64,000 bases of DNA from Cribrihabitans marinus (GTDB taxonomy: Bacteria; Pseudomonadota; Alphaproteobacteria; Rhodobacterales; Rhodobacteraceae): positions 62,001-126,000 of the forward strand of contig NZ_FNYD01000003.1 in NCBI RefSeq assembly GCF_900109035.1. Direction: 5' to 3'. Both the position numbers and the translations under genes were made by a program. Each line of letters starts with the position of its first letter. Position 1 is the first letter of the stretch. The notes beneath the pieces were generated by a model. That model had not been told where the DNA came from. It saw only the letters and a list, made by a program, of their open reading frames with translations, and searched no databases. Below are positions 1-64,000 of this stretch, piece after piece.

Positions 1-2
1 TC

Positions 3-1100
3 CGCACCGACCATCCGGCGCTGCGCAGCACGCCGCAGCGGATCTGGTCGACCCAGATCGGCGAAGGCGACAGCCGCCGCCAGCGGATCACCGCCGCGCC
101 GGTCGTGGCGGGTGGGCTGATCTACACGCTCGACGCCGGGGCCACCGTCACCGCCGTCTCGCAGGGCGGCGGCGTGGTCTGGAGCACCAGCCTGGTGCCG
201 CCGGGCGAGGGCGACAACCAGGCGACGGGCGGCGGCATGGCCTATTCCGACGGCGTGCTCTATGTCTCGTCCGGCTTCGGCCGGCTGACCGCGCTGGATG
301 CGCGTAGCGGCACCGTGCGCTGGCGGCAGCGCCTCAACGCCACAGGCAGCGGCATGCCCACGGTACGCGACGGGCTGGTCTACCTGGTGGCCGGCGACGA
401 CACCGGCTGGGCGATCCGCACTTCGAACGGGCGCATCGCCTGGCAAATCCAGGGCACCCCCAGCGTCGGCAACGTACTGGGCGCACCGGCGCCGGCCCTG
501 ACCGGCGACCTGGCGGTCTTTGCCTTCGCCTCGGGCGATATCGTGGCCAGTTTCCGCAAGGGCGGCCTGCGCCGCTGGACCGCCGCGGTCGCGGGGCAGC
601 GCAAGGGCCGCGCGGTGGCCCGCATCGCTGATGTGACAGGCGGGCCGGTTGTGGTCGGCAACCGCATCTATGTCGGCAACCATTCCGGGCGGACCGTGGC
701 CTTCGAAGCCGATTCGGGCGACCGCATCTGGACCGCCAACGAGGGCGCGCTGACCCCGGTCTGGCCGGCGGGCAACAGCGTCTACCTGATCTCGGATCGC
801 AACCAGCTGATCCGCCTCGCTTCCTCTGACGGCAGCCTGATCTGGGCGCGCGAACTGCCGGGCTTCGTGCGCGACAAGCCGCGCAAGCGCGGGCGCAGCT
901 ATGCCCATTACGGCCCGCTTCTGGCCGGCGGGCGGATCGTCGTGGCCTCCAGCGACGGGTTGCTGCGCTTCTTCGACCCCACCGGCGGCGCGCTGGTGGG
1001 CACCGTCGAGGTGCCCGGCGGCGCCACCACGCAGCCGGTGGTGGCGGGCGGCACGCTCTACGTGGTCTCGACCGAGGGCGAACTGCACGCTTTCCGTTAG
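3..1100 (+). CDS. PQQ-binding-like beta-propeller repeat protein (BamB-like), 5' truncated by window edge
   Basis: The reading frame is open from the first bases of the window, so the N terminus, including any lipoprotein signal, lies outside. The visible 365 or so residues consist of repeated blades with the pattern V-x-G-G-x-I-Y plus A-x-D-x-x-x-G-x-x-x-W (for example LTALDARSGTVRWRQ and AFEADSGDRIWTAN), which is the PQQ-propeller repeat. The family includes BamB, an outer-membrane lipoprotein that scaffolds the beta-barrel assembly machine. It sits 47 bases upstream of der, the same pairing as bamB-der in many proteobacteria, which supports a BamB role. The exact subfamily is inferred because the N terminus is missing. 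Confidence 0.85.
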   Translation, partial: RTDHPALRSTPQRIWSTQIGEGDSRRQRITAAPVVAGGLIYTLDAGATVTAVSQGGGVVWSTSLVPPGEGDNQATGGGMAYSDGVLYVSSGFGRLTALDARSGTVRWRQRLNATGSGMPTVRDGLVYLVAGDDTGWAIRTSNGRIAWQIQGTPSVGNVLGAPAPALTGDLAVFAFASGDIVASFRKGGLRRWTAAVAGQRKGRAVARIADVTGGPVVVGNRIYVGNHSGRTVAFEADSGDRIWTANEGALTPVWPAGNSVYLISDRNQLIRLASSDGSLIWARELPGFVRDKPRKRGRSYAHYGPLLAGGRIVVASSDGLLRFFDPTGGALVGTVEVPGGATTQPVVAGGTLYVVSTEGELHAFR

Positions 1101-1147
1101 GCGCGCGATGCGTTACACGGCGCGTCTGAATCGCGAAAGAAAGCGCC

Positions 1148-2602
1148 ATGTCCCTGACCCTCGCCATCGTGGGGCGCCCCAATGTGGGCAAATCCACCCT
1201 GTTCAACCGCCTTGTCGGCAAGCGGCTGGCACTGGTCGATGACCAGCCCGGCGTGACCCGCGACCTGCGCGAGGGGGCGGCGCGGCTGGGCGACCTGCGC
1301 TTCACCGTGATCGACACCGCGGGCCTGGAAGAGGCCACCGATGACAGCCTGCAGGGACGGATGCGCCGGCTGACCGAGCGCGCAGTGGACATGGCCGACA
1401 TCTGCCTGTTCATGATCGACGCCCGCGTCGGCGTGACCCCGACCGACGAGGTGTTTGCCGAGATCCTGCGCAAACGCTCGGCCCATGTCATCCTGGCGGC
1501 CAACAAGGCCGAGGGCGCGGCCGCCGATGCCGGGCTGATCGAGGCCTACGCGCTGGGCCTGGGCGAGCCGGTGCGCCTCAGCGCGGAACATGGCGAGGGG
1601 CTGAACGAGCTCTACGAGCAACTCATGCCCATCGCCGACGCCCATGACGCGGCGGCCGAAAGCACCGCGCCAGAGACCGACGTGGCCGTGGACGAGGCCG
1701 GCGAGACCGAGGCGGGCGCCACCGAGATCACCGAGGCCAAGCCGCTTCAGGTCGCCGTGGTCGGCCGCCCCAATGCCGGCAAGTCCACGCTTATCAACAA
1801 AATCGTGGGCGAGGAGCGCCTGCTGACCGGCCCCGAGGCCGGGATCACCCGCGACGCCATCAGCCTGCGCAGCGACTGGCTCGGCACGCCGATGCGCATC
1901 TTCGACACCGCCGGGATGCGCAAGAAGGCCAAGGTGCAGGGAAAGCTCGAGAAACTCTCGGTCAGCGACGGGCTGCGCGCGGTCAAGTTCGCCGAGGTCG
2001 TGGTGGTGTTGCTGGATGCCGCCATACCCTTCGAGCAGCAGGACCTGCGCATCGCCGACCTGGCCGAGCGCGAGGGCCGCGCCGTGGTTGTCGCGGTCAA
2101 CAAGTGGGACGTGGAAGAGCACAAGCAGCACAAGCTGCGCGACCTGAAAGAGGCCTTTGACCGCCTGTTGCCGCAGCTGCGCGGCGCGCCGCTGGTCACG
2201 GTCAGCGCCAGGACCGGCCGCGGCCTGGACCGGCTGCACGATGCCATCCTGCGCGCCCATGACGTGTGGAACCGCCGGGTGCCCACCGCGGCGCTGAACC
2301 GCTGGCTGACCGGGATGCTGGAACAGCACCCGCCGCCGGCGCCGCAGGGCCGCCGGATCAAGTTGCGCTACATGACCCAGGCCAAGACCCGGCCGCCGGG
2401 CTTCGTGGTGATGTGTTCCCATCCTGACAAGATGCCTGACAGCTATTCTCGATATCTTGTCAATGGCTTGCGCGACGACTTTGACATGCCCGGAACGCCG
2501 ATCCGGCTGACGCTGCGCGGGCAGGGCGACAAGAACCCCTACAAGGGCCGCCGCAAGAAGAACGCCGGCGCGCTTGCCAAGCATCTCAAGGGACGCGGCT
2601 GA
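1148..2602 (+). CDS. der: ribosome biogenesis GTPase Der (EngA)
   Basis: A 484-residue protein with two tandem GTPase domains, the hallmark of Der. The first P-loop is GRPNVGKST near residue 9 and the second is GRPNAGKST near residue 205; each is followed by a G3 motif (DTAGLEE, DTAGMRK) and NKxD/NKxE-type G4 motifs (NKAE, NKWD). The two domains are joined by an acidic linker rich in Glu and Ala, and a C-terminal KH-like domain ends in a basic tail ([11 protein letters not shown]). Der acts in the cytosol in maturation of the 50S ribosomal subunit. The start ATG follows the purine stretch GAAAGAAAG. It probably shares a transcript with the upstream propeller gene. Confidence 0.97.
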
Positions 2603-2696
2603 GGCCCGTTGGCCTCCGGTCGCCGTGCCAAGGCCCGCGAGAACCTAGCAGGCCGAGCCTTAGACAAATGCCGTCTCGTTCGGTTTCAGCCGGACA

Positions 2697-3086
2697 TCAT
2701 CCCGCCCGCAATTCGGCGAGCATGGGGCAGTCCACCGTGCCGGTGGCGCAATTTGCGGTCAATTCGGCCAGTGCTGCGTTCAGCTTGGTCAGCGCGTCGA
2801 TTTTCCGGCGCACGCTCCGGATGTGATCCTCGGCAAGTTTCCTGACCGACTGGCAGTCGGCGCTGCGGCTTTCCGAAAGCGCGAGCAGCGTCCGCGCGTC
2901 GGCCAGCGGAAAGCCAAGGTCGCGGCATCTTTTGAGAAAGCGGAGGCGGCCGACATCCTGCGCGGAGTAGAGGCGCCGATTGTTCGCTGCACGCTCGGGT
3001 TCGGGAACGATCCCTTCGCGCTCGTAGTAGCGGATCGTCTCGATGCCGACGCCGCTTTGCCTTGATGCCTCTCCTATCGCGATCAT
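2697..3086 (-). CDS. merR: MerR family transcriptional regulator, mercury-type
   Basis: A 129-residue regulator. Residues 1-70 form the MerR winged helix-turn-helix (IGEASRQSGVGIETIRYYER), followed by a coiled dimer helix and a short C-terminal loop. Cysteines at 78, 113 and 120 match in order the three Hg(II) ligands of Tn501 MerR (82, 117, 126): the first interval is identical (35 residues) but the last loop is two residues shorter. It is divergent from a merT-like gene and the shared 98-base gap has a MerR-type promoter and dyad. I infer metal-dependent activation of that promoter; the shortened loop leaves open a metal other than mercury. Confidence 0.9.
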   Translation of the reverse strand: MIAIGEASRQSGVGIETIRYYEREGIVPEPERAANNRRLYSAQDVGRLRFLKRCRDLGFPLADARTLLALSESRSADCQSVRKLAEDHIRSVRRKIDALTKLNAALAELTANCATGTVDCPMLAELRAG

Positions 3087-3101
3087 GTGATATCGCCCCG
3101 C

Positions 3102-3132
3102 TTGATCCTGTAGTGGCTACAGAATGTATAGA
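3102..3132 (+). promoter_or_regulatory. MerR-type promoter with overlong 19-bp spacer and operator dyad
   Basis: The -35 hexamer TTGATC (3102-3107) and -10 hexamer TATAGA (3127-3132) are separated by exactly 19 bases. The spacer holds a perfect 6-3-6 inverted repeat, CTGTAGTGGCTACAG (3108-3122). An overlong spacer filled by a dyad is the defining architecture of promoters that MerR-family activators untwist. It reads toward the merT-like gene at 3185 and should also overlap merR transcription start, allowing autoregulation. Confidence 0.92.
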
Positions 3133-3184
3133 CCGGGTCGGATGCCGCTGCAATGCGACGGCCTGACTGCAAGGGGAAACAGGC

Positions 3185-3508
3185 ATGAAGACATATCTTG
3201 GCCTCAGCTACCTGAGTTCGTTTTCCGCAATGGGGGTCGCCTCCTGTTGCGTGCTGCCGATGGCGATGATGTTGCTGGGCTTCGGTGGCAGTTGGCTTGC
3301 GGTCGTTGGAGCCATCGCGGGGGCCGCTTACCCGGTTTTGATTCTTTCCACGGCACTTGTTGCGGCGGCCTGGCTGGTGGCGCGACGACGCGGCACCCTG
3401 CGTTCGCTGAAATACTGGCTGGCCGGCAGCACTGCAACGACGGTCCTGGCCTGGGTCCTGTTTCTGAACGAGGCCGGGATCAACGACTATCTGATTTCGA
3501 GGATGTGA
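3185..3508 (+). CDS. merT: MerT-like mercuric ion transporter
   Basis: A 107-residue integral membrane protein with about three hydrophobic segments. The vicinal cysteine pair Cys21-Cys22 in the first membrane helix (VASCCVLPMAMMLLG) corresponds to the Cys pair in MerT that accepts Hg(II) from the periplasm. No other cysteine is present, so the second, cytosolic pair of classical MerT is missing. The ATG is preceded by AAGGGGAAACAGGC. It is the first gene downstream of the MerR promoter and is separated from the next gene by 3 bases. There is no merP or merA in view, so delivery and reduction partners must be elsewhere or absent. Confidence 0.85.
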   Translation: MKTYLGLSYLSSFSAMGVASCCVLPMAMMLLGFGGSWLAVVGAIAGAAYPVLILSTALVAAAWLVARRRGTLRSLKYWLAGSTATTVLAWVLFLNEAGINDYLISRM

Positions 3509-3511
3509 GAC

Positions 3512-3760
3512 ATGACCGAGCCGACAATCGTGCTGGAAAGCACGCTGACCTGTCCGAATTGCGCTCATGTCGAAACCGAGACGATGCCGACGGATGCCTG
3601 CCAGTGGTTCTATGAGTGCAGGACCTGCCGCGCCGTGCTCCGGCCCAGGGACGGCGACTGCTGCGTGTTCTGTTCCTATGCCACCGTGCCCTGTCCGCCG
3701 ATCCAGCAAGGCCTGACCTGTTGCGAGCGGCCCGACGGCCCGCAGGCCACCGAGGCGTAA
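3512..3760 (+). CDS. GDCCVxC-motif cysteine-rich small protein
   Basis: An 82-residue protein with eleven cysteines: a CPNC pair at 14/17, Cys30, a CRTC pair at 36/39, the diagnostic GDCCVFCSY stretch at 48-56, VPCPPIQ at 59-65 and a CC pair at 70-71. This matches the GDCCVxC family of small (seleno)proteins, whose members are commonly found beside mercury genes; here the variable position is cysteine with no in-frame TGA, so it is the Cys form. It follows merT-like by 3 bases and must be co-transcribed from the MerR promoter. A metal-binding or metal-chaperone role is inference; no function is established to my knowledge. Confidence 0.85.
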   Translation: MTEPTIVLESTLTCPNCAHVETETMPTDACQWFYECRTCRAVLRPRDGDCCVFCSYATVPCPPIQQGLTCCERPDGPQATEA

Positions 3761-3928
3761 ACACGCCATCTCACAGGATATTCCACCTCCGGGCGTGACA
3801 GTGCGGGGGGAGTCGCTCTATCATGGTGCACGGGGCGGGAATTCTGCTCGGCACCCCTTGATTGGCGACACCTTGTCGTTACGTAAACATTCGATATCTG
3901 AACCGGCCAATGGCACATTGGGGGCGGC

Positions 3929-4915
3929 ATGGATCTGAGGGCTTACACGCGCAAATACGCGGTGCAGGACAACCGCCTCGCGGGCCTGAGCTATTTCGGC
4001 ACCTTCGCGGTCTATTTCGCAGCGCTGTGGCTGGCAATCGCCTATGTCGACCAGTGGTTGGTGATGATCCCCGCCGGGGTCGTCTTCGCCTTTGCCGCCG
4101 TGCGCCTTTATGTGCTGCAGCACGATTGCGGGCATCATTCGCTGTTCGAGACCCGCGCCCAGAACGAGCTGGCAGGCCACGTGCTGTCGCCTTTCACCTT
4201 TGCGCCCTTCGAGGTGATGAAGCAGAACCACAACCTGCACCATGCCGGCATCGGCAATCTCGACCATCGCGATACCGGCGAGATCCACACCATGACGCTG
4301 CGCGAATGGAACGCCGCCGACTGGCGCACGCGGCTCTTCTACCGGCTGTATCGCAACCCGTTCATACTGGTGCCGCTGGGTGCGCTGTTCACCTATTTCA
4401 TTCGCTATCGCTGGCCCAAGAACACCGCGCGGTTCGGCGTGGGCGGGGTGGTCGCGCACAATGCCTCGATCGTCGTGCTGCTGAGTGCCCTGTGGTGGGT
4501 CGCGGGCTGGACGGGTATCGGCGTCTGGCTGGCGTTTTCCTTCCTCGGCGGCATGTTGGGCGTGTTCCTGGTCTACCTGCAGCACAATTTCGAGGATACG
4601 TACTGGGACCGCCGCCCCGATCTCGATCCCCAGCTGGCGGCGCTGCAGGGGTCGTCGGCGCTGGATTTCGGCTGGTGGTTCGACTTGGCGGTGGCCTGCA
4701 TCACGTTGCATGATATCCACCATTTCAACGCCCGCATCCCGTCCTACCGGCTGCGCGCCTGCCACTACAATCTGCCACCCGAGGTCGCCCCGCGCCGCAT
4801 CGGCTTCCGCGAGGCGGTGGCGGCGCTGAACCTCAAGCTGTGGGACGAAGAGGCCAAGCGGCTGGTGCCGTTTCCGAAATCCCGTCGGTCGCCCGGCCTG
4901 GCGCAGGCGGGCTGA
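3929..4915 (+). CDS. fatty acid desaturase family protein
   Basis: A 328-residue membrane protein with the three histidine boxes of membrane di-iron desaturases: HDCGHH at 65-70, HNLHH at 101-105 and HDIHH at 261-265. Several hydrophobic segments lie between the boxes (about 20-60, 145-160, 172-218). The arrangement resembles acyl-lipid desaturases of the DesA/delta-12 type, which insert double bonds into membrane fatty acids with O2 and reduced ferredoxin. Regiospecificity cannot be read from the sequence. The start ATG at 3929 follows GGGGGCGGC. It stands alone between the mercury module and the HhH gene. Hydroxylase or ketolase relatives share the boxes and remain possible. Confidence 0.9.
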   Translation: MDLRAYTRKYAVQDNRLAGLSYFGTFAVYFAALWLAIAYVDQWLVMIPAGVVFAFAAVRLYVLQHDCGHHSLFETRAQNELAGHVLSPFTFAPFEVMKQNHNLHHAGIGNLDHRDTGEIHTMTLREWNAADWRTRLFYRLYRNPFILVPLGALFTYFIRYRWPKNTARFGVGGVVAHNASIVVLLSALWWVAGWTGIGVWLAFSFLGGMLGVFLVYLQHNFEDTYWDRRPDLDPQLAALQGSSALDFGWWFDLAVACITLHDIHHFNARIPSYRLRACHYNLPPEVAPRRIGFREAVAALNLKLWDEEAKRLVPFPKSRRSPGLAQAG

Positions 4916-4995
4916 GCCCCGCGACCGCCTTGCCGGGCGCGGGGTCTGCGATGTAGACATATTGCCAGGTTTGTATCTGACACAGGAGCGCGCGC

Positions 4996-5460
4996 ATGAT
5001 CCCGCTGACCGACGTACTGGGGGTCGGAGAGTCCCTGGCCCACGCGCTTCGGTCGCACGGGTTCCACACCGCCCGGGATCTGGCCGCCGCCAAGCCCGAG
5101 GACCTGACCGCCGTGCCGCGCATCGGTTCGGTCCGCGCCGCGCTGCTGATCGCCTCGGCCCGCGAGGTCGTGGGCGCCCGCGGCAACGGAGCGGCCCCGG
5201 GTCAGGCGGACGAATTGGAGGCCGCCGAGGCCCGCGCCCGTGCCAAGGCGCGCAAGAAGGCCAAAGCGCGCGCCAAGGCCGAGAAGGCCGCGCGCAAGGC
5301 GGCCAGGCTCGAGGCCGAATTCCACAAGGCCAAGGAAAAGGTCAAGGCCAAGGCGCGCAAGGCCAAGGAGAAGCTGGGCAAGGACAAGTCCAAGAAAGAC
5401 AAGGACAAGAAGGGCAAGAAGTCCAAGGACAAGAAGTCCAAGGGCAAGAAGAAATCCTGA
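4996..5460 (+). CDS. helix-hairpin-helix protein with lysine/alanine-rich C-terminal tail
   Basis: A 154-residue protein in two parts. Residues 1-60 look like a helix-hairpin-helix DNA-binding unit (DVLGVGESLAHALRSHGF then PRIGSVRAALLIAS). From about residue 72 onward the sequence is almost only K, A, R, E, G, D and S, a long basic helix that ends in KKGKKSKDKK-type repeats. Nearly all lysines in the tail are encoded by AAG. The build resembles bacterial histone-H1-like or HU-tail proteins, so a nucleoid-associated role is plausible but inferred. ATG 4996 is preceded by CAGGAGCGCGCG, a good ribosome binding site. It is convergent with serS, with only 10 bases between stops. Confidence 0.8.
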   Translation: MIPLTDVLGVGESLAHALRSHGFHTARDLAAAKPEDLTAVPRIGSVRAALLIASAREVVGARGNGAAPGQADELEAAEARARAKARKKAKARAKAEKAARKAARLEAEFHKAKEKVKAKARKAKEKLGKDKSKKDKDKKGKKSKDKKSKGKKKS

Positions 5461-5470
5461 ACCCCTTGCC

Positions 5471-6760
5471 TCAGACCAGCGCCCCGTCCGTCCCCAGCGT
5501 CAGCTTGCCGCCCAGATAGGGCGCCAGCACCTCAGGCAGGGTGACGGTGCCGTCCTCGTTCTGGCCATTCTCCAGCACCGCGATCAGGCAGCGCCCCACC
5601 GCAAGGCCCGATCCGTTCAGGGTGTGCACATAGTCGGGCTTGCCGCCCCGCGGCCGGAACCGCGCATTCATGCGACGGGCCTGGAAATCGCCTGTGGTCG
5701 AGACGCTGGAGATCTCGCGATAGGCGTTCTGCCCCGGCAGCCAGGCCTCGATGTCGAAGGTGCGCCGCGCGCCGAAGCCCATGTCGCCGGTGCACAGGAC
5801 CACCGTGCGATAGGGGATGCCCAGCGCCTCCAGGATGCCCTCGGCACAGCGCAGCATCCGTTTCTGCTCGGCGTCGGATTCGTCGGGATGGGTAATCGAC
5901 ACCATCTCGACCTTCTCGAACTGGTGCTGGCGCAACATGCCGGCGGTGTCTTTGCCGGCGCTGCCGGCTTCGGAACGGAAACAGACGGTGTGTGCGGTCA
6001 GCCGGATCGGCAGGTCCGCCGCGTCGAGGATCTCGCCCGCCACCGAATAGGTCAGCGGCACTTCGGAGGTCGGGATCAGCCACCAGCCATTGGTGGTCTG
6101 ATAGCTGTCATCGCCGAATTTCGGCAGCTTGTCGGTGCCATACATCGCCTCGTCGCGGACCAGCACCGGGGTGGCGGTTTCGGTCAGCCCGTTCTTGTCC
6201 ACATGCGTGTCCAGCATGAACTGCGCCAGCGCGCGGTGGATGCGCGCCACGCCCTTGCTGAGGTTCACGAAGCGGCTGCCGCTGGTCTTGGCGGCAGTCT
6301 CGAAATCCATCGCCCGGGCGACGGAGGCAATCTCGTAATGCTCCCTGGGCGGAAACCCGAACGCGCGCGGCTCGCCCCAGCGGTTGACCTCGACATTCTC
6401 GGTCTCGTCCGCCCCGTCCGGCACGTCCTCGGCGGGCAGGTTCGCGATCCGCGCCAGCATGTCGGTCAGCTGCGCGTCCAGCTCCTTGGCCTCGGCCTGC
6501 ATCTCGGCGACCTGCGCCTTTTTCGCCGACACCTCGGCGCGCAGCCGCTCGAACTCGGCCTCGTCGCCCTTGGCCTTGGCCGCCCCGATCGCCTTGGCGG
6601 CCTTGTTCTGTTCGGCCTGCGCGGTCTCGGCCGCGAGGATCTTGGCCCGGCGCGCCTCGTCGAGTTTCAAGAGCTCCGCCGACACCGCCGCATCCCCGCG
6701 CCGCGCCAGAGCGGCATCGAAGGCGGCAGGGTTCTCGCGGATGGCGCGGATGTCGTGCAT
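5471..6760 (-). CDS. serS: seryl-tRNA synthetase
   Basis: A 429-residue class II aminoacyl-tRNA synthetase starting [20 protein letters not shown], typical of SerRS. Residues 30-105 are the long antiparallel coiled coil that contacts the tRNA variable arm. The catalytic core carries motif 2 ([12 protein letters not shown] around 265) and motif 3 ([18 protein letters not shown] near the C terminus). It charges tRNA-Ser in the cytosol. It is divergent from the yajC-secD-secF operon across a 224-base gap. Confidence 0.98.
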
Positions 6761-6984
6761 GGGCTTGGTCCCTCGGCTGAGAATCGGTTTCCGGCGTTAT
6801 GCCGCAAGACGTTCCGGGGCGGTAGGGTGGCGTTGCATTCCGCGCCTCGGGCTGCCCACCCGCCACAGGCGCCGTGCAGGGCGGTTTCATGGCGAAACCT
6901 CGCCTTGCAAACCACCGGTTCTGCGCATAGGTTCCCGGCCAAATTCGCGGGTGTCTCCCGCCTCTCAGCACAAAGGACTGTCCC

Positions 6985-7269
6985 ATGGAAGGTGGCGCAT
7001 TCGCCCAGTTTCTCCCGCTCATCCTGATCTTCGCGATCATGTATTTCCTGCTGATCCGTCCGCAGCAGAAGAAGGTCAAGCAGCACCAGGCGATGGTCGA
7101 GGCGCTGCGCCGCGGTGACCAGGTGATCACCCAGGGCGGCCTGATCGGCAAGGTCACCAAGGTCAAGGAGGATGGCGAGATCGAGGTCGAGATCGCCGAG
7201 GGCGTCAAGGTCCGGGTCGTCAAGTCGACCGTCGCGCAGGTTCTCAACAAGACCGAGCCGGCCAAGTAA
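6985..7269 (+). CDS. yajC: preprotein translocase subunit YajC
   Basis: A 94-residue protein with one N-terminal membrane helix (FLPLILIFAIMYFLLI, residues 8-23) followed by the conserved RPQQKKVKQHQAMVEAL and a soluble domain with GDQVITQGGLIGKV. YajC associates with SecDF in the inner membrane. The start ATG follows AAAGGACTGTCCC. It is the first gene of yajC-secD-secF, 33 bases before secD. Confidence 0.97.
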   Translation: MEGGAFAQFLPLILIFAIMYFLLIRPQQKKVKQHQAMVEALRRGDQVITQGGLIGKVTKVKEDGEIEVEIAEGVKVRVVKSTVAQVLNKTEPAK

Positions 7270-7302
7270 GGTCACGCTTCAACCCGCTGAAAAGGCAGGT
7301 AT

Positions 7303-8964
7303 ATGCTTCAAATCGACACCTGGAAACGGGTCCTGATCCTGCTGGTCTGTCTGGCCGGGCTGGTGCTGGCCCTGCCCAACGCCTTCTATACCCGCGTCGA
7401 GCAGTCCAACGACGCCAGGGCCGCGATCGAGCTGGGCAACGACACGCCGCAGATACAGGCCGAGGCCGGCGCCTGGCCGGAGTGGATGCCTTCGTCGCTG
7501 GTCAATCTGGGGCTGGACCTGCGCGGGGGGGCGCATCTGCTGGCCGAGGTTCAGGTCGGCGATGTCTATGCCTCGCGCATGGATGCGATGTGGCCCGATA
7601 TCCGCGACGCGCTGCGCGGCGAGCGCGCGGCCATTGGCACGATCCGCAGGCAACCCTCTGATCCGCAAGAGATTCGCGTCCGCATCAGCCAGCCCGAGGG
7701 CATGTCGCGCGCGCAGCAGGTCCTGCGCGACCTGGCCCGTCCGATCCAGACGCTGACCGGTGCCGGCGCCACGGATATTGAGGTGACGGCGCAGGGCGAC
7801 GAGATCCTGGTGCAACTCAGCGAGGCCGAGAAGCGCGCCACCGATGACCGCACCGTGCGCCAGGCGCTGGAGATCGTGCGCCGACGCATCGACGAGGTCG
7901 GCACCCGCGAGCCGACCATCCAGCGCCAGGGCGCCGACCGGATCCTGATCCAGGTGCCGGGCATCGGCAGCGCCTCGGAACTCAAGGAGATCATCGGCAC
8001 GACCGCGCAGCTGACCTTCAACCCGGTGGTCTCGCGCGGGACCGATCCGGACGCCCGCACCGGCGTCGGAGAGAAGCTGATCCCGGCGATCGACGAGGAA
8101 AACGTCTTCTACACGCTCGAGGCCGCGCCCGTCGTGACCGGCGAGGAACTGGTCGACGCGCAGCCGTCCTTCGACCAGAACGGCCGCCCCGCGGTGACGT
8201 TCCGCTTCAACACCTCCGGCGCGCGCAAGTTCGGCGACTACACCCGTGACAATATCGGCGCGCCCTTCGCCATCGTGCTGGATGACGAGGTGATCTCGGC
8301 CCCGGTGATCCAGAGCCACATTCCCGGCGGTTCGGGCATCATCACCGGCAATTTCACCATTGAGGAAAGCACCAACCTGGCGGTCCTGCTGCGCGCCGGC
8401 GCCCTGCCGGCGGGTCTGGAATTCCTCGAGGAGCGCACCATCGGTCCCGAGCTGGGGCAGGACAGCATCGACGCGGGCAAGGTGGCGACCATCGTGGCTT
8501 TTGCGGCAGTGCTGGTCTTCATGGCGCTCAGCTACGGCTTGTTCGGGCTGTTCGCCAATCTTGCGCTGATTCTCAACATCGCGCTGATCTTCGGCCTGCT
8601 GTCGACCATCGGCGCGACGCTCACGCTGCCGGGCATCGCCGGGATCGTGCTGACCGTGGGCATGGCGGTTGATGCCAACGTGCTGGTCTTCGAGCGGATC
8701 CGAGAGGAGCTGAAGACCGCCAAGGGCCCCTCGCGCGCCATCGAGCTGGGCTATGAAAAGGCGCTGTCGGCGATCCTGGATGCCAATATCACCACCTTCA
8801 TCACCGCGGTGATCCTGTTTGCCCTGGGCTCGGGCCCGGTGCGCGGCTTCGCCATCACGCTGGGGCTGGGGATCGTCACCTCGGTCTTCACCGCCATCTT
8901 CGTCACCCGGCTGATGATCATCACCTGGTACGAACGCCGCCGCCCGAAAACGATCGAGGTCTGA
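7303..8964 (+). CDS. secD: protein translocase subunit SecD
   Basis: A 553-residue member of the RND-like SecD/SecF family. It has an N-terminal membrane helix, a large periplasmic domain that includes the conserved LGLDLRGG signature near residue 70, and five clustered C-terminal helices with TVGMAVDANVLVFERIREE, which holds the family's Asp-containing ion-coupling motif. SecDF uses the proton motive force to pull exported proteins into the periplasm. The secF ATG follows the stop by one base, indicating translational coupling. Confidence 0.98.
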   Translation: MLQIDTWKRVLILLVCLAGLVLALPNAFYTRVEQSNDARAAIELGNDTPQIQAEAGAWPEWMPSSLVNLGLDLRGGAHLLAEVQVGDVYASRMDAMWPDIRDALRGERAAIGTIRRQPSDPQEIRVRISQPEGMSRAQQVLRDLARPIQTLTGAGATDIEVTAQGDEILVQLSEAEKRATDDRTVRQALEIVRRRIDEVGTREPTIQRQGADRILIQVPGIGSASELKEIIGTTAQLTFNPVVSRGTDPDARTGVGEKLIPAIDEENVFYTLEAAPVVTGEELVDAQPSFDQNGRPAVTFRFNTSGARKFGDYTRDNIGAPFAIVLDDEVISAPVIQSHIPGGSGIITGNFTIEESTNLAVLLRAGALPAGLEFLEERTIGPELGQDSIDAGKVATIVAFAAVLVFMALSYGLFGLFANLALILNIALIFGLLSTIGATLTLPGIAGIVLTVGMAVDANVLVFERIREELKTAKGPSRAIELGYEKALSAILDANITTFITAVILFALGSGPVRGFAITLGLGIVTSVFTAIFVTRLMIITWYERRRPKTIEV

Positions 8965-8965
8965 C

Positions 8966-9934
8966 ATGCGACTGAAACTGGTTCCCCGCGATACCTCCTT
9001 CGATTTCTTCGGCCACTGGAAGCTGTGGCTGGGCATCTCGGCGGCGCTGATGGTGCTGGCCTTCGGCTCCTTTCTGCTGCAGGGGCTGAACTATGGCATC
9101 GACTTCCGCGGCGGCACGACGATCCGCACCGAAAGCGCGCAGCCGGTGGATGTCGGGGCCTATCGCGACGCCATCGCCCCGCTGGAGCTGGGCGACGTGA
9201 CGATCACCGAGGTGTTCGACCCCACCTTCGGCCCCGACCAGAATGTTGCGATGATCCGCATCCAGGCCCAGGACGGAGAAGAGGCTGTGACCGCCGAGAT
9301 CATCGAGAATGTCGAGGCGGCGCTTCAGGCCGCGGTGCCGGACATCAAGTTCGTATCGGTGGAATCGGTCGGGCCCAAAGTGTCGGGCGAGCTGATCAAG
9401 ACCGCGGTGATCGCCGTGGCGCTCGCCATCGGGGCGGTGCTGGTCTATATCTGGCTGCGCTTCGAATGGCAGTTCGCCCTGGGCGCGGTGGCCGCGCTGG
9501 TGCATGACGTGATCCTGACCATCGGCGTGTTTTCCGAGCTGCAGATCAAGTTCGACCTGGCCATCATCGCGGCCCTGCTGACCATCGTCGGGTATTCGCT
9601 GAACGACACCGTCGTCGTGTTCGACCGGGTGCGCGAGAACCTGCGGAAATACAAGAAGATCTCGCTCAAGGATGTGCTGAACCTGTCGATCAACGAGACC
9701 CTCAGCCGGACGGTGATGACCAGCGTCACGACACTGCTGGCGCTCATCTCGCTCTACGTGCTGGGCGGCGACGTGATCCGCGGCTTTGTCTTCGCGATGA
9801 TCTGGGGCGTGATCGTGGGCACCTATTCCTCGGTCTTCGTGGCCTCGACCATCCTGCTCTGGTTGGGGGTCAAGCGCGACTGGTCCAAGCCGTCAAACAC
9901 CGCCGGCAACCAGTTCGCCAATATCGATGCCTGA
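8966..9934 (+). CDS. secF: protein translocase subunit SecF
   Basis: A 322-residue SecF. The N-terminal helix is followed by GLNYGIDFRGGT (the SecF version of the D2 motif) and a short periplasmic domain; five further helices follow, with VGYSLNDTVVVFDRVRENLR as the conserved motif. It starts one base after the secD stop and works as the obligate partner of SecD in the inner membrane. A Mth938-type gene and the ccm genes follow on the same strand; a TauE-type exporter separates them. Confidence 0.98.
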   Translation: MRLKLVPRDTSFDFFGHWKLWLGISAALMVLAFGSFLLQGLNYGIDFRGGTTIRTESAQPVDVGAYRDAIAPLELGDVTITEVFDPTFGPDQNVAMIRIQAQDGEEAVTAEIIENVEAALQAAVPDIKFVSVESVGPKVSGELIKTAVIAVALAIGAVLVYIWLRFEWQFALGAVAALVHDVILTIGVFSELQIKFDLAIIAALLTIVGYSLNDTVVVFDRVRENLRKYKKISLKDVLNLSINETLSRTVMTSVTTLLALISLYVLGGDVIRGFVFAMIWGVIVGTYSSVFVASTILLWLGVKRDWSKPSNTAGNQFANIDA

Positions 9935-9992
9935 GGTGGCGCCATCGTGCGCCGCGACCTGGCCCTAGCGGGCCGGGCCGGGCGGCACCATC

Positions 9993-10757
9993 GTGGCGGA
10001 CATGACGTCGCTCGCATCCTTCCTGACCGCCGAGACCGTACTTCTGGCCGCCGCGGCGCTGACGGCCGGCACGGTGCGCGGCTTTGCCGGGTTCGGCACG
10101 GCGCTGGTCTACCTGCCGCTGGCGGGCATGGTGCTGGATCCGGTCTCGGCCGTCCTTACGCTGGTTCTGATGGACGTGGTGGGGCCCCTGCCGATGCTGC
10201 CGCGCGCCGCCCGCCACGTGCATCGCGGCGACCTGGCGCGGCTGCTGGCGGGCACGGTCCTGGCCCTGCCGCTGGGGCTGGCGGCGCTCTTCGCGCTCGA
10301 TCCGGGGCTGTTCCGCATCCTGGTCGCGGCGGTTTCGCTGGCGATGCTGACCGGGCTGATGCTGGGCTGGCGCTATGCCGGTCCGCTGCGGCCGCCGGCC
10401 GTGGTCGGCACCGGTGTGGCGGCGGGTTTCCTGGGTGGCGTCACCGGCATTCCCGGCCCGCCTGTAATCTTCGTCTACATGGCCAGCCCGCACCCGCCCC
10501 CGGTGATCCGCGCCAACATCACCTTCTACCTGTTCGGCTATGACTGGATGGTGGTGGCGATGATGGCTGTGGCCGGCCGGCTGGCGCCCGGGCCGGTGCT
10601 GATCGGGCTGGCGCTGATCGTGCCGAATATGCTTGGCACGATGCTGGGCTCGGCGTTATTCGTGCCGGGATACGAACGGGCCTATCGCCGGGCGGCCTAT
10701 GCGCTGATCTTCGGTGCCGCGCTGGCGGGCCTGCCGATTTGGCAAGCAGGAGACTGA
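9993..10757 (+). CDS. sulfite exporter TauE/SafE family protein
   Basis: A 254-residue membrane protein with about eight hydrophobic segments in two halves. The motifs GFAGFGTALVYLPLAGM in the first half and GGVTGIPGPPVIFVYM in the second are the repeated G-x-G-G/P signatures of the TauE/SafE family of anion exporters (sulfite, sulfoacetate and related anions). The substrate cannot be told here. The GTG at 9993 gives MADMTSL; the ATG three codons on (10002) is an equally likely start and neither has a strong Shine-Dalgarno sequence. The gene lies on the same strand between secF and the Mth938-type gene, whose start is one base after this stop. Confidence 0.88.
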   Translation: MADMTSLASFLTAETVLLAAAALTAGTVRGFAGFGTALVYLPLAGMVLDPVSAVLTLVLMDVVGPLPMLPRAARHVHRGDLARLLAGTVLALPLGLAALFALDPGLFRILVAAVSLAMLTGLMLGWRYAGPLRPPAVVGTGVAAGFLGGVTGIPGPPVIFVYMASPHPPPVIRANITFYLFGYDWMVVAMMAVAGRLAPGPVLIGLALIVPNMLGTMLGSALFVPGYERAYRRAAYALIFGAALAGLPIWQAGD

Positions 10758-10758
10758 C

Positions 10759-11112
10759 ATGCGCCTGAACGAGATCGCCTTCACCGACGCCCGCCCGGTC
10801 GAGGGCTACGGCCCCGGCTTCTTCCGGATCGGCGGGCAGGTCCACCAGGGCGCGATTCTCACCGGTCCGGGCGGCACCAGCGCCTGGGGCGGCTATGAGG
10901 ATGTCGATGCGCTCCTTGCGCTGGCGGGGCAGATCGATGTGCTGTTCGTCGGCACCGGGGCCGAGATCGGGTATCTGCCCGAGGCGTTTCGCAACCGGCT
11001 GGAAGAGGCGGGCGTGGGGGTCGAGGCGATGAACTCGCCGGCCGCCTGCCGGACCTACAACGTGCTGCTCTCCGAAGGCCGCCGGATCGCGCTGGCCGCC
11101 CTGCCGGTGTGA
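10759..11112 (+). CDS. Mth938-like domain protein (DUF498 family)
   Basis: A 117-residue protein with the Mth938/NDUFAF3 fold signature: an N-terminal EIAFTDARPVEGYGPGFFRI, a central LFVGTGAEIGYLP and GVGVEAMNSPAACRTYNVLL. The mitochondrial relative NDUFAF3 is a complex I assembly factor; in bacteria the role is not settled. The start ATG is set by the upstream CAGGAGACTGAC. In many alphaproteobacteria this gene lies beside secDF and ccm genes, as here. Confidence 0.88.
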   Translation: MRLNEIAFTDARPVEGYGPGFFRIGGQVHQGAILTGPGGTSAWGGYEDVDALLALAGQIDVLFVGTGAEIGYLPEAFRNRLEEAGVGVEAMNSPAACRTYNVLLSEGRRIALAALPV

Positions 11113-11120
11113 CGCGGGCT

Positions 11121-11184
11121 GCTTCCTCTTGCCGGAAATATCCCGGGGGTGAATTGGCCGCAGGCCAAGAGGGGGCTGGCCCCC
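11121..11184 (-). repeat. dispersed intergenic repeat, full-length copy
   Basis: Read on the minus strand this element begins with the 14-base palindrome-like GGGGGCCAGCCCCC, has an internal TTGGCC-TGC-GGCCAA hairpin and ends with CCCCCGGGATATTTCC followed by GGCAAGAGGAAGC. The two outer blocks recur, with one mismatch, at 35583-35628 inside nnrDE, where the internal hairpin is missing. Here it fills the gap between the Mth938-type gene and ccmA. Confidence 0.8.
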
Positions 11185-11219
11185 TTTCCGCCCTCCGTAC
11201 CATACGGTAGGTGCAGCGC

Positions 11220-11834
11220 ATGACCCTGACCGTCACCGATCTTGCCATCGCCCGCGGCGGCGTGCCCGTGCTCGAGGGGCTGAGCTTTACTCTGGCGCCC
11301 GGCCGTGCGCTGATCCTGCGCGGGCCGAACGGGATCGGCAAGACGACCCTGCTGCGCACCGTGGCGGGGTTGCAGCCGCCGCTGGCCGGCCGCGTCGAGG
11401 GCGCCGAAGAAACCATCGCCTATGCCGGCCATGCCGACGGGATCAAGCCGCCGCTTACCGTGACCGAGAACCTGAAGTTCTGGGCGCAGGTGTTCGGAAC
11501 CGGCGATATCGCCCCGGCGCTCAAGGCCTTTGCGCTGACCGACCTGGCCGATCGCCAGGCCGGCAACCTCTCGGCCGGGCAGAAGCGCCGCCTGGGGCTG
11601 GCGCGGATGCTGGTCACAGGGCGGCCGATCTGGGCGCTGGACGAGCCGACCGTCTCGCTGGACCGCGACTCGGTGGCGATGTTCGCGGCGGCGGTGCGCG
11701 CGCATCTGGGGCAGGGCGGCGCGGCCCTGATCGCCACCCATATCGATCTGGGGCTGGAGGGCGAGGTGCTGGACGTTGGCCCCTACAAGGCCCGGCCCCG
11801 GCCGGTCGAGGATTTCGACGGAGGGTTCCTGTGA
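11220..11834 (+). CDS. ccmA: heme exporter ATP-binding protein CcmA
   Basis: A 204-residue ABC ATPase with Walker [12 protein letters not shown], signature [15 protein letters not shown] and Walker B ALDEP. CcmA drives the CcmABCD complex that releases holo-CcmE during cytochrome c maturation. I place the start at ATG 11220 ([13 protein letters not shown]), 8 bases after GGTAGG; a GTG three codons upstream is an alternative. Its stop overlaps the GTG start of ccmB by four bases, so the two are translationally coupled. Confidence 0.95.
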
Positions 11835-12487
11835 CCGCCCTGCTTCTGCGTGACCTGCGCCTGGCCTTCCGCGCCGGTGGCGGCTTCGGCCTGGGGCTGG
11901 CCTTTTTCCTGATCGTCACCGTTCTCGTCCCCTTTGCGGTGGGGCCGCAATCGGCGCTGCTGTCGACCATCGCGCCGGGCGTGTTGTGGCTGGGTGCGCT
12001 GCTGGCCTGCCTTCTGTCACTCGACCGGCTGCTGGCGCTCGACTGGGAGGACGGCTCGCTCGACCTGCTGGCGACCGCGCCGCTGCCGCTGGAATCGGTG
12101 GTCACGATCAAGGCGCTGGCGCATTGGATCACCACCGGCCTGCCGCTGGTTCTGGCCGCGCCGTTTCTGGGCGTGCTGCTGAACCTTGCACCGCCGGGAT
12201 TTCTCTGGCTGGTGGTCTCGCTTCTGGTGGGCACGCCCGCGCTCAGCGTCGTCGGCACGTTCGGCGCGGCGCTGACTGTCGGGCTGAAGCGCGGCGGGCT
12301 CTTGCTGTCGCTGCTTGTGCTGCCGCTTTACGTGCCGACGCTGATCTTCGGGGCCGAGGTGGCGCGGCGCGGCGCCGTCGGCATGGAGACCGCGACACCG
12401 CTGCTGTTTCTCGGCGGCATCACGGCGGCCTGCATCGCGCTGCTGCCCTTTGCCAGTGCCGCTGTCCTTCGTGTGAACCTGCGTTGA
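11831..12487 (+). CDS. ccmB: heme exporter protein CcmB
   Basis: A 218-residue inner-membrane protein with six hydrophobic segments, beginning [17 protein letters not shown] and containing [20 protein letters not shown], the conserved CcmB cytosolic motif. It is the membrane partner of CcmA. Start GTG 11831 overlaps the ccmA stop. Confidence 0.96.
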
Positions 12488-12532
12488 TCGAAGTCAATTG
12501 AGGCCGGGGCCGACTCGGACTAGATACTGCCC

Positions 12533-13285
12533 ATGAGCATCGCCGCCAAAGCCAACGCCCTTTGGGCCTACGCCAACCCCAAGAAGTTCCTGGCCACCAC
12601 CGAACGGGTGCTGCCGTTCTTCTGGGCATCCGCTGCAATCAGCCTTGTGGTCGGGCTGGTCTGGGGCTTCTTCTTCACGCCGGATGACTACAAGCAGGGT
12701 TCGACGGTCAAGATCATCTACCTGCACGTGCCCGCTGCGCTGATGGCGATCAATGCATGGCTGATGATGCTGGTCACGTCGCTGGTCTGGCTGGTGCGCC
12801 GCCACCATGTCAGCGCCCTGGCCGCCCGCGCTGCCGCCCCGGTGGGCATCGTGATGACGCTGATCGCGCTGGCCACGGGGGCGATCTGGGGCCAGCCGAT
12901 GTGGGGCACCTGGTGGGCCTGGGATCCGCGCCTGACCTCGTTCCTGATCCTGTTCCTGTTCTATTTGGGCTATGTGGCGCTGTGGGAGGCGATCGAGAAC
13001 CCCGACACCGCCGCCGACCTGACCAGCGTGTTGTGCCTGGTCGGTTCGGTCTTTGCCCTGCTCAGCCGCTATGCGGTGAACTTCTGGAACCAGGGCTTGC
13101 ACCAGGGGGCGTCGCTGAGCCTGGACAAGGAGGAGAACGTGGCCGACGTGTTCTTCTTCCCGTTGCTGGTGTGCATCGCGGGCTTCGTGCTGTTGTTCAT
13201 CGCGCTGGTGTTCTACCGCACCGGCACCGAGATACGCGCGCGGCGCATCAAGGCGCTGCTGGCGCGGGAAAGGGTTGGATCATGA
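12533..13285 (+). CDS. ccmC: heme ABC transporter permease CcmC
   Basis: A 250-residue membrane protein of the heme-handling family. The tryptophan-rich WGTWWAWDPRLTS motif that binds heme in the periplasm is at residues 123-135, flanked by conserved histidines (YLHVPAA near 63 and NQGLHQGASL near 185). CcmC loads heme onto CcmE. Its stop overlaps the ccmD start (ATGA). Confidence 0.97.
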   Translation: MSIAAKANALWAYANPKKFLATTERVLPFFWASAAISLVVGLVWGFFFTPDDYKQGSTVKIIYLHVPAALMAINAWLMMLVTSLVWLVRRHHVSALAARAAAPVGIVMTLIALATGAIWGQPMWGTWWAWDPRLTSFLILFLFYLGYVALWEAIENPDTAADLTSVLCLVGSVFALLSRYAVNFWNQGLHQGASLSLDKEENVADVFFFPLLVCIAGFVLLFIALVFYRTGTEIRARRIKALLARERVGS

Positions 13286-13440
13286 TGCCGGACCTTGGAA
13301 AATACGCCGACACGGTGTTGTCGGCCTATGCCGCCTCGCTGGTGCTGCTGGCCGTGCTGGTGCTGGTCAGCCTGTGGCGCGGGCGCCGTGTCCGGGCCGA
13401 GCTGGAACGGCTGGAACAGAGGCTGACGCGCAATGGCTAG
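13282..13440 (+). CDS. ccmD: heme exporter protein CcmD
   Basis: A 52-residue protein with one membrane helix (ASLVLLAVLVLVSLW) followed by a basic, charged tail (RGRRVRAELERLEQRL), typical of CcmD, which stabilises CcmE in the CcmABCD complex. The ATG at 13282 overlaps the ccmC stop by four bases, and the ccmG start at 13433 overlaps this gene by eight bases. Confidence 0.95.
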   Translation: MMPDLGKYADTVLSAYAASLVLLAVLVLVSLWRGRRVRAELERLEQRLTRNG

Positions 13441-13972
13441 GGTCTCGCCCCTGATGCTGGCGCCACCGCTGATCTTCGGCGCCTTCGTTCTGCTGGCCGC
13501 GGTCGGCATGTTCCGCGAGGACCCCGACGCGCTGCCCTCGGCGCGCGAAGGGCAGACAGCGCCGCCGGTGGTGACGACCGAGTTTCCCGGCAAGGCGGGT
13601 TTCGACGATGACACGCTGCGCGACGGGCAGGTGAAGCTGGTCAACTACTGGGCCAGCTGGTGCGCGCCCTGCCGGGTGGAACATCCCAATCTGGACGCGC
13701 TGGCCAAAGAGGGCATCCCGATCTACGGCGTGAACTACAAGGACGCGCTGCCCAAGGCGCGCGCGTTTCTGGACGAGCTCGGCGATCCCTATGCCGGTGT
13801 GGGCCGCGACGAGACTGGGCGCATGGGGCTTGACTGGGGCGTCTACGGCGTGCCCGAGACCTATGTGATCGACGGCGAAGGCACCATTGTCCTGCGCTTT
13901 GCCGGCCCGGTGACGGACCGGGTGATCGAAAACACCATCCGTCCGGCGCTGAAAAAGGCGGCCGGAGGCTGA
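13433..13972 (+). CDS. ccmG: thiol:disulfide interchange protein CcmG/DsbE
   Basis: A 179-residue thioredoxin-fold protein with an N-terminal membrane anchor (LMLAPPLIFGAFVLLAAVG) and the CXXC active site WASWCAPCRVEHP near residue 80. The cis-proline region GVYGVPETYVIDGEG is present. It keeps apocytochrome c cysteines reduced in the periplasm. It closes the ccmABCDG run; ccmE, ccmF and ccmH are not in this window. Confidence 0.96.
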   Translation: MARVSPLMLAPPLIFGAFVLLAAVGMFREDPDALPSAREGQTAPPVVTTEFPGKAGFDDDTLRDGQVKLVNYWASWCAPCRVEHPNLDALAKEGIPIYGVNYKDALPKARAFLDELGDPYAGVGRDETGRMGLDWGVYGVPETYVIDGEGTIVLRFAGPVTDRVIENTIRPALKKAAGG

Positions 13973-14076
13973 CAGGAGCCCCATGGCTGGCGCGGTCCGT
14001 TTTGGCCGCGTCGGGAAGAGCGTATCGCGCGAAGCCCTAAGGGACCGCTAGGCCGCGCGCGTCCGTCCTGCGAAGC

Positions 14077-14970
14077 TCACTCCGGAGCCGCGACCTTGGC
14101 CACAGCACCCGGCCGCCGCGCCAGTTGCACCGCAAGGATCCCTGCCGTGGTGACCAGCACGCCGATCAGGTCGAGCAGCCCCAGCCGCTCTCCCAGCAAC
14201 ACCGCCGCGATGGCGACCCCGAAGGCCGGGTTGAGGAAGTGGAACGTCGCCGCGCGCACCGCGCCGATGCGGTCGAGCAGCCGGAACCAGATATAGGTCG
14301 CGGCGAGGCCGGGGATCAGCGTGGTATAGGTGAAGGCCGCGGCCAAGGGCCAGCTGGGGCTGACCCGTATGGTCTCGAAAACCGGCGCGGCCAGAAACAG
14401 AACCGCCGAGCCGACCAGCATCTGCAGCCCCACCACCATCATGAAATTGCCGCCCGATGTGGCTCCGCGCACCGCCAGCGTGGCGAAGGTCAGCGCCAGC
14501 GCGCCCAGCCCGCAAAGCAGGATGCCGAAAAGATCGACGCCCGCGCTGATCCGCGCGCCCATGATCAGGGACACGCCCACGAGACCGGCAAGCAGGCCCA
14601 GCACGCCCAGCGGGCGCAGCCGCTCGCCCAGCAGCGCCCAGCTGGCCAGGGCCACCAGAAGTGGCATGGTCGAGGCGATGATGGCCGCGACCGAGGCCTG
14701 CACCGTCTGCATGGCATAGAAATTCAGACCCAGATAGAGTGCGTTCTGGCAGATCCCGAACAGGATCGTCGCGCGCCATTGCGCCCGCGTCAGGCGCCAG
14801 CTCTGGCCCATCCGGCGTGCGATCAGCACGCCCAGAAGGCCGGAGATCAGAAACCGCAGGGCAAGCGAAAAGAGCGGCGAGGCATCGGCCACGATGATCC
14901 GCGCCGAACTGAACGCCGAGGACCACATCAGCGCGAAGGCCAGGCCCATTGCGATGGCGCGGATATCCAA
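14077..14970 (-). CDS. DMT family transporter (EamA domain)
   Basis: A 297-residue membrane protein with ten hydrophobic segments in two EamA repeats. Characteristic motifs are ALMWSSAFSSARIIV in the first helix and the second-repeat FTYTTLIPGLAATYIWFRLLDRIG. The family exports amino acids or other metabolites; the substrate is unknown. It is convergent with ccmG and lies downstream of acnA on the same strand after a hairpin. Confidence 0.9.
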   Translation of the reverse strand: MDIRAIAMGLAFALMWSSAFSSARIIVADASPLFSLALRFLISGLLGVLIARRMGQSWRLTRAQWRATILFGICQNALYLGLNFYAMQTVQASVAAIIASTMPLLVALASWALLGERLRPLGVLGLLAGLVGVSLIMGARISAGVDLFGILLCGLGALALTFATLAVRGATSGGNFMMVVGLQMLVGSAVLFLAAPVFETIRVSPSWPLAAAFTYTTLIPGLAATYIWFRLLDRIGAVRAATFHFLNPAFGVAIAAVLLGERLGLLDLIGVLVTTAGILAVQLARRPGAVAKVAAPE

Positions 14971-14998
14971 GCGACCCCCTTGCCGGCATCAATGAAAT

Positions 14999-15024
14999 GG
15001 CCCCGGCGCGGATGCTCCGGGGCC
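14999..15024 (-). terminator. hairpin downstream of acnA, probable terminator
   Basis: GGCCCCGG (14999-15006) pairs with CCGGGGCC (15017-15024) around a 10-base loop, directly after the acnA stop on the minus strand. The following tail is only ATTTCATT, so termination may be partial. Confidence 0.55.
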
Positions 15025-15045
15025 GTGCTTCAGGTTCGGCTCAGA

Positions 15046-17796
15046 TCAAGACGCCTTGGCCAGGTTGCGCAGCACGTAGTGCAGCACGCCGCCATGCTCG
15101 ATATACTCGATCTCGGGCGCGGTATCGATCCGGCATTTCAGCTGGATCGTCTTCTCGGTGCCGTCGCCATAGGTGATGGTGCAGGGCACCTCCTGCAGCG
15201 GCTTGATCGTGTCGAGGCCGCTGATCGAGACGGTCTCGTCGCCGGTCAGGTTCAGCGACTTGCGGGTGTCGCCGCCGGTGAACTCGAACGGGATCACGCC
15301 CATGCCGACCAGGTTCGAGCGGTGGATGCGCTCGAAGCTTTCGGCGATCACCGCCTTGACACCCAGCAGCGCGGTGCCCTTGGCCGCCCAGTCGCGGGAC
15401 GAGCCGGCGCCGTATTGCTCGCCCCCGAACACAACCAGCGGCGTGCCCTGTTCCTGATAGGCCATCGAGGCGTCGTAGACACTGGCCTGTTCGCCGTCGG
15501 GGCCCTTGGTATAGCCGCCCTCGACCCCCTCCAGCATCTCGTTGCGGATGCGGATATTGGCGAAGGTGCCGCGCATCATGATCTCGTGGTTGCCGCGACG
15601 CGAGCCATAGGAGTTGAATTCGCGCGGTTGCACCTGGCGGTCCAGCAGGTACTGGCCGGCCGGCGATTTCGACGCGAACGAGCCCGCAGGCGAGATGTGG
15701 TCGGTCGTCACCATGTCGCCCAGGATCAGCAGCACCTTGGCGCCCTCGATATTCGAGATGGTGCCCGGCTCGGGGTCCATGTCCTTGAAATAGGGCGGGT
15801 TCTGGATATAGGTCGAGGTCGGCGGCCAGTCATAGGTCTCGGCATCCGTGGTCTCGACCGACTGCCATTTCTCGTCGCCCTTGAACACGTCGGCATATTT
15901 CGACTGGAACGCCTCGCGGGTGACGGTCTGTTCGACGAGGTCGGCGATTTCCTTCTGGGTCGGCCAGATGTCCTTCATGAAAACGTCGTTGCCGTCCTGG
16001 TCCTGGCCCAGCGGGTCGTTGACCAGGTCGACATTCATGTCGCCGGCCAGCGCATAGGCCACCACCAGCGGCGGACTGGCCAGGTAGTTGGCGCGCACGT
16101 CGGGGCTGATCCGGCCCTCGAAGTTGCGGTTGCCGCTGAGAACGCTGGCGGCCACAAGGTCTGCCTCGGCGATGGCCTCGCTCAACTCCTTCTGGATCGG
16201 GCCGGAATTGCCGATGCAGGTGGTGCAGCCATAGCCCACCAGGTTGAAGCCGATCGCGTCCAGATCCTCCTGCAGCCCGGCGGCCTCGAGGTAGTGCGAT
16301 ACGACCTGGGATCCCGGCGCGAGCGAGGTCTTGACCCAGGGCTTGCGGTTCAGGCCCTTCTCGCGCGCCTTGCGCGCCACCAGGCCGGCACCGATCATCA
16401 CGTAGGGGTTCGAGGTGTTGGTGCAGGAGGTGATCGAGGCGATCACCACCGAGCCGTCGCGGATCTCGTAATCCTCGCCCTTGACCTTGACCGACTTGCG
16501 CGGATCGCGCTCCAGAACCGGGGTCGGGCCTTCTGCGGCCATGTCGGCGGCGCCGTTGTCGATGTCGATGCCGCGATAGTCGCTGACCACACCCATGAAG
16601 GCGCGCGCGGCCTGGTCCAGCGGGGTGTAGTCCTGCGGCCGCTTCGGCCCCGAGATCGCCGGCACGATGGTGCCCATGTCCAGGCTGAGCGTGTCGGTGT
16701 AGATCGGCGCATACGTCTCGTCGCGCCACAGGCCGTTTTCCTTGGCATAGGCCTCGACCAGCGCCAGACGGTCCTCGTCGCGGCCGGTGTTGCGCAGATA
16801 GCGGATCGTCTCGGCGTCGATCGGGAAGAAGCCGCAGGTGGCGCCGTATTCGGGGGCCATGTTGGCGATGGTCGCACGGTCGGCCAGCGGCAGAGTGTCC
16901 AGACCGTCGCCGTAGAATTCCACGAACTTGCCCACGACACCCTTGGCGCGCAGCATCTCGACCACCTTCAGCACCAGGTCGGTGCCGGTGGCGCCTTCGA
17001 TCATCTTGCCGGTCAGTTCAAAGCCCACGACCTCGGGGATCAGCATCGAGATCGGCTGACCCAGCATCGCCGCCTCGGCCTCGATCCCGCCGACGCCCCA
17101 GCCCAGCACGGCGGCGCCGTTGACCATGGTGGTGTGGCTGTCGGTGCCCACCAGCGTGTCGGGATAGGCCACGGTCTCGCCGTTCTGATCCTCGTCGGAC
17201 CAGATGGTCTGGGCCAGGTATTCCAGGTTCACCTGGTGGCAGATGCCGGTGCCCGGCGGCACCACGCGGAAGTTGTTGAACGCGCCCTGGCCCCATTTCA
17301 GGAATTGGTAGCGTTCCATGTTGCGCTCGTATTCACGATCCACGTTCATCTGGAACGCGCGGGGGTTGCCGAATTCGTCGATCATCACCGAGTGGTCGAT
17401 GACCAGATCCACCGGGTTCAGCGGGTTGATCTTCTGCGCGTCGCCGCCCAGTGCCTTGATGCCGTCGCGCATCGCCGCCAGGTCGACCACCGCGGGCACG
17501 CCGGTGAAATCCTGCATCAGCACGCGGGCCGGGCGATAGGCGATCTCGCGCGGGTTCCTGCCCCCCTTTTCGGCCCATTCCGAGAAGGCCTTGATGTCGT
17601 CGACCGACACCGAGAACCCGTCATCCTCGAAGCGCAGCATGTTCTCCAGCACCACCTTCAGGGCGGCGGGCAGCTTGGAGAAGTCGCCCAGACCGGCCTC
17701 GGTGGCGGCGGGGATCGAATAGTACGCGATGGATTTTCCGTTCACGCTCAGGCTGCGGCGCGTCCTGGCGGTATCCTGTCCGACTTTGATGGGCAT
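15046..17796 (-). CDS. acnA: aconitate hydratase AcnA
   Basis: A 916-residue aconitase A/IRP-type enzyme of normal length that interconverts citrate and isocitrate in the TCA cycle. The [4Fe-4S] ligands are in SITSCTNTSNP (about 445) and GYGCTTCIGNSGP (about 510). The substrate loops GTDSHTTM near 215 and the swivel-domain GAGSSRDWAAKGT near 795 are intact. It stands alone and is transcribed divergently from the DUF1223 gene across 224 bases. Confidence 0.98.
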   Translation of the reverse strand: MPIKVGQDTARTRRSLSVNGKSIAYYSIPAATEAGLGDFSKLPAALKVVLENMLRFEDDGFSVSVDDIKAFSEWAEKGGRNPREIAYRPARVLMQDFTGVPAVVDLAAMRDGIKALGGDAQKINPLNPVDLVIDHSVMIDEFGNPRAFQMNVDREYERNMERYQFLKWGQGAFNNFRVVPPGTGICHQVNLEYLAQTIWSDEDQNGETVAYPDTLVGTDSHTTMVNGAAVLGWGVGGIEAEAAMLGQPISMLIPEVVGFELTGKMIEGATGTDLVLKVVEMLRAKGVVGKFVEFYGDGLDTLPLADRATIANMAPEYGATCGFFPIDAETIRYLRNTGRDEDRLALVEAYAKENGLWRDETYAPIYTDTLSLDMGTIVPAISGPKRPQDYTPLDQAARAFMGVVSDYRGIDIDNGAADMAAEGPTPVLERDPRKSVKVKGEDYEIRDGSVVIASITSCTNTSNPYVMIGAGLVARKAREKGLNRKPWVKTSLAPGSQVVSHYLEAAGLQEDLDAIGFNLVGYGCTTCIGNSGPIQKELSEAIAEADLVAASVLSGNRNFEGRISPDVRANYLASPPLVVAYALAGDMNVDLVNDPLGQDQDGNDVFMKDIWPTQKEIADLVEQTVTREAFQSKYADVFKGDEKWQSVETTDAETYDWPPTSTYIQNPPYFKDMDPEPGTISNIEGAKVLLILGDMVTTDHISPAGSFASKSPAGQYLLDRQVQPREFNSYGSRRGNHEIMMRGTFANIRIRNEMLEGVEGGYTKGPDGEQASVYDASMAYQEQGTPLVVFGGEQYGAGSSRDWAAKGTALLGVKAVIAESFERIHRSNLVGMGVIPFEFTGGDTRKSLNLTGDETVSISGLDTIKPLQEVPCTITYGDGTEKTIQLKCRIDTAPEIEYIEHGGVLHYVLRNLAKAS

Positions 17797-17894
17797 GTCT
17801 GGCCTCCCTGACAGATGGGTGGGTTGGGGTTGCTGCAGGCTTACTGCATCACGCGGGGCCTCTGTTCAAGCGTGATCAGGGCAGGTGCGGCGTT

Positions 17895-17916
17895 TTTGTA
17901 TACTATTGCACACAAA
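17895..17916. promoter_or_regulatory. AT-rich imperfect dyad in the acnA/DUF1223 divergent gap
   Basis: TTTGT (17895-17899) and ACAAA (17912-17916) flank a GTATAC-containing core, about 100 bases upstream of acnA and of the DUF1223 gene, in an otherwise GC-rich gap. GTATAC cores occur in operators of GntR-family regulators, so this could be an operator; the assignment is a guess. Confidence 0.35.
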
Positions 17917-18020
17917 TCCGGGTCCGCGCGGCTCCGCAGCTTTCAACAAACCTTGATTGGCCAAGCCGGAACGGGCTGGCTAGGGTCGGGCGGGTTCGCA
18001 ATCAGGAAGGCACCCGATCA

Positions 18021-18731
18021 ATGAAATTCCTGTCCGTTCCGATCGCCTGCCTCGGCCTCATGCTTGCCACGGCGGCGCTGGCCGACGACCATCCGGTGGT
18101 GGTCGAGCTCTATACCTCGCAGGGATGCTCGTCCTGTCCGCCCGCGGACAAGATCCTGCACGAGCTGGCCGGGCGACGGGACGTGATCGCGCTGTCCCTG
18201 CACGTGGACTACTGGGACTATATCGGCTGGAAGGATCAATTCGCCCGGCCCGAGCACACCGCCCGGCAGAAGGCCTATGCCCGGGTGGGCGGGCGCACCA
18301 TGATCTATACCCCTCAGATGATCGTCAACGGGCTGGACGCCATTGCCGGCGCGCGGGCCATGCAGCTGGCCGAGCGGATCGAGGCCCACCACGACAAAGC
18401 GGTCCGGGCCATTCTCACCACCCGCGTTGCCGGGGGGCGGGTGACGGCAACGGCCCGGCCGGCCGCGGGCGCTCAGCTGTCGGGTCCGTTCGTGGTTCAA
18501 CTGGTGCGCTATGCGCCGCGGCGCAGCGTCACTATCACCCGGGGCGAACTGGCGGGGCAAAACCTCGACTATGCCAACGTGGTCGAGAGCTGGGACCGGA
18601 TCGGCGAATGGGACGGGCAGGGCGAAGCGAACTGGAGCGCGCCGCTGCCCGGCGACTTGCCGGCCGCAATTCTGGTGCAGCAGGGCACGGCCGGACCCAT
18701 CCTTGCCGCCGCGCGGGTGACCGCGCCCTAG
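18021..18731 (+). CDS. DUF1223 domain-containing secreted protein
   Basis: A 236-residue protein with a signal peptide (MKFLSVPIACLGLMLATAAL). After it comes the DUF1223 hallmark VELYTSQGCSSCPPADKIL, a thioredoxin-like CxxC, then DVIALSLHVDYWDYIGWKD and YTPQMIVNG. The family is thioredoxin-like and periplasmic; substrate and role are unknown. Start ATG follows CAGGAAGGCACCCGATCA. Its end overlaps the convergent acyltransferase gene by four bases. Confidence 0.92.
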   Translation: MKFLSVPIACLGLMLATAALADDHPVVVELYTSQGCSSCPPADKILHELAGRRDVIALSLHVDYWDYIGWKDQFARPEHTARQKAYARVGGRTMIYTPQMIVNGLDAIAGARAMQLAERIEAHHDKAVRAILTTRVAGGRVTATARPAAGAQLSGPFVVQLVRYAPRRSVTITRGELAGQNLDYANVVESWDRIGEWDGQGEANWSAPLPGDLPAAILVQQGTAGPILAAARVTAP

Positions 18732-19624
18732 CCGGTCTCGATCAGCTTCCAGCGCCGGTGGATCCAGAACCACTGTCCCATATGGCGGCGCACCATCGCT
18801 TCGAGGTCGTCGTTGAGCGCCTGGGTCATCGTCTCGGGGTCGCTGTGCGGGATCGGCGCGTGCATCTCGATGTCGAAGCTCAGCCCGTCGGGCTGCCGCA
18901 CGCCGTAGATGGGGATCATCACCGCATCGTATTTCAGCGCCAGTTCCGCGTTCAGGACCGAGCTGGCGGCGGGTTTGCCGAAGAAGGCCAGCCGCTTGCC
19001 GTCGAGCGCATGCAGGTCCGAGACAATGGCGATGATGCCGCCGCCCCTGAGGTGGCGCACCATCTCCATCATGCCGCGCCGGCCCTGTTCGAACATCGGT
19101 TCGCCCATCTGGTGGAACCGCTCGACATAGCGGTCGTTGAAATAGGGGTTGGCCATGCGGCGGTAGAGCCCGCCGACCTCGTGCCCGCGGGCCTGCAGCG
19201 CCACGCGCGCAGCGGCGTAATTTCCGAAATGCCCGGTGATCAGCATGGTGGGCCGGTTCTCGGCCCGGGCGGCCTTGAACGCGGCCAGGCCGGGGCCGTG
19301 GATCGGGCTGTCGGCCACGTGCCGCACGAATTCGGGGGCCGAGAGATGCTCCATCATCGCGCGGCCGGCATTGTTCGCGACCGCGCGGCACAGGCGTCGC
19401 ACCTCGTCGCGGGGCAGCTCCGGGCATGTCAGTGCCAGGTTCGCGCGCACCCGCTTGTCGAAGCCAACGACCGGCGCCACCGCGCTGGCAAGCGCGCCGG
19501 TAAAGCGCACCCGCGGGCCATAGGGCAGCAGCTTGATCGCGCCCAGCACGGTCTGCATGAACAGGTTGGTGAGGAAATACAGGCCGCGCCGCGGGGCGCT
19601 GAGTTCGGACTTTTCCGCGGGCAT
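18728..19624 (-). CDS. LpxL/HtrB-like lysophospholipid acyltransferase family protein, catalytic acid replaced
   Basis: A 298-residue protein of the lipid A late-acyltransferase family. The N terminus has a membrane-associated segment; the active-site region reads ITGHFGNYAAARVAL with His132. In this family the motif is H-x4-E/D; here the position five after the histidine (137) is alanine, confirmed on the DNA. The second block GLYRRMANPYFNDRYVE (about 158) and the glycine-rich RGGGIIAIVSDLHA fit the family. It may be a diverged paralogue with another acyl chemistry or a weakly active enzyme. It follows an EamA gene by 9 bases on the same strand, so the two are probably co-transcribed. Confidence 0.85.
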   Translation of the reverse strand: MPAEKSELSAPRRGLYFLTNLFMQTVLGAIKLLPYGPRVRFTGALASAVAPVVGFDKRVRANLALTCPELPRDEVRRLCRAVANNAGRAMMEHLSAPEFVRHVADSPIHGPGLAAFKAARAENRPTMLITGHFGNYAAARVALQARGHEVGGLYRRMANPYFNDRYVERFHQMGEPMFEQGRRGMMEMVRHLRGGGIIAIVSDLHALDGKRLAFFGKPAASSVLNAELALKYDAVMIPIYGVRQPDGLSFDIEMHAPIPHSDPETMTQALNDDLEAMVRRHMGQWFWIHRRWKLIETG

Positions 19625-19633
19625 GGGGCTGGC

Positions 19634-20506
19634 TCACCGAATTTGCGTTTCGCGATGCCAGACATATAGCCCCGCCCCGGCGATCACAAGCGCGCCGCAG
19701 ACGGTCCAGAGATCGGGCCATTCGGCGAAGAACACCGCGCTCCAGACCGCGGCGAACCCGAGGCCGAGATAGGCATAGGGCGCCAGCATCGCCGCCTCGC
19801 CGATGGTGAAGGCCCGGATCAGCAGCATCTGCGCGGCGGTGCCGAAGCCGGCCACCGAGGCGATCAGCATCCAGCCCTGCGGCCCGGGATCCTGCCAATG
19901 CGCGGGCGCCACCAGGCTCAGCAGGACGGTGCCCACCAGCCCGGTGTAGAAGAGCGAGGTCCAGGGATCCTCGTCCGCGCCCAGCCGGCGGGTCAGCAGC
20001 GCGTAGCCCGAGTAGCACAGGGCCGCGCCCAGCGGCAGGATGGCGGCAGGCTGGAAGGTGCCGGCGCCGGGGCGGATCACGATCAGCGCGCCGACCAGCG
20101 CCAGCGCGATCCCGGTCAATCGGCGCGGGCCCAGCGCCTCGCCCAGGAAGAGCGCCGCGCCCAGGGTGATCAGCACCGGGTTCAGGGCCATCAGCGCGGC
20201 GGCGTCGGTCAGCGGGATCCGGGTCAGCGCCAGGAAGAAGAACCCGGTCGCGCCCAAAAGCAGCAGGGAGCGCAGGAACTGCCGCACCGGGTACCGCGTC
20301 CGCGCCACCCGGGTCAGGCGTGGCAGGACCAGGATGATCACCAGCGCCATCTGGCCGGCATAGCGCACCCAGAGCGCCGGGAGCACGCCCACCTTCGGCG
20401 CCAGCGCCTTGACCGAAGCGTCCATCAGTGAAAAGCACAGGGTCGCGAGGATCATCAGCAGGATGGCCCGCTGCGTCACCGCGGCGGTGGGGGCCGAGAG
20501 GCTCAT
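19634..20506 (-). CDS. DMT family transporter (EamA domain)
   Basis: A 290-residue protein with ten predicted membrane helices in two EamA repeats (LMILATLCFSLMDASVKAL at the start; YAYLGLGFAAVWSAVFFAEW near the end). Substrate unknown. It lies 9 bases upstream of the LpxL-like gene on the minus strand. The pair may act together on envelope lipids, but that is only suggested by position. Confidence 0.88.
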   Translation of the reverse strand: MSLSAPTAAVTQRAILLMILATLCFSLMDASVKALAPKVGVLPALWVRYAGQMALVIILVLPRLTRVARTRYPVRQFLRSLLLLGATGFFFLALTRIPLTDAAALMALNPVLITLGAALFLGEALGPRRLTGIALALVGALIVIRPGAGTFQPAAILPLGAALCYSGYALLTRRLGADEDPWTSLFYTGLVGTVLLSLVAPAHWQDPGPQGWMLIASVAGFGTAAQMLLIRAFTIGEAAMLAPYAYLGLGFAAVWSAVFFAEWPDLWTVCGALVIAGAGLYVWHRETQIR

Positions 20507-20662
20507 GCAAGCGGCCGCAGGCGCTGCGTCCGGTGCAGGGGGCGTGCCGGGACAGGGCCGCGACGGGGCCGGCCGGTCGGTAGGGGCAGGGCAGATGCGG
20601 GGATCATGACCGCCTGATACGCAAGCGCGTTCGCACTGTCCATCCGCAAGGCCGACCGGGGT

Positions 20663-21760
20663 TCAGCCCTTCTCCTCCTCCTCCTCGGGGGCAACCAGCG
20701 TAATCGTACCCTCTGCCACCTGCACGCGGATGGCGGTGACAACGGCCGTCATCGCGGCCTCGGCCTCGCCACGCCTTGGCGTTCCGCGTTCCGCGATTTC
20801 GTCGCGCAGACCGTCGGCCAGGCGGCTGGGCATATTGTCCAGCAGGAACGTTGCCGCCGCCGCTTCCTCCTCGGCCGTTGCACCCGCCAGGGCGGTGATC
20901 AGCTGGGCCTGGTCGACCGCGCGCATCGCGGCGGGCACGTCGCGCGGTGGCAGGCGGGCCGGAATGTCGGGGAAGGTGAACAAGGCCCGTCGCACGCCCG
21001 TGGCAAACCCCGCATCCTCGGCATCGAGCGCCGACAGCACCTCCTCACGCGTGGCGGTGGTGGAGTGGTTGAGGATGTCGCCGACCCTTTTCTCGGGCTC
21101 GTCCGTAAAGGCCCGGGGCGGTTGTCGGTCGAGCTGCGCCACCAGCGACCAGCCGATCCGGTCCACCGCCAGCGGCGTCACCTGCGTGGTCTGCGAGATC
21201 GCATAGGTGATCCGGCGCGCATCCGGGCCGGGGATCAGGCCCAGGATCTCGGCCGCCCGCGGCGTGTCCAGCTTGGACAGCAGCACCGCCGCCACCTCGG
21301 TGCTTTCAGCGAGCGTCATCTCGGCCAGTTTCGCCGCCGGCAGCTCGCGCAGGCGGGTCCAGGGATCGCCGATCTGGCGCACCCCGGCCTCGCGTCGCAG
21401 GCGCGCGGCGGTGTCGGGCGCGATCTTGCCGTCCATCGCCATCAGGGCGCCCACCAGACCGTGCGGAAAGGACAGGCCGACCGCATCCAGCGCCTCGGCG
21501 AACTCGGTGACCACCGCGCCCAGGGTCACGCGGTCGACAAGGCCCATGCGGCCCATCTGATGGGTCAGTTTTTCCTGCAGCGGGTCCGGCAGATCCTCGA
21601 GCGGCAGATCCGCCCCTTCGGTCAAGAGCAGCCGCACGATCACCGCCGCCTTCTCGCGCCCGCTCAGCCGGCGGGGCACCGGGCGTACCGGTTCCTCCGC
21701 CCCGGGCGTCCCATCCCCGACGCCAATGCCCGGCGTCACCAATGCCCTGTCGTTTCGCAT
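20663..21760 (-). CDS. fliG: divergent FliG-like flagellar motor switch protein
   Basis: A 365-residue protein with the three-part FliG layout. The middle domain TEVAAVLLSKLDTPRAAEIL matches FliG but EHPQ is replaced by AESTE. The C-terminal motor domain has EKRVGDILNH, RRALFTFPDI, AMRAVDQAQLITALAG and FLLDNMPSRLADGLRDEI, covering the torque helix. The tail is a run of glutamates. FliG couples the stator to the switch complex. No other flagellar gene is in the window. It may be a stray member of a flagellar set elsewhere or a repurposed copy. Confidence 0.82.
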   Translation of the reverse strand: MRNDRALVTPGIGVGDGTPGAEEPVRPVPRRLSGREKAAVIVRLLLTEGADLPLEDLPDPLQEKLTHQMGRMGLVDRVTLGAVVTEFAEALDAVGLSFPHGLVGALMAMDGKIAPDTAARLRREAGVRQIGDPWTRLRELPAAKLAEMTLAESTEVAAVLLSKLDTPRAAEILGLIPGPDARRITYAISQTTQVTPLAVDRIGWSLVAQLDRQPPRAFTDEPEKRVGDILNHSTTATREEVLSALDAEDAGFATGVRRALFTFPDIPARLPPRDVPAAMRAVDQAQLITALAGATAEEEAAAATFLLDNMPSRLADGLRDEIAERGTPRRGEAEAAMTAVVTAIRVQVAEGTITLVAPEEEEEKG

Positions 21761-21831
21761 GCGCCCCGCCCCGATTCCGTTTTCCTGACACGGGGCAGCC
21801 TAGCGGGCGGCGGGTAAAGAAAGCCTGAAGC

Positions 21832-22368
21832 TCAGTAGCTGTAGGTCAGCCCGGTCCGGATCGCCTGCCGCAGCGAGGTCTCGGGCCAGCCACCTTCGCC
21901 GCCGCGGGCCTTGATCTCGCGCCATTGCGCGACGGCCAGGTCGATCTCGCCTTCCTCGACGAAACCCTGGCCCATGTAGCTGCGGGCCAGCAGGTTGTCC
22001 GGGTTCACCGCGATCGCGCGCTCATAGAAGGCGTTGGCCAGCGCCACCTGGCCCATCTTGCGATAGGTGAAGCCCCAATAGGTCAGCACCCGGTCATCGG
22101 CCTGGTCGGGCATCGCGCGCAGCACGTCCTGCGCCGCCTTGAACTGGCCGTCATAGGCCAGCTCCCGCGCGGCCTGGTACAGTTGCTCCTCGGAGAAGTT
22201 GGTCTTGTCGGGCTTGACGCAGCGCCCCGCATTCGCGTCCCAAACCCGGCCGAACAGGCATTTCTTGGTGGTGCCTGTGGGCTTCGGCGGGTTGGAATCA
22301 CCGCCTGCTGCAAGCGCCGCGGACGGGGTCAGTGCGACGGCGGCAACAAAGGCAAGGTACTTGATCAT
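21832..22368 (-). CDS. secreted tetratricopeptide-repeat protein with CxxGxVWD motif
   Basis: A 178-residue protein. I place the start at ATG 22368 (MIKYLAFVAAVAL), which gives a clean signal peptide and is preceded by GGGAGAG; a longer frame upstream has no support. Mature residues 37-50 form CLFGRVWDANAGRC, then TPR-like helices follow (LTYWGFTYRKMGQVALANAF, YERAIAVNPDNLLARSYMGQ). The protein is probably periplasmic. The cysteine motif recurs in the next small gene at 22552. Function unknown; TPRs suggest protein-protein contacts. Confidence 0.85.
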   Translation of the reverse strand: MIKYLAFVAAVALTPSAALAAGGDSNPPKPTGTTKKCLFGRVWDANAGRCVKPDKTNFSEEQLYQAARELAYDGQFKAAQDVLRAMPDQADDRVLTYWGFTYRKMGQVALANAFYERAIAVNPDNLLARSYMGQGFVEEGEIDLAVAQWREIKARGGEGGWPETSLRQAIRTGLTYSY

Positions 22369-22551
22369 GAAAACTCTCCCGGGTCGTGGCACGTGTGACG
22401 TTGGGGCTACTCTAGGCCATGCTCGGCGCAGGTCCATGAAACAGTTCACACAATGACTGATCTGCGCGTGATCGCGCTCGGTCGCATGCGACACGCCCAA
22501 TGGCCCGGACGCCCGCCCGGTGCTTCGCGACGCAGGGTCGGGGCGAACCCG

Positions 22552-22710
22552 TCAGCTGCTGGCCGATTCCACGCAGCTTTGGCTGACGGCATCCCACACG
22601 CTTCCGGGCGCGCAGGATTGCGACTGTTTCTCGTGACCGACACAGCCGGCAAAGGCCAGTGCGGGCGACAGGCTCAGGGCCAGGGCGCAGGCGATTGTCT
22701 TGAACTTCAT
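22552..22710 (-). CDS. small secreted protein with CxxGxVWDxxxxxC motif
   Basis: A 52-residue protein starting MKFKTIACALALSLSPALAF, a signal peptide preceded by GAGGAGTCC. The mature part is about 30 residues and holds CAPGSVWDAVSQSC at 33-46, the same motif and 13-residue Cys spacing seen in the neighbouring TPR protein. It is upstream of that gene and downstream of purB on the same strand. Short proteins of this kind can be mislabelled as adenylosuccinate lyase because they neighbour purB; this one has no lyase sequence. Confidence 0.75.
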   Translation of the reverse strand: MKFKTIACALALSLSPALAFAGCVGHEKQSQSCAPGSVWDAVSQSCVESASS

Positions 22711-22845
22711 CGTCGGACTCCTCTGCTTGCGTAGGGCGCAGTGTAGCGTGGACGCGGCAATCGGCAAAGCACGGCGGGCCCGGCACCGCGGAACCGGCGG
22801 GCGCGGGCCGGCCGGCGCCGGGTCTTGAGGTTCAATAGAGGGCCG

Positions 22846-24150
22846 CTAGTCCTTGAAAACGCGGGAAAAGATCGTGTCCACTTGCTTGGTATGGTAGCCG
22901 AGGTCGAACTTCTCCTCGATCTCCTCGGTGCCGAGTGCCGCCGTCACTTCCGGGTCGGCCAGCAATTCCGTCTTGAAATCAGCACCTTGCTCCCAAACCT
23001 TCATGGCGTTGTGCTGCACGAGGCGATAGGCATCCTCGCGGCTGACACCGGCCTGCGTCAGGGCCAGCAAGACCCGTTGGCTCATCACAAGGCCGCGGAA
23101 TTTGTGCAGATTTTCCAGCATGGTCTCGGGATAGATCACCAGCTTCTCGACCACACCGGTCAGGCGGGACAGCGCGAAATCCAGCGTGATCGTGGCGTCG
23201 GGGCCGATATTGCGCTCGACCGAGCTGTGCGAGATGTCGCGCTCGTGCCACAGCGCCACGTTCTCCATCGCCGGGATCACCATGCCGCGCACCAGCCGGG
23301 CCAGACCGGTCAGGTTCTCGGTCAGCACCGGGTTGCGCTTGTGCGGCATGGCCGAGCTGCCCTTCTGGCCCTTGGAGAAGAACTCCTCGGCCTCCAGCAC
23401 CTCGGTGCGCTGCATGTGGCGGATCTCGGTGGCGATGTTCTCGATGCTGCTGGCAACGACACCAAGCGCGGCAAAGAACGCCGCGTGGCGGTCGCGCGGG
23501 ATGACCTGCGTGCTGATCGGCTCGGGCTCCAGCCCGAGCTGCTTGCACACATGCTCTTCGACGCGCGGGTCGATATTGGCGAAGGTGCCGACAGCGCCGG
23601 AAATCGCGCCGGTGGCGATCTCATAGCGCGCCTTTTCCAGCCGGTTCAGGTTGCGGTCCATCTCGGCATAGAACCGCGCGAAGGTCAGGCCCATGGTGGT
23701 GGGCTCGGCATGGATGCCGTGGCTGCGGCCGATGCGCACCGTGTCCTTGTGTTCGATCGCGCGTTTCTTCAGGGCCGCCAGCAGCGCCTTCATGTCCGCG
23801 ATCAGGATGTCGCTGGCGCGCACCAGCTGCACGTTGAAACAGGTATCCAGAACGTCCGATGAGGTCATGCCCTGGTGCACGAAGCGCGCCTCGTCGCTGC
23901 CCACATGCTCGGCCAGATGGGTCAGGAAGGCGATCACGTCATGCTTGGTCACGGCCTCGATCTCGTCGATGCGGGCCACGTCGAATTCCACGTCCTTGGC
24001 CTTCCACACCGCCTCGGCATTCGCCTTCGGGATCACGCCGAGATCGGCCATGGCGTCGCAGGCATGGGCTTCGATCTCGTACCAGATCCGGAACTTGGTC
24101 TCGGGCGACCAGATGGCGACCATCTCGGGGCGGGAATAGCGGGGGATCAT
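22846..24150 (-). CDS. purB: adenylosuccinate lyase
   Basis: A 434-residue member of the fumarase/aspartase superfamily. The signature GSSAMPHKRNP, carrying the catalytic serine loop, is near residue 260, and the TSSDVLDTCFNVQL and GRSHGIHAEPTTMG (catalytic His) motifs are present. It cleaves SAICAR and adenylosuccinate in purine synthesis. I choose ATG 24150 (MIPRYSRPEM), the usual N terminus of the family; a GTG four codons upstream is open. Confidence 0.97.
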   Translation of the reverse strand: MIPRYSRPEMVAIWSPETKFRIWYEIEAHACDAMADLGVIPKANAEAVWKAKDVEFDVARIDEIEAVTKHDVIAFLTHLAEHVGSDEARFVHQGMTSSDVLDTCFNVQLVRASDILIADMKALLAALKKRAIEHKDTVRIGRSHGIHAEPTTMGLTFARFYAEMDRNLNRLEKARYEIATGAISGAVGTFANIDPRVEEHVCKQLGLEPEPISTQVIPRDRHAAFFAALGVVASSIENIATEIRHMQRTEVLEAEEFFSKGQKGSSAMPHKRNPVLTENLTGLARLVRGMVIPAMENVALWHERDISHSSVERNIGPDATITLDFALSRLTGVVEKLVIYPETMLENLHKFRGLVMSQRVLLALTQAGVSREDAYRLVQHNAMKVWEQGADFKTELLADPEVTAALGTEEIEEKFDLGYHTKQVDTIFSRVFKD

Positions 24151-24285
24151 TGGCAGCGGCACCTTTTTGTGATTGGCAGGGACGGATGCGGCGGGGTTTA
24201 GCCGCGCGGCGGGTCATTCACAAGAACGGAGAGCGGGGATGAGACGGTTTGACCGCGGATCACGACAGCCGAAATCGGGCGCGCC

Positions 24286-24711
24286 ATGACCCTGCCGGAT
24301 GAGATCGCGGATTTCGAGGGGCGCTGGCAGCTTGCGCGCCGGATCGAGGATTTTCGAGTCGGGCAGGTGCTGGAGGGCCGGGGAACGGCCATCCTTCGGC
24401 CCGATGCGGACGGCCATGTCTATGACGAGCATCTGACCTTGCAGGTGCCCGGGCAGGCGCCGATGACCGCGACCCGTCGCTATCTCTGGCGGCAGGAGGC
24501 CGGCCGGATTGCGATCCGCTTCGACGACGGCAGGCCCTTTCACGTCCTTGCTTTGGGCCAGGTCCGCACGAGCAACCATCATGACTGCCCGCCTGACAGC
24601 TATGCCGCCGAGTACGATTTTACGGACTGGCCGTCATGGCGTGTCACCTGGACGGTGAAGGGGCCTCGCAAATCCTACGTTCTGCACAGCCGGTTCCGCC
24701 GGGCCGGGTAG
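24286..24711 (+). CDS. DUF6314 family protein
   Basis: A 141-residue soluble protein beginning MTLPDEIADFEGRWQLARRI with RRYLWRQEAGRIAIRFDDGR in the middle and AAEYDFTDWPSWRVTWTVKG near the end. This matches DUF6314, a family with a calycin-like beta-rich profile and no known function. It lies alone between purB and a convergent DUF6455 gene 11 bases away. Confidence 0.82.
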   Translation: MTLPDEIADFEGRWQLARRIEDFRVGQVLEGRGTAILRPDADGHVYDEHLTLQVPGQAPMTATRRYLWRQEAGRIAIRFDDGRPFHVLALGQVRTSNHHDCPPDSYAAEYDFTDWPSWRVTWTVKGPRKSYVLHSRFRRAG

Positions 24712-24722
24712 ATCCGCTGCCT

Positions 24723-24971
24723 TCAGCGGCGGGCCAGGATCTCTCGGTTCAGGCAGTAGTCGGGCGCCAGGTCCAGCCGTGGATTGGTGGACTGAAGCGC
24801 GGTGCAACCCGGCTGGTCGCTGCAGGCCGAGCAGCGCCGCACCATCGCGGCAAAGCGCGGCCCTTCGACATCGGGCGCGGCGGCGATCCGGTCGGACAGG
24901 CCGAAACCCAGACGCTCGGCCATTCCGTTGACCAGATCGGCACTGCGGTCCATTCTGCTGAATAGTTTCAT
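24723..24971 (-). CDS. DUF6455 family cysteine-motif protein
   Basis: An 82-residue protein with VRRCSACSDQPGCTALQS (CxxC-x5-C) and a final DYCLNREIL, the pattern of DUF6455, a Rhodobacterales family. Four conserved cysteines suggest a bound metal or cluster, but this is not shown. ATG 24971 is preceded by AAAGGGCGATATC. Confidence 0.82.
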   Translation of the reverse strand: MKLFSRMDRSADLVNGMAERLGFGLSDRIAAAPDVEGPRFAAMVRRCSACSDQPGCTALQSTNPRLDLAPDYCLNREILARR

Positions 24972-25051
24972 GATATCGCCCTTTCCGAAATTCTTGTAAC
25001 ATGTAACTCCGAAAAAGTCGATCTCTCTTTGCGCTGGATCAAGTGGCGGGC

Positions 25052-26269
25052 CTAGTCGGCCAGCTCGGTCTCAATCTGCGAGGTGCTTTCCAGGGTGCGG
25101 TGCACCGGGCAGCGATCAGCGATCTCGAGCAGGCGCGCGCGCTGGTCGGCGCTCAGGTCGCCGGTCAGGCGGATGCGCCGCTTGAACCTGTCCACCTTGT
25201 CCGCGCTGCCGCCCGAGTCGGCATCCTGCGCATGCACATTGTCGTGGCAGATATCGACGCTCACCCCATCGAGAGGCCAGCCCTTGCGCCGGGCATACAT
25301 GCGCAGCGTCATCGACGTGCAGGCGCCGAGTCCGGCCGAGACGAAGCCATAGGGTGACATCCCGCGGTCGGTGCCGCCATAGGAGGTCGGCTCGTCCGCG
25401 ACCGCGTGGTGGTCGGGGCCCAACTGGATGTCCTGGGCAAAGCCGTCGGGGTCGGCCTCGGTCACGCGCACAACGCCCTCGGGCGCGCCCGGCGGCGGCG
25501 CGGGCGGGGTAAGCGGCACATAGTGCGACACCCATACGGCGATCACTTCGGCGGCGTATTCCGCGTCCTCGGCCCGGGTGATCAGGTGATCGGCTTCGTC
25601 CAGGGTGACGAAGCTCTTGGGGTGCTTGGCAGCCAGAAAGATTTCGGTGGCATTGTCGATGCCGACGGTTTCGTCGCGCGGGGCGTGCAGCACCAGCAGG
25701 GCGGCCTTCAGCCCGGCGATGGCCGGGGTCAGCTTCGCTGCGCGGATATCCTCGACAAAGCCCTTGCCGATGCGGAACGGCCGTCCTGCCAGCTGCACCT
25801 CGGCCGAGCCTTTCGCCTCGATCTCAGGCAAAGCGGCCTCGAAATGATGCGCGACATGGGACGGGTCGGACGGCGCGGCCAGCGTGACGACGGCCTTGAC
25901 CGACCCGATTTCCGCCCGTGCACGCAGCACCGCGGCGCCGCCCAGCGAATGGCCGATCAACAACTCCGGCGCCATGTCGCGCCCATCGAGATAGCGCGCG
26001 GCGGCCGCCAGGTCCTCGACATTCGACGTGAACGAGGTGTTGGCGAACTCGCCCTTCGAATGGCCCAGACCGGTGAAGTCGAAGCGCAACACCGCGATGC
26101 CCATCGCCGACAGGCGCGCGGCAATGCGCCGAGCCGCCGGAATGTCCTTGGAACAGGTGAAGCAATGCGCGAAAAGCGCCGTGGCCAGAACCGGACCGTC
26201 CGGCAGGTCGAGCCGGGCGGCGAGGTCGTTGCCGTCATGGCCGGTGAAGGTGATGCGTTCGCTGGGCAT
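25052..26269 (-). CDS. bifunctional alpha/beta hydrolase / OsmC family protein
   Basis: A 405-residue fusion. Residues 1-245 form an alpha/beta hydrolase with nucleophile elbow LIGHSLGGAA and an N-terminal FAHCFTCSKDIPAARRI. Residues 270-405 form an OsmC/Ohr-type domain with its two redox cysteines in GLGACTSMTLRM and IADRCPVHRTLES. OsmC domains reduce organic peroxides. The fusion is recurrent in proteobacteria and suggests coupling of ester hydrolysis to peroxide removal, though no substrate is known. Confidence 0.93.
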   Translation of the reverse strand: MPSERITFTGHDGNDLAARLDLPDGPVLATALFAHCFTCSKDIPAARRIAARLSAMGIAVLRFDFTGLGHSKGEFANTSFTSNVEDLAAAARYLDGRDMAPELLIGHSLGGAAVLRARAEIGSVKAVVTLAAPSDPSHVAHHFEAALPEIEAKGSAEVQLAGRPFRIGKGFVEDIRAAKLTPAIAGLKAALLVLHAPRDETVGIDNATEIFLAAKHPKSFVTLDEADHLITRAEDAEYAAEVIAVWVSHYVPLTPPAPPPGAPEGVVRVTEADPDGFAQDIQLGPDHHAVADEPTSYGGTDRGMSPYGFVSAGLGACTSMTLRMYARRKGWPLDGVSVDICHDNVHAQDADSGGSADKVDRFKRRIRLTGDLSADQRARLLEIADRCPVHRTLESTSQIETELAD

Positions 26270-26362
26270 GGCGGCTCCTTGGCTTGGTCCCCGGGGTCAA
26301 ATACTGTGCACGGGGTGGGGCGCTCTCAACCCTTGTGTCAGGGGCGTCACGGGAAGGTGAGG

Positions 26363-27232
26363 ATGGGGCAGGCAATCCTGAAGGCGGCGGCGGTCGTGTT
26401 GTCGGTGCTGGTCGCGGCGAGTTATGGCGGTGCGCTACATCCGGCCGGTGACAGTCTTGCGGTGTTCCGGCTGCCGATGGCCGCGATGCTGGCGCTGGCG
26501 GTGATCTGGACGGACTGGCCGCGCCGGCTGCGCTGGCCGGTGGCCGGTGCCTGCCTGGTGATCCTGGGCGCGATGGTCTGGGCCAAGACCGCCCGCCCGG
26601 AACCCGGTCCGGTCACGGTCTATCAGAAGAACCTGTGGTTCGGGCTGCGCAACGTCGAGCCGCTGGCCCGCGACATTCTGGCCCGCGCGCCGGACGTTGT
26701 GACGTTGCAGGAGGTGTCGTCGCGCAACCGTGCGCTGATGGATCGGCTGCGCGCGGCCTATCCGCACCGCGTGTTCTGCCCCTTCACCAGCTGGGCCGGG
26801 GTTGCGGTGCTGTCGCGCCACCCGGTGCGCGCCCGTCACTGCGAAGAAGGGCAGGGACTGGCGGCGCTGCAGCTGGACATGCCGCAAGGGCCGGTCTGGG
26901 CGGTGTCGCTGCATTTGCACTGGCCCTGGCCGCATGGGCAGGGGCCGCAGCGCGACAGGCTGTTGCAGGTAATCGCCGGGCTGGAAGGGCCAGTGGTGAT
27001 CGGCGGCGATTTCAACATGGTGCCCTGGGGCTATTCCGTGCGGGCCATCGCCGCGGCCGGTGGGGCGCGTCGGACGCGTCCGGTGTCGCCGACCTTTACG
27101 ATTCATGACCGCGACGTCCCGTTGCTCATCGACCACGTTCTGGCCCCGCGCGGCGGCGCGGCCGAGCGGTTGCCGCGGCTGGGCTCGGACCATTACGGTG
27201 TGTTGGGGCGGGTTTGGCTGTCGCGCGAGTGA
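26363..27232 (+). CDS. endonuclease/exonuclease/phosphatase family membrane protein
   Basis: A 289-residue protein with two or three N-terminal membrane helices (AAVVLSVLVAASYGGAL; VAGACLVILGAMVWA) and an EEP-fold domain facing the periplasm or cytosol. Catalytic motifs are VVTLQEVSS (metal-binding Glu), VIGGDFNMVPW and a final GSDHYGVLG (catalytic His). Start ATG 26363 follows AAGGTGAGG. EEP members cleave phosphodiesters of nucleic acids or lipids; the membrane anchor fits a lipid or secreted substrate. Confidence 0.88.
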   Translation: MGQAILKAAAVVLSVLVAASYGGALHPAGDSLAVFRLPMAAMLALAVIWTDWPRRLRWPVAGACLVILGAMVWAKTARPEPGPVTVYQKNLWFGLRNVEPLARDILARAPDVVTLQEVSSRNRALMDRLRAAYPHRVFCPFTSWAGVAVLSRHPVRARHCEEGQGLAALQLDMPQGPVWAVSLHLHWPWPHGQGPQRDRLLQVIAGLEGPVVIGGDFNMVPWGYSVRAIAAAGGARRTRPVSPTFTIHDRDVPLLIDHVLAPRGGAAERLPRLGSDHYGVLGRVWLSRE

Positions 27233-27233
27233 C

Positions 27234-27968
27234 TCAGTCGATGGGCCATGTGGTGCCATCGCCCAGCACGACGTGATCCATCGGGATATCCCAGGGCATC
27301 GGATAGATCGTGGGCATTGCCGCAAATTCCTGTCCGATGCCGATGGTCAGCGGCTTGGGATCCTGCACCGCCAGGGTCCGGTCGTAATAGCCGCCGCCAT
27401 TGCCCAGCCGGTAACCCTGGGAATCGACCCCCAGCACCGGCGCGATCACGACATCCGGGGTCAGCCAGTCGCCGCCGGACGGGATCGGGATGTTCCACAC
27501 CCCGCGTTCCATCGCGCAGCGCGGGGTCCATTCGCGGAAGCGGACCGGGGCGTCGCGCGTCACGACAACCGGCAGGGCGATCCGGGCGCCGGCGGACTGG
27601 GCCGACGCCATCCAGCCCCGCAGATCCAGCTCCGCGCGGATCGGCCAATAGGCGGCGATCACCAGCCCCGGTTTCGGCGAAACGATCCGGTCCAGCGCTT
27701 CGGCGATGGTTTCGGCCTGCCGGGCGCGCGCGTCCTGATCCTGGGCACGGCGCAAGTCCAGAAGCCGGGCGCGCTCGGCCTTGCGGAACCGGTTCACGTC
27801 GCGCCAGGTGGCGGGGTCGACGGGAAAACCGTTGACCAGATCATGAGCGAAGCAGGGGGCATCGCCCGGCATGTCATCATCCGTGGAGGTCATCTCACCC
27901 CGTCCGTCCAGCGCCGTCGCCGCAGCGTCGCCGGGATCGTGCCCAGGTGCAACCGGCAGAATTTTCAT
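27234..27968 (-). CDS. 5-formyltetrahydrofolate cyclo-ligase
   Basis: A 244-residue protein with the 5-FCL motifs FRKAERARLL near the N terminus and LGNGGGYYDRTL near residue 190. It converts 5-formyl-THF to 5,10-methenyl-THF using ATP. The start ATG 27968 has CAGGAATCGTG in front; a shorter start at 27893 (MTSTDDDM) is possible because the first 25 residues are not part of the conserved fold. Convergent with the EEP gene with one base between stops. Confidence 0.92.
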   Translation of the reverse strand: MKILPVAPGHDPGDAAATALDGRGEMTSTDDDMPGDAPCFAHDLVNGFPVDPATWRDVNRFRKAERARLLDLRRAQDQDARARQAETIAEALDRIVSPKPGLVIAAYWPIRAELDLRGWMASAQSAGARIALPVVVTRDAPVRFREWTPRCAMERGVWNIPIPSGGDWLTPDVVIAPVLGVDSQGYRLGNGGGYYDRTLAVQDPKPLTIGIGQEFAAMPTIYPMPWDIPMDHVVLGDGTTWPID

Positions 27969-28070
27969 CACGATTCCTGATGTTATGGCGCACAAACATT
28001 CGATTTAATCATTTATCGGAAACGCCCATGTGGAGAGCTGCAACCACGTGAGCGAACAGGAGAGACGCCC

Positions 28071-28271
28071 ATGACCTCGCAGACACAAACATCCCGCAGT
28101 CCGGGCTCCATGCCGATGTTGGCCGTCCTTCTGGCCGCCTTGGCCGGTTTCGCCGTCGGGCAGGGCTGGTCGGCCATGCCGCAATCGGATGGATACGATG
28201 CCCAACCCGCCGCGATCGCGCCGGTCGAGGACTGGCACGGCAACGTGCGGCGTTCGCATTGGGGCAGGTAG
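28071..28271 (+). CDS. small single-helix membrane protein of unknown function
   Basis: A 66-residue protein with one hydrophobic segment (MLAVLLAALAGFAVGQGW, residues 16-33) and a short polar tail ending HGNVRRSHWGR. The ATG is preceded by ACAGGAGAGACGCCC, an excellent ribosome binding site, which is the main reason to accept the gene. No family recognised. Confidence 0.65.
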   Translation: MTSQTQTSRSPGSMPMLAVLLAALAGFAVGQGWSAMPQSDGYDAQPAAIAPVEDWHGNVRRSHWGR

Positions 28272-28281
28272 GCCGCGCGCG

Positions 28282-29625
28282 TCACGCCAACCCCATAAGC
28301 CTTTCGTCGAACGGGTAGGTGGAGAGGTTCTCGAAACCGTCCTCGGTGATCAGCACCTGATCCTCCAGCTTGATCGAGAAATCGCCGCCGACCTCGCCCA
28401 CGGCGGCCTCGACGCACAGCACCATGCCCGGCTCCAGCGCATAGTCGAAGGCGCCGGGTACCGCCTTGTCGGGATAGGCCACCAGGGGCCACTCGTCGCA
28501 CAGGCCGACCCCGTGCATCAGGCAGCCGTATTTCTGGGCCTGGAATTTCTCGTCCAGCCGGTGCGTGTTGGCCGTCAGCTCGGGGATCGTGACGCCGGGC
28601 CGCAGCATCTGCATGTTGGTCATGATGTGCTCATGGGCATGGCGCATGGCATAGACCATGTCGGGACGCGGAGGCCGGTCGCCGACCCACCAGGTGCGGC
28701 TGATGTCGATGCAGATGCCGTAGGCGCCGATCAGGTCGGTGTCGAAGGCGATGATCTCGTTGGCCCGGGTGATCCTTGGCCCGCATTCCTGGAACCACGG
28801 GTTGGTGCGCGGGCCGCTGGACAGAAGCCGCGTCTCGATCCATTCGCCGCCGCGGCGCACGTTCTCGGCATGCAGCACGGCCCAGATGTCGTTCTCGGTG
28901 GTGCGTCCGTCGCCGACATTGGCGCGGGCGAAATCCTCCATCGCACGCACCGCCGTCTCGCAGGCATGGTTGGCGCAACGCATGGCCAGGATCTCGTCGG
29001 GGCCCTTGACCGCGCGGGCCTTCTCGGTCAGCTCCTCGCCCTCCATGATCTCGAAGCCCTGCGCCTCGAGCGCGCGCAGCCCGTGCACCATGATCTTGTC
29101 GACGGCCAGCCGCCGGTTGCCGCCGCCATGCGCGCGGATCAGGTCCTGCACCTCGGCCGCGAAGTCCGATGCCGCCTGCATCCCCTTGTCGCCGGTGGAG
29201 AAATAGAACAGCGATGCACCCGAGCGTTGCTCGCGGACCAGCGGATTGAAGGTCGAGAGGAAGGGCGCGTTCTTGTAGTCCCAGATCACCATGTGGCCAT
29301 CGGCACAGACCAGCACCGCGCGAAACGGATTGTGGGTGTTCCACAGCTGCATGTTGGTGGAGTCGGTGGCATAGCGGATGTTCAACGGGTCGAACATGAG
29401 AAGCCCGCCATAGTCCCGCGCCACGATGTGCCGGGTCAGCCTGTCCCAGCGATAGGTCCGCATCCGCTCGAGATTGGGCAGGTCCAGCCCGGCGGCGGCC
29501 CATTCGTCGAAGGCCCGCCGGGTCGGGCCGATCTCGATCCGGTCGCCGTCATTGGGGCTGCCGTCGCCCAGGGTGGCGCCCCGGGTCGGGTCGATCTTGC
29601 GGGTGTCGCGAAAATGGCGGTTCAT
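28282..29625 (-). CDS. dddP: DMSP lyase DddP
   Basis: A 447-residue M24-fold enzyme that splits dimethylsulfoniopropionate into dimethyl sulfide and acrylate. It is recognisable along its length (MNRHFRDTRKIDP start; DPLNIRYATDSTNMQLWNT). The metal ligands known for Ruegeria DddP fall at identical positions here: Asp295, Asp297, Asp307, His371, Glu406, Glu421, as does the proposed catalytic Asp377 (GLCDEWP), with Tyr366 and Trp95 in the substrate pocket. Proline-peptidase relatives differ in length and N-terminal part. It is divergent from a DUF3445 gene across 125 bases. No dddT, acuI or other DMSP gene is adjacent. Confidence 0.97.
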   Translation of the reverse strand: MNRHFRDTRKIDPTRGATLGDGSPNDGDRIEIGPTRRAFDEWAAAGLDLPNLERMRTYRWDRLTRHIVARDYGGLLMFDPLNIRYATDSTNMQLWNTHNPFRAVLVCADGHMVIWDYKNAPFLSTFNPLVREQRSGASLFYFSTGDKGMQAASDFAAEVQDLIRAHGGGNRRLAVDKIMVHGLRALEAQGFEIMEGEELTEKARAVKGPDEILAMRCANHACETAVRAMEDFARANVGDGRTTENDIWAVLHAENVRRGGEWIETRLLSSGPRTNPWFQECGPRITRANEIIAFDTDLIGAYGICIDISRTWWVGDRPPRPDMVYAMRHAHEHIMTNMQMLRPGVTIPELTANTHRLDEKFQAQKYGCLMHGVGLCDEWPLVAYPDKAVPGAFDYALEPGMVLCVEAAVGEVGGDFSIKLEDQVLITEDGFENLSTYPFDERLMGLA

Positions 29626-29750
29626 GGCGGGCCCCTCGGGATGATCCGCTCAGACTGGCCCGGGCGCTGTGTGGCGTCGAATGTGAATGCGACCCCGGGC
29701 CATGTCGTTTTCGGGCCGACATGCGGGCGGGTGGGTGCTATGCGAGGGGA

Positions 29751-30485
29751 ATGGCCGAGATCCTGCAGACCACGCTGCCCTATGACCCGTTCACGCCCCG
29801 CCCGCTGCCGGGGATTGCGCCGCTGGATCCGGGCGACTGGCTGCATCGGGACGAGGCCTTTGCCGGGCAATTGGCGCGCCGCGATGTCCTTCTAGCAGAT
29901 CGCCGGGCCGAGGTCCTGGCGCTGGACCCCGAGGCTGCGGACCCGGCGCAGGAGGTTCTGGACCTGGCCCTGGAGCAGGCCTATCCGGGTGCCGGGGCGG
30001 GGGTTGTGCGGCCCGACGGTGTGCGAGTGGCTGTGGACCGCGCCGACCCGCTGGGCACGCTGGGACGGCTGGTGCAGGAGGATATCTGCATCCTGCAGAA
30101 GCGCGGTGACGAGCATGTGCTGACCGGCGCGGTGCTGTGTTTTCCGGCCAGTTGGACGCTGGAAGAGAAATTCCTGCGCCCGCTGACCGGCATCCACGAG
30201 CCGGTGGACAGCTATGACGCCGGGATCGCCCGGCGGGTGCAGCGGTTGTTCGACGGGGTACGGTCCGGGCGGCCGCTCTGGCGGTTCAACGCGCTGTGGT
30301 ATGACGACCCCGAGCTGCATCAGCCGCGCAGCGCGGCGCAGAGGCGGGACCGGGTTGACCCCGAGCGCGCCGGATATCTACGTAGCGAACGTCAGTGCAT
30401 CCTGCGTCTGCCGCGCAGCAACGCGGTGGTCTTCTCGATCCACACCTATGTCCTGGCGCGGGCCTCGCTGGCCGAGCGGCAATGA
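29751..30485 (+). CDS. heme-dependent oxidative N-demethylase alpha-type protein (DUF3445)
   Basis: A 244-residue protein of the DUF3445 family (LPYDPFTPRPLPGIAPLD start; LVQEDICILQKR, CFPASWTLEEKF, GIHEPVDSYD, LRSERQCILRLPRS). The family includes DmmA, the heme subunit of dimethylamine monooxygenase. No genes for the usual flavin/iron-sulfur partner subunits lie beside it. ATG 29751 directly follows GAGGGGA; an ATG ten codons upstream (29721) is open but has no ribosome binding site. It is divergent from dddP. The substrate is unknown; a methylated amine is the family-based guess. Confidence 0.88.
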   Translation: MAEILQTTLPYDPFTPRPLPGIAPLDPGDWLHRDEAFAGQLARRDVLLADRRAEVLALDPEAADPAQEVLDLALEQAYPGAGAGVVRPDGVRVAVDRADPLGTLGRLVQEDICILQKRGDEHVLTGAVLCFPASWTLEEKFLRPLTGIHEPVDSYDAGIARRVQRLFDGVRSGRPLWRFNALWYDDPELHQPRSAAQRRDRVDPERAGYLRSERQCILRLPRSNAVVFSIHTYVLARASLAERQ

Positions 30486-30542
30486 AAAACCGCCCTGCCG
30501 CAGTGGCAGGGCGGCGGGCCGTGCCCCGGCCGAAATCCCGGC

Positions 30543-31451
30543 TCAGAGCGGGATTGCTTGCATCACGCCTGCCACGGCGCCGGTGCTGTGCAGAACCACA
30601 ATTGCGCTGGTGAACGAGAGCACCTGGGTGTTGAGGCGGAAATCCTCGCCCCGGATCAGGTTGACCGCGGCCATCGCGATCGCCACCGGCGCCGACAGAA
30701 ATGCCAGGCATCCGGTCATGCCCCAGCTGCTCAGGCGCAGCAGGTCGCGTTCGGTCGGCTGCACCGTCGAGGCGTCGATCTCGGCGGGGTGCGGCTCGGA
30801 CCGGAAGGCCAGCGCCAGCGCCTCTTCGTCGCTCAGCATGACAAGCCCGGTCTGGCCGCCATAGGGCGCGCTGCCCATGATCCGCTCGTAGCGGGTGTCG
30901 AGCGCGGGCTCGGTTTCCTCGATCGGGGCGAAGCGTTCGCCGTTGGCATAGAGGATCTGCTTGCAGCCGCGCACCTTGCGCGGGGTCACGTTGGAGAAGG
31001 CACCCAGGAACTGTTCGATGGTCAACTGGACATCGGGCTCCAGCCATTCGATCGCCTCGGCGGAGTAGATGTCGACCATGCGGTAGAGCATCACCACCAG
31101 AAGCAGTTCGGACACGTCACGATTGTCCAGTTCCTCGGCCACCGCGGTCAGGGTGATGACCGCCCGGCTCTGGCCGCTGGGCGGTTTCGGCCGGCGGTGA
31201 CGGTTCAGCCCCGCGGCCTCGTCCAGCGCCACGACACGATCCTGTGCCGGGGTCTGGGTGTCCACGGTGATCCGGGCATGATACTGGCTGGTGACGATGC
31301 GGGCCTCGCGGTCGTCGGTGATCGACTGGCGGTCGACCGGGTGGCCGTAATCCTCCAGCGTGGCCGAGACGATCCGGCAGAAACGGTCCAGGGCGCCGTC
31401 CTCGTTGCCCTGGAAGACCAAGCCGCCGTGATAACTGCCTCCTTGTGTCAC
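30543..31451 (-). CDS. hypothetical protein with C-terminal hydrophobic segments
   Basis: A 302-residue protein I do not recognise. The first 210 residues are soluble and acidic; the C-terminal 65 contain two hydrophobic stretches (GCLAFLSAPVAIAMAAVNLI and LSFTSAIVVLHSTGAVAGVM), probably membrane helices. GTG 31451 is chosen because it is preceded by AAGGAGAAGAACT. The gene is alone, convergent with the DUF3445 gene. Possible tail-anchored envelope protein. Confidence 0.75.
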   Translation of the reverse strand: MTQGGSYHGGLVFQGNEDGALDRFCRIVSATLEDYGHPVDRQSITDDREARIVTSQYHARITVDTQTPAQDRVVALDEAAGLNRHRRPKPPSGQSRAVITLTAVAEELDNRDVSELLLVVMLYRMVDIYSAEAIEWLEPDVQLTIEQFLGAFSNVTPRKVRGCKQILYANGERFAPIEETEPALDTRYERIMGSAPYGGQTGLVMLSDEEALALAFRSEPHPAEIDASTVQPTERDLLRLSSWGMTGCLAFLSAPVAIAMAAVNLIRGEDFRLNTQVLSFTSAIVVLHSTGAVAGVMQAIPL

Positions 31452-31646
31452 AGTTCTTCTCCTTTGCCTGTATCCCGGCGATCAGCCTAAGGGCCGATCA
31501 CGGTGAGATTGGGGCCGAAACGGTTAATTCCGGGGGCAGTCCAGCCGGCGGGCAAAGATTGGCCACGGAACGGAAACCGGTGCATTTTATAGTTGTTTGC
31601 GTGAATTGCGGCGGGAATCGGGCAATGAGGTGCCGATCCTGCGGCG

Positions 31647-32450
31647 TCACCCGTCGATGCGGGCGGCCATGATGGCGATGGCCTGCTGGTAGACGGTGGC
31701 CGCATTCCACTGTTTTATAACGCTGAAATTGGGTTCTCCGGGCTGATATCCGGCCCCGGGGCGCCACCCCTTCTTGCGCAAGAAATTGCCGGTCGAGGCC
31801 AGGGCGTCGGTGATGTTGTAGAAATCGACCCGGCCATCTCCGGTTGCGTCCACGCCGTAGGTCAGGGCATTTCCGGGCAGGAACTGCGTGTGACCCAGCT
31901 CGCCATGCTTGGCGCCCAGTGTGGCCGAGGTGATCGTGCCGCGGTCGACCAGCTTCAGCGCGCCGATGGCGTGCGGGACGAAGAAATCCGAGCGGCGGCA
32001 ATCATAGGCCAGCGTCACGATGGCCGAGACCAACTGGCTGTCGCCCATGAACCCGCCGAACCCCGTCTCCATGCCGTGAATGGCCAAAAGGATGCCGGCG
32101 GGAACACCGAACTGCCGTTCTAGCGCGGCATAGTATTGCGGATTGCGGGCCTTGCGGCTGCGTCCTTGCGCCACGATCGTGTCGGCACCCCGGATCTGCA
32201 TGAATTTCTGCAGGCTGTAGCGAAAGCTCTTCTGGTTGCGGTCGGCGGCAATGGTGCGGCTGGCATAGCGTGCCTGCGCCAGCGCCTGAAGCCCGGCCCG
32301 GCCGACCCCGGCGCGCTGCGCCTCGGCGGCGAAGTCACGTTTCCAGGTCTCGAACCCGGCGCCGGTATTGCCGCAGGGGGCCGCAGCTGCGGCGCCGGCG
32401 CTCAGGCCGATGGTGAGGGTCAGGGAGGCAATCAGGCCGGTCAATCGCAT
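31647..32450 (-). CDS. MltB-type lytic murein transglycosylase
   Basis: A 267-residue exported protein. A signal peptide (LTGLIASLTLTIGLSAGAAA) is followed by an SLT_2 domain with AIHGMETGFGGFMGDSQLV, where Glu128 is the predicted catalytic acid, and LGHTQFLPGNALTYGVD plus DATGDGRVDFYN. It cleaves peptidoglycan with formation of 1,6-anhydro-MurNAc. There is no C-terminal peptidoglycan-binding domain. The start codon follows GGAGAGTTCCG. It lies 35 bases after the substrate-binding protein gene on the same strand. Confidence 0.92.
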   Translation of the reverse strand: MRLTGLIASLTLTIGLSAGAAAAAPCGNTGAGFETWKRDFAAEAQRAGVGRAGLQALAQARYASRTIAADRNQKSFRYSLQKFMQIRGADTIVAQGRSRKARNPQYYAALERQFGVPAGILLAIHGMETGFGGFMGDSQLVSAIVTLAYDCRRSDFFVPHAIGALKLVDRGTITSATLGAKHGELGHTQFLPGNALTYGVDATGDGRVDFYNITDALASTGNFLRKKGWRPGAGYQPGEPNFSVIKQWNAATVYQQAIAIMAARIDG

Positions 32451-32485
32451 CGGAACTCTCCGGAACAGGGGCAGGTCGGGTGGGA

Positions 32486-33322
32486 TCAGCGCAGGGTGGG
32501 CGCGATGAGATACATCGCCTCGAGCGCCGGACCCGGGCGGATGCCGGGCAGCGCCTCGCGGAAGATCTCGCGCATGGTGCCATCGGCATAGAGCTCGGAC
32601 AGGACGGTGTCGACGAACAGGCGGAACTCGGTATCGCCGCGCGCCATCGCCAGGCCCTGTTTCTCGACCGTCAGGATCTGGTCGGACATCTTGAACTCCT
32701 CGGACATCTGCGCCGAGACGAAATTGACCAGCAGGATCGACTGGTCCGCGAAATAGGCGTCCAGCGCGCCATCGATCATCGCCTGGAACCCGGCCGGGTG
32801 GGCCTGGAAGGGGATCAGCTCGGCCTCGATGCCCGCATTCTCGAAGGAATTGCGCACGGCTTCCTCGGTCGTAGTGCCGGAGCGGAACCCGACTCTCTTG
32901 CCGGCCAGGTCCGAGAGGTTCTCGCCGGCGTCCCTGGGTACCACCAGCGATGCGCCATCGACATAGACGGGCACCGAGAAATCCACGATCTCGCGCCGGG
33001 GCAGGGTGATGGTGGCGGCGCCGCACAGCAGGTCCAGTTCCCCGGACGCCACCTTGTCGAAACGCTCATCGGCGCTGACCGAGATGAAATTCGCGGTCAG
33101 CTCCTCGATCTCGAGCACATCTGCCAGGGCCTGGGCGATCCGGTCGCAGATCGCCGGGGTATAGCCGTCGGGCTGGCCATCGGCCCCGACGAAGGACAGT
33201 GGCGCGGCATCGGGGCGGATGCCGAAATTGACCGCGCCTGTCTGCTTGATCCGATCAAGCGTCTGGGCGGAAGCCCCGCAGGCCAGAAGCGTCGCGGCCA
33301 GGGCGAGAAGGGTCTTGCGCAT
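32486..33322 (-). CDS. amino acid ABC transporter substrate-binding protein
   Basis: A 278-residue periplasmic protein with signal peptide MRKTLLALAATLLACGASA and a SBP_bac_3 fold: LDRIKQTGAVNFGIRPDAAP, GYTPAICDRIA, and DLAGKRVGFRSGTTTEEAV. It should deliver an amino acid or similar solute to an ABC permease, but no permease or ATPase gene is adjacent, so it is an orphan binding protein here. It lies 150 bases downstream of glnA on the same strand, past a terminator. Confidence 0.9.
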   Translation of the reverse strand: MRKTLLALAATLLACGASAQTLDRIKQTGAVNFGIRPDAAPLSFVGADGQPDGYTPAICDRIAQALADVLEIEELTANFISVSADERFDKVASGELDLLCGAATITLPRREIVDFSVPVYVDGASLVVPRDAGENLSDLAGKRVGFRSGTTTEEAVRNSFENAGIEAELIPFQAHPAGFQAMIDGALDAYFADQSILLVNFVSAQMSEEFKMSDQILTVEKQGLAMARGDTEFRLFVDTVLSELYADGTMREIFREALPGIRPGPALEAMYLIAPTLR

Positions 33323-33412
33323 CGATACCCCCGAGCTGGATCGTTCGCGACCAGCTTATTGACGCGGGGTGAAGTCACAAGGGGAAATGCGTGCGCGCCC
33401 CGCGGCACCGGT

Positions 33413-33447
33413 GCTAAACGAAAGGGGCGCCCCGCAAGGGACGCCCC
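33413..33447 (-). terminator. intrinsic terminator of glnBA
   Basis: On the minus strand GGGGCGTCCC and GGGGCGCCCC pair around a TTGC loop (33424-33447), followed by TTTCGTTTAGC. It lies just past the glnA stop and separates glnA from the binding-protein gene. Confidence 0.8.
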
Positions 33448-33472
33448 GAAGCCATGTGATGCGGTGACCCGC

Positions 33473-34879
33473 CTAGCAGCTGTAATACAGGCCGTATTCC
33501 ACCGGGTGCGGGGTGTGCTCGTAAAGCTCGACTTCTTCCATCTTGAGCGCGATGTAGCCGGCGATCTGGTCCTTGGTGAACACGTCGCCCTGCAGCAGGA
33601 AGTCGTGATCGGCGGCCAGCGCGTCCAGCGCCTCGCGCAGGGATCCGCAGACGGTGGGGATGCCCTCGAGCTCTTCGGCCGGCAGGTCGTAGAGGTTCTT
33701 GTCCATCGCCTCGCCGGGGTCGATCTTGTTCTTGATCCCGTCGAGCCCGGCCATCAGCAGCGCCGCGAAGGCCAGGTAGGGGTTGGCCGAGGGATCGGGG
33801 AACCGCGCCTCGACCCGCTTGGCCTTGGGGCTTTCGGTCCACGGGATGCGCACGCAGCCCGAGCGGTTGCGGGCCGAATAGGCGCGCAGCACCGGCGCCT
33901 CGAAGCCCGGGATCAGCCGCTTGTAGCTGTTGGTCGACGGGTTGGTGAAGGCGTTCAGCGTCTTGGCGTGCTTGAGGATGCCGCCGATGAAATAGAGCGC
34001 CTCGTCGCTGAGATCGGCATATTTGTCGCCCGCAAAGAGCGGCTTGCCGTCCTTCCAGATCGACATGTTCACATGCATGCCGGTGCCATTGTCGCCGGCG
34101 ATGGGCTTGGGCATGAAGGTGGCCGACTTGCCATAGGCGTGGGCCACGTTGTGGATCACGTATTTGTATTTCTGCAGCTCGTCGGCCTGTTTGGTCAGGC
34201 TGTCGAAGATCAGCCCCAGCTCGTGCTGGCAGCTGGCGACCTCGTGGTGGTGCTTGTCCACCTTCATGCCGAGCCGCTTCATGGTGCTGAGCATCTCCGA
34301 GCGCAGGTCCTGGCTTTCGTCGGTCGGGTTCACCGGAAAATACCCGCCCTTGACGCCCGGGCGATGGCCCATGTTGCCCATCTCGTACTCGGTGTCGGTG
34401 TTCCACGAGGCGTCGGTGGCGTCGACCTCGTAGGAGACCTTGTTGATCGAGTTGGAGTAGCGCACGTCGTCGAACAGGAAGAACTCGGCCTCGGGGCCGA
34501 AGAACGCGCTGTCGCCGATGCCCGAGGACTTGAGATAGGCCTCGGCTTTTTCGGCGGTGCCGCGGGGATCGCGCTCGTAGGATTCGCCGGTATCGGGCTC
34601 GACCACCGAGCAATGCAGGCAGATGGTCTTTTCGGCATAGAACGGATCGACATAGGCGCTGTCGGTGTCGGGCATCAGCTTCATGTCCGAGGCCTCGATC
34701 GACTTCCACCCGGCGATCGAGGAGCCGTCGAACATGAAGCCCTCTTCCAGGAAGTCCTCGTCGACCAGATCGGCCACGATGGTCACGTGCTGCAGCTTGC
34801 CGCGCGGGTCGGTGAAGCGGATGTCGACATATTCCGCGTCTTCTTCCTTGATCAACTCAAGAACTGCGTCCTTGCTCAT
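33473..34879 (-). CDS. glnA: glutamine synthetase type I
   Basis: A 468-residue GSI. The metal-binding and catalytic motifs are present: [35 protein letters not shown], and [18 protein letters not shown] with the glutamate-binding arginines. The adenylylation site is the tyrosine of KNLYDLP, so activity should be controlled by GlnE. It makes glutamine from glutamate and ammonia. It follows glnB by 39 bases in the usual alphaproteobacterial glnBA operon. Confidence 0.98.
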
Positions 34880-34918
34880 TTTTGTCGGTCCTTTTCGACT
34901 TAATTCGGAATTTCGGGG

Positions 34919-37071
<2,153 letters not shown>

Positions 37072-37090
<19 letters not shown>

Positions 37091-37578
37091 GCCGCGCGGC
37101 CGGGCACGGACAGTTCCAGCCCGCCGGCATAGATCACGTGCGGGGCGTCGAACCGCAGCTCTGCCACGGCGATCTCGCGCAGGCCCAGATCCAGGACATA
37201 TTCGCCATCGACCAGCGCACCGGCCGGCACCAGCGCGCGGTCGCGGCCGAACATCGCCCGTGCGCGCCAGTCGCGGATCAGGACCGGCTGACCCGCGGGC
37301 AGGATCAGATCGTGCTCGGGCCGCAGATCGCCCAGCGATCCCGCCGCGATCCGGACCGCGTGACATTGCCGGACGTGGTGCCGACAGTGCATGACTGACA
37401 CCAGCCCCGCATCGCGGGTGATGATCCGCTGACCGGGCCGGATCCGCTCTACCGGAGTTTCGCCGGCCTGGGTGAGGACCTGCGTTCCGGCCAGCAGACC
37501 CGCCTCGGCACCTGTGCCGGCGGCGACTTCGGTCGCAGGGCGGGAATCGACGACTGTCGGGGCGGTTTCGGATCTCAT
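37072..37578 (-). CDS. Hint (hedgehog/intein) domain protein
   Basis: A 168-residue protein with a Hint_2-type domain: GLLAGTQVLTQAGETPVERI, RPGQRIITRDAGLV, HAVRIAAGSLGD, LRPEHDLILPAGQPVLIRDW. Such domains are common in Rhodobacterales, usually at the end of larger secreted proteins; here it stands almost alone after a 28-residue N-terminal part with no evident signal peptide. The Cys at the typical splice-start position is not present (AGTQV), so self-cleavage is doubtful. Overlaps the nnrDE 3' end. Confidence 0.85.
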
Positions 37579-37775
37579 GGCGGCCTCGCTGCGCTGCTTG
37601 ACGCATACTTTCGCCGGAATGTGGCAGGACCATGCAGATCGGGTGGCAATTTGTGTGCGGATCCGCCCTCGCGGAGCGCCCTCGCGCGTCCAGAGCGGCG
37701 CTTTTCCCCTCGCGCTCGGCGGCGAGCTTTGCTATTCAGCGCGACACCTGACGGGCCAACGCCCGGAGGTTGCGT

Positions 37776-37860
37776 GCGGGTGTGGCGGAATTGGTAGACG
37801 CACCAGATTTAGGTTCTGGCGCCGCAAGGCGTGGGGGTTCAAGTCCCTTCACCCGCACCA
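37776..37860 (+). tRNA. tRNA-Leu (anticodon UAG)
   Basis: An 85-base class II tRNA. Acceptor stem GCGGGTG (37776-37782) pairs with CACCCGC (37850-37856), discriminator A and encoded CCA follow. The anticodon arm is CCAGA-TTTAGGT-TCTGG with anticodon TAG; the long variable arm (GCGCCGCAAGGCGT region) and GGTTCAAGTCC T-loop fit leucine. It is the left boundary of an island-like segment. Confidence 0.97.
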
Positions 37861-38003
37861 GCTTGATTTCAATGAAAACCCCTTGTTTCCAGGTCATCCC
37901 CTGTCGGTCAAATATGCTGGTTTGGACGCTCGGCTAGACAATTTCGTGTTCTGTTCGCGGGTCTGGGGGGCCTTCGACATCCTTTGGACTCCCCGTTTCC
38001 GTC

Positions 38004-38909
38004 CTAGGCCGGCATCGCCTCCAGCGCCTTGGTAAGCTTCAGCGCACGTCCCTGGGCGTCCTTGGCCAAGCGGGTCAGTTCCGAAACCGTCTTCTCGAGG
38101 CCCTTGATCGCGGTGAACAACTCTGCATTGCGCTTGCCGTATTCGATCTTCACCTTGTTCGCCTTGGTTTTCAGTTCACGCACCGGATCCCAGGCCAGCG
38201 CTTCGCCGACTGATTTGCCGTTCCAGAGCGCGACGAGGCCCTTGGCCCAGAAGGAAGGGTTCATCACCGACATGCCGACCTCCGCCGCATAGGCGACGCG
38301 CTTTCCGACCTCGGACACGTCCTTGTCTTTGTTGAGGTATTCGATACCCTTTTTCGCTGCACTATCCTTGATCGGTTTCTTCGCCATGTCCTTGGCGATC
38401 CCCGCCGCCTCCTTGTTGATCGCAACCAGTTCCTTTCCGGTGGCCTTTGCGGCCAGCGACGACCGTCTGGCGATGGCACCGAGGCCCACGAACATGGTCG
38501 CCACCGTGTTGATGGTATCAACCGTGACGAGCAGTCCGTCGATGTCCTTCGCCGCCTTCTCGATTTCCTTCACCATCATGTCGCAGTATTTTTGGTTGTT
38601 CTTGTATTGCTTCATGGCGACGGCCGCCTTGCGCGACAAGTCGTCTGCCTTGATCAGAAGGCCCGCCGACAGGTCGCGTTCGGCCTGGGCCTGCGCGCGG
38701 TAGAGATCGACCTGCAGCATTTCCGCCTTGGTCTGCGGAATGACCAGAACATCCCCCGCCGCCAGCGCGTCAGGCGACTTGCGTTTTTTGCGCAGCACCT
38801 TGTTGTAGTCGTGGTACCAGATGTCGCCGCCAGAAGCGTGGCCATAGCCCTTCGCGATCTTTTCGAGGTTCTCGCCCTTCTTCACCTTGTGCTTGCGTTG
38901 CTTCGCCAT
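38004..38909 (-). CDS. LysM-domain protein with internal hydrophobic segments
   Basis: A 301-residue basic protein. Residues 6-60 resemble a LysM module (HKVKKGENLEKIAKGYGH and ALAAGDVLVIPQ), without a signal peptide. Residues 65-135 are charged helices, likely coiled coil; 138-160 (VDTINTVATMFVGLGAIARR) and about 218-240 are hydrophobic. ATG 38909 is fixed by TTGGAGGACAC; an upstream extension of the frame is unsupported. It is the first gene after tRNA-Leu and is convergent with it. Full role unknown; a leaderless LysM protein with membrane segments could be a secretion-system cargo or adaptor, but there is no direct evidence. Confidence 0.75.
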   Translation of the reverse strand: MAKQRKHKVKKGENLEKIAKGYGHASGGDIWYHDYNKVLRKKRKSPDALAAGDVLVIPQTKAEMLQVDLYRAQAQAERDLSAGLLIKADDLSRKAAVAMKQYKNNQKYCDMMVKEIEKAAKDIDGLLVTVDTINTVATMFVGLGAIARRSSLAAKATGKELVAINKEAAGIAKDMAKKPIKDSAAKKGIEYLNKDKDVSEVGKRVAYAAEVGMSVMNPSFWAKGLVALWNGKSVGEALAWDPVRELKTKANKVKIEYGKRNAELFTAIKGLEKTVSELTRLAKDAQGRALKLTKALEAMPA

Positions 38910-39284
38910 GTGTCCTCCAAGGCCGGTACTTGTGCCAGGTGACGGGGATGAACAGCACTGCGTGTGTCGCGGCGGTTTTTTCCGCGTTGCATCGGTCTGG
39001 CGTCCCTTGCACTCCCCGGCACCGTCCAAATGCGGGCCAGATTGCGTCTCGCATCAGTCTATGCCTTGCCAGAATCGCCTGAATTGTAAAAACTGGCCAT
39101 CGCTCGTGCCCGAGGCAGCGTAATCCCGGGGCAGAGGCGCTCCGGATCACACTGTTCAGCAGGGCAGCTTGTCATCGCCTCGCAGTGGCGACGTTGACGA
39201 CATCGTATCCGGATGGAAACCGACACGGGCAAACACCATTCCCACCACCCGGAGGGTTGGCGGGCGCAACACTGGGACGAGTCC
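38910..39284. other. divergent intergenic region inside the tRNA-Leu islet
   Basis: About 375 bases between the LysM gene and the AraC-type gene, transcribed away from each other. It must contain both promoters. It is less GC-rich than the flanks. I see no convincing promoter pair or operator in it. Confidence 0.5.
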
Positions 39285-40130
39285 ATGACGACGGCTCCCG
39301 ATCTCTACAGGGTCTACCCGCCACATCCGGCGGTCGCATCTATTGTCGAGCGCTTCCTCTACGCAGACATCAATGACGGCGTGGATTACCAGATCCGGCC
39401 GTTCCCGACCGGGCGCTGTTTCATTGGCTTCGTGTTTCGCGATCCGATCTCATCCCAGCGCGGGACGCACATGACAAGCACCAGCGGGTTCCATTTCTGC
39501 GGTCATGTCGAAGAGGATGACATCAATGTGCACTACAGCGGTGAAATCGGTCATATCATGGCCGAACTCAAGCCCGCCGGCCTGATGCGGCTGTTCGGGA
39601 TTCCAGCAATCGAGATCAATGGGCTTTCAGTCGATATCCGCGACTTTCTGCCTCGGCGCGCGGTCAGCCGAATGCTCGATCGTGTCGGCAGGGCGCGGAG
39701 CCGCGCCTCGCGTATCGCAGCTTTCTCCCGGATGCTGCTGGAACAGCTGGGTACTCAACCTGACAAGAGATCCATCATCGGTTCGGTGGCCGCCGAGATC
39801 GACCGCAAGCACGGGCGGATCAAGGTGAAGGATCTTGCCGACCGCTTCGAAATCCCGCAACGCACACTTACACGACAGTTCACGGAAACCGTCGGCCTCG
39901 CCCCAAAACGCTATGCGACCATCGCCCGGCTCAACGGTACGATACGTCAATTGAGCACCGGACGGCCTCCTACGCTCGCCAAGGTTGCGGCCGACAACGG
40001 ATACTTTGACGAAGCGCATATGTCGCACGATTTCACCCGCTATTTCGGCATGAGCCCCGCGCGCTTTGTCGAAGCGCGCAACGCGATGATACTTTCCTAT
40101 GCCGGGGCGACTCCACTGGACACACTCTAG
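39285..40130 (+). CDS. AraC family transcriptional regulator
   Basis: A 281-residue regulator. The N-terminal 150 residues carry the DUF6597-like sensor (DLYRVYPPHPAVASIVERFL; CGHVEEDDINVHYSGEIGHI). The C-terminal 100 hold the double HTH: IKVKDLADRFEIPQRTLTRQ and TLAKVAADNGYFDEAHMSHD followed by FTRYFGMSPARFVEARNAM. I start at ATG 39285 (MTTAPDLYRVYP); the frame is open to ATG 39213 but the extra 24 residues look unconserved. It probably controls the divergent LysM gene or targets elsewhere. It lies in the segment bounded by tRNA-Leu and its degenerate copy. Confidence 0.88.
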   Translation: MTTAPDLYRVYPPHPAVASIVERFLYADINDGVDYQIRPFPTGRCFIGFVFRDPISSQRGTHMTSTSGFHFCGHVEEDDINVHYSGEIGHIMAELKPAGLMRLFGIPAIEINGLSVDIRDFLPRRAVSRMLDRVGRARSRASRIAAFSRMLLEQLGTQPDKRSIIGSVAAEIDRKHGRIKVKDLADRFEIPQRTLTRQFTETVGLAPKRYATIARLNGTIRQLSTGRPPTLAKVAADNGYFDEAHMSHDFTRYFGMSPARFVEARNAMILSYAGATPLDTL

Positions 40131-40477
40131 GCAACAGCCCCGGGACTCAGGCCTGAGACGGGATAGGTTGGTAGCTGCGTCGGAAAAGACGGTGCCCGGG
40201 TTCAGAGTCCAGGGTTACTTCAGGACTACGGCTGTCGGCAGGGGAGTCCGCCGAACCGCAAAAGCGCTTCGCGGATAAGAAGCAGACAAAGCGTTCTGAG
40301 GGGTGCCGGCAACGCCGAAACCAGACAATCACCCGCGCAACTCTTTGTTTCGGCGTCTGGTTGAATTGGCAAGTCATTGAAAACATAGCTATCGCATGAG
40401 AGCGCAGGTTCCGCGCCGCAAGGTGTGGAGGTCAAGAATCCTTTTACGCGCATCAACGAATCGGCCGCTTGCCGGGT
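40131..40477. other. intergenic region carrying the right edge of the islet
   Basis: 347 bases between the AraC-type gene and the sugar isomerase gene. The left 220 bases show no gene or clear signal; the right part (40353-40455) holds a degenerate tRNA-Leu-like sequence described separately. Several short frames cross it but none has a plausible start. Confidence 0.6.
40353..40455 (+). pseudogene. degenerate tRNA-Leu-like sequence
   Basis: The last 50 bases (40406-40455) align with the last 50 bases of tRNA-Leu at 37811-37860 with about 41 matches by hand, including an unbroken 11-base GCGCCGCAAGG and an end ACGCGCATCA against ACCCGCACCA. Upstream, TTGAATTGG resembles the D-arm GCGGAATTGG, and GCGTCTG (40353-40359) could pair with TACGCGC. 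About 20 extra bases in the anticodon region and a broken anticodon stem make a functional tRNA unlikely. It reads as an old duplicate of the tRNA 3' half. Confidence 0.7.
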
Positions 40478-41143
40478 TTAGTAGTCCGAAACCAGCAGGC
40501 GGTCGGGCGCTGCGTCTTCCTCGACTTGGCTGAATCGCGGGATCGGTTGTTCGAACACGTTGTCGGTGCGGTCGTCGTTCACGGTCGAGACCTCGCCCAC
40601 CAGGCAGTCGCCACCTTCGGCCCAGAAGGCGTGCCAGATGCCGGGCATCAGGGTCACGCTCTGCCCCGGTTTCAGCCGAAGATGGCCGCCGGCTTGCAGG
40701 GTCACGGGAACGCCGTCCGAGGGAACAGTCACGTCCGAGTGGCGGTCGATGCCGCCATTCTCGTCGGGCGCCCAGAGCTCCAGCACCAGGTCGCCGCCGC
40801 CGCGGTTGATGATGTCCTCGGCCTTGATGTTGTGGCGGTGCATCGGCGAGAGCTGACGATCGCGGGTGATCATGACCTTTTCGGCATAGAGCATGCCCTT
40901 GCCCGAGCCCAGATCGGCCACCGTGCCGTTGCGGATGGTGAACAGGAACAGTCCCATCTCGGCAAAGCGGCCCTGGCCGTAATCGGTGATGTCCCAGCCC
41001 AGGCCGCGGGCGCGGATCATCTCGGCCTCGGGTCCGCGCAGGCGTTCGGGGGACCAATAGGCGAAAGGCGGCAGGATCGCGCCGTGGCTGCGGATGAAGG
41101 CATCGCTTTCGGCGATGATCTCGTTGATTTCAGAGCGTTTCAT
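40478..41143 (-). CDS. D-lyxose/D-mannose family sugar isomerase
   Basis: A 221-residue cupin-fold enzyme. The metal-binding set is visible in SPMHRHNIKAEDIINRGGG (two His and a Glu) and LMPGIWHAFWAEGG (His). The family isomerises D-lyxose to D-xylulose and D-mannose to D-fructose. It is 21 bases upstream of a PfkB kinase on the same strand, giving a ready isomerase-kinase pair for ketose or fructose entry. Start MKRSEINEIIAESDAF is typical. Confidence 0.92.
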   Translation of the reverse strand: MKRSEINEIIAESDAFIRSHGAILPPFAYWSPERLRGPEAEMIRARGLGWDITDYGQGRFAEMGLFLFTIRNGTVADLGSGKGMLYAEKVMITRDRQLSPMHRHNIKAEDIINRGGGDLVLELWAPDENGGIDRHSDVTVPSDGVPVTLQAGGHLRLKPGQSVTLMPGIWHAFWAEGGDCLVGEVSTVNDDRTDNVFEQPIPRFSQVEEDAAPDRLLVSDY

Positions 41144-41164
41144 GGAATGTGTCCCGGTGCGGTG

Positions 41165-42097
41165 TCATTGGCGGATCTCGTCGGCCCAGGGCGGGTTGGC
41201 CCCGGCGCGCGAGACCGTGACGGCCGCCGCGCCCGCGGCGAAGCCCAGGCAGTCGGCCAACTCGGCGTCGCTGGCGCCCAGAAGGGCCGCGCGGTCATCG
41301 AGGCCCAGCGCGGTTGCCCGTGCGAGGAAGCCTGCGTTGAACGTGTCGCCGGCGCCGACCGTGTCGACGACCTCGACGGGCGAGGCGGAGACATCGACCC
41401 GGCGCCCGCCGGTCAGAAGCGCCGAGGCGCCGTCGCCGCCGCGGGTCAGCAGCACGATGGCCGGCCCGTCGGCCAGCATCGCATCGGCCTGCTGTTCGGG
41501 GGTGGGCAGGTCGGGGTAGAGCCAGGCCAGATCCTCGTCCGAGGCCTTGACCACATCGGCCGCGGCGACCATCCGCGCCAGCCGTGCCCTCTGCTCACCG
41601 GGATCGGTGATGAAGCCGGGGCGGATGTTGGGATCGAGCATGATCACCCGGCGGCGGGCCTCGCGCTCGGCCAGGGTCACCAGGGTGTCGCAGAAGGGCG
41701 GATAGCACAGGCTGATGCCGCCGAAGAACAATGTCCGCACCCGGTCGGGCAGGTCCGGCAGGTCCTCGTCGTCGATCATGCGCGACGCCGAGCCTTCGTC
41801 GTGAAAGCTGTAGCTGGCGTGGCCGTCGGTCAGCTGCACGAAGGCCAGCGTGGTGGGCCGGTCGCTGATCACCGCATAGGTCGGGTTGACCCGGCTGCGC
41901 AGCAACTCGTCCTCGAGCATCCGGCCCCACATGTCGCGCGACAGGCCGGTCAGCAGTGCCGCCTCGACCTCCAGCCGGCCTAGGGCGATGGCGGTGTTGA
42001 AGACCGAGCCGCCGCAATGGGGCACGAACCCCTGCGCACCCTCCGCCATTGGGCGCGGCAGCATGTCGATCAGCGCCTCGCCGCAACACAGGATCAT
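41165..42097 (-). CDS. PfkB family carbohydrate kinase (fructokinase-like)
   Basis: A 310-residue ribokinase-fold sugar kinase. N-terminal MILCCGEALIDMLPRP and CGGSVFNTAIALGRL bind the sugar; the C-terminal DTVGAGDTFNAGFLARA carries the anion hole and catalytic aspartate. It most resembles fructokinases. Start ATG 42097 has GGGGA six bases upstream; an ATG two codons earlier (42103) is the alternative. It follows the isomerase in sugar flow, so mannose to fructose to fructose-6-phosphate is a plausible route. Confidence 0.9.
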   Translation of the reverse strand: MILCCGEALIDMLPRPMAEGAQGFVPHCGGSVFNTAIALGRLEVEAALLTGLSRDMWGRMLEDELLRSRVNPTYAVISDRPTTLAFVQLTDGHASYSFHDEGSASRMIDDEDLPDLPDRVRTLFFGGISLCYPPFCDTLVTLAEREARRRVIMLDPNIRPGFITDPGEQRARLARMVAAADVVKASDEDLAWLYPDLPTPEQQADAMLADGPAIVLLTRGGDGASALLTGGRRVDVSASPVEVVDTVGAGDTFNAGFLARATALGLDDRAALLGASDAELADCLGFAAGAAAVTVSRAGANPPWADEIRQ

Positions 42098-42429
42098 CGT
42101 CATTCCCCTTTTCAATCGGTTTTCCGACGCCGCCGGTGGCGCGGCGGGCGCGGGGCGTTGTCGTGGCTTTCCGGTTGGGCCCGAGGGAAAGCGCAAACCG
42201 GTCATCCTGTCAACTACGCATCCCCGGCGGCGGGCGGCGCGGGGCTGGGGCCTTGTCCTCGGAACGGCGGAGTCGCGCCTGAGGTGTGGCATATTCCGGC
42301 ACCGACCCCGGATTCCCGCCTTGGGGCTGGACCAGCGCGGGCTGGTCTGGAACACTCCAATGGGGGCCGGACGCCGGGTTCGGTCGGACTTGCCTCCGCG
42401 TCCGTTCACTCAACTTCAAGGTGACTCCC
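42098..42429. other. divergent intergenic region between kinase and porin
   Basis: About 330 bases. A GCTTTCC/GGAAAGC dyad with a 13-base loop lies at roughly 42160-42195. No gene is supported; porin and kinase promoters must lie here. I cannot name a promoter with confidence. Confidence 0.45.
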
Positions 42430-43548
42430 ATGACAGCGCAAATTCGAACCGTCTCCGCCCTGGCGCTTGCAGCGGCCGGGCTGGCCGCACCCGCGGCGGC
42501 AGAGTTTAAATACGAGAACGGATCGGGAGGGTCGGTGACGCTCTACGGACAGTTCAACCCGGCCATCATCTCGGTGGACGATGGCCAGCAGACCGAGACC
42601 AACCTGGTCGACAACGACCTGTCGCGCAGCCGGCTTGGGATTTTGGTGGATCAACCGCTGGGCGCAAACACCTTCGGGTTCCGGTTCGAGGCAGGGCTGG
42701 GGTTTCCGAATTCGACCGAATACAACCAGCTGGGATCGGACATCAGCGGCTGGACCCGGCAGGATATCCGGCATTTCGATTTCTGGCTGTCCGGCGATTG
42801 GGGCCAGGTCTCGCTGGGGCAGGGCAGCATGGCGTCGGACGGCGCGGCCGAGGCGAACCTGTCCTATGCGGGAACCGCGCTCTATGCCTATACCGCCGAT
42901 ACCAACGCGGCCTACCTGTTCCGCGATCCCTTCGGCGTGCTGAGCGGGCCGAGCGTCGGCAGCATGACCAGCGATTTCGATGGCGGGCGGCTGACCCGGC
43001 TGCGCTATGACACGCCGCGCTTCAGCGGCCTCAAGCTGAGCGCGGCCTGGGGGCGCAACGAGTTGGCCCAGAATGACGACCGGGATTACTATGACATCGC
43101 CGCCAGCTATTCGCGGTCGCTGGGCAATGCCGAGTTCAAGGCCGGGCTGGCCTATGCGGTGCGCGACGACAACGGGGTCAAGCGGTCGGACGTGATCGGG
43201 TCGGCGGCGGTTCTGCTGTCCAGCGGGTTGAGCTTTGCCGCGTCTGTGGGAACGCGCGACGACGACACGGCCGGCGCGTCGGATCCCGATTACTACTATC
43301 TCAATGTCGGGTACGAGGGCGACTGGCTGGCGGCCGGAAAGACCGGGTTCGGCGTGCATTACTATGACGGTGCCGATTTCAACCGCGACGGCTCGTCCTC
43401 GGAGGTGGTCGGCCTGGGCGTGGTGCAGCGTGTCGATGCGTGGAATGTCGATGCCTACCTGACCTATCAGACCTACAGCTACGAGGACGACGTGGCCGCC
43501 TATCAGGATCTGTCGACGGTGGCCCTGGGCGCGATCTGGAAATTCTGA
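42430..43548 (+). CDS. outer-membrane porin
   Basis: A 372-residue general porin. A signal peptide (TVSALALAAAGLAAPAAA) is followed by repeated amphipathic beta strands (SVTLYGQFNPAIISVDD, TFGFRFEAGLGF, FDFWLSGDWGQVSLGQG) and the chain ends in a terminal phenylalanine (GAIWKF), the outer-membrane sorting signal. The large acidic loop around residues 145-190 is the likely constriction loop. It should form a trimeric diffusion channel. Start ATG 42430 follows CAAGGTGACTCCC. Confidence 0.93.
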   Translation: MTAQIRTVSALALAAAGLAAPAAAEFKYENGSGGSVTLYGQFNPAIISVDDGQQTETNLVDNDLSRSRLGILVDQPLGANTFGFRFEAGLGFPNSTEYNQLGSDISGWTRQDIRHFDFWLSGDWGQVSLGQGSMASDGAAEANLSYAGTALYAYTADTNAAYLFRDPFGVLSGPSVGSMTSDFDGGRLTRLRYDTPRFSGLKLSAAWGRNELAQNDDRDYYDIAASYSRSLGNAEFKAGLAYAVRDDNGVKRSDVIGSAAVLLSSGLSFAASVGTRDDDTAGASDPDYYYLNVGYEGDWLAAGKTGFGVHYYDGADFNRDGSSSEVVGLGVVQRVDAWNVDAYLTYQTYSYEDDVAAYQDLSTVALGAIWKF

Positions 43549-43700
43549 TCCGGCCCCTGCGGCCCGGTTCGCGGCGGCAAAGCCGGGCCGATGCGCCAGA
43601 TGCCTCTTGAACCCGCGGATCAGGCCACTTAGAAGGCGACAAATTTGCACGGCGCGCGGTGCCCGGTCCCCGCGCGCCCCAACCTCATGGGGAATACCAG

Positions 43701-45032
43701 ATGCAGGTCACCGAGACGCTGAACGAAGGTCTGAAACGCGGCTACAACATCACCGTCACGGCGGATGAGCTGGATGCCAAGGTCAACGAGAAACTCTCCG
43801 AGGCGCAGCCCGAGATCGAGATGAAGGGCTTTCGCAAGGGCAAGGTTCCGATGGCGCTGTTGAAGAAGCAGTTCGGCCAGCGCCTGCTGGGCGAGGCGAT
43901 GCAGGAGAGCATCGACGGCGCCATGAACCAGCATTTCGAGGACAGCGGCGAACGCCCGGCGCTGCAGCCCGAGGTCAAGATGACCAACGAGGAGTGGAAG
44001 GAAGGCGACGACGTGCATGTCGCCATGTCCTACGAGGCGCTGCCCGAGATCCCCGAGGTGGACCTGAAGTCGCTGGAGCTGGAGAAGCTGGTGGCCAAGG
44101 CCGATGACGCCGCCGTGGACGAGGCGCTGGCGAACCTGGCCGAGACCGCGCAGGACTTCAAGTCGCGGCGCAAGGGGTCCAAGGCCAAGGACGGCGACCA
44201 GGTGGTGATCGACTTCGTCGGCAAGATCGACGGCGAGGCGTTCGAGGGCGGCTCGGCCGAGGACTATCCGCTGGTCCTGGGCTCCAACAGCTTCATCCCC
44301 GGATTCGAGGAGCAACTGGTCGGCGTGAAGGTCGACGAGGAGAAGGACGTGACCGTTTCCTTCCCCGAGGACTACCAGGCCGAGAACCTGGCCGGCAAGG
44401 ACGCCGTGTTCTCCTGCACCGTGAAGGACGTGAAGGAGCCGGTTGCCGCCGAGGTGAACGACGAACTGGCCCAGAAGTTCGGGGCCGAGGATCTGGACGC
44501 GCTCAAGGGGCAGATCCGCGAGCGGCTGGAGGCCGAATATGCCGGCGCCGCCCGCGCGGTTCAGAAACGCGCGCTCTTGGACAAGCTGGACGAGATCGTC
44601 TCGTTTGACCTGCCGCCCAGCCTGGTCGAGGCCGAGGCCAAGCAGATCGCGCATCAGCTGTGGCACGAGGAAAACCCCGATGTCGAGGGACATGACCACC
44701 CCGAGATCGAACCCACCGACGAGCATAACAAGCTGGCCGAACGCCGCGTGCGGCTGGGCCTGCTGCTGGCCGAGCTGGGCCAGAAGGCCGAGGTCGAGGT
44801 CAGCGACGCCGAGATGACCCAGGCGATCATGAACCAGGCCCGGCAGTATCCGGGGCAGGAGCGGCAATTCTTCGAGTTCGTGCAGAAGAATGCCCAGATG
44901 CAGCAGCAGCTGCGCGCCCCGATCTTCGAGGACAAGGTCATCGACTATGTGTTCGAGCTGGCCCAGGTCACCGAGAAGGAGATCTCGAAGGACGAGCTGC
45001 AGAAGGCCGTCGAGGACCTGGACGAAGAATAA
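43701..45032 (+). CDS. tig: trigger factor
   Basis: A 443-residue ribosome-associated chaperone and prolyl isomerase. The ribosome-docking loop is [18 protein letters not shown] near residue 36-53. The FKBP domain is at about 160-240 ([36 protein letters not shown]), and the helical arms follow. Start ATG 43701 is preceded by GGGGAATACCAG. It ends at a strong intrinsic terminator. Confidence 0.97.
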
Positions 45033-45060
45033 GCCGCCACAACCATGTGGCCGGAAAGAC

Positions 45061-45090
45061 GGAGCCGCCCCGAGGGGCGGCTCCTTTTTT
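45061..45090 (+). terminator. intrinsic terminator of tig
   Basis: GGAGCCGCCC and GGGCGGCTCC pair around CGAG (45061-45084), followed by six T residues. It also faces the convergent luxI-type gene. Confidence 0.95.
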
Positions 45091-45117
45091 GCGCTTGTGT
45101 GTGAGGGGAGTGGGGGA

Positions 45118-45993
45118 TCAGGCTTCCCGGGCCAGAGCCGCGGGGGCCTGCTTCAGCGCAAATTTCTGTTCCGGTGTGAGTGTTCCCGGAAGGGCGTCGA
45201 TCAGGTCGATTACGGCCTGAACTTCGTCGGACGTGCGCGCCGCGCTCATCTGCTCGACGAAATAGCGTTCAAGCGCGCTGAGCGGTCGCGTGTCGTTGTT
45301 GGCCGAGGCGGCGTGAGCGGCCGTTTCGATCTCGACCGAGGTATGTCCCCGGGCGAACAGGTCGAGTGCCGCGTCCTCGGTCAGGAAGACGTCGTGGGCG
45401 ATTCCGGCGAAGTCCCGGACACGGCCGATCCGCTCCTGCGTGCAGTCGAGCAACGCCGCAAGCGCCGGCACCTTGCCCATCGGGGCGGTCTTGCCGACAT
45501 AGCCATAGGGGGCATTGTCCGAGCGCTTGAGTACGCGGTCCATGACCGGATCGATCACGGTGACGATGTCCCGGATACCCGACCTGCGGGCGAATTCCAG
45601 CGATCCGATCATCAGCTCGCACGTGGCATAGGAGACGGAATGGCGGTCCCTGCCGCGCCCCAGACGCTTGGTGTCGACGCAGAACCGCGTCGATTCCCAC
45701 ATCGTCGCGCTGCGGATCGGCGGTTCGCCGTCCAGGATTGCGTTGAACACGTCCGCCAGCATGTGCGGACCTGTTGTCTGCAAGGCACGAACCGCGGCGA
45801 CCACATGTCCCTCGTCGTCCAGCCCAACGACGTAAGCGGGATCCAGGTGGTCGAATTGGTCGATTTCCTTGCCGTCCCGGATATCGACGTCCCATCCAAG
45901 ACGATCCCCGAAGACGCGCGCTCTGAGTCTGTACATTTCGTCGAGAACCGCACCAAAACGGTGCCGGTTCAAGCCGTCGATCACAATTATCAT
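45118..45993 (-). CDS. acyl-homoserine-lactone synthase (LuxI family) with long C-terminal extension
   Basis: A 291-residue AHL synthase. The invariant LuxI residues are at their usual positions: Arg24, Phe28, Trp34, Asp45, Asp48, Arg69, Glu100 and Arg103 (YRLRARVFGDRLGW; IDQFDHLDPAY; WESTRFCVD). LuxI proteins are about 190-230 residues; here the synthase core ends near residue 210 and is followed by an additional 80 or so residues, mostly helical, with no family I know. Start ATG 45993 has AAGGGGGAACAA before it. It is 97 bases downstream of luxR on the same strand. Product acyl chain length cannot be inferred. Confidence 0.93.
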   Translation of the reverse strand: MIIVIDGLNRHRFGAVLDEMYRLRARVFGDRLGWDVDIRDGKEIDQFDHLDPAYVVGLDDEGHVVAAVRALQTTGPHMLADVFNAILDGEPPIRSATMWESTRFCVDTKRLGRGRDRHSVSYATCELMIGSLEFARRSGIRDIVTVIDPVMDRVLKRSDNAPYGYVGKTAPMGKVPALAALLDCTQERIGRVRDFAGIAHDVFLTEDAALDLFARGHTSVEIETAAHAASANNDTRPLSALERYFVEQMSAARTSDEVQAVIDLIDALPGTLTPEQKFALKQAPAALAREA

Positions 45994-46007
45994 TTGTTCC
46001 CCCTTAT

Positions 46008-46031
46008 GAGTGGTTTGATCTGCGACCACTC
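46008..46031. promoter_or_regulatory. inverted repeat just upstream of the luxI-type gene
   Basis: GAGTGGT (46008-46014) and ACCACTC (46025-46031) are perfect 7-base arms with a 10-base spacer. The dyad ends 14 bases before the luxI ATG and directly abuts its ribosome binding site. It is not spaced like a standard 20-base lux box, so it may be a repressor site or a 5' UTR hairpin. Confidence 0.5.
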
Positions 46032-46090
46032 TGGCCCAATTCAATGAGCGCTGCCATTGGGGGTTTCCCGTATGCGATTTGTCGCGGAAT

Positions 46091-46792
46091 TCAGCCCGGA
46101 TAGATCAGTCCGAGCCCGATCGCCCGGCCGACAGCCTGGGCGGTGGTGAGCGCGCAGAGCTTCTCGCGCCCCGAGCGCAGATGCACTTCGACGGTGCGGT
46201 GCGAGATCGACAGGATGTCGCCGACATCCTGCTGCGACTTGCCGGCGGCGACCCATTGCAGGATCTCGATCTCGCGCTTGGACAGGTTGGGATGCAGCAG
46301 GATATGGCTGAGTGCATCCGAACTCATCACCGTGTCGTGCAGGTGCACGGCCATCGACTGCAGGTCGGTGATGACATGGCCGATCAGCTTGTCCCATTTC
46401 GCCACGGGACAGTCGCGGGTGACGCTCAGCAGGCCGATCTCGCCATAGGGGCCGCGCACCGGGATGGTCAGACCCTGTTCGGTCAGTCCGAAATCCCGCG
46501 CATCGTGAAAGACGCGCTGGAAATCGGCGTTGCGCTCCAGCCGGCGCCAGTCGACGGGCGCGATGCTGCGCTGGCTCATGTGCAGGGTCGGGTCGATCAT
46601 CTGAAGACCCTGGTTGGCGTAGTGCGCCTTCCACCCGTCGTCATAGGTCACGTGCCCGTGGATCGAACCGCCCACGGGATTCATGCCGGCATAGGCGGCA
46701 TGATCCATTTCATACTTGTCGCAAATCTGGTTCAGAAAACCGGTATAGCGGTTCTCCGTGTCAGGCAGTGTTCCGAGGTCGACAATTTCCAT
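46091..46792 (-). CDS. LuxR family autoinducer-binding transcriptional regulator
   Basis: A 233-residue LuxR-type regulator. The autoinducer pocket residues keep TraR order and spacing: Trp54, Tyr58, Asp67, Pro68, Trp82, Gly114 (DGWKAHYAN, MIDPTLHM, PVDWRRLE, PVRGPYGEI). The C-terminal GerE-type HTH is LSKREIEILQWVAAGKSQQD and ISHRTVEVHLRSGREKL. It should bind the AHL made by the neighbouring synthase and act on its promoter. Upstream on the same strand, 36 bases away, is an XRE regulator. Confidence 0.95.
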   Translation of the reverse strand: MEIVDLGTLPDTENRYTGFLNQICDKYEMDHAAYAGMNPVGGSIHGHVTYDDGWKAHYANQGLQMIDPTLHMSQRSIAPVDWRRLERNADFQRVFHDARDFGLTEQGLTIPVRGPYGEIGLLSVTRDCPVAKWDKLIGHVITDLQSMAVHLHDTVMSSDALSHILLHPNLSKREIEILQWVAAGKSQQDVGDILSISHRTVEVHLRSGREKLCALTTAQAVGRAIGLGLIYPG

Positions 46793-46828
46793 TTACTCTC
46801 TGCGGAACTTTCGGTGTTTTCCACCCGG

Positions 46829-47233
46829 TCATGTCATCGCGTCCTGCGGTGAAGGCCTTCTATGGGCAGACATATCTTTGACAAGGGCAAGAACAGCACG
46901 CTTTTGGGCCGAAGGCAAGTCCGCAAAGATCTCGACCATCTGCACGGTTTCGCGGTCGGCCAGGAAGTCCTGCCGCAGTGCGGCACCGGCCGGGGCGGTG
47001 TCCTCGTCACCCTTCAGGGCATCCATGCCTTCGAAGAAATAGCTGATATGGACCTTGAGAAATTCCGCGACCGCCCAGAGCCGCGAGGCGCTGACCCGGT
47101 TGGCGCCGGATTCGTATTTCTGGACCTGCTGAAAGCGGACCCCCACCGCACTGCCAAGCTCGGCCTGGCTGTACCCCATTGCAATTCTTCGGGCCCGAAT
47201 ACGCTGGCCCACGATACTGTCAACCGTTTCCAT
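46829..47233 (-). CDS. XRE family helix-turn-helix regulator
   Basis: A 134-residue protein with a Cro/CI HTH at 8-65 (GQRIRARRIAMGYSQAELG, GVRFQQVQKYESGANRVSAS) and a helical C-terminal tail. Start ATG 47233 follows AGGTGACTTGT. It lies at the head of a same-strand run XRE-luxR-luxI and faces a 299-base gap with two dyads. A repressor of this run is a natural guess. Confidence 0.9.
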   Translation of the reverse strand: METVDSIVGQRIRARRIAMGYSQAELGSAVGVRFQQVQKYESGANRVSASRLWAVAEFLKVHISYFFEGMDALKGDEDTAPAGAALRQDFLADRETVQMVEIFADLPSAQKRAVLALVKDMSAHRRPSPQDAMT

Positions 47234-47532
47234 ACAAGTCACCTGTTGCTACTGACGCCGGCCGCCCGAGAACAAATGGCCGGGCGTCCGGATTAACGAT
47301 TGCGACAGTGCAGTATCCTGAAAACCCGATCAACGGATTTCAGGTTAAGGTTGATTTCAATTGGGCATGAACGGCGCTTTGGCCGGTATTGTACGATCTT
47401 TTGGCACCACTTGTTTACTTCGGCGTAAACAAACCTTCCAAACACCGGTTTCTGTGTCCGATTTGGGGCGGCACGCAGCGGGCGCGGCGTCTCCGAATCA
47501 CTTTCCGGGCGAGCGCATGGCGCGCCCTTCAT
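47234..47532. other. AT-richer intergenic region with two dyads
   Basis: About 300 bases between the XRE gene and the SLT lipoprotein gene, visibly richer in A and T than the rest of the window. No gene is supported. Dyad 1: CCTGAAA/TTTCAGG at 47317-47344. Dyad 2: TTGTTTAC/GTAAACAA at 47411-47432 with a 6-base loop. The XRE promoter must lie here. Confidence 0.6.
47411..47432. promoter_or_regulatory. perfect 8-bp inverted repeat upstream of XRE regulator
   Basis: TTGTTTAC (47411-47418) and GTAAACAA (47425-47432) around TTCGGC. No T-run follows on either strand, so it is more likely an operator than a terminator. The XRE protein is one candidate ligand. Confidence 0.45.
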
Positions 47533-48042
47533 TCATGTAGGTTGAGTCTGAGCGGGCGCCGGGCGCAACCCGGTTTCGACCAGCATGCCGCGCCGTTTCG
47601 CCTCGTAGTAGTAGCCGCGCGCATAATGCTGGATCGCCCGGTCCATGCTGCCATCCGACAGCAGCCAGGCGCCGCGCAGGTATTTTCCGGCGTATTTCAG
47701 GTTAGTGTCGGCATCCAGCAACCCCTGCGGCGCACCGCGATAGCCCATCGAGCGCGCGGTGGCGGGCAGGATCTGGAGCAGCCCGTAATAGGGCCGGGCC
47801 ACCGCCCAGGGGCGGTGCGTGCTTTCGCGGATCGCCAGCCGGTGCACCAGCTGGCGGGGCAGTTCGTAATGGTCCGCCCATTTGTTGATCGAGGCCCGCA
47901 GCTCGGGCGTCTCGTTGGGATAGAGCGGTGGGTCGTAGGGCTCGTTTCGGGTGCTGGTGCGGGTGACGCTGGCGCCACAGGCGGGCAGGGCGGTCATTGC
48001 GGCGAGGCCCAGAATGGCGCTGCGGCGGGTGAACAGGGTCAT
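47533..48042 (-). CDS. transglycosylase SLT domain lipoprotein
   Basis: A 169-residue protein with a twin-arginine-like start (TLFTRRSAILGLAAM) and a lipobox LPAC, giving a lipid-modified Cys22. The SLT domain has LAIRESTHRPWAVARP with the catalytic Glu, PYYGLLQILPATARSMGY, LDADTNLKYAGKYLRG and ARGYYYEAKRR. It should be anchored to a membrane and cleave peptidoglycan. It lies downstream of a low-GC gap and convergent with nothing. Confidence 0.9.
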   Translation of the reverse strand: MTLFTRRSAILGLAAMTALPACGASVTRTSTRNEPYDPPLYPNETPELRASINKWADHYELPRQLVHRLAIRESTHRPWAVARPYYGLLQILPATARSMGYRGAPQGLLDADTNLKYAGKYLRGAWLLSDGSMDRAIQHYARGYYYEAKRRGMLVETGLRPAPAQTQPT

Positions 48043-48140
48043 TGCGAACTCCGATTTTTGCGCAACTCTAGGGCGGTGCGGCCACCGGCGAAACCGCCGC
48101 GACGCGCGATCGGCCGGATGTTGCCGAAACCGGGACCAAG

Positions 48141-48172
48141 AAAAAGCCGCGCAGGGATCCCCGCGCGGCTTT
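48141..48172 (-). terminator. intrinsic terminator of the rpsF-rpsR-rplI operon
   Basis: On the minus strand AAAGCCGCGC and GCGCGGCTTT pair, followed by a short T run, 24 bases after the rplI stop. The stem would also work partly in the other direction. Confidence 0.85.
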
Positions 48173-48195
48173 GCATCCCGGACCAGTCGGCCCGA

Positions 48196-48834
48196 TCAGG
48201 ACTTGGTTTCGTCGTCCTCGACCGGGTTCTCGCCGGTCTGCTCTTCGACAACCTCGGCCAGGGCCTCGTCCTCGGAGGCGGCGCTGCCGATGTCGTCGAA
48301 CAGCTCGGCGATCTCGAACTCGGCCTCGGCCTCTTCCTCGGCGGCCAGCTGCTGAATCGACTTGCCCGATTCCTGCAGCTCGGCCTCTTCCGGCGAGCGG
48401 GCGACGTTCAGCGTGATGTTGACCATCACCTCGGGGTGCAGGTGCACTTCGACGTCGTGCAGGCCCAGTTCCTTGATCGGCTGACGGATCAGCACCTGCT
48501 TGCGGTCGATCGAATAGCCGGCCTCGGTCGCCACCATGGCGGCGTCGCGGGTGCTCACCGAACCGTAGAGGTTGCCACCGTCGGACGCCTGGCGGATCAC
48601 CACGAACCGCTGACCGTCAAGACGCTCGGCCAGGGCCTCGGCTTCCTTGCGGGATTCCAGGTTGCGGGCTTCCAGCTGCGCTTTCTGGTCTTCGAAGGCG
48701 GCGATGTTCTCTTTCGAGGCGGTCAGCGCCTTGCCCTGCAGCAGCAGGTAGTTGCGGGCGAATCCGGCCTTGACGTCGACGACATCGCCCATCTGGCCCA
48801 GCTTGGCCACACGTTCCAGAAGGATAACTTGCAT
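48196..48834 (-). CDS. rplI: 50S ribosomal protein L9 with acidic C-terminal extension
   Basis: A 212-residue L9. The N-terminal [22 protein letters not shown] and [11 protein letters not shown] bind 23S rRNA, the connecting helix and C-terminal domain follow. Typical L9 is about 149 residues; here 60 extra residues after about 150 are strongly acidic ([20 protein letters not shown]). Last gene of rpsF-rpsR-rplI. Confidence 0.97.
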
Positions 48835-48845
48835 GATCGCTCTCC

Positions 48846-49073
48846 TTACTTCACGGCATAGGGCAGCAGGGCGAGGAAACGGGCGCGCTTGATCGCCCGG
48901 GCCAGCTCACGCTGCTTTTTCGACGACACGGCAGTGATGCGCGAGGGCACGATCTTGCCGCGCTCGGAAACGTAGCGTTGCAGCAGGCGCGTGTCCTTGT
49001 AGTCGATCTTGGGTGCATTGTCGCCCGAGAAGGGGCAGACCTTGCGGCGGCGGAAAAACGGTTTTGCAGCCAT
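48846..49073 (-). CDS. rpsR: 30S ribosomal protein S18
   Basis: A 75-residue S18 with [20 protein letters not shown] and [20 protein letters not shown]-type rRNA-binding region. It binds S6 on the 30S platform. It is 11 bases before rplI. Confidence 0.98.
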
Positions 49074-49099
49074 TGTCAGTTCCTTTCTTCAGGCGTGGG

Positions 49100-49453
49100 T
49101 CAGCGGCGGTCGCGGCGGCCGTCGCGCTCGTCGCGCTTCTGCATCTGGACCGAAGGGCCCTCGGCGTGCTCGTCGACCTTGATGGTCAGGACGCGCATCA
49201 CGTCGTCATGCAGGCGCATCAGGCGCTCCATCTCCTGCACGGCGCCGGCGGGCGCGTCGGTGCGCAGGAAGGCATAGTGGCCCTTGCGGTTCTTGTTGAT
49301 CTTGTAGGCCATCGTCTTGACGCCCCAGTATTCGCTGTCGACCAGCGAACCGCCGTTGTCGGCCAGAACGGTGCCGAAATGTTCGACCAGACCTTCGGCT
49401 TGCGTGTTGGACAGGTCCTGACGCGCAATCATGACATGCTCGTAAAGCGGCAT
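49100..49453 (-). CDS. rpsF: 30S ribosomal protein S6
   Basis: A 117-residue S6 beginning MPLYEHVMIARQDLSN with YWGVKTMAYKINKNRKGHY in the core and a basic tail (KRDERDGRRDRR). Start ATG 49453 follows AACAGGAGTTCAC. First gene of the rpsF-rpsR-rplI operon. Confidence 0.98.
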   Translation of the reverse strand: MPLYEHVMIARQDLSNTQAEGLVEHFGTVLADNGGSLVDSEYWGVKTMAYKINKNRKGHYAFLRTDAPAGAVQEMERLMRLHDDVMRVLTIKVDEHAEGPSVQMQKRDERDGRRDRR

Positions 49454-49563
49454 GTGAACTCCTGTTTCTGTCAAGGCGCATTTCATAGGCAGGGTCTTTG
49501 GCCCTTTCGCGACCCGGCCACGAGAGACTGCGCGGAAAAACGAAAGATGCGAAGGGCCGTGCC

Positions 49564-49591
49564 CATATACACGCCTGCGCGCCACACGCAA
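49564..49591 (-). promoter_or_regulatory. candidate promoter of rpsF operon
   Basis: On the minus strand TTGCGT (49591-49586) and TATATG (49569-49564) are separated by 16 bases, about 110 bases upstream of rpsF. Confidence 0.5.
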
Positions 49592-49773
49592 GCCCCCGCG
49601 GCCCTTGTGACACCGCGTTCCGGCCTTGTGGCAGGAAGGTGGCGGCGCCGGTTGCGCCGGTCGTCCAATTACCCCCTGCCTGCCCCATTTCGGTCTTTTT
49701 GTTTACCGAAGGTTGAACGCGTCGGGACGAGATACCCGGCGTAACAAGAACAGCCTGACGGGACGCGAGAAAA

Positions 49774-50292
49774 ATGACAGCCGTAAGACAGGACGTAATG
49801 AAGAACGCCGTGGCCCTGCCTTCCTTCGAGGAGTCGGTGCCGCTGACCATCACATTCGCGGCCAACTGGCCGGTGCGCAAGGTCCTGCTGCGGATCGTCG
49901 GGACCGCGCTGATCCTGGGATCGGCCGGGCTGTGGATCCTGCCGGGCTCCAGCGTGATGCCCGAGACCGCGCTGATGAAGCTGGGCGTCTCGGTCTTCTT
50001 CTTCCTGGTTGGCCTGGCCCTGCTGATGGTCCATCACGAGCACAACCAGCCCGACGCCTATTTCGACCCGATCCGCCGCGAGGTCCGGGTGTTGCAGAAG
50101 AATGCCCGGGGCCGGCCGCAGACGGTGCTGCGCCGGGGCTATGACAGCCTGGGCAGCGTCAAGTTCTCGGACTGCTTCATGGAGCTTTACGACATGGACG
50201 GCTCGGTGCTGATGCGCCTGCCGATCGAGACGCCGGAGATTCGCCACGCCCTGCGCACGCAGCTGAACGGGCTGGCACACTCGGCCGCCTGA
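49774..50292 (+). CDS. hypothetical membrane protein
   Basis: A 172-residue protein with two central membrane helices (LLRIVGTALILGSAGLWILP and LGVSVFFFLVGLALLMVHH) and a soluble C-terminal part of about 95 residues (DAYFDPIRREVRVLQKNARG; SLGSVKFSDCFMELYDMDGS). The layout, two helices then a cytoplasmic PH-like beta domain, recalls bPH2-type membrane proteins, but I do not recognise a family. It ends at a terminator hairpin. Confidence 0.8.
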   Translation: MTAVRQDVMKNAVALPSFEESVPLTITFAANWPVRKVLLRIVGTALILGSAGLWILPGSSVMPETALMKLGVSVFFFLVGLALLMVHHEHNQPDAYFDPIRREVRVLQKNARGRPQTVLRRGYDSLGSVKFSDCFMELYDMDGSVLMRLPIETPEIRHALRTQLNGLAHSAA

Positions 50293-50337
50293 CACCTGTT
50301 CACCTGATCGTACAGGCTGTTGGCTGATGTGGACTTC

Positions 50338-50365
50338 GCGCCGCCTTCGGGCGGCGCATTTCTTG
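50338..50365 (+). terminator. UUCG-capped terminator hairpin
   Basis: GCGCCGCC and GGCGGCGC pair around a TTCG tetraloop (50338-50357), followed by ATTTCTT, 45 bases after the stop of the membrane-protein gene. Confidence 0.75.
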
Positions 50366-50474
50366 TGGGATGTCGCGGTGATTTCGGCCAGTCATGCAGC
50401 ACCCGCCATCCAACAGGAGACCACGCAATCAAGTCCACCATGCTTGCCGCCGACCTGACCGCAGCCGACGCAAC

Positions 50475-50505
50475 AACCGCCGGGCCATTGGTTCGGCGGT
50501 TTTCG
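50475..50505 (+). terminator. second hairpin with T-rich tail
   Basis: AACCGCCG (50475-50482) pairs with CGGCGGTT (50494-50501), followed by TTCGTTT. It lies 130 bases beyond the first terminator and just before the stop of the convergent cytochrome gene. No gene is visible between the two hairpins. Confidence 0.55.
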
Positions 50506-50521
50506 TTTGCGGTTCCTGGTT

Positions 50522-51760
50522 CTAGGGCTTGCGGGCGGCGGTGAGGGCGACCTCGACCACCACCTGCATGCCCAGCGTCGCCGCGTCGCCGACCTGGGCG
50601 CCAACCCCGAAGTCGCGCCGGTCCAGCGTCAGGTTTCCGGCCATCGTCGCAACCCCGTCCTGAATCTGCAGATCGAACGGCAGGACGATGTCGACGCTTT
50701 GGTCGCGCAGGGTCAGGGGGCCGTGGGCCTCGTATCCGGTTTCGGTCTTCAGGATCTGGCCGATGAAGCGCGCGGTGGGAAACTGGCTGGCCTCGAGGAA
50801 GCCGGGCCCCAGCGCATCGGAGGTGACCGAGCCCAGCGACAGCGAGGCGATCGCGACCCTGACCTGCACCTGCCCTGCCGGGCCGGTGGTCGCAACGGGC
50901 TCGAACGTGATGTCCGCGGTCCAGTCGGAGAATTGTCCGGTGAGCGGGGTGCCCATCTGGGTCACGGTCATCGACAGTGTGCCATCCGTCACCTGCCAGT
51001 CCGAGGCGGATGCGGCCGGGCGGGCAGGCTCGGCAGCCTGAGCGGCGCCGCCGGAGACTGCGGGCGTTTGGTAGAGGCCCTGAGCGGCCCCGATTACGAT
51101 CACCGCGGCCCAGACCGCCAGGGCGGCCAGGGCCGGCACTAGGCTGCGTGGCATCGGTGCGGGTTCGGGTGCGCCGCCGCCCGACAACATGCGCCCGAGC
51201 GTGGCGTCGCGGTCGATGAAGTGATGTTTCAGCGCGCCGGCCACGTGCAGCAGGATGGCCCCGGCCAGCGCCCAGATCAGCACACGGTGCAGCCCGCCGG
51301 TCAGCTTGGCCAGGGCCGGATCCTTTGGCACGAGCGGCAGGTCCTGACCCAGGGGCCACAGGATCGGCGCGAAACCGCTGGTTGCGGCATGCTGGATCCA
51401 GCCGCTGAGCGGAACCAGGACGAGCGAGCCATAGAGCAGCCAGTGCACGGTCTGCGCCAGCAGCACCTCGGGCCGCCTGTGGGCGTTGAGTGGGCCGGGA
51501 TGTGTCTGCGTGATCGCCCAGAGGATGCGCGCGAGCGCCACCGCGAAGATCGCGACACCCAGCGTCTTGTGCAGCGAGAAGAGCAGCGCGGTGCGGGTCA
51601 GCAGCTCTTCGCTGGCCACTGTGGAAGGGTCGCGCAGCGACTGTGCCATGGTGTTTGCGATCTTCCCCAACGGCAGGTTGGTGAGGACCAGCAGGGCAGT
51701 CAGCCAGTGGAACCACTTGGCGACACTGCCATAGCTGCGGGTGGTGTTGGCAAGGGGCAT
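50522..51760 (-). CDS. cytochrome b561 / YceI fusion protein
   Basis: A 412-residue fusion. Residues 1-175 are a four-helix cytochrome b561 domain with histidine ligands in VAKWFHWLTALLVLTNLP, LFSLHKTLGVAIF, TVHWLLYGSLVLVPLSGW and LLHVAGALKHHFIDRD. After a further membrane helix (LVPALAALAVWAAVIVIGAA) residues 245-412 form a periplasmic YceI lipocalin-like domain that in the family binds isoprenoid quinones. The protein is likely an inner-membrane quinone electron carrier. Fusion of the two is seen elsewhere in proteobacteria. Confidence 0.93.
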   Translation of the reverse strand: MPLANTTRSYGSVAKWFHWLTALLVLTNLPLGKIANTMAQSLRDPSTVASEELLTRTALLFSLHKTLGVAIFAVALARILWAITQTHPGPLNAHRRPEVLLAQTVHWLLYGSLVLVPLSGWIQHAATSGFAPILWPLGQDLPLVPKDPALAKLTGGLHRVLIWALAGAILLHVAGALKHHFIDRDATLGRMLSGGGAPEPAPMPRSLVPALAALAVWAAVIVIGAAQGLYQTPAVSGGAAQAAEPARPAASASDWQVTDGTLSMTVTQMGTPLTGQFSDWTADITFEPVATTGPAGQVQVRVAIASLSLGSVTSDALGPGFLEASQFPTARFIGQILKTETGYEAHGPLTLRDQSVDIVLPFDLQIQDGVATMAGNLTLDRRDFGVGAQVGDAATLGMQVVVEVALTAARKP

Positions 51761-51930
51761 TGCGGGCTCCGGGTCATTCTGCGCCGGGTCAGCTTGCCGG
51801 CGGGCTGGTGCCGCGGCAATGGGCGCGGCCGAACTGGCATTGTGCCGGCATGCAGATCTTGTGCGCCGCGCGCGGGTTGTCTACACGGGCGGGAACGTGG
51901 TTTTCGGACGGGTTGAGGCAAGGGGCAGCA

Positions 51931-52869
51931 ATGACAGTCGCTTTCGTTTTTCCGGGGCAGGGGGCGCAGACCATTGGCATGGGGCGCGCGCTTGCCGAGG
52001 CATATCCCGCCGCGCGCGCGGTGTTCGACGAGGTCGATGCGGCGCTGGGCGAGGCGTTGAGCGCACTGATCTGGGAGGGCGACATCGCCGATCTGACCCT
52101 GACGCAGAACGCGCAGCCGGCGCTGATGGCGACCTCGGTGGCGGCGATGCGCGCGCTTGAGGCCGAGGGCGTGGCGGTGGACCGGGCGGCCTTCGTCGCC
52201 GGTCATTCGCTAGGCGAATATTCGGCCCTTGCGGCGGTGGGGGCGATCTCGCTGGCCGACACGGCGCGGCTGTTGCGCACACGCGGGCAGGCGATGCAAA
52301 GCGCGGTGCCGGTGGGCGAGGGTGCGATGGCGGCGATCCTGGGCCTGGACCTGGAGGCCGTGCGCGCCGTGGCCGAGGAGGCGGCCCAGGGCGAGGTGTG
52401 CCAGGCCGCCAATGACAACGATCCGACCCAGGTGGTCGTCTCGGGGGCCAAGGCGGCGGTGGAACGTGCCGCGACAATCGCCAAGGAGCGGGGCGCGAAG
52501 CGGGCGGTCATGCTGCCGGTGAGCGCGCCCTTCCACTGCGCGCTGATGCAGCCCGCCGCCGAGGAGATGGCCGCGGCGTTGGCCGATGTCTCGATCGCCG
52601 CGCCGGCGGTCCCGCTGGTGGCCAATGTGCGCGCCGAGGCGGTGAGCGATCCCGAGGTGATCCGCGGCTTGCTGGTCGAGCAGATCACCGGATCGGTGCG
52701 CTGGCGCGAGAGCGTGCAGTACATGGCGGCCCAGGGGGTCGACGAGGTCTGGGAAATCGGTGCCGGCAAGGCCCTGTCCGGCATGATCCGCAAGATTGAC
52801 CGTACCATTGCCTGCAAAGCCGTGGGCACACCGGAAGATGTGCAAAGCGCGGCCGCCGGACCGGCGTGA
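51931..52869 (+). CDS. fabD: malonyl-CoA:ACP transacylase
   Basis: A 312-residue transacylase. The active-site Ser93 is in AGHSLGEYSAL, the arginine and histidine in VLRTRGQ-type and SAPFHCALMQPA motifs, and FPGQGAQTIGMG starts the protein. It loads malonyl onto AcpP. Start ATG 51931 follows AAGGGGCAGCA. It leads the fatty-acid cluster fabD-fabG-acpP-(...)-fabF. Confidence 0.97.
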   Translation: MTVAFVFPGQGAQTIGMGRALAEAYPAARAVFDEVDAALGEALSALIWEGDIADLTLTQNAQPALMATSVAAMRALEAEGVAVDRAAFVAGHSLGEYSALAAVGAISLADTARLLRTRGQAMQSAVPVGEGAMAAILGLDLEAVRAVAEEAAQGEVCQAANDNDPTQVVVSGAKAAVERAATIAKERGAKRAVMLPVSAPFHCALMQPAAEEMAAALADVSIAAPAVPLVANVRAEAVSDPEVIRGLLVEQITGSVRWRESVQYMAAQGVDEVWEIGAGKALSGMIRKIDRTIACKAVGTPEDVQSAAAGPA

Positions 52870-52924
52870 CGCGACCCTTATCTGCAAGCGAGAAGCCGCG
52901 GCGGCGGCGGGGAGACTGAAAGAC

Positions 52925-53662
52925 ATGTTCGATCTGAGTGGAAAGACGGCCCTGGTCACCGGCGCATCCGGCGGTATCGGGGCCGAGATCGCCCGCGGCC
53001 TGCACGCGGCGGGCGCCAGCGTCGGCCTGTCGGGCACGCGGCAGGAACCGCTGGAGGCGCTGGCGGCGGAACTGGGCGAACGCGCCCATGTGCTGCCGTG
53101 CAATCTGAGCGACGCCGACGCGGTCGAGGCGCTGCCGAAACAGGCGGCCGAGGCGATGGGGTCGGTGGGCATCCTGGTCAACAATGCCGGCATCACCCGC
53201 GACAACCTGTTCATGCGGATGTCGGACGACGAATGGGCGCAGGTGCTGGAAGTGAACCTGACCTCGGCCATGCGTCTGAGCCGGGGCGTTTTGCGCGGCA
53301 TGATGAAGGCGCGCTGGGGCCGGATCGTGAACATCTCGTCCGTGGTGGGCTCGATCGGCAACCCCGGACAGGCGAATTATGCCGCGGCCAAGGCCGGTAT
53401 GGCGGGCATGGGCAAGTCGCTGGCCTATGAGGTGGCGAGCCGGGGAATCACCGTCAATTCCGTCGCGCCGGGCTTTATCGAGACCGCGATGACCAGCAAG
53501 CTGACCGACGAGCAGAAGGCGGGTCTGATGGTCAAGATCCCGGCCGGCCGGATGGGTTCGGCCGGTGAGGTGGCCGCCGCCGTGGTCTACCTGGCCAGCC
53601 CCGAAGCGGGGTATGTTACCGGTGCGACCTTGCACGTAAACGGCGGCATGGCGATGCTGTAG
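52925..53662 (+). CDS. fabG: 3-oxoacyl-ACP reductase FabG
   Basis: A 245-residue short-chain dehydrogenase. TGASGGIGAEIARGL binds NADPH, and the catalytic Ser-Tyr-Lys set is in NISSVVGSIGNPGQANYAAAKAG (Ser in ISS, Tyr-x3-Lys after). It reduces 3-oxoacyl-ACP. Start ATG 52925 follows GGGGAGACTGAAAGAC. Confidence 0.97.
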   Translation: MFDLSGKTALVTGASGGIGAEIARGLHAAGASVGLSGTRQEPLEALAAELGERAHVLPCNLSDADAVEALPKQAAEAMGSVGILVNNAGITRDNLFMRMSDDEWAQVLEVNLTSAMRLSRGVLRGMMKARWGRIVNISSVVGSIGNPGQANYAAAKAGMAGMGKSLAYEVASRGITVNSVAPGFIETAMTSKLTDEQKAGLMVKIPAGRMGSAGEVAAAVVYLASPEAGYVTGATLHVNGGMAML

Positions 53663-53692
53663 GCAGCCGCGCCGGAGGCTGCGCGAAAGCGT

Positions 53693-53720
53693 TTGCCTCT
53701 GCTGCGGACTGTGCTATAGG
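53693..53720 (+). promoter_or_regulatory. candidate promoter of acpP
   Basis: TTGCCT (53693-53698) and TATAGG (53715-53720) are separated by 16 bases, about 150 bases upstream of acpP. Confidence 0.6.
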
Positions 53721-53765
53721 CGGCGCATCTTTCGCAAGGGCAGGCCGGCACGGTCGTCCGAAAAT

Positions 53766-53802
53766 CCCCGGTTCGCCGGGGTCCCAACCGCCCGGAACGG
53801 GC
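53766..53802 (+). other. two small hairpins in the acpP leader
   Basis: CCCCGG-TTCG-CCGGGG (53766-53781) is a 6-bp stem with a UUCG loop; GCCCG-GAA-CGGGC (53790-53802) follows 8 bases later. Both lie in the roughly 150-base transcribed leader of acpP. Confidence 0.55.
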
Positions 53803-53871
53803 AACCAAGCCACCCCGTGCGGGCAAGGGCAGAACCGGGCCAGATCGGCCCCGCAGGAATGAGGAATTGAC

Positions 53872-54105
53872 ATGAGCGACGTCGCAGACCGCGTGAAGAA
53901 GATTGTGGTTGAGCACCTGGGCGTGGAAGAGGACAAGGTCACCGAGAACGCGTCCTTCATCGACGACCTCGGCGCCGACAGCCTGGATACCGTGGAACTG
54001 GTCATGGCCTTCGAAGAGGAATTCGGCATCGAGATTCCCGACGATGCGGCCGAAACCATCCAGACCTTCGGCGACGCCGTGAAGTTCATTAAGGAAGCGT
54101 CGTAA
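53872..54105 (+). CDS. acpP: acyl carrier protein
   Basis: A 77-residue acidic protein with the phosphopantetheine serine (Ser37) in [20 protein letters not shown]. It carries the growing fatty acid. Start ATG 53872 follows AATGAGGAATTGAC. It has its own promoter candidate and a terminator. Confidence 0.99.
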
Positions 54106-54130
54106 ACGCAGCGCGACCGCAGTAATCGAA

Positions 54131-54164
54131 AACGGCGCCGCCTTCGGGAGGCGCCGTTTTTCTT
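54131..54164 (+). terminator. intrinsic terminator of acpP
   Basis: AACGGCGCC (54131-54139) pairs with GGCGCCGTT (54150-54158), followed by TTTTCTTT, 25 bases after the acpP stop. Confidence 0.92.
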
Positions 54165-54287
54165 TGCGGGGGTGCCCGGATGCGGGTGAATGCGCATCAG
54201 CCGGGACCGGACGCCGCGAAACGGGCTTGACCGACCGGCCCGGCTGCCGTCACGGTTCTCTTGAGGCAGAACACGGACCGGCGAGCA

Positions 54288-54827
54288 ATGATCCGATCCA
54301 TACCGATGATCAACACCGCGCGGCTGACGCTGAGCGGGATGCGGCCCGAGGATTTCGAGCGCTTTGCGCAGATCTGGTCGGACCCGGATGTCGTGCGCCA
54401 GATCGGCGTCAGCCCGAAAAGCCGCGGCGAGGCGTGGACCGCCTTTCTGCGCAACGCGGGCCATTGGCAGATGACCGGCTTTGGTCAATGGGCCATCGTG
54501 CGGCAGAGCGACCGGCGCATGGTGGGCCAGGCGGGGTTCTTCTTCGAGGACCGGTCGCTGGGCGACGATTTCGATCCCCATCCCGAGGCCGGCTGGGTGC
54601 TGAGCCCCGAGGCGCAGGGCGCCGGTCTGGGTTTCGAGGCGGCGCAGGCGGCGCATGACTGGTTCGACCGGGTGATTCCCGGCCCGCTGGTGGCGATGAT
54701 CGATGCCGGCAATGCGCCGTCGAAGAAACTGGCGGAAAAGCTGGGCTATCGCCGGATGCGCGAGGCCGAATTTGCCGGGACGCCGGTGGAACTCCACTTT
54801 CGCAAGGGGCCGCCTGTCGGCGACTGA
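54288..54827 (+). CDS. GNAT family N-acetyltransferase
   Basis: A 179-residue acetyltransferase of the RimJ/RimL type: MINTARLTLSGMRPEDFERF start, GQAGFFFEDRS, WVLSPEAQGAGLGFEAA (the acetyl-CoA Q/R-x-x-G-x-G/A loop as QGAGLG) and ALVAMIDAGNAPSKKLAEKL-type helix with GYRRMRE. Substrate unknown. Start ATG 54288 or 54306; neither has a strong ribosome binding site. Confidence 0.9.
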   Translation: MIRSIPMINTARLTLSGMRPEDFERFAQIWSDPDVVRQIGVSPKSRGEAWTAFLRNAGHWQMTGFGQWAIVRQSDRRMVGQAGFFFEDRSLGDDFDPHPEAGWVLSPEAQGAGLGFEAAQAAHDWFDRVIPGPLVAMIDAGNAPSKKLAEKLGYRRMREAEFAGTPVELHFRKGPPVGD

Positions 54828-54939
54828 CCGCGCAGGCCGCAAATCGATCGGAAGGTGCCGAAACTGACGCAGTGCGCGACTCGGTCCGCTGTATGCTAGG
54901 CTGGTCGAAGAACGGCGAGGCTAGCGGAGGAAGCGGCCG

Positions 54940-55683
54940 ATGAGGATCTACCCCACGATGGAGCTCCGGAAGGGGCGTTGTGTGACTTTGGACAAGGGGC
55001 GGCTTGAGGCGGCCATGCTGTGGCATGTCGATCCGGTCGAGACCGCCCGCGCCTGGGCGGCGGCCGGGGCGGAATGGATGCACCTGACGGATTTCGACGC
55101 GATCGAGGGCAGCGATGCCAATGCGGACCTGGTCGAGGAGATCATCCGGTCGGTCGGCATACCGGTCCAGTTGGGCGGCGGCATGCGCCGGCGGGAGACG
55201 GTCGAGCATTGGATCGACCGTGGCGCGGGCCGCGTCGTTGTCGGAACGCTGGCGGCGCGCGATCCGGCGCTGGTCAAGGAATTGGCCAAGTGGCATCCCG
55301 ATCAGATCGTCCTGGCGGTCGATGTCTGGAAGGGCAGCGTGATGACCGAGGGCTGGCGCACCGAAAGCGCCTTTGCGCCCGAAGCGTTCATCGACGCGTT
55401 CGAAGCGGCGCCCTTTGCCGCGATCATCGTCACCGACATCGACAGCGACATGGCCGAGGTCGAAGCGCAGCTGGGGCTGATTTCGGGTCTGGCGGCGCAT
55501 TCCCGCACCCCGGTCATCGCCAGCGGCGTGGTTCGCAACGTCGACGACATTTCGCGACTGGCCTATATCCCGAATATCTCGGGCGCGCTTGTGGGCAGGG
55601 CGCTGTTCAACAAGTCGATCACGCTGGAACAGGCGCTGGAGGTGGCGGGATCGGCCCGCGAGCCGGTAGCGGAATTCCGCTGA
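54940..55683 (+). CDS. HisA/HisF-related TIM-barrel protein, divergent HisA-like paralogue
   Basis: A 247-residue TIM barrel of the HisA family (MRIYPTMELRKGRCVTLDKG; VQLGGGMRRRETVEHWIDRG; PVIASGVVRNVDDISRL; GALVGRALFNKSITLEQAL). In ProFAR isomerase the N-terminal catalytic Asp is at position 8; here Glu8 replaces it. The second catalytic Asp128 is present, but the TDIDRDG loop reads VTDIDSDMAEVEAQ and lacks the RDG. There is no histidine gene nearby. It may be a weakly active or repurposed HisA. Start ATG 54940 follows GGAGGAAGCGGCCG. Confidence 0.85.
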   Translation: MRIYPTMELRKGRCVTLDKGRLEAAMLWHVDPVETARAWAAAGAEWMHLTDFDAIEGSDANADLVEEIIRSVGIPVQLGGGMRRRETVEHWIDRGAGRVVVGTLAARDPALVKELAKWHPDQIVLAVDVWKGSVMTEGWRTESAFAPEAFIDAFEAAPFAAIIVTDIDSDMAEVEAQLGLISGLAAHSRTPVIASGVVRNVDDISRLAYIPNISGALVGRALFNKSITLEQALEVAGSAREPVAEFR

Positions 55684-55832
55684 GCGCGCCAGAACCAGCC
55701 ATACGCGAAGGCACGGCGGCGGCATCCCGGCCCGGGCCGGCGGGCGCCGCTGAACGGTGCGGCCCCTTGCCCCCGGCCCCCCGGGCGCGGTAAGAGCGTT
55801 TCTCGTAAAGGCAAGCAGGCAAGAGGCACTTC

Positions 55833-57098
55833 ATGCGCAGAGTCGTTGTTACCGGTCTGGGGCTCATCACCCCATTGGCCAGCGGGGTCGAGGAATCCTG
55901 GACGCGGCTTTTGGCCGGCCAGTCGGGGGCGGGCCCGATCACCCGTTTCGACGCGGTGGCGTCGGGCGTGACCACAACCTATGCCTGCGAGGTTCCGCGT
56001 GGGGACGGCAGCAACGGGACGTTCAATCCCGATGACTGGATGCCGCCCAAGGAACAGCGCAAGATCGAGGACTTCATCCTCTATTCCATCGCCGCGGCCG
56101 AAATGGCCTGCCGCGATGCCGATTGGACGCCCGAGGACGAGGCCGACCGGCTGCGGACCGGCGTTCTGATCGGGTCGGGCATCGGCGGGCTGGGCTCGAT
56201 CGCCGACACCGCAGTGATGATCAAGGAGAAGGGTCCACGCCGGGTGTCGCCCTTCTTCATTCCCGGTGCGCTGATCAACCTGGCCTCGGGGCAGGTGTCG
56301 ATCCGGTTCGGGTTCAAGGGGCCGAACCATTCGGTGGTGACGGCCTGTTCGACAGGCGCCCATGCCATCGGAGACGCCAGCCGGATCATCCGTGCCGGCG
56401 ACGCCGACGTAATGATCGCCGGTGGCGGCGAGGGCTGCATCTGCGAGATCGGCATCGCCGGCTTCAATGCCTGCAAGGCGCTGAGCACAAAGTACGCCGA
56501 CGACCCCAAGGCCGCGAGCCGCCCCTATGACCAGGACCGCGACGGGTTCGTGATGGGTGAGGGCGCCGGTGTCGTGGTGTTGGAGGATTACGAGCACGCC
56601 AAGGCGCGCGGTGCGAAGATCTATGCCGAGGTCAAGGGCTATGGCATGTCGGGCGACGCCTATCACATCACCGCACCCAGCGAGGATGGCGATGGCGCCG
56701 AGCGGTCGATGCGCGCGGCCCTGGCCAGTGCCGGGCTGGAACCCACGGATATCGACTATATCAATGCGCATGGCACCTCGACCATGGCCGACACGATCGA
56801 GCTGGGCGCTGTGGAGCGCATGCTGGGCGACCATGCCGGAAACGTGACCATGTCCTCGTCCAAATCCATGACCGGGCACCTTCTGGGTGCAGCCGGCGCG
56901 ATCGAGGCGATCTTTTCGATCCTGGCGATCCGCGACCAGGTCGCCCCGCCGACGATCAACCTGGACAATCCGGCAGTCGAGACGCCGGTGGATCTGGCGC
57001 CCAACGCCAAGCGGGAGCGCAAGATCGACTTTGCGCTGTCGAACTCGTTTGGGTTCGGCGGCACCAATGCAAGCGTGATTTTCGGGAAGGTCAGCTGA
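55833..57098 (+). CDS. fabF: beta-ketoacyl-ACP synthase II
   Basis: A 421-residue condensing enzyme. The catalytic triad is Cys172 (VVTACSTGAHAIG), His of NAHGTSTM and His of MTGHLLGAAGA. It elongates fatty acids in type II synthesis. Its stop overlaps the mltG start by one base. Confidence 0.97.
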   Translation: MRRVVVTGLGLITPLASGVEESWTRLLAGQSGAGPITRFDAVASGVTTTYACEVPRGDGSNGTFNPDDWMPPKEQRKIEDFILYSIAAAEMACRDADWTPEDEADRLRTGVLIGSGIGGLGSIADTAVMIKEKGPRRVSPFFIPGALINLASGQVSIRFGFKGPNHSVVTACSTGAHAIGDASRIIRAGDADVMIAGGGEGCICEIGIAGFNACKALSTKYADDPKAASRPYDQDRDGFVMGEGAGVVVLEDYEHAKARGAKIYAEVKGYGMSGDAYHITAPSEDGDGAERSMRAALASAGLEPTDIDYINAHGTSTMADTIELGAVERMLGDHAGNVTMSSSKSMTGHLLGAAGAIEAIFSILAIRDQVAPPTINLDNPAVETPVDLAPNAKRERKIDFALSNSFGFGGTNASVIFGKVS

Positions 57099-58258
57099 TG
57101 TGGCGGGCGCTGGCCTCGAACATGCTGACCGTCCTGGCGGTCGGCCTCTTTCTGCTGGCGGGGCTGCTGGTGTGGGGGCAGAATCAGTTCACCGCCAGCG
57201 GGCCGCTTGACGAGCCGATCTGCCTGCGGGTCGAGCGTGGCTCGACCATGACGCGGGTGAGCCGTGAATTGCAGGAGGATGGGGCGGTCAGCAGCGCCAC
57301 GATCTTTCGACTGGGTGCGCAGTATTCGGACAAGACCGGGCAGTTGAAGGCGGGCAGTTTCCTGATCCGCGAAGGCTCGTCCATGGACGAGATCATCGAA
57401 CAGATCACCCGCGCCGGTGCCAGCACATGCGGCACCGAGATCGTCTATCGCATCGGCGTCACCCGTCAGACCGCCGAGGTGCGCGAGCTGGACCCCGCCA
57501 CGCAGGCCTATGTCGAGCTGGTCGAGTTCGATCCCAACGCCGAGGACATCCCGCCGGTCTATGCAGAAAAGCGCGAGAAGTCCGACACGCGGTATCGCAT
57601 TTCCCTGGCCGAGGGGGTCACCAGCTGGCAGGTGGTCGAGGCGCTGAAGGCGTGGGACGCCCTGTCGGGAGAAGTGGCGGAGGTGCCCGCCGAGGGCATG
57701 CTGGCGCCCGACAGCTACGAGGTCGTGGATGGGGCCGAACGCGCCGCGCTTCTGGACCAGATGCAGAGCCGCCAGCGGGCGCGGATCGACGCGGCGTGGG
57801 AAACCCGGCAGTCTGATCTGCCGATCTCGACTCCCGAGGAGATGCTGATCCTGGCGTCGATCATCGAGAAGGAAACCGGCGTGCCGGAAGAGCGTGGCCA
57901 GGTGGCCAGCGTCTTTGTGAACCGCCTGCGCCAGGGCATGCGCCTGCAGACCGACCCGACGGTGATCTATGGGGTCACCAAGGGCCAGGGCGTGTTGGGG
58001 CGCGGGTTGAGGCAAAGTGAGCTGCGCCGTGCAACGCCCTGGAATACATATGTGATCGAAGGGTTGCCGCCAACGCCGATCGCCAATCCGGGGGTTGCGA
58101 GCCTGGAGGCTGCGGTGAACCCGGACGAGACGGAATACGTGTTCTTCGTGGCCGATGGCAGTGGCGGGCACGCCTTTGCCGAAACCCTGGAGGAACACAA
58201 TCGCAACGTCGCCAAGTGGCGCCAGATCGAGGCCGAGCAGCAGAGTTCGGGCAACTGA
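57098..58258 (+). CDS. mltG: endolytic transglycosylase MltG
   Basis: A 386-residue inner-membrane protein with one N-terminal helix (MLTVLAVGLFLLAGLLVWG) and the YceG domain; the catalytic Glu is in LILASIIEKETGVPEERG, followed by VFVNRLRQGMRLQTDPTVIY and TYVIEGLPPTPIANPG. It cleaves nascent peptidoglycan glycan strands and may mark their ends. It is coupled to fabF and is the last cellular gene before the GTA cluster. Confidence 0.96.
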   Translation: MWRALASNMLTVLAVGLFLLAGLLVWGQNQFTASGPLDEPICLRVERGSTMTRVSRELQEDGAVSSATIFRLGAQYSDKTGQLKAGSFLIREGSSMDEIIEQITRAGASTCGTEIVYRIGVTRQTAEVRELDPATQAYVELVEFDPNAEDIPPVYAEKREKSDTRYRISLAEGVTSWQVVEALKAWDALSGEVAEVPAEGMLAPDSYEVVDGAERAALLDQMQSRQRARIDAAWETRQSDLPISTPEEMLILASIIEKETGVPEERGQVASVFVNRLRQGMRLQTDPTVIYGVTKGQGVLGRGLRQSELRRATPWNTYVIEGLPPTPIANPGVASLEAAVNPDETEYVFFVADGSGGHAFAETLEEHNRNVAKWRQIEAEQQSSGN

Positions 58259-58347
58259 GGCGGTCTGGCGGAGGCCTATCGCCGGGTATTCGTAAGAATT
58301 CGGTAATCATTCCGGACGGTTAAGTGTTGCGCCTGTTGCGGAAGAGC

Positions 58348-58376
58348 TTGACTCTGCGCGCCTTGTCGCGTATAGG
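58348..58376 (+). promoter_or_regulatory. strong sigma70-like promoter upstream of GTA genes
   Basis: TTGACT (58348-58353) and TATAGG (58371-58376) with an optimal 17-base spacer. Transcription would begin near 58383, about 100 bases before gp1. Confidence 0.75.
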
Positions 58377-58402
58377 TTGTGTCATGCTAGAGGACGTGGG
58401 CA

Positions 58403-58437
58403 AACGGCCCCGGGGGTGACCCCGGTGGCCGTTTTTT
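58403..58437 (+). terminator. intrinsic terminator between the GTA promoter and gp1
   Basis: AACGGCC (58403-58409) pairs with GGCCGTT (58427-58433) and the inner CCGGGG/CCCCGG extends the stem, followed by six T residues (58432-58437). It lies only about 20 bases past the predicted start site of the promoter at 58348-58376 and 48 bases before gp1. Confidence 0.9.
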
Positions 58438-58484
58438 CATGTCTCTCGTGCGGAGATCACTCTCGCATGAGGTCACGAGCACAC

Positions 58485-58829
58485 ATGACTTTGATTACCC
58501 CGGAGGAGCGAATCCTCGAGACGGCCGAGTTGCTGCGGTCGATTCACGAGTCCATTCGAGGTCTGAGGCAAGCGGCAGAAGACCTGCGCCGTCAGATTGT
58601 GGCCGGGGAGGATGCTGAACTTGCTGGCGCAACAAAGCAGTTCGGACAGGTGCAGAGCCTGATCCGCAACTGCCAGACCGTGGAGGCGCAACTTGCCGAA
58701 CAATACAACCGACAGGCCGGAATCGCACAGGGAGGATACGCGCTCGACCTTGACGCCGCCCGGGTTGAGGTCGGGTGCCGGCTGGCTCGCCTGCGCGCCT
58801 GCTGCGGTGCGCGACCGGTTTCTGAGTGA
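58485..58829 (+). CDS. gene transfer agent gp1, probable small terminase
   Basis: A 114-residue mostly helical protein (ERILETAELLRSIHESIRG; LRQAAEDLRRQIVAGEDAEL; QVQSLIRNCQTVEAQLAEQY). It sits at the position of RcGTA gene 1, whose product is the small terminase. An ATG six codons upstream (58467) has GGAGA before it and is an alternative start. The gene overlaps the terL frame by up to about 137 bases. Confidence 0.85.
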   Translation: MTLITPEERILETAELLRSIHESIRGLRQAAEDLRRQIVAGEDAELAGATKQFGQVQSLIRNCQTVEAQLAEQYNRQAGIAQGGYALDLDAARVEVGCRLARLRACCGARPVSE

Positions 58830-60108
58830 CATCGGGGAGGGAGGGCTGTGTGCCCTCCCTTTCCTGTTCGAGTTTTGGGCGCTGCCGCATCAGCTGCCGC
58901 CCGAGGGGAATTGGCGGAGCTGGGTGATCCTGGGCGGCCGTGGCGCGGGCAAGACGCGCGCCGGGGCGGAATGGGTGCGCGATCAGGTCGAAGGCGCGCG
59001 CCCGCTGGACCGCGGCCGGTCGCGGCGCGTGGCGCTTGTGGGCGAGACCCATGACCAGGTGCGCGACGTGATGGTGTTCGGGGACAGCGGAATCCTGCAG
59101 TGCTCGCCCCCCGACCGCCGCCCGCGCTGGAAGGCCACCGAGCGCAAGCTGATCTGGCCCAATGGCGCCGAGGCGCAGGCCTTTTCGGCACAGGACCCGG
59201 AAGGGTTGCGCGGGCCGCAATTCGACGCGGCCTGGGTGGACGAGCTGGCCAAGTGGAAGAAGGGCGGTGAGACCTGGGACATGCTGCAATTTGCGTTGCG
59301 GCTGGGCGAGGATCCGCGGGTCTGCGTAACGACGACACCGCGCAACGTGAAAGTGTTGAAGGATCTGTTGGCCGTGCCTTCGACGGTGCAGACCCATGCG
59401 CCGACCGAGGCGAACCGGGCCAACCTGGCGGCGTCGTTCCTGGAGGAGGTGCGGGCGCGCTATGCCGGGACTCGGCTGGGGCGGCAGGAACTGGACGGCG
59501 TGCTGCTGGCTGATGCCGAGGGGGCGCTGTGGACCACGGCGATGCTGGAGGGCGCGCGGGTGGCGCGGGCGCCGGCGTTGGACCGGGTGGTGGTGGCGCT
59601 GGATCCGTCGGTAAGCGGTGATGCCCGGGCCGATGCCTGCGGGATCGTGGTCGTGGGGGCGCAGCTTCAGGGGCCGCCGCAGGACTGGCGGGCCTATGTG
59701 CTGGCCGATTGCACGGTGCAGGGCGTGGGGCCTGCGGGCTGGGCGCGCGCGGCCGTTGCGGCACGTGATCGGTTCGGGGCGGAACGGCTGGTGGCCGAGG
59801 TCAACCAGGGCGGCAAGCTGGTGGAAGAGGTGCTGCGGCAGGTCGATCCGCTGGTGCCTTACAAGGCGGTGCACGCGGCGCGGGGCAAGGTGGCGCGGGC
59901 CGAGCCGGTGGCGGCGCTCTATGAGCAGGGGCGGGTGCGGCACCTGGGCGGTCTGGCCGAGCTGGAAGAGCAGATGTGCCTGATGACCGCGCGCGGATAC
60001 GAGGGGCCCGGCTCGCCCGACCGGGTCGATGCGCTGGTCTGGGCCCTGCACGAGCTGATGATCGCGCCGGCGGCGCGGATCCGGCAGCCGCGGGTGCGCG
60101 TGCTCTAA
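58750..60108 (+). CDS. terL: gene transfer agent terminase large subunit
   Basis: The packaging ATPase-nuclease of the GTA (RcGTA gp2). Walker A is GGRGAGKTRAGAEW, Walker B QFDAAWVDELAKW, and the nuclease part has VVVALDPSVSG, LVAEVNQGGKLVEEV and SPDRVDALVWAL. The frame is open to 58693. Family alignment needs the segment SGAGWLACAPAAVRDRF, so translation must begin upstream of it; I mark TTG 58750 but 58693, 58765 and GTG 58807 are open. It overlaps gp1. A terminator follows its stop. Confidence 0.95.
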   Translation: MTPPGLRSGAGWLACAPAAVRDRFLSDIGEGGLCALPFLFEFWALPHQLPPEGNWRSWVILGGRGAGKTRAGAEWVRDQVEGARPLDRGRSRRVALVGETHDQVRDVMVFGDSGILQCSPPDRRPRWKATERKLIWPNGAEAQAFSAQDPEGLRGPQFDAAWVDELAKWKKGGETWDMLQFALRLGEDPRVCVTTTPRNVKVLKDLLAVPSTVQTHAPTEANRANLAASFLEEVRARYAGTRLGRQELDGVLLADAEGALWTTAMLEGARVARAPALDRVVVALDPSVSGDARADACGIVVVGAQLQGPPQDWRAYVLADCTVQGVGPAGWARAAVAARDRFGAERLVAEVNQGGKLVEEVLRQVDPLVPYKAVHAARGKVARAEPVAALYEQGRVRHLGGLAELEEQMCLMTARGYEGPGSPDRVDALVWALHELMIAPAARIRQPRVRVL

Positions 60109-60137
60109 TCTGGATCGAACAAGAGCCTGGCACGGAG

Positions 60138-60164
60138 CGGGCGTCCCTCGGGGCGCCCGTTTTT
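60138..60164 (+). terminator. intrinsic terminator between terL and portal
   Basis: CGGGCGTCCC (60138-60147) pairs with GGGGCGCCCG (60150-60159) around a two-base turn, with one G-T pair, followed by TTTTT. It is 30 bases after the terL stop inside the 176-base gap before portal, so it interrupts the GTA head operon. Confidence 0.85.
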
Positions 60165-60284
60165 CGTTTTTCCGGGGCGTTGCGGCAGCGCCGTGCGGTG
60201 GCTTTCACCGGTGTCAACGTCTTTGCGGGATAACGATCCCAACACGCCGGATGGTGCGGTGGTGAGCAGATAGGAGCGTGACAG

Positions 60285-61457
60285 ATGGTATTTGATTTCC
60301 TGCGGCGGGGCAGCAGCGACGCGGTGCCGGAGGCCAAGGCGAGCGCCTCTGGGCCGGTCGTGGCCCTGCAGGATTCCGGCCGGGTGGCCTGGTCTCCGCG
60401 CGACACCGGATCGCTGACACGCACGGGGTTTGCGGGCAACCCGGTCGGGTTCCGGTCGGTCAAGCTGATCTCGGAGGCGGCGGCGGCGCTGCCGCTGGTG
60501 TTGCAGGATGCCGCGCAGCGCTATGACACCCATCCGGTCCTGTCGTTGATCCGGCGGCCCAACGCCGCACAGGGCAAGGCCGAACTGCTGGAGGCGCTGT
60601 TCGGGCAGCTGCTGCTGTCGGGCAACGCCTATGTCGAGGCGGTGCCGGGCGAGACGGGGGTGCCGGTCGAGCTGCATGTACTGCGGTCGGACCGGATGCG
60701 GGTGGTGCCGGGCGACGATGGCTGGCCGGTCGGCTATGTCTATTCGGTCGGCGGCAAGTCGCACCGGTACGACCGTGATGCGATCTGCCATATCAAGTTT
60801 TTTCACCCCCAGGACGACCACTACGGCCTGTCGCCGATGCAGGCCGCTGCGATGGCACTGGACGTGCACAACAGCGCGTCGCGCTGGTCCAAGGCCTTGC
60901 TGGACAATGCCGCCCGGCCCTCGGGCGCGCTGGTCTGGACCGGTGGCGACGGGCAGGGCGCGATGGCCGAGGATCAGTTCCGCCGCCTGAGTGACGAGAT
61001 CGAGGCCAACTATCGCGGTGCGCGCAATGCCGGGCGGCCGATGGTTCTGGAAGGCGGCCTGGACTGGAAGCCGATGGGCTTTTCGCCCTCGGACATGGAG
61101 TTTCAGAAGACCAAAGAAGCCGCCGCCCGCGAGATCGCGCTGGCCTTCGGTGTCCCACCGATACTGCTGGGGATCCCGGGTGACGCGACCTATTCGAACT
61201 ACCAGGAGGCCAACCGGGCATTCTATCGCCTGACCGTCCTGCCCCTGGTGACGCGGGTGGCGGCGGCGCTGTCGGAGTGGTTGTCGGGGATCGCCGGCGC
61301 GGCGCTGGAGCTCAAGCCCGACCTGGACCAGGTGCCGGCGCTGGCGGCCGAGCGCGATGCGCAATGGGCGCGGGTTGCGGCGGCCGACTTCCTGAGCACT
61401 GCCGAGAAGCGCGCGCTGCTGGGCCTGCCGGCGCTGCCGGAGCCGGAGGATGGCTGA
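60285..61457 (+). CDS. gene transfer agent portal protein (HK97 family)
   Basis: A 390-residue portal protein, RcGTA gp3: VKLISEAAAALPLVLQDA, LLSGNAYVEAVPGETG, FFHPQDDHYGLSPMQAAAM and FGVPPILLGIPGDATYSNYQ. It forms the dodecameric ring for DNA entry at the capsid vertex. Start ATG follows AGATAGGAGCGTGACAG. Its stop overlaps gp3.5 by eight bases. Confidence 0.96.
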   Translation: MVFDFLRRGSSDAVPEAKASASGPVVALQDSGRVAWSPRDTGSLTRTGFAGNPVGFRSVKLISEAAAALPLVLQDAAQRYDTHPVLSLIRRPNAAQGKAELLEALFGQLLLSGNAYVEAVPGETGVPVELHVLRSDRMRVVPGDDGWPVGYVYSVGGKSHRYDRDAICHIKFFHPQDDHYGLSPMQAAAMALDVHNSASRWSKALLDNAARPSGALVWTGGDGQGAMAEDQFRRLSDEIEANYRGARNAGRPMVLEGGLDWKPMGFSPSDMEFQKTKEAAAREIALAFGVPPILLGIPGDATYSNYQEANRAFYRLTVLPLVTRVAAALSEWLSGIAGAALELKPDLDQVPALAAERDAQWARVAAADFLSTAEKRALLGLPALPEPEDG

Positions 61458-61674
61458 TGGGCCCGGATACGCGCCGTTCGATTGTGCGCCGGGTCTGAAG
61501 CTGGCCGCGCATGAACGGGTGGTCGCGATCCAGCACGAGCACCTGTGCCGCAGGCTGGATCAGCTGGAGGCGGTGCTGGCGCGGCTGGAGAAGCGGCTGT
61601 GGCTGGCGGTCTATGGGGTCGTAGCAGTGGTCCTGGCCCAGGCGTTTCAGTCCCTTCTGGTCGTGACACCATGA
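61450..61674 (+). CDS. gene transfer agent gp3.5-like small protein
   Basis: A 74-residue protein overlapping the portal stop (ATGGCTGA). It has a helical middle (HEHLCRRLDQLEAVLARLEKR) and one C-terminal membrane helix (LWLAVYGVVAVVLAQAF). It occupies the place of the small ORF between portal and protease in RcGTA. Function unknown. Confidence 0.85.
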   Translation: MADGPGYAPFDCAPGLKLAAHERVVAIQHEHLCRRLDQLEAVLARLEKRLWLAVYGVVAVVLAQAFQSLLVVTP

Positions 61675-61708
61675 TATTTCAATGAGTTGTATGGAGGTGT
61701 TCAGGCGA

Positions 61709-62260
61709 ATGGACACGGGACTGGAACACAAGTTCGCGCGGTTCGGAGACGGGCTGACCGTCACCGACGGAGCGGTGATCGAAGGGTATGCCAGCCTGTT
61801 CGGGCAGGCCGACCAGGGCGGTGACATCGTCGGGAAGGGCGCTTACCGCAGCTCGTTGCGGGCGCTGGGGCGGCTGGGGCAGCGGGTCAAGATGCTCTGG
61901 CAGCACGACCCGGCGCAACCCATCGGCGTGTGGGACGAGGTGCGCGAGGACGGCACGGGCCTGTGGGTCAAGGGCCGGCTGCTGGAGGCCACGCAGAAGG
62001 GGCGCGAGGCGGCCGCACTGATCGCCGCCGGCGCCATCGACGGGCTGTCCATCGGATACCGGACACGCAAGGCCGGCAAGGATGACAAGGGCCGCAGGCT
62101 CTTGACCGAACTGGAGCTTTGGGAGGTGTCGCTGGTGACGTTCCCGATGCTGCCCAGTGCGCGGGTGGCGGCAAAGGGCTGTGAGCCCGAGACCGACGAC
62201 ACCTGGCGCAGCATTGCCGAGGTGCTGAACGGGGCCCGGCAGGAATTGGCGCGGCGATAG
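61709..62260 (+). CDS. gene transfer agent prohead protease (HK97 family)
   Basis: A 183-residue serine protease, RcGTA gp4. The catalytic histidine is in VKMLWQHDPAQPIGVW and the serine in AIDGLSIGYRTRKAG. It matures the capsid protein. Start ATG 61709 (MDTGLEHKFARFG) has GGAGG 11 bases upstream; ATG 61691 and 61682 are also open. Confidence 0.95.
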   Translation: MDTGLEHKFARFGDGLTVTDGAVIEGYASLFGQADQGGDIVGKGAYRSSLRALGRLGQRVKMLWQHDPAQPIGVWDEVREDGTGLWVKGRLLEATQKGREAAALIAAGAIDGLSIGYRTRKAGKDDKGRRLLTELELWEVSLVTFPMLPSARVAAKGCEPETDDTWRSIAEVLNGARQELARR

Positions 62261-62296
62261 CCCGCCGGAACACCGTCCAGGGAAAGGGATGTGCAG

Positions 62297-63475
62297 ATGA
62301 GCAAGACCGAGCAGGCGGCCTTGGCCGGCGAGGATATGTCCCCGGTTCAGGAGGCGAAGCAGGCGATCAGCCGGTTCGTCAATGAATTCAAGGGGTTTCA
62401 AGGTGAAATCCAAAGCAGACTTCAACAAACGGAAGAGCGAGTGACCATGCTGGATCGAAAAACTCAAACCGCGGCGCGGCCGCACCTGGCCGCCGCGACC
62501 GATACCGGCGCGCCGCATCAGAAGGCGTTCAACGCCTATCTGCGCTCGGGCGACGATGACGGTCTGCGCGGCCTGGAACTGGAGGGCAAGTCGCTGTCCT
62601 CGGCGGTGAACAGCGATGGCGGCTATCTGGTCGATCCGCAGACCGCCGACACGGTCAAGTCGGTGCTGAAATCCACCGCGTCGATCCGGTCGATTGCCAG
62701 CGTCGCCAATGTCGAGGCCAACTCCTTCGACGTTCTGATCGACCATACGGATGTGGGCGCCGGCTGGGCCGATGAAACCAGCCCCGCCGCCGAGACCGGG
62801 ACGCCGTCGATCGACCGCATCTCGATCCCGCTGCACGAGTTGAGCGCGCTGCCCAAGGCGAGCCAGCGCCTGCTGGATGACAGCGCCTTCGATATCGAGG
62901 GCTGGCTGGCCGGGCGCATCGCGGACAAGTTCGCGCGGGCTGAGGCCGACGCCTTCATCAATGGCGATGGCGTCAACAAGCCGCGCGGGTTCCTGACCCA
63001 TGCCACGGTGGACAACGATGTCTGGAACTGGGGCAATCTGGGCTATGTCCCGACCGGAATCTCCGGCGGTGTCGATGCCGATGCCATCGTCGACATGGTT
63101 TATGCGCTGGGCGCGCAGTACCGCGCCAACGGCACATTCGTGATGAACTCGAAGACCGCGGGACACGTGCGCAAGCTGAAGGATGCCGATGGCCGCTTCC
63201 TGTGGTCCGATGGTCTGGCCGCCGGCGAGCCGGCGCGGCTGATGGGCTATCCGGTGGTGATCGCCGAGGACATGCCGGATGCCAGCGACGGCAGTTTCTC
63301 GATCGCGTTCGGGGATTTCCGCGCGGGATACACCATTGCGGAGCGGCCCGACCTGCGCGTTCTGCGCGACCCGTTCAGCGCCAAGCCGCATGTCCTGTTC
63401 TATGCCACCAAGCGCGTCGGCGGCGACGTGAGCGACTTCGCCGCGATCAAGCTGTTGAAATTCGGCACCGCCTAG
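62297..63475 (+). CDS. gene transfer agent major capsid protein (HK97 family)
   Basis: A 392-residue HK97-type coat protein, RcGTA gp5. The first 70 residues are a helical scaffold part removed by the protease (AKQAISRFVNEFKGFQGEIQ). The coat domain follows: SSAVNSDGGYLVDPQTADTV, GWADETSPAAETGTPSIDRI, FINGDGVNKPRGFLTHA, GTFVMNSKTAGHVRKLKD, RLMGYPVVIAEDMPDASDGS. Start ATG 62297 follows AAGGGATGTGCAG. Confidence 0.97.
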   Translation: MSKTEQAALAGEDMSPVQEAKQAISRFVNEFKGFQGEIQSRLQQTEERVTMLDRKTQTAARPHLAAATDTGAPHQKAFNAYLRSGDDDGLRGLELEGKSLSSAVNSDGGYLVDPQTADTVKSVLKSTASIRSIASVANVEANSFDVLIDHTDVGAGWADETSPAAETGTPSIDRISIPLHELSALPKASQRLLDDSAFDIEGWLAGRIADKFARAEADAFINGDGVNKPRGFLTHATVDNDVWNWGNLGYVPTGISGGVDADAIVDMVYALGAQYRANGTFVMNSKTAGHVRKLKDADGRFLWSDGLAAGEPARLMGYPVVIAEDMPDASDGSFSIAFGDFRAGYTIAERPDLRVLRDPFSAKPHVLFYATKRVGGDVSDFAAIKLLKFGTA

Positions 63476-63487
63476 GCGGGCCGGGCA

Positions 63488-63540
63488 GGGGCCGGGAAAC
63501 CGGCCCCGGGTGCGGGCGCGTGTCGGGGTTCGGCCCCGCG
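63488..63540 (+). other. GNRA-capped hairpin pair downstream of capsid gene
   Basis: GGGGCCGG (63488-63495), GAAA, CCGGCCCC (63500-63507) is a perfect 8-bp stem with a GNRA loop; a second CGGGG/CCCCG hairpin follows within 20 bases. No T-run follows, so these are not classical terminators. They may stabilise the capsid mRNA 3' end. Confidence 0.65.
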
Positions 63541-63647
63541 TTGTCTAGCTGCTCCCCTCCGTCCGAGCAACGTGGGGTCCGGCAGGCGTCCGCAGTCAAG
63601 CAGAACAACAGGCGGCCCGGAGGGGCGCGCGCTTGCGGAGTGATTGG

Positions 63648-64000
63648 ATGATGTTGATCGAAGAGACCACCGTACCCGATGCGGCGCTGCCGGTGGCCGA
63701 GTTCAAGGCGCATTTGCGGCTGGGATCGGGATTCGCCGAGGATGACGTGCAGGACGAGGTGCTGCGGGGCTTCCTGCGGGCGGCCATCGCGGCCATCGAG
63801 GCGCGCACCGGCAAGGTTCTGATCGAACGGGAGTTCTCCTGGACCCTGACCGGTTGGCGGGATCGTGCGGGCGTGCTGCTGCCGGTGGTGCCGGTTCGGT
63901 CTGTGGCAGGGATGGTTCTGGTGGATGCCCTGGGTGCCGAGACCGCTGTGGCGGCGTCTGCCTATCGGCTGGAGAAGGATAGCCAGCGGCCGCGCCTGCG
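63648..64000 (+). CDS. gene transfer agent gp6 (head-tail connector family), truncated by window end
   Basis: The first 117 codons of RcGTA gp6-like adaptor: MMLIEETTVPDAALPVAEFK, HLRLGSGFAEDDVQDEVLRG, AIEARTGKVLIEREFSWTLT, then a basic region toward the edge. The protein joins the portal ring to the tail. Start ATG 63648 (or 63651) has CGGAG seven bases upstream. The 3' end lies outside the window. Confidence 0.9.
   Translation, partial: MMLIEETTVPDAALPVAEFKAHLRLGSGFAEDDVQDEVLRGFLRAAIAAIEARTGKVLIEREFSWTLTGWRDRAGVLLPVVPVRSVAGMVLVDALGAETAVAASAYRLEKDSQRPRL

Follow-up and report, generated by a model that had tools for sequence, protein, structure and literature searches.

A conserved promoter-terminator leader before the GTA operon of Rhodobacteraceae suggests antitermination control by GafA

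GTAs are virus-like particles that move random host DNA. In the GTA system of Caulobacter crescentus, which comprises GafY, GafZ, IHF and terGTA (PMC11150451, 2024), GafZ loads at an element between the -35 and -10 boxes that is needed for GTA synthesis, lets RNA polymerase past terGTA and also past E. coli rrnB T1, and travels with the elongating polymerase and NusA/E/G, the latter being shown in Caulobacter only. GafZ is homologous to the C-terminal part of Rhodobacter capsulatus GafA, and the authors of that study proposed that GafA might likewise antiterminate (PMC11150451). A similar arrangement is known from lambda Q at pR'-tR' and from AlpA, both discussed in the same work, where a promoter is followed by a terminator and a factor loaded at a site in the promoter allows the polymerase to pass; GafZ was, however, not reported to be related to Q in sequence or fold (PMC11150451). 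Going by the title of a further paper (Korotaev et al. 2025, cited in PMC13236601), a Bartonella GTA is likewise expressed by antitermination and involves a chimeric element whose parts derive from diverse phages. The preliminary description of the locus studied here, which knew of no antitermination control of GTAs, is corrected by these two reports.

In R. capsulatus, GafA control has been published as activation of initiation: GafA acts through the omega subunit of RNA polymerase and its C-terminal part binds the promoter fragment, according to the available text of PMC9638019, and no mention of a terminator or of antitermination was found in the accessible parts of PMC6363796 and PMC9638019. 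GTA antitermination as such is therefore already published, and the new part is the leader terminator of Rhodobacteraceae, of which no description was found in a search of the text of mostly open-access papers.

The window analysed, a stretch of 64,000 nucleotides from Cribrihabitans marinus, contains the start of a GTA operon together with its leader (Table 1). There, a GC-rich hairpin is followed directly by a U-tract: a stem of 13 bp with one bulge runs into six T residues and ends 47 nt before g1. The segment 58380-58437 folds at -31 kcal/mol (z -3.5), a value reached by none of 200 shuffles, and the pattern of promoter plus GCTRGA occurs once in the window against 0.02 expected. The preliminary description had placed TTGACT-17-TATAGG, then a stem with six T, ahead of g1, and window sequence and fold agree with its coordinates. 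Its wording of a near-consensus promoter was right for the -35, which is excellent, but overstated for the -10, which lacks the usual T at the sixth position. A strict scan requiring that T omitted the promoter; it also omitted the terminator, probably because of the bulge in the stem. The imperfect -10 probably implies that an activator is needed.

Table 1. Features of the GTA leader and neighbouring genes in the C. marinus window.
Feature	Position	Strand	Remarks
GTA promoter	58348..58376	+	-35 TTGACT 58348-58353, 17-nt spacer, -10 TATAGG 58371-58376
Candidate loading site of the GafA C-terminal (GafZ-like) domain, spacer motif GCGnnC	58356..58364	+	proposed from conservation
Predicted transcription start and conserved early-transcribed element CATGCTAGAGGACGTGGGCAA	58383..58403	+	start expected near 58383 (position predicted in C. 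marinus)
Intrinsic terminator AAACGGCCCCGGGGGTGACCCCGGTGGCCGTTTTTT	58403..58437	+	stem 58403-58433, six T 58432-58437
Lower helix around terminator	58393..58443	+	GACGTG 58393-58398 pairs with CATGTC 58438-58443
Second hairpin CTCGTGCG/CGCATGAG	58445..58472	+	3' arm overlaps likely g1 ribosome-binding site GAGG 58469-58472
g1, small terminase, first gene of the GTA operon	58485..58829	+	directly before g2, as in R. capsulatus; no Pfam match
g2, large terminase (longest open frame)	58693..60108	+	Terminase_6N, Terminase_6C (Pfam)
g5, major capsid protein	62291..63475	+	Phage_capsid; homologue of the solved R. capsulatus GTA capsid
mltG (YceG-like), upstream neighbour outside the system	57098..58258	+	

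A set of 80 named Rhodobacteraceae loci was collected around the large terminase, and nearly all of those that extend far enough upstream show the layout of the window. A covariance model of promoter and hairpin, built from 55 leaders, gave 92 matches among 95 sources searched, and in these 92 leaders TTGAC is nearly invariant, the T and A of the -10 are conserved at 96-98%, and GCT with the following G and A bases of the early-transcribed element reach 93-100%, above the -10. Within the terminator stem 97.8% of the cells are paired and all nine modelled pairs show two-sided changes, affecting 92 cells compared with 13.5 in shuffles, and with a drop to about half when the stem is slid; this alignment was fitted to the structure, so that the counts lean towards it, and an unfitted alignment retains two-sided changes in seven of the nine pairs. 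The distance from the -35 to the stem is 57-58 nt in 83 leaders, the median stem energy is -21 kcal/mol, and at least four T lie within the eight bases after the stem in 89. By sequence, fold and covariation, a terminator thus separates the promoter from the bulk of the operon.

In a family survey of 297 Rhodobacteraceae genomes, one per genus, the leader element was found in 216, usually once per genome. The preliminary description had named conservation of promoter plus terminator before g1 as a check of its proposal, and this is borne out by a covariance-model match in 188 of the 241 genera that carry a GTA capsid. Among the 106 genomes with both positions listed, 99 have the leader on the same strand as the capsid gene and 3.6-4.5 kb upstream of it.

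That the hairpin simply ends mltG transcripts, unrelated to the GTA or by chance, was one of the two readings first put forward, and its distance of about 145-180 bases from the mltG stop codon in the window would agree with it. Covariation and near-fixed spacing to the promoter in 92 related leaders, however, exclude a chance hairpin. No mltG was detected within 1.5 kb in 33 of the 92 leaders, many of them from Ruegeria (an approximate count, since a few loci are short or divergent), and these keep promoter and hairpin; moreover, 17 of the 59 mltG-adjacent leaders, R. capsulatus included, have a separate terminator between mltG and the promoter. Judging from these comparisons, the leader hairpin is not simply the mltG terminator, and we regard such an origin as extremely improbable.

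A related proposal is that the hairpin serves only to block readthrough from upstream, while a constant share of the polymerases started at the GTA promoter gets past it with no antiterminator involved. It draws on the fact that nothing else terminator-like lies between mltG and the GTA promoter in the window, and on the general rule that terminators are never fully efficient. Insulation, however, would be expected upstream of the promoter, whereas the hairpin sits downstream of it at near-fixed spacing, and the 17 leaders with a terminator in the insulating place still keep the hairpin. An insulating role alone seems unlikely to us.

The corresponding leader of R. capsulatus can be compared with published promoter data. 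We took one genome of our collection (G328) as R. capsulatus because its capsid matches the solved GTA capsid of R. capsulatus exactly. The leader of this genome has the sequence TTGACT-17-TAGAGA, GCATGCTAGGAGAGGTGGGCAA, then AGCGCCGCGGGTGACCGTGTGCGCTTTTTT, and its T-run begins 51 nt before the g1 ATG. The C. marinus promoter lies where promoter and start site are located in R. capsulatus. According to the accessible text of PMC6363796, the GafA-binding probe, 76-125 bp upstream of g1, spans the -10 and the start site supported by RNA-seq. When placed on the leader sequence, this probe stops where the terminator begins. The promoter and activator of the published GafA/omega control in R. capsulatus (PMC6363796, PMC9638019) are the same as in C. 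marinus, and the R. capsulatus leader carries the same terminator. In addition, part of the R. capsulatus cells express a reporter that reaches to the g1 start codon and therefore includes the leader (PMC3423380), from which it follows that polymerase passes the hairpin in producers.

These data also bear on the idea that the unit is a small RNA gene whose 53-55 nt product acts elsewhere, the GTA being expressed by leaky readthrough or from another promoter. The compactness of the unit from promoter to terminator and the strong conservation of its 5' end would suit such a gene, but the unit is found almost only directly before GTA g1, and the start site of the R. capsulatus operon was mapped to the GTA promoter itself (PMC6363796, available text). 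We consider this idea highly improbable.

With regard to the factor, the C. marinus genome has a gene for a DUF6456 protein (211.7 bits, cut-off 26.3) that carries a helix-turn-helix at its N terminus and is 52% identical to its R. capsulatus homologue, GafA. DUF6456 is present in 276 of the 297 genomes of the family survey, and among 14 controls Caulobacter alone has it; family genomes without it mostly also lack a GTA. Between the -35 and -10, the spacer carries a conserved GCGnnC motif (C 95%, G 98%, C 95% in 57 non-redundant leaders), although such a spacer is not read base by base by sigma. Its consensus, GCGCACG, is similar to GCGCCCG, the left half of the element in Caulobacter, and this similarity makes the motif a candidate loading site for the C-terminal part of GafA. 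The two systems would share the DUF6456 activator family, a loading element between -35 and -10 (a candidate in Rhodobacteraceae) and a downstream terminator that blocks the operon. They differ in that terGTA consists of three 150-bp GC-rich repeats after the first gene, whereas in Rhodobacteraceae one short intrinsic terminator lies before g1, about 20 nt downstream of the start; antitermination is, in turn, experimentally supported in Caulobacter and inferred in Rhodobacteraceae. A difference from lambda Q is that the early transcribed region lends no support to a sigma-dependent pause element: the -10-like candidate TGCTAGAAG varies at its second base.

Upstream of the promoter, a CGGTTA motif lies 31-33 bases before the -35 in 13 of the 92 leaders, at near-constant distance, and is possibly a second GafA site.

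Taken together, these observations lead us to propose, with a probability of roughly 0.6, a two-step gate resembling that of lambda Q, in which GafA both fires the promoter and lets the polymerase pass the leader terminator. GafA would first activate the promoter, whose -35 is good and whose -10 is imperfect. After about 20 nt of transcript, the polymerase would meet the intrinsic terminator and, unless modified at the promoter, would stop there and release an RNA of 53-55 nt. The conserved spacer motif is probably where the C-terminal DUF6456 domain of GafA, the counterpart of GafZ, loads, and the polymerase so modified would continue beyond the hairpin into g1 and the genes that follow, much as with Q at pR'-tR'. 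The hairpin would also halt stray polymerases that lack GafA, whether they come from mltG or from elsewhere. Termination at the hairpin in vivo and its relief by GafA are what we infer from this arrangement; non-producing cells, in which the preliminary description expected an RNA of about 55 bases, may contain little of it, because the promoter itself looks GafA-dependent.

The gate is supported by the joint conservation of promoter and terminator, the covarying stem, the near-fixed spacing and the constant place before the capsid gene, as well as by the GafA probe that ends at the terminator, the loading of GafZ between -35 and -10 and the family-wide presence of DUF6456. Against it count the known action of GafA, which is at initiation through omega (PMC9638019, available text), the position of the terminator mapped in Caulobacter, after the first gene and not in the leader, and the 53 capsid-bearing genera without a model match, several of whose leaders have neither part. 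Antitermination control, the second of the readings first put forward, is thus the best supported, promoter and terminator being conserved together, even if its claim to novelty fell. In this regard, the leader terminator offers a concrete and conserved target for the question of whether R. capsulatus GafA antiterminates, and the gate could be part of the reason why most cells of a population keep a lethal operon silent. If the proposal is true, terminator gating would be a shared, phage-like principle of alphaproteobacterial GTAs.

The leader holds further structure beyond the terminator; as a whole it folds with z -6.0. In the lower helix, 98.2% of the cells are paired (37 leaders), and a perfect 6-bp match is present in 70 of the 92 leaders, against a shuffled mean of 49.5 and with 70 never reached in 2000 shuffles. 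One pair covaries, being A-U in most leaders and C-G in Rhodovulum, Sulfitobacter relatives, the C. marinus window and others; conservation of this helix, as read from the alignment, has moderate support, since that single pair is the only one to vary on both sides. The second hairpin keeps at least six uninterrupted pairs in 82 of the 92 leaders, and in Sulfitobacter the stem is kept with different bases.

Such features could suggest attenuation based on RNA, in which the choice between stop and passage is made by a conserved alternative fold of the leader, by a ligand or by a translation signal, and not by a protein on the polymerase. The conserved 5' element, the helix across the U-tract and the second hairpin over the ribosome site speak for it. 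The lower helix, however, requires RNA transcribed beyond the stop point, no helix was seen that would compete with the terminator stem, and no conserved leader peptide exists, the ATG of the candidate in CATGCTAG being AAG or ACG in many genera. Nor did Rfam 15 give anything above the gathering score at the leader, where the best weak match is ctRNA_pGA1 (22.5 bits, 45 required) and only a tRNA elsewhere in the window reaches its threshold. We judge attenuation of this kind to be improbable. Compatible with the GafA gate, though doubtful, is the notion of a dedicated RNA element, in which the 5' element pairs across the U-tract and the g1 ribosome site lies under the second hairpin. Passage of GafA-modified polymerase, the fate of the readthrough RNA and translation of g1 would thereby be coupled; the released 53-55 nt RNA may then act itself.

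The layout of promoter and terminator is not universal in Rhodobacteraceae GTAs. Fourteen of the leaders from the 53 unmatched capsid-bearing genera were inspected: in at least two, a good terminator follows an altered promoter, and several lack both parts. In L198, L200, L205, L208 and others, capsid and DUF6456 are present and both promoter and terminator are missing before g1. The GTAs of such genera may be decayed or otherwise controlled.

Outside the family, a survey of 289 genomes of the class gave strong matches only in the C. marinus genome and in one other member of the Rhodobacteraceae, and the leader was otherwise represented by four weak matches (27-33 bits); the three of these that could be inspected have neither mltG nor a GTA terminase nearby. 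In IMG/VR, 53 of the 80 loci examined (L213-L292) contain a full-length leader match, and the number encoding a GTA large terminase is equal, also 53 of 80. These 53 contigs are GTA clusters filed as viruses, so the covariance model also serves to locate GTA clusters by their leader. Pattern matches without the GTA large terminase look like chance, and no true phage with the leader was seen among the 80 loci.

In four genera (L158; L162; L163 and L212; L167), the GTA leader and g1 are retained and the large terminase is altered: after about residue 186 it switches in frame to an unrelated sequence, GCAAVDKGTNQPN..., which is probably part of a GTA tail protein. No capsid gene was found in the genomes of these loci, and the pattern looks like the same internal deletion of the cluster, four times.
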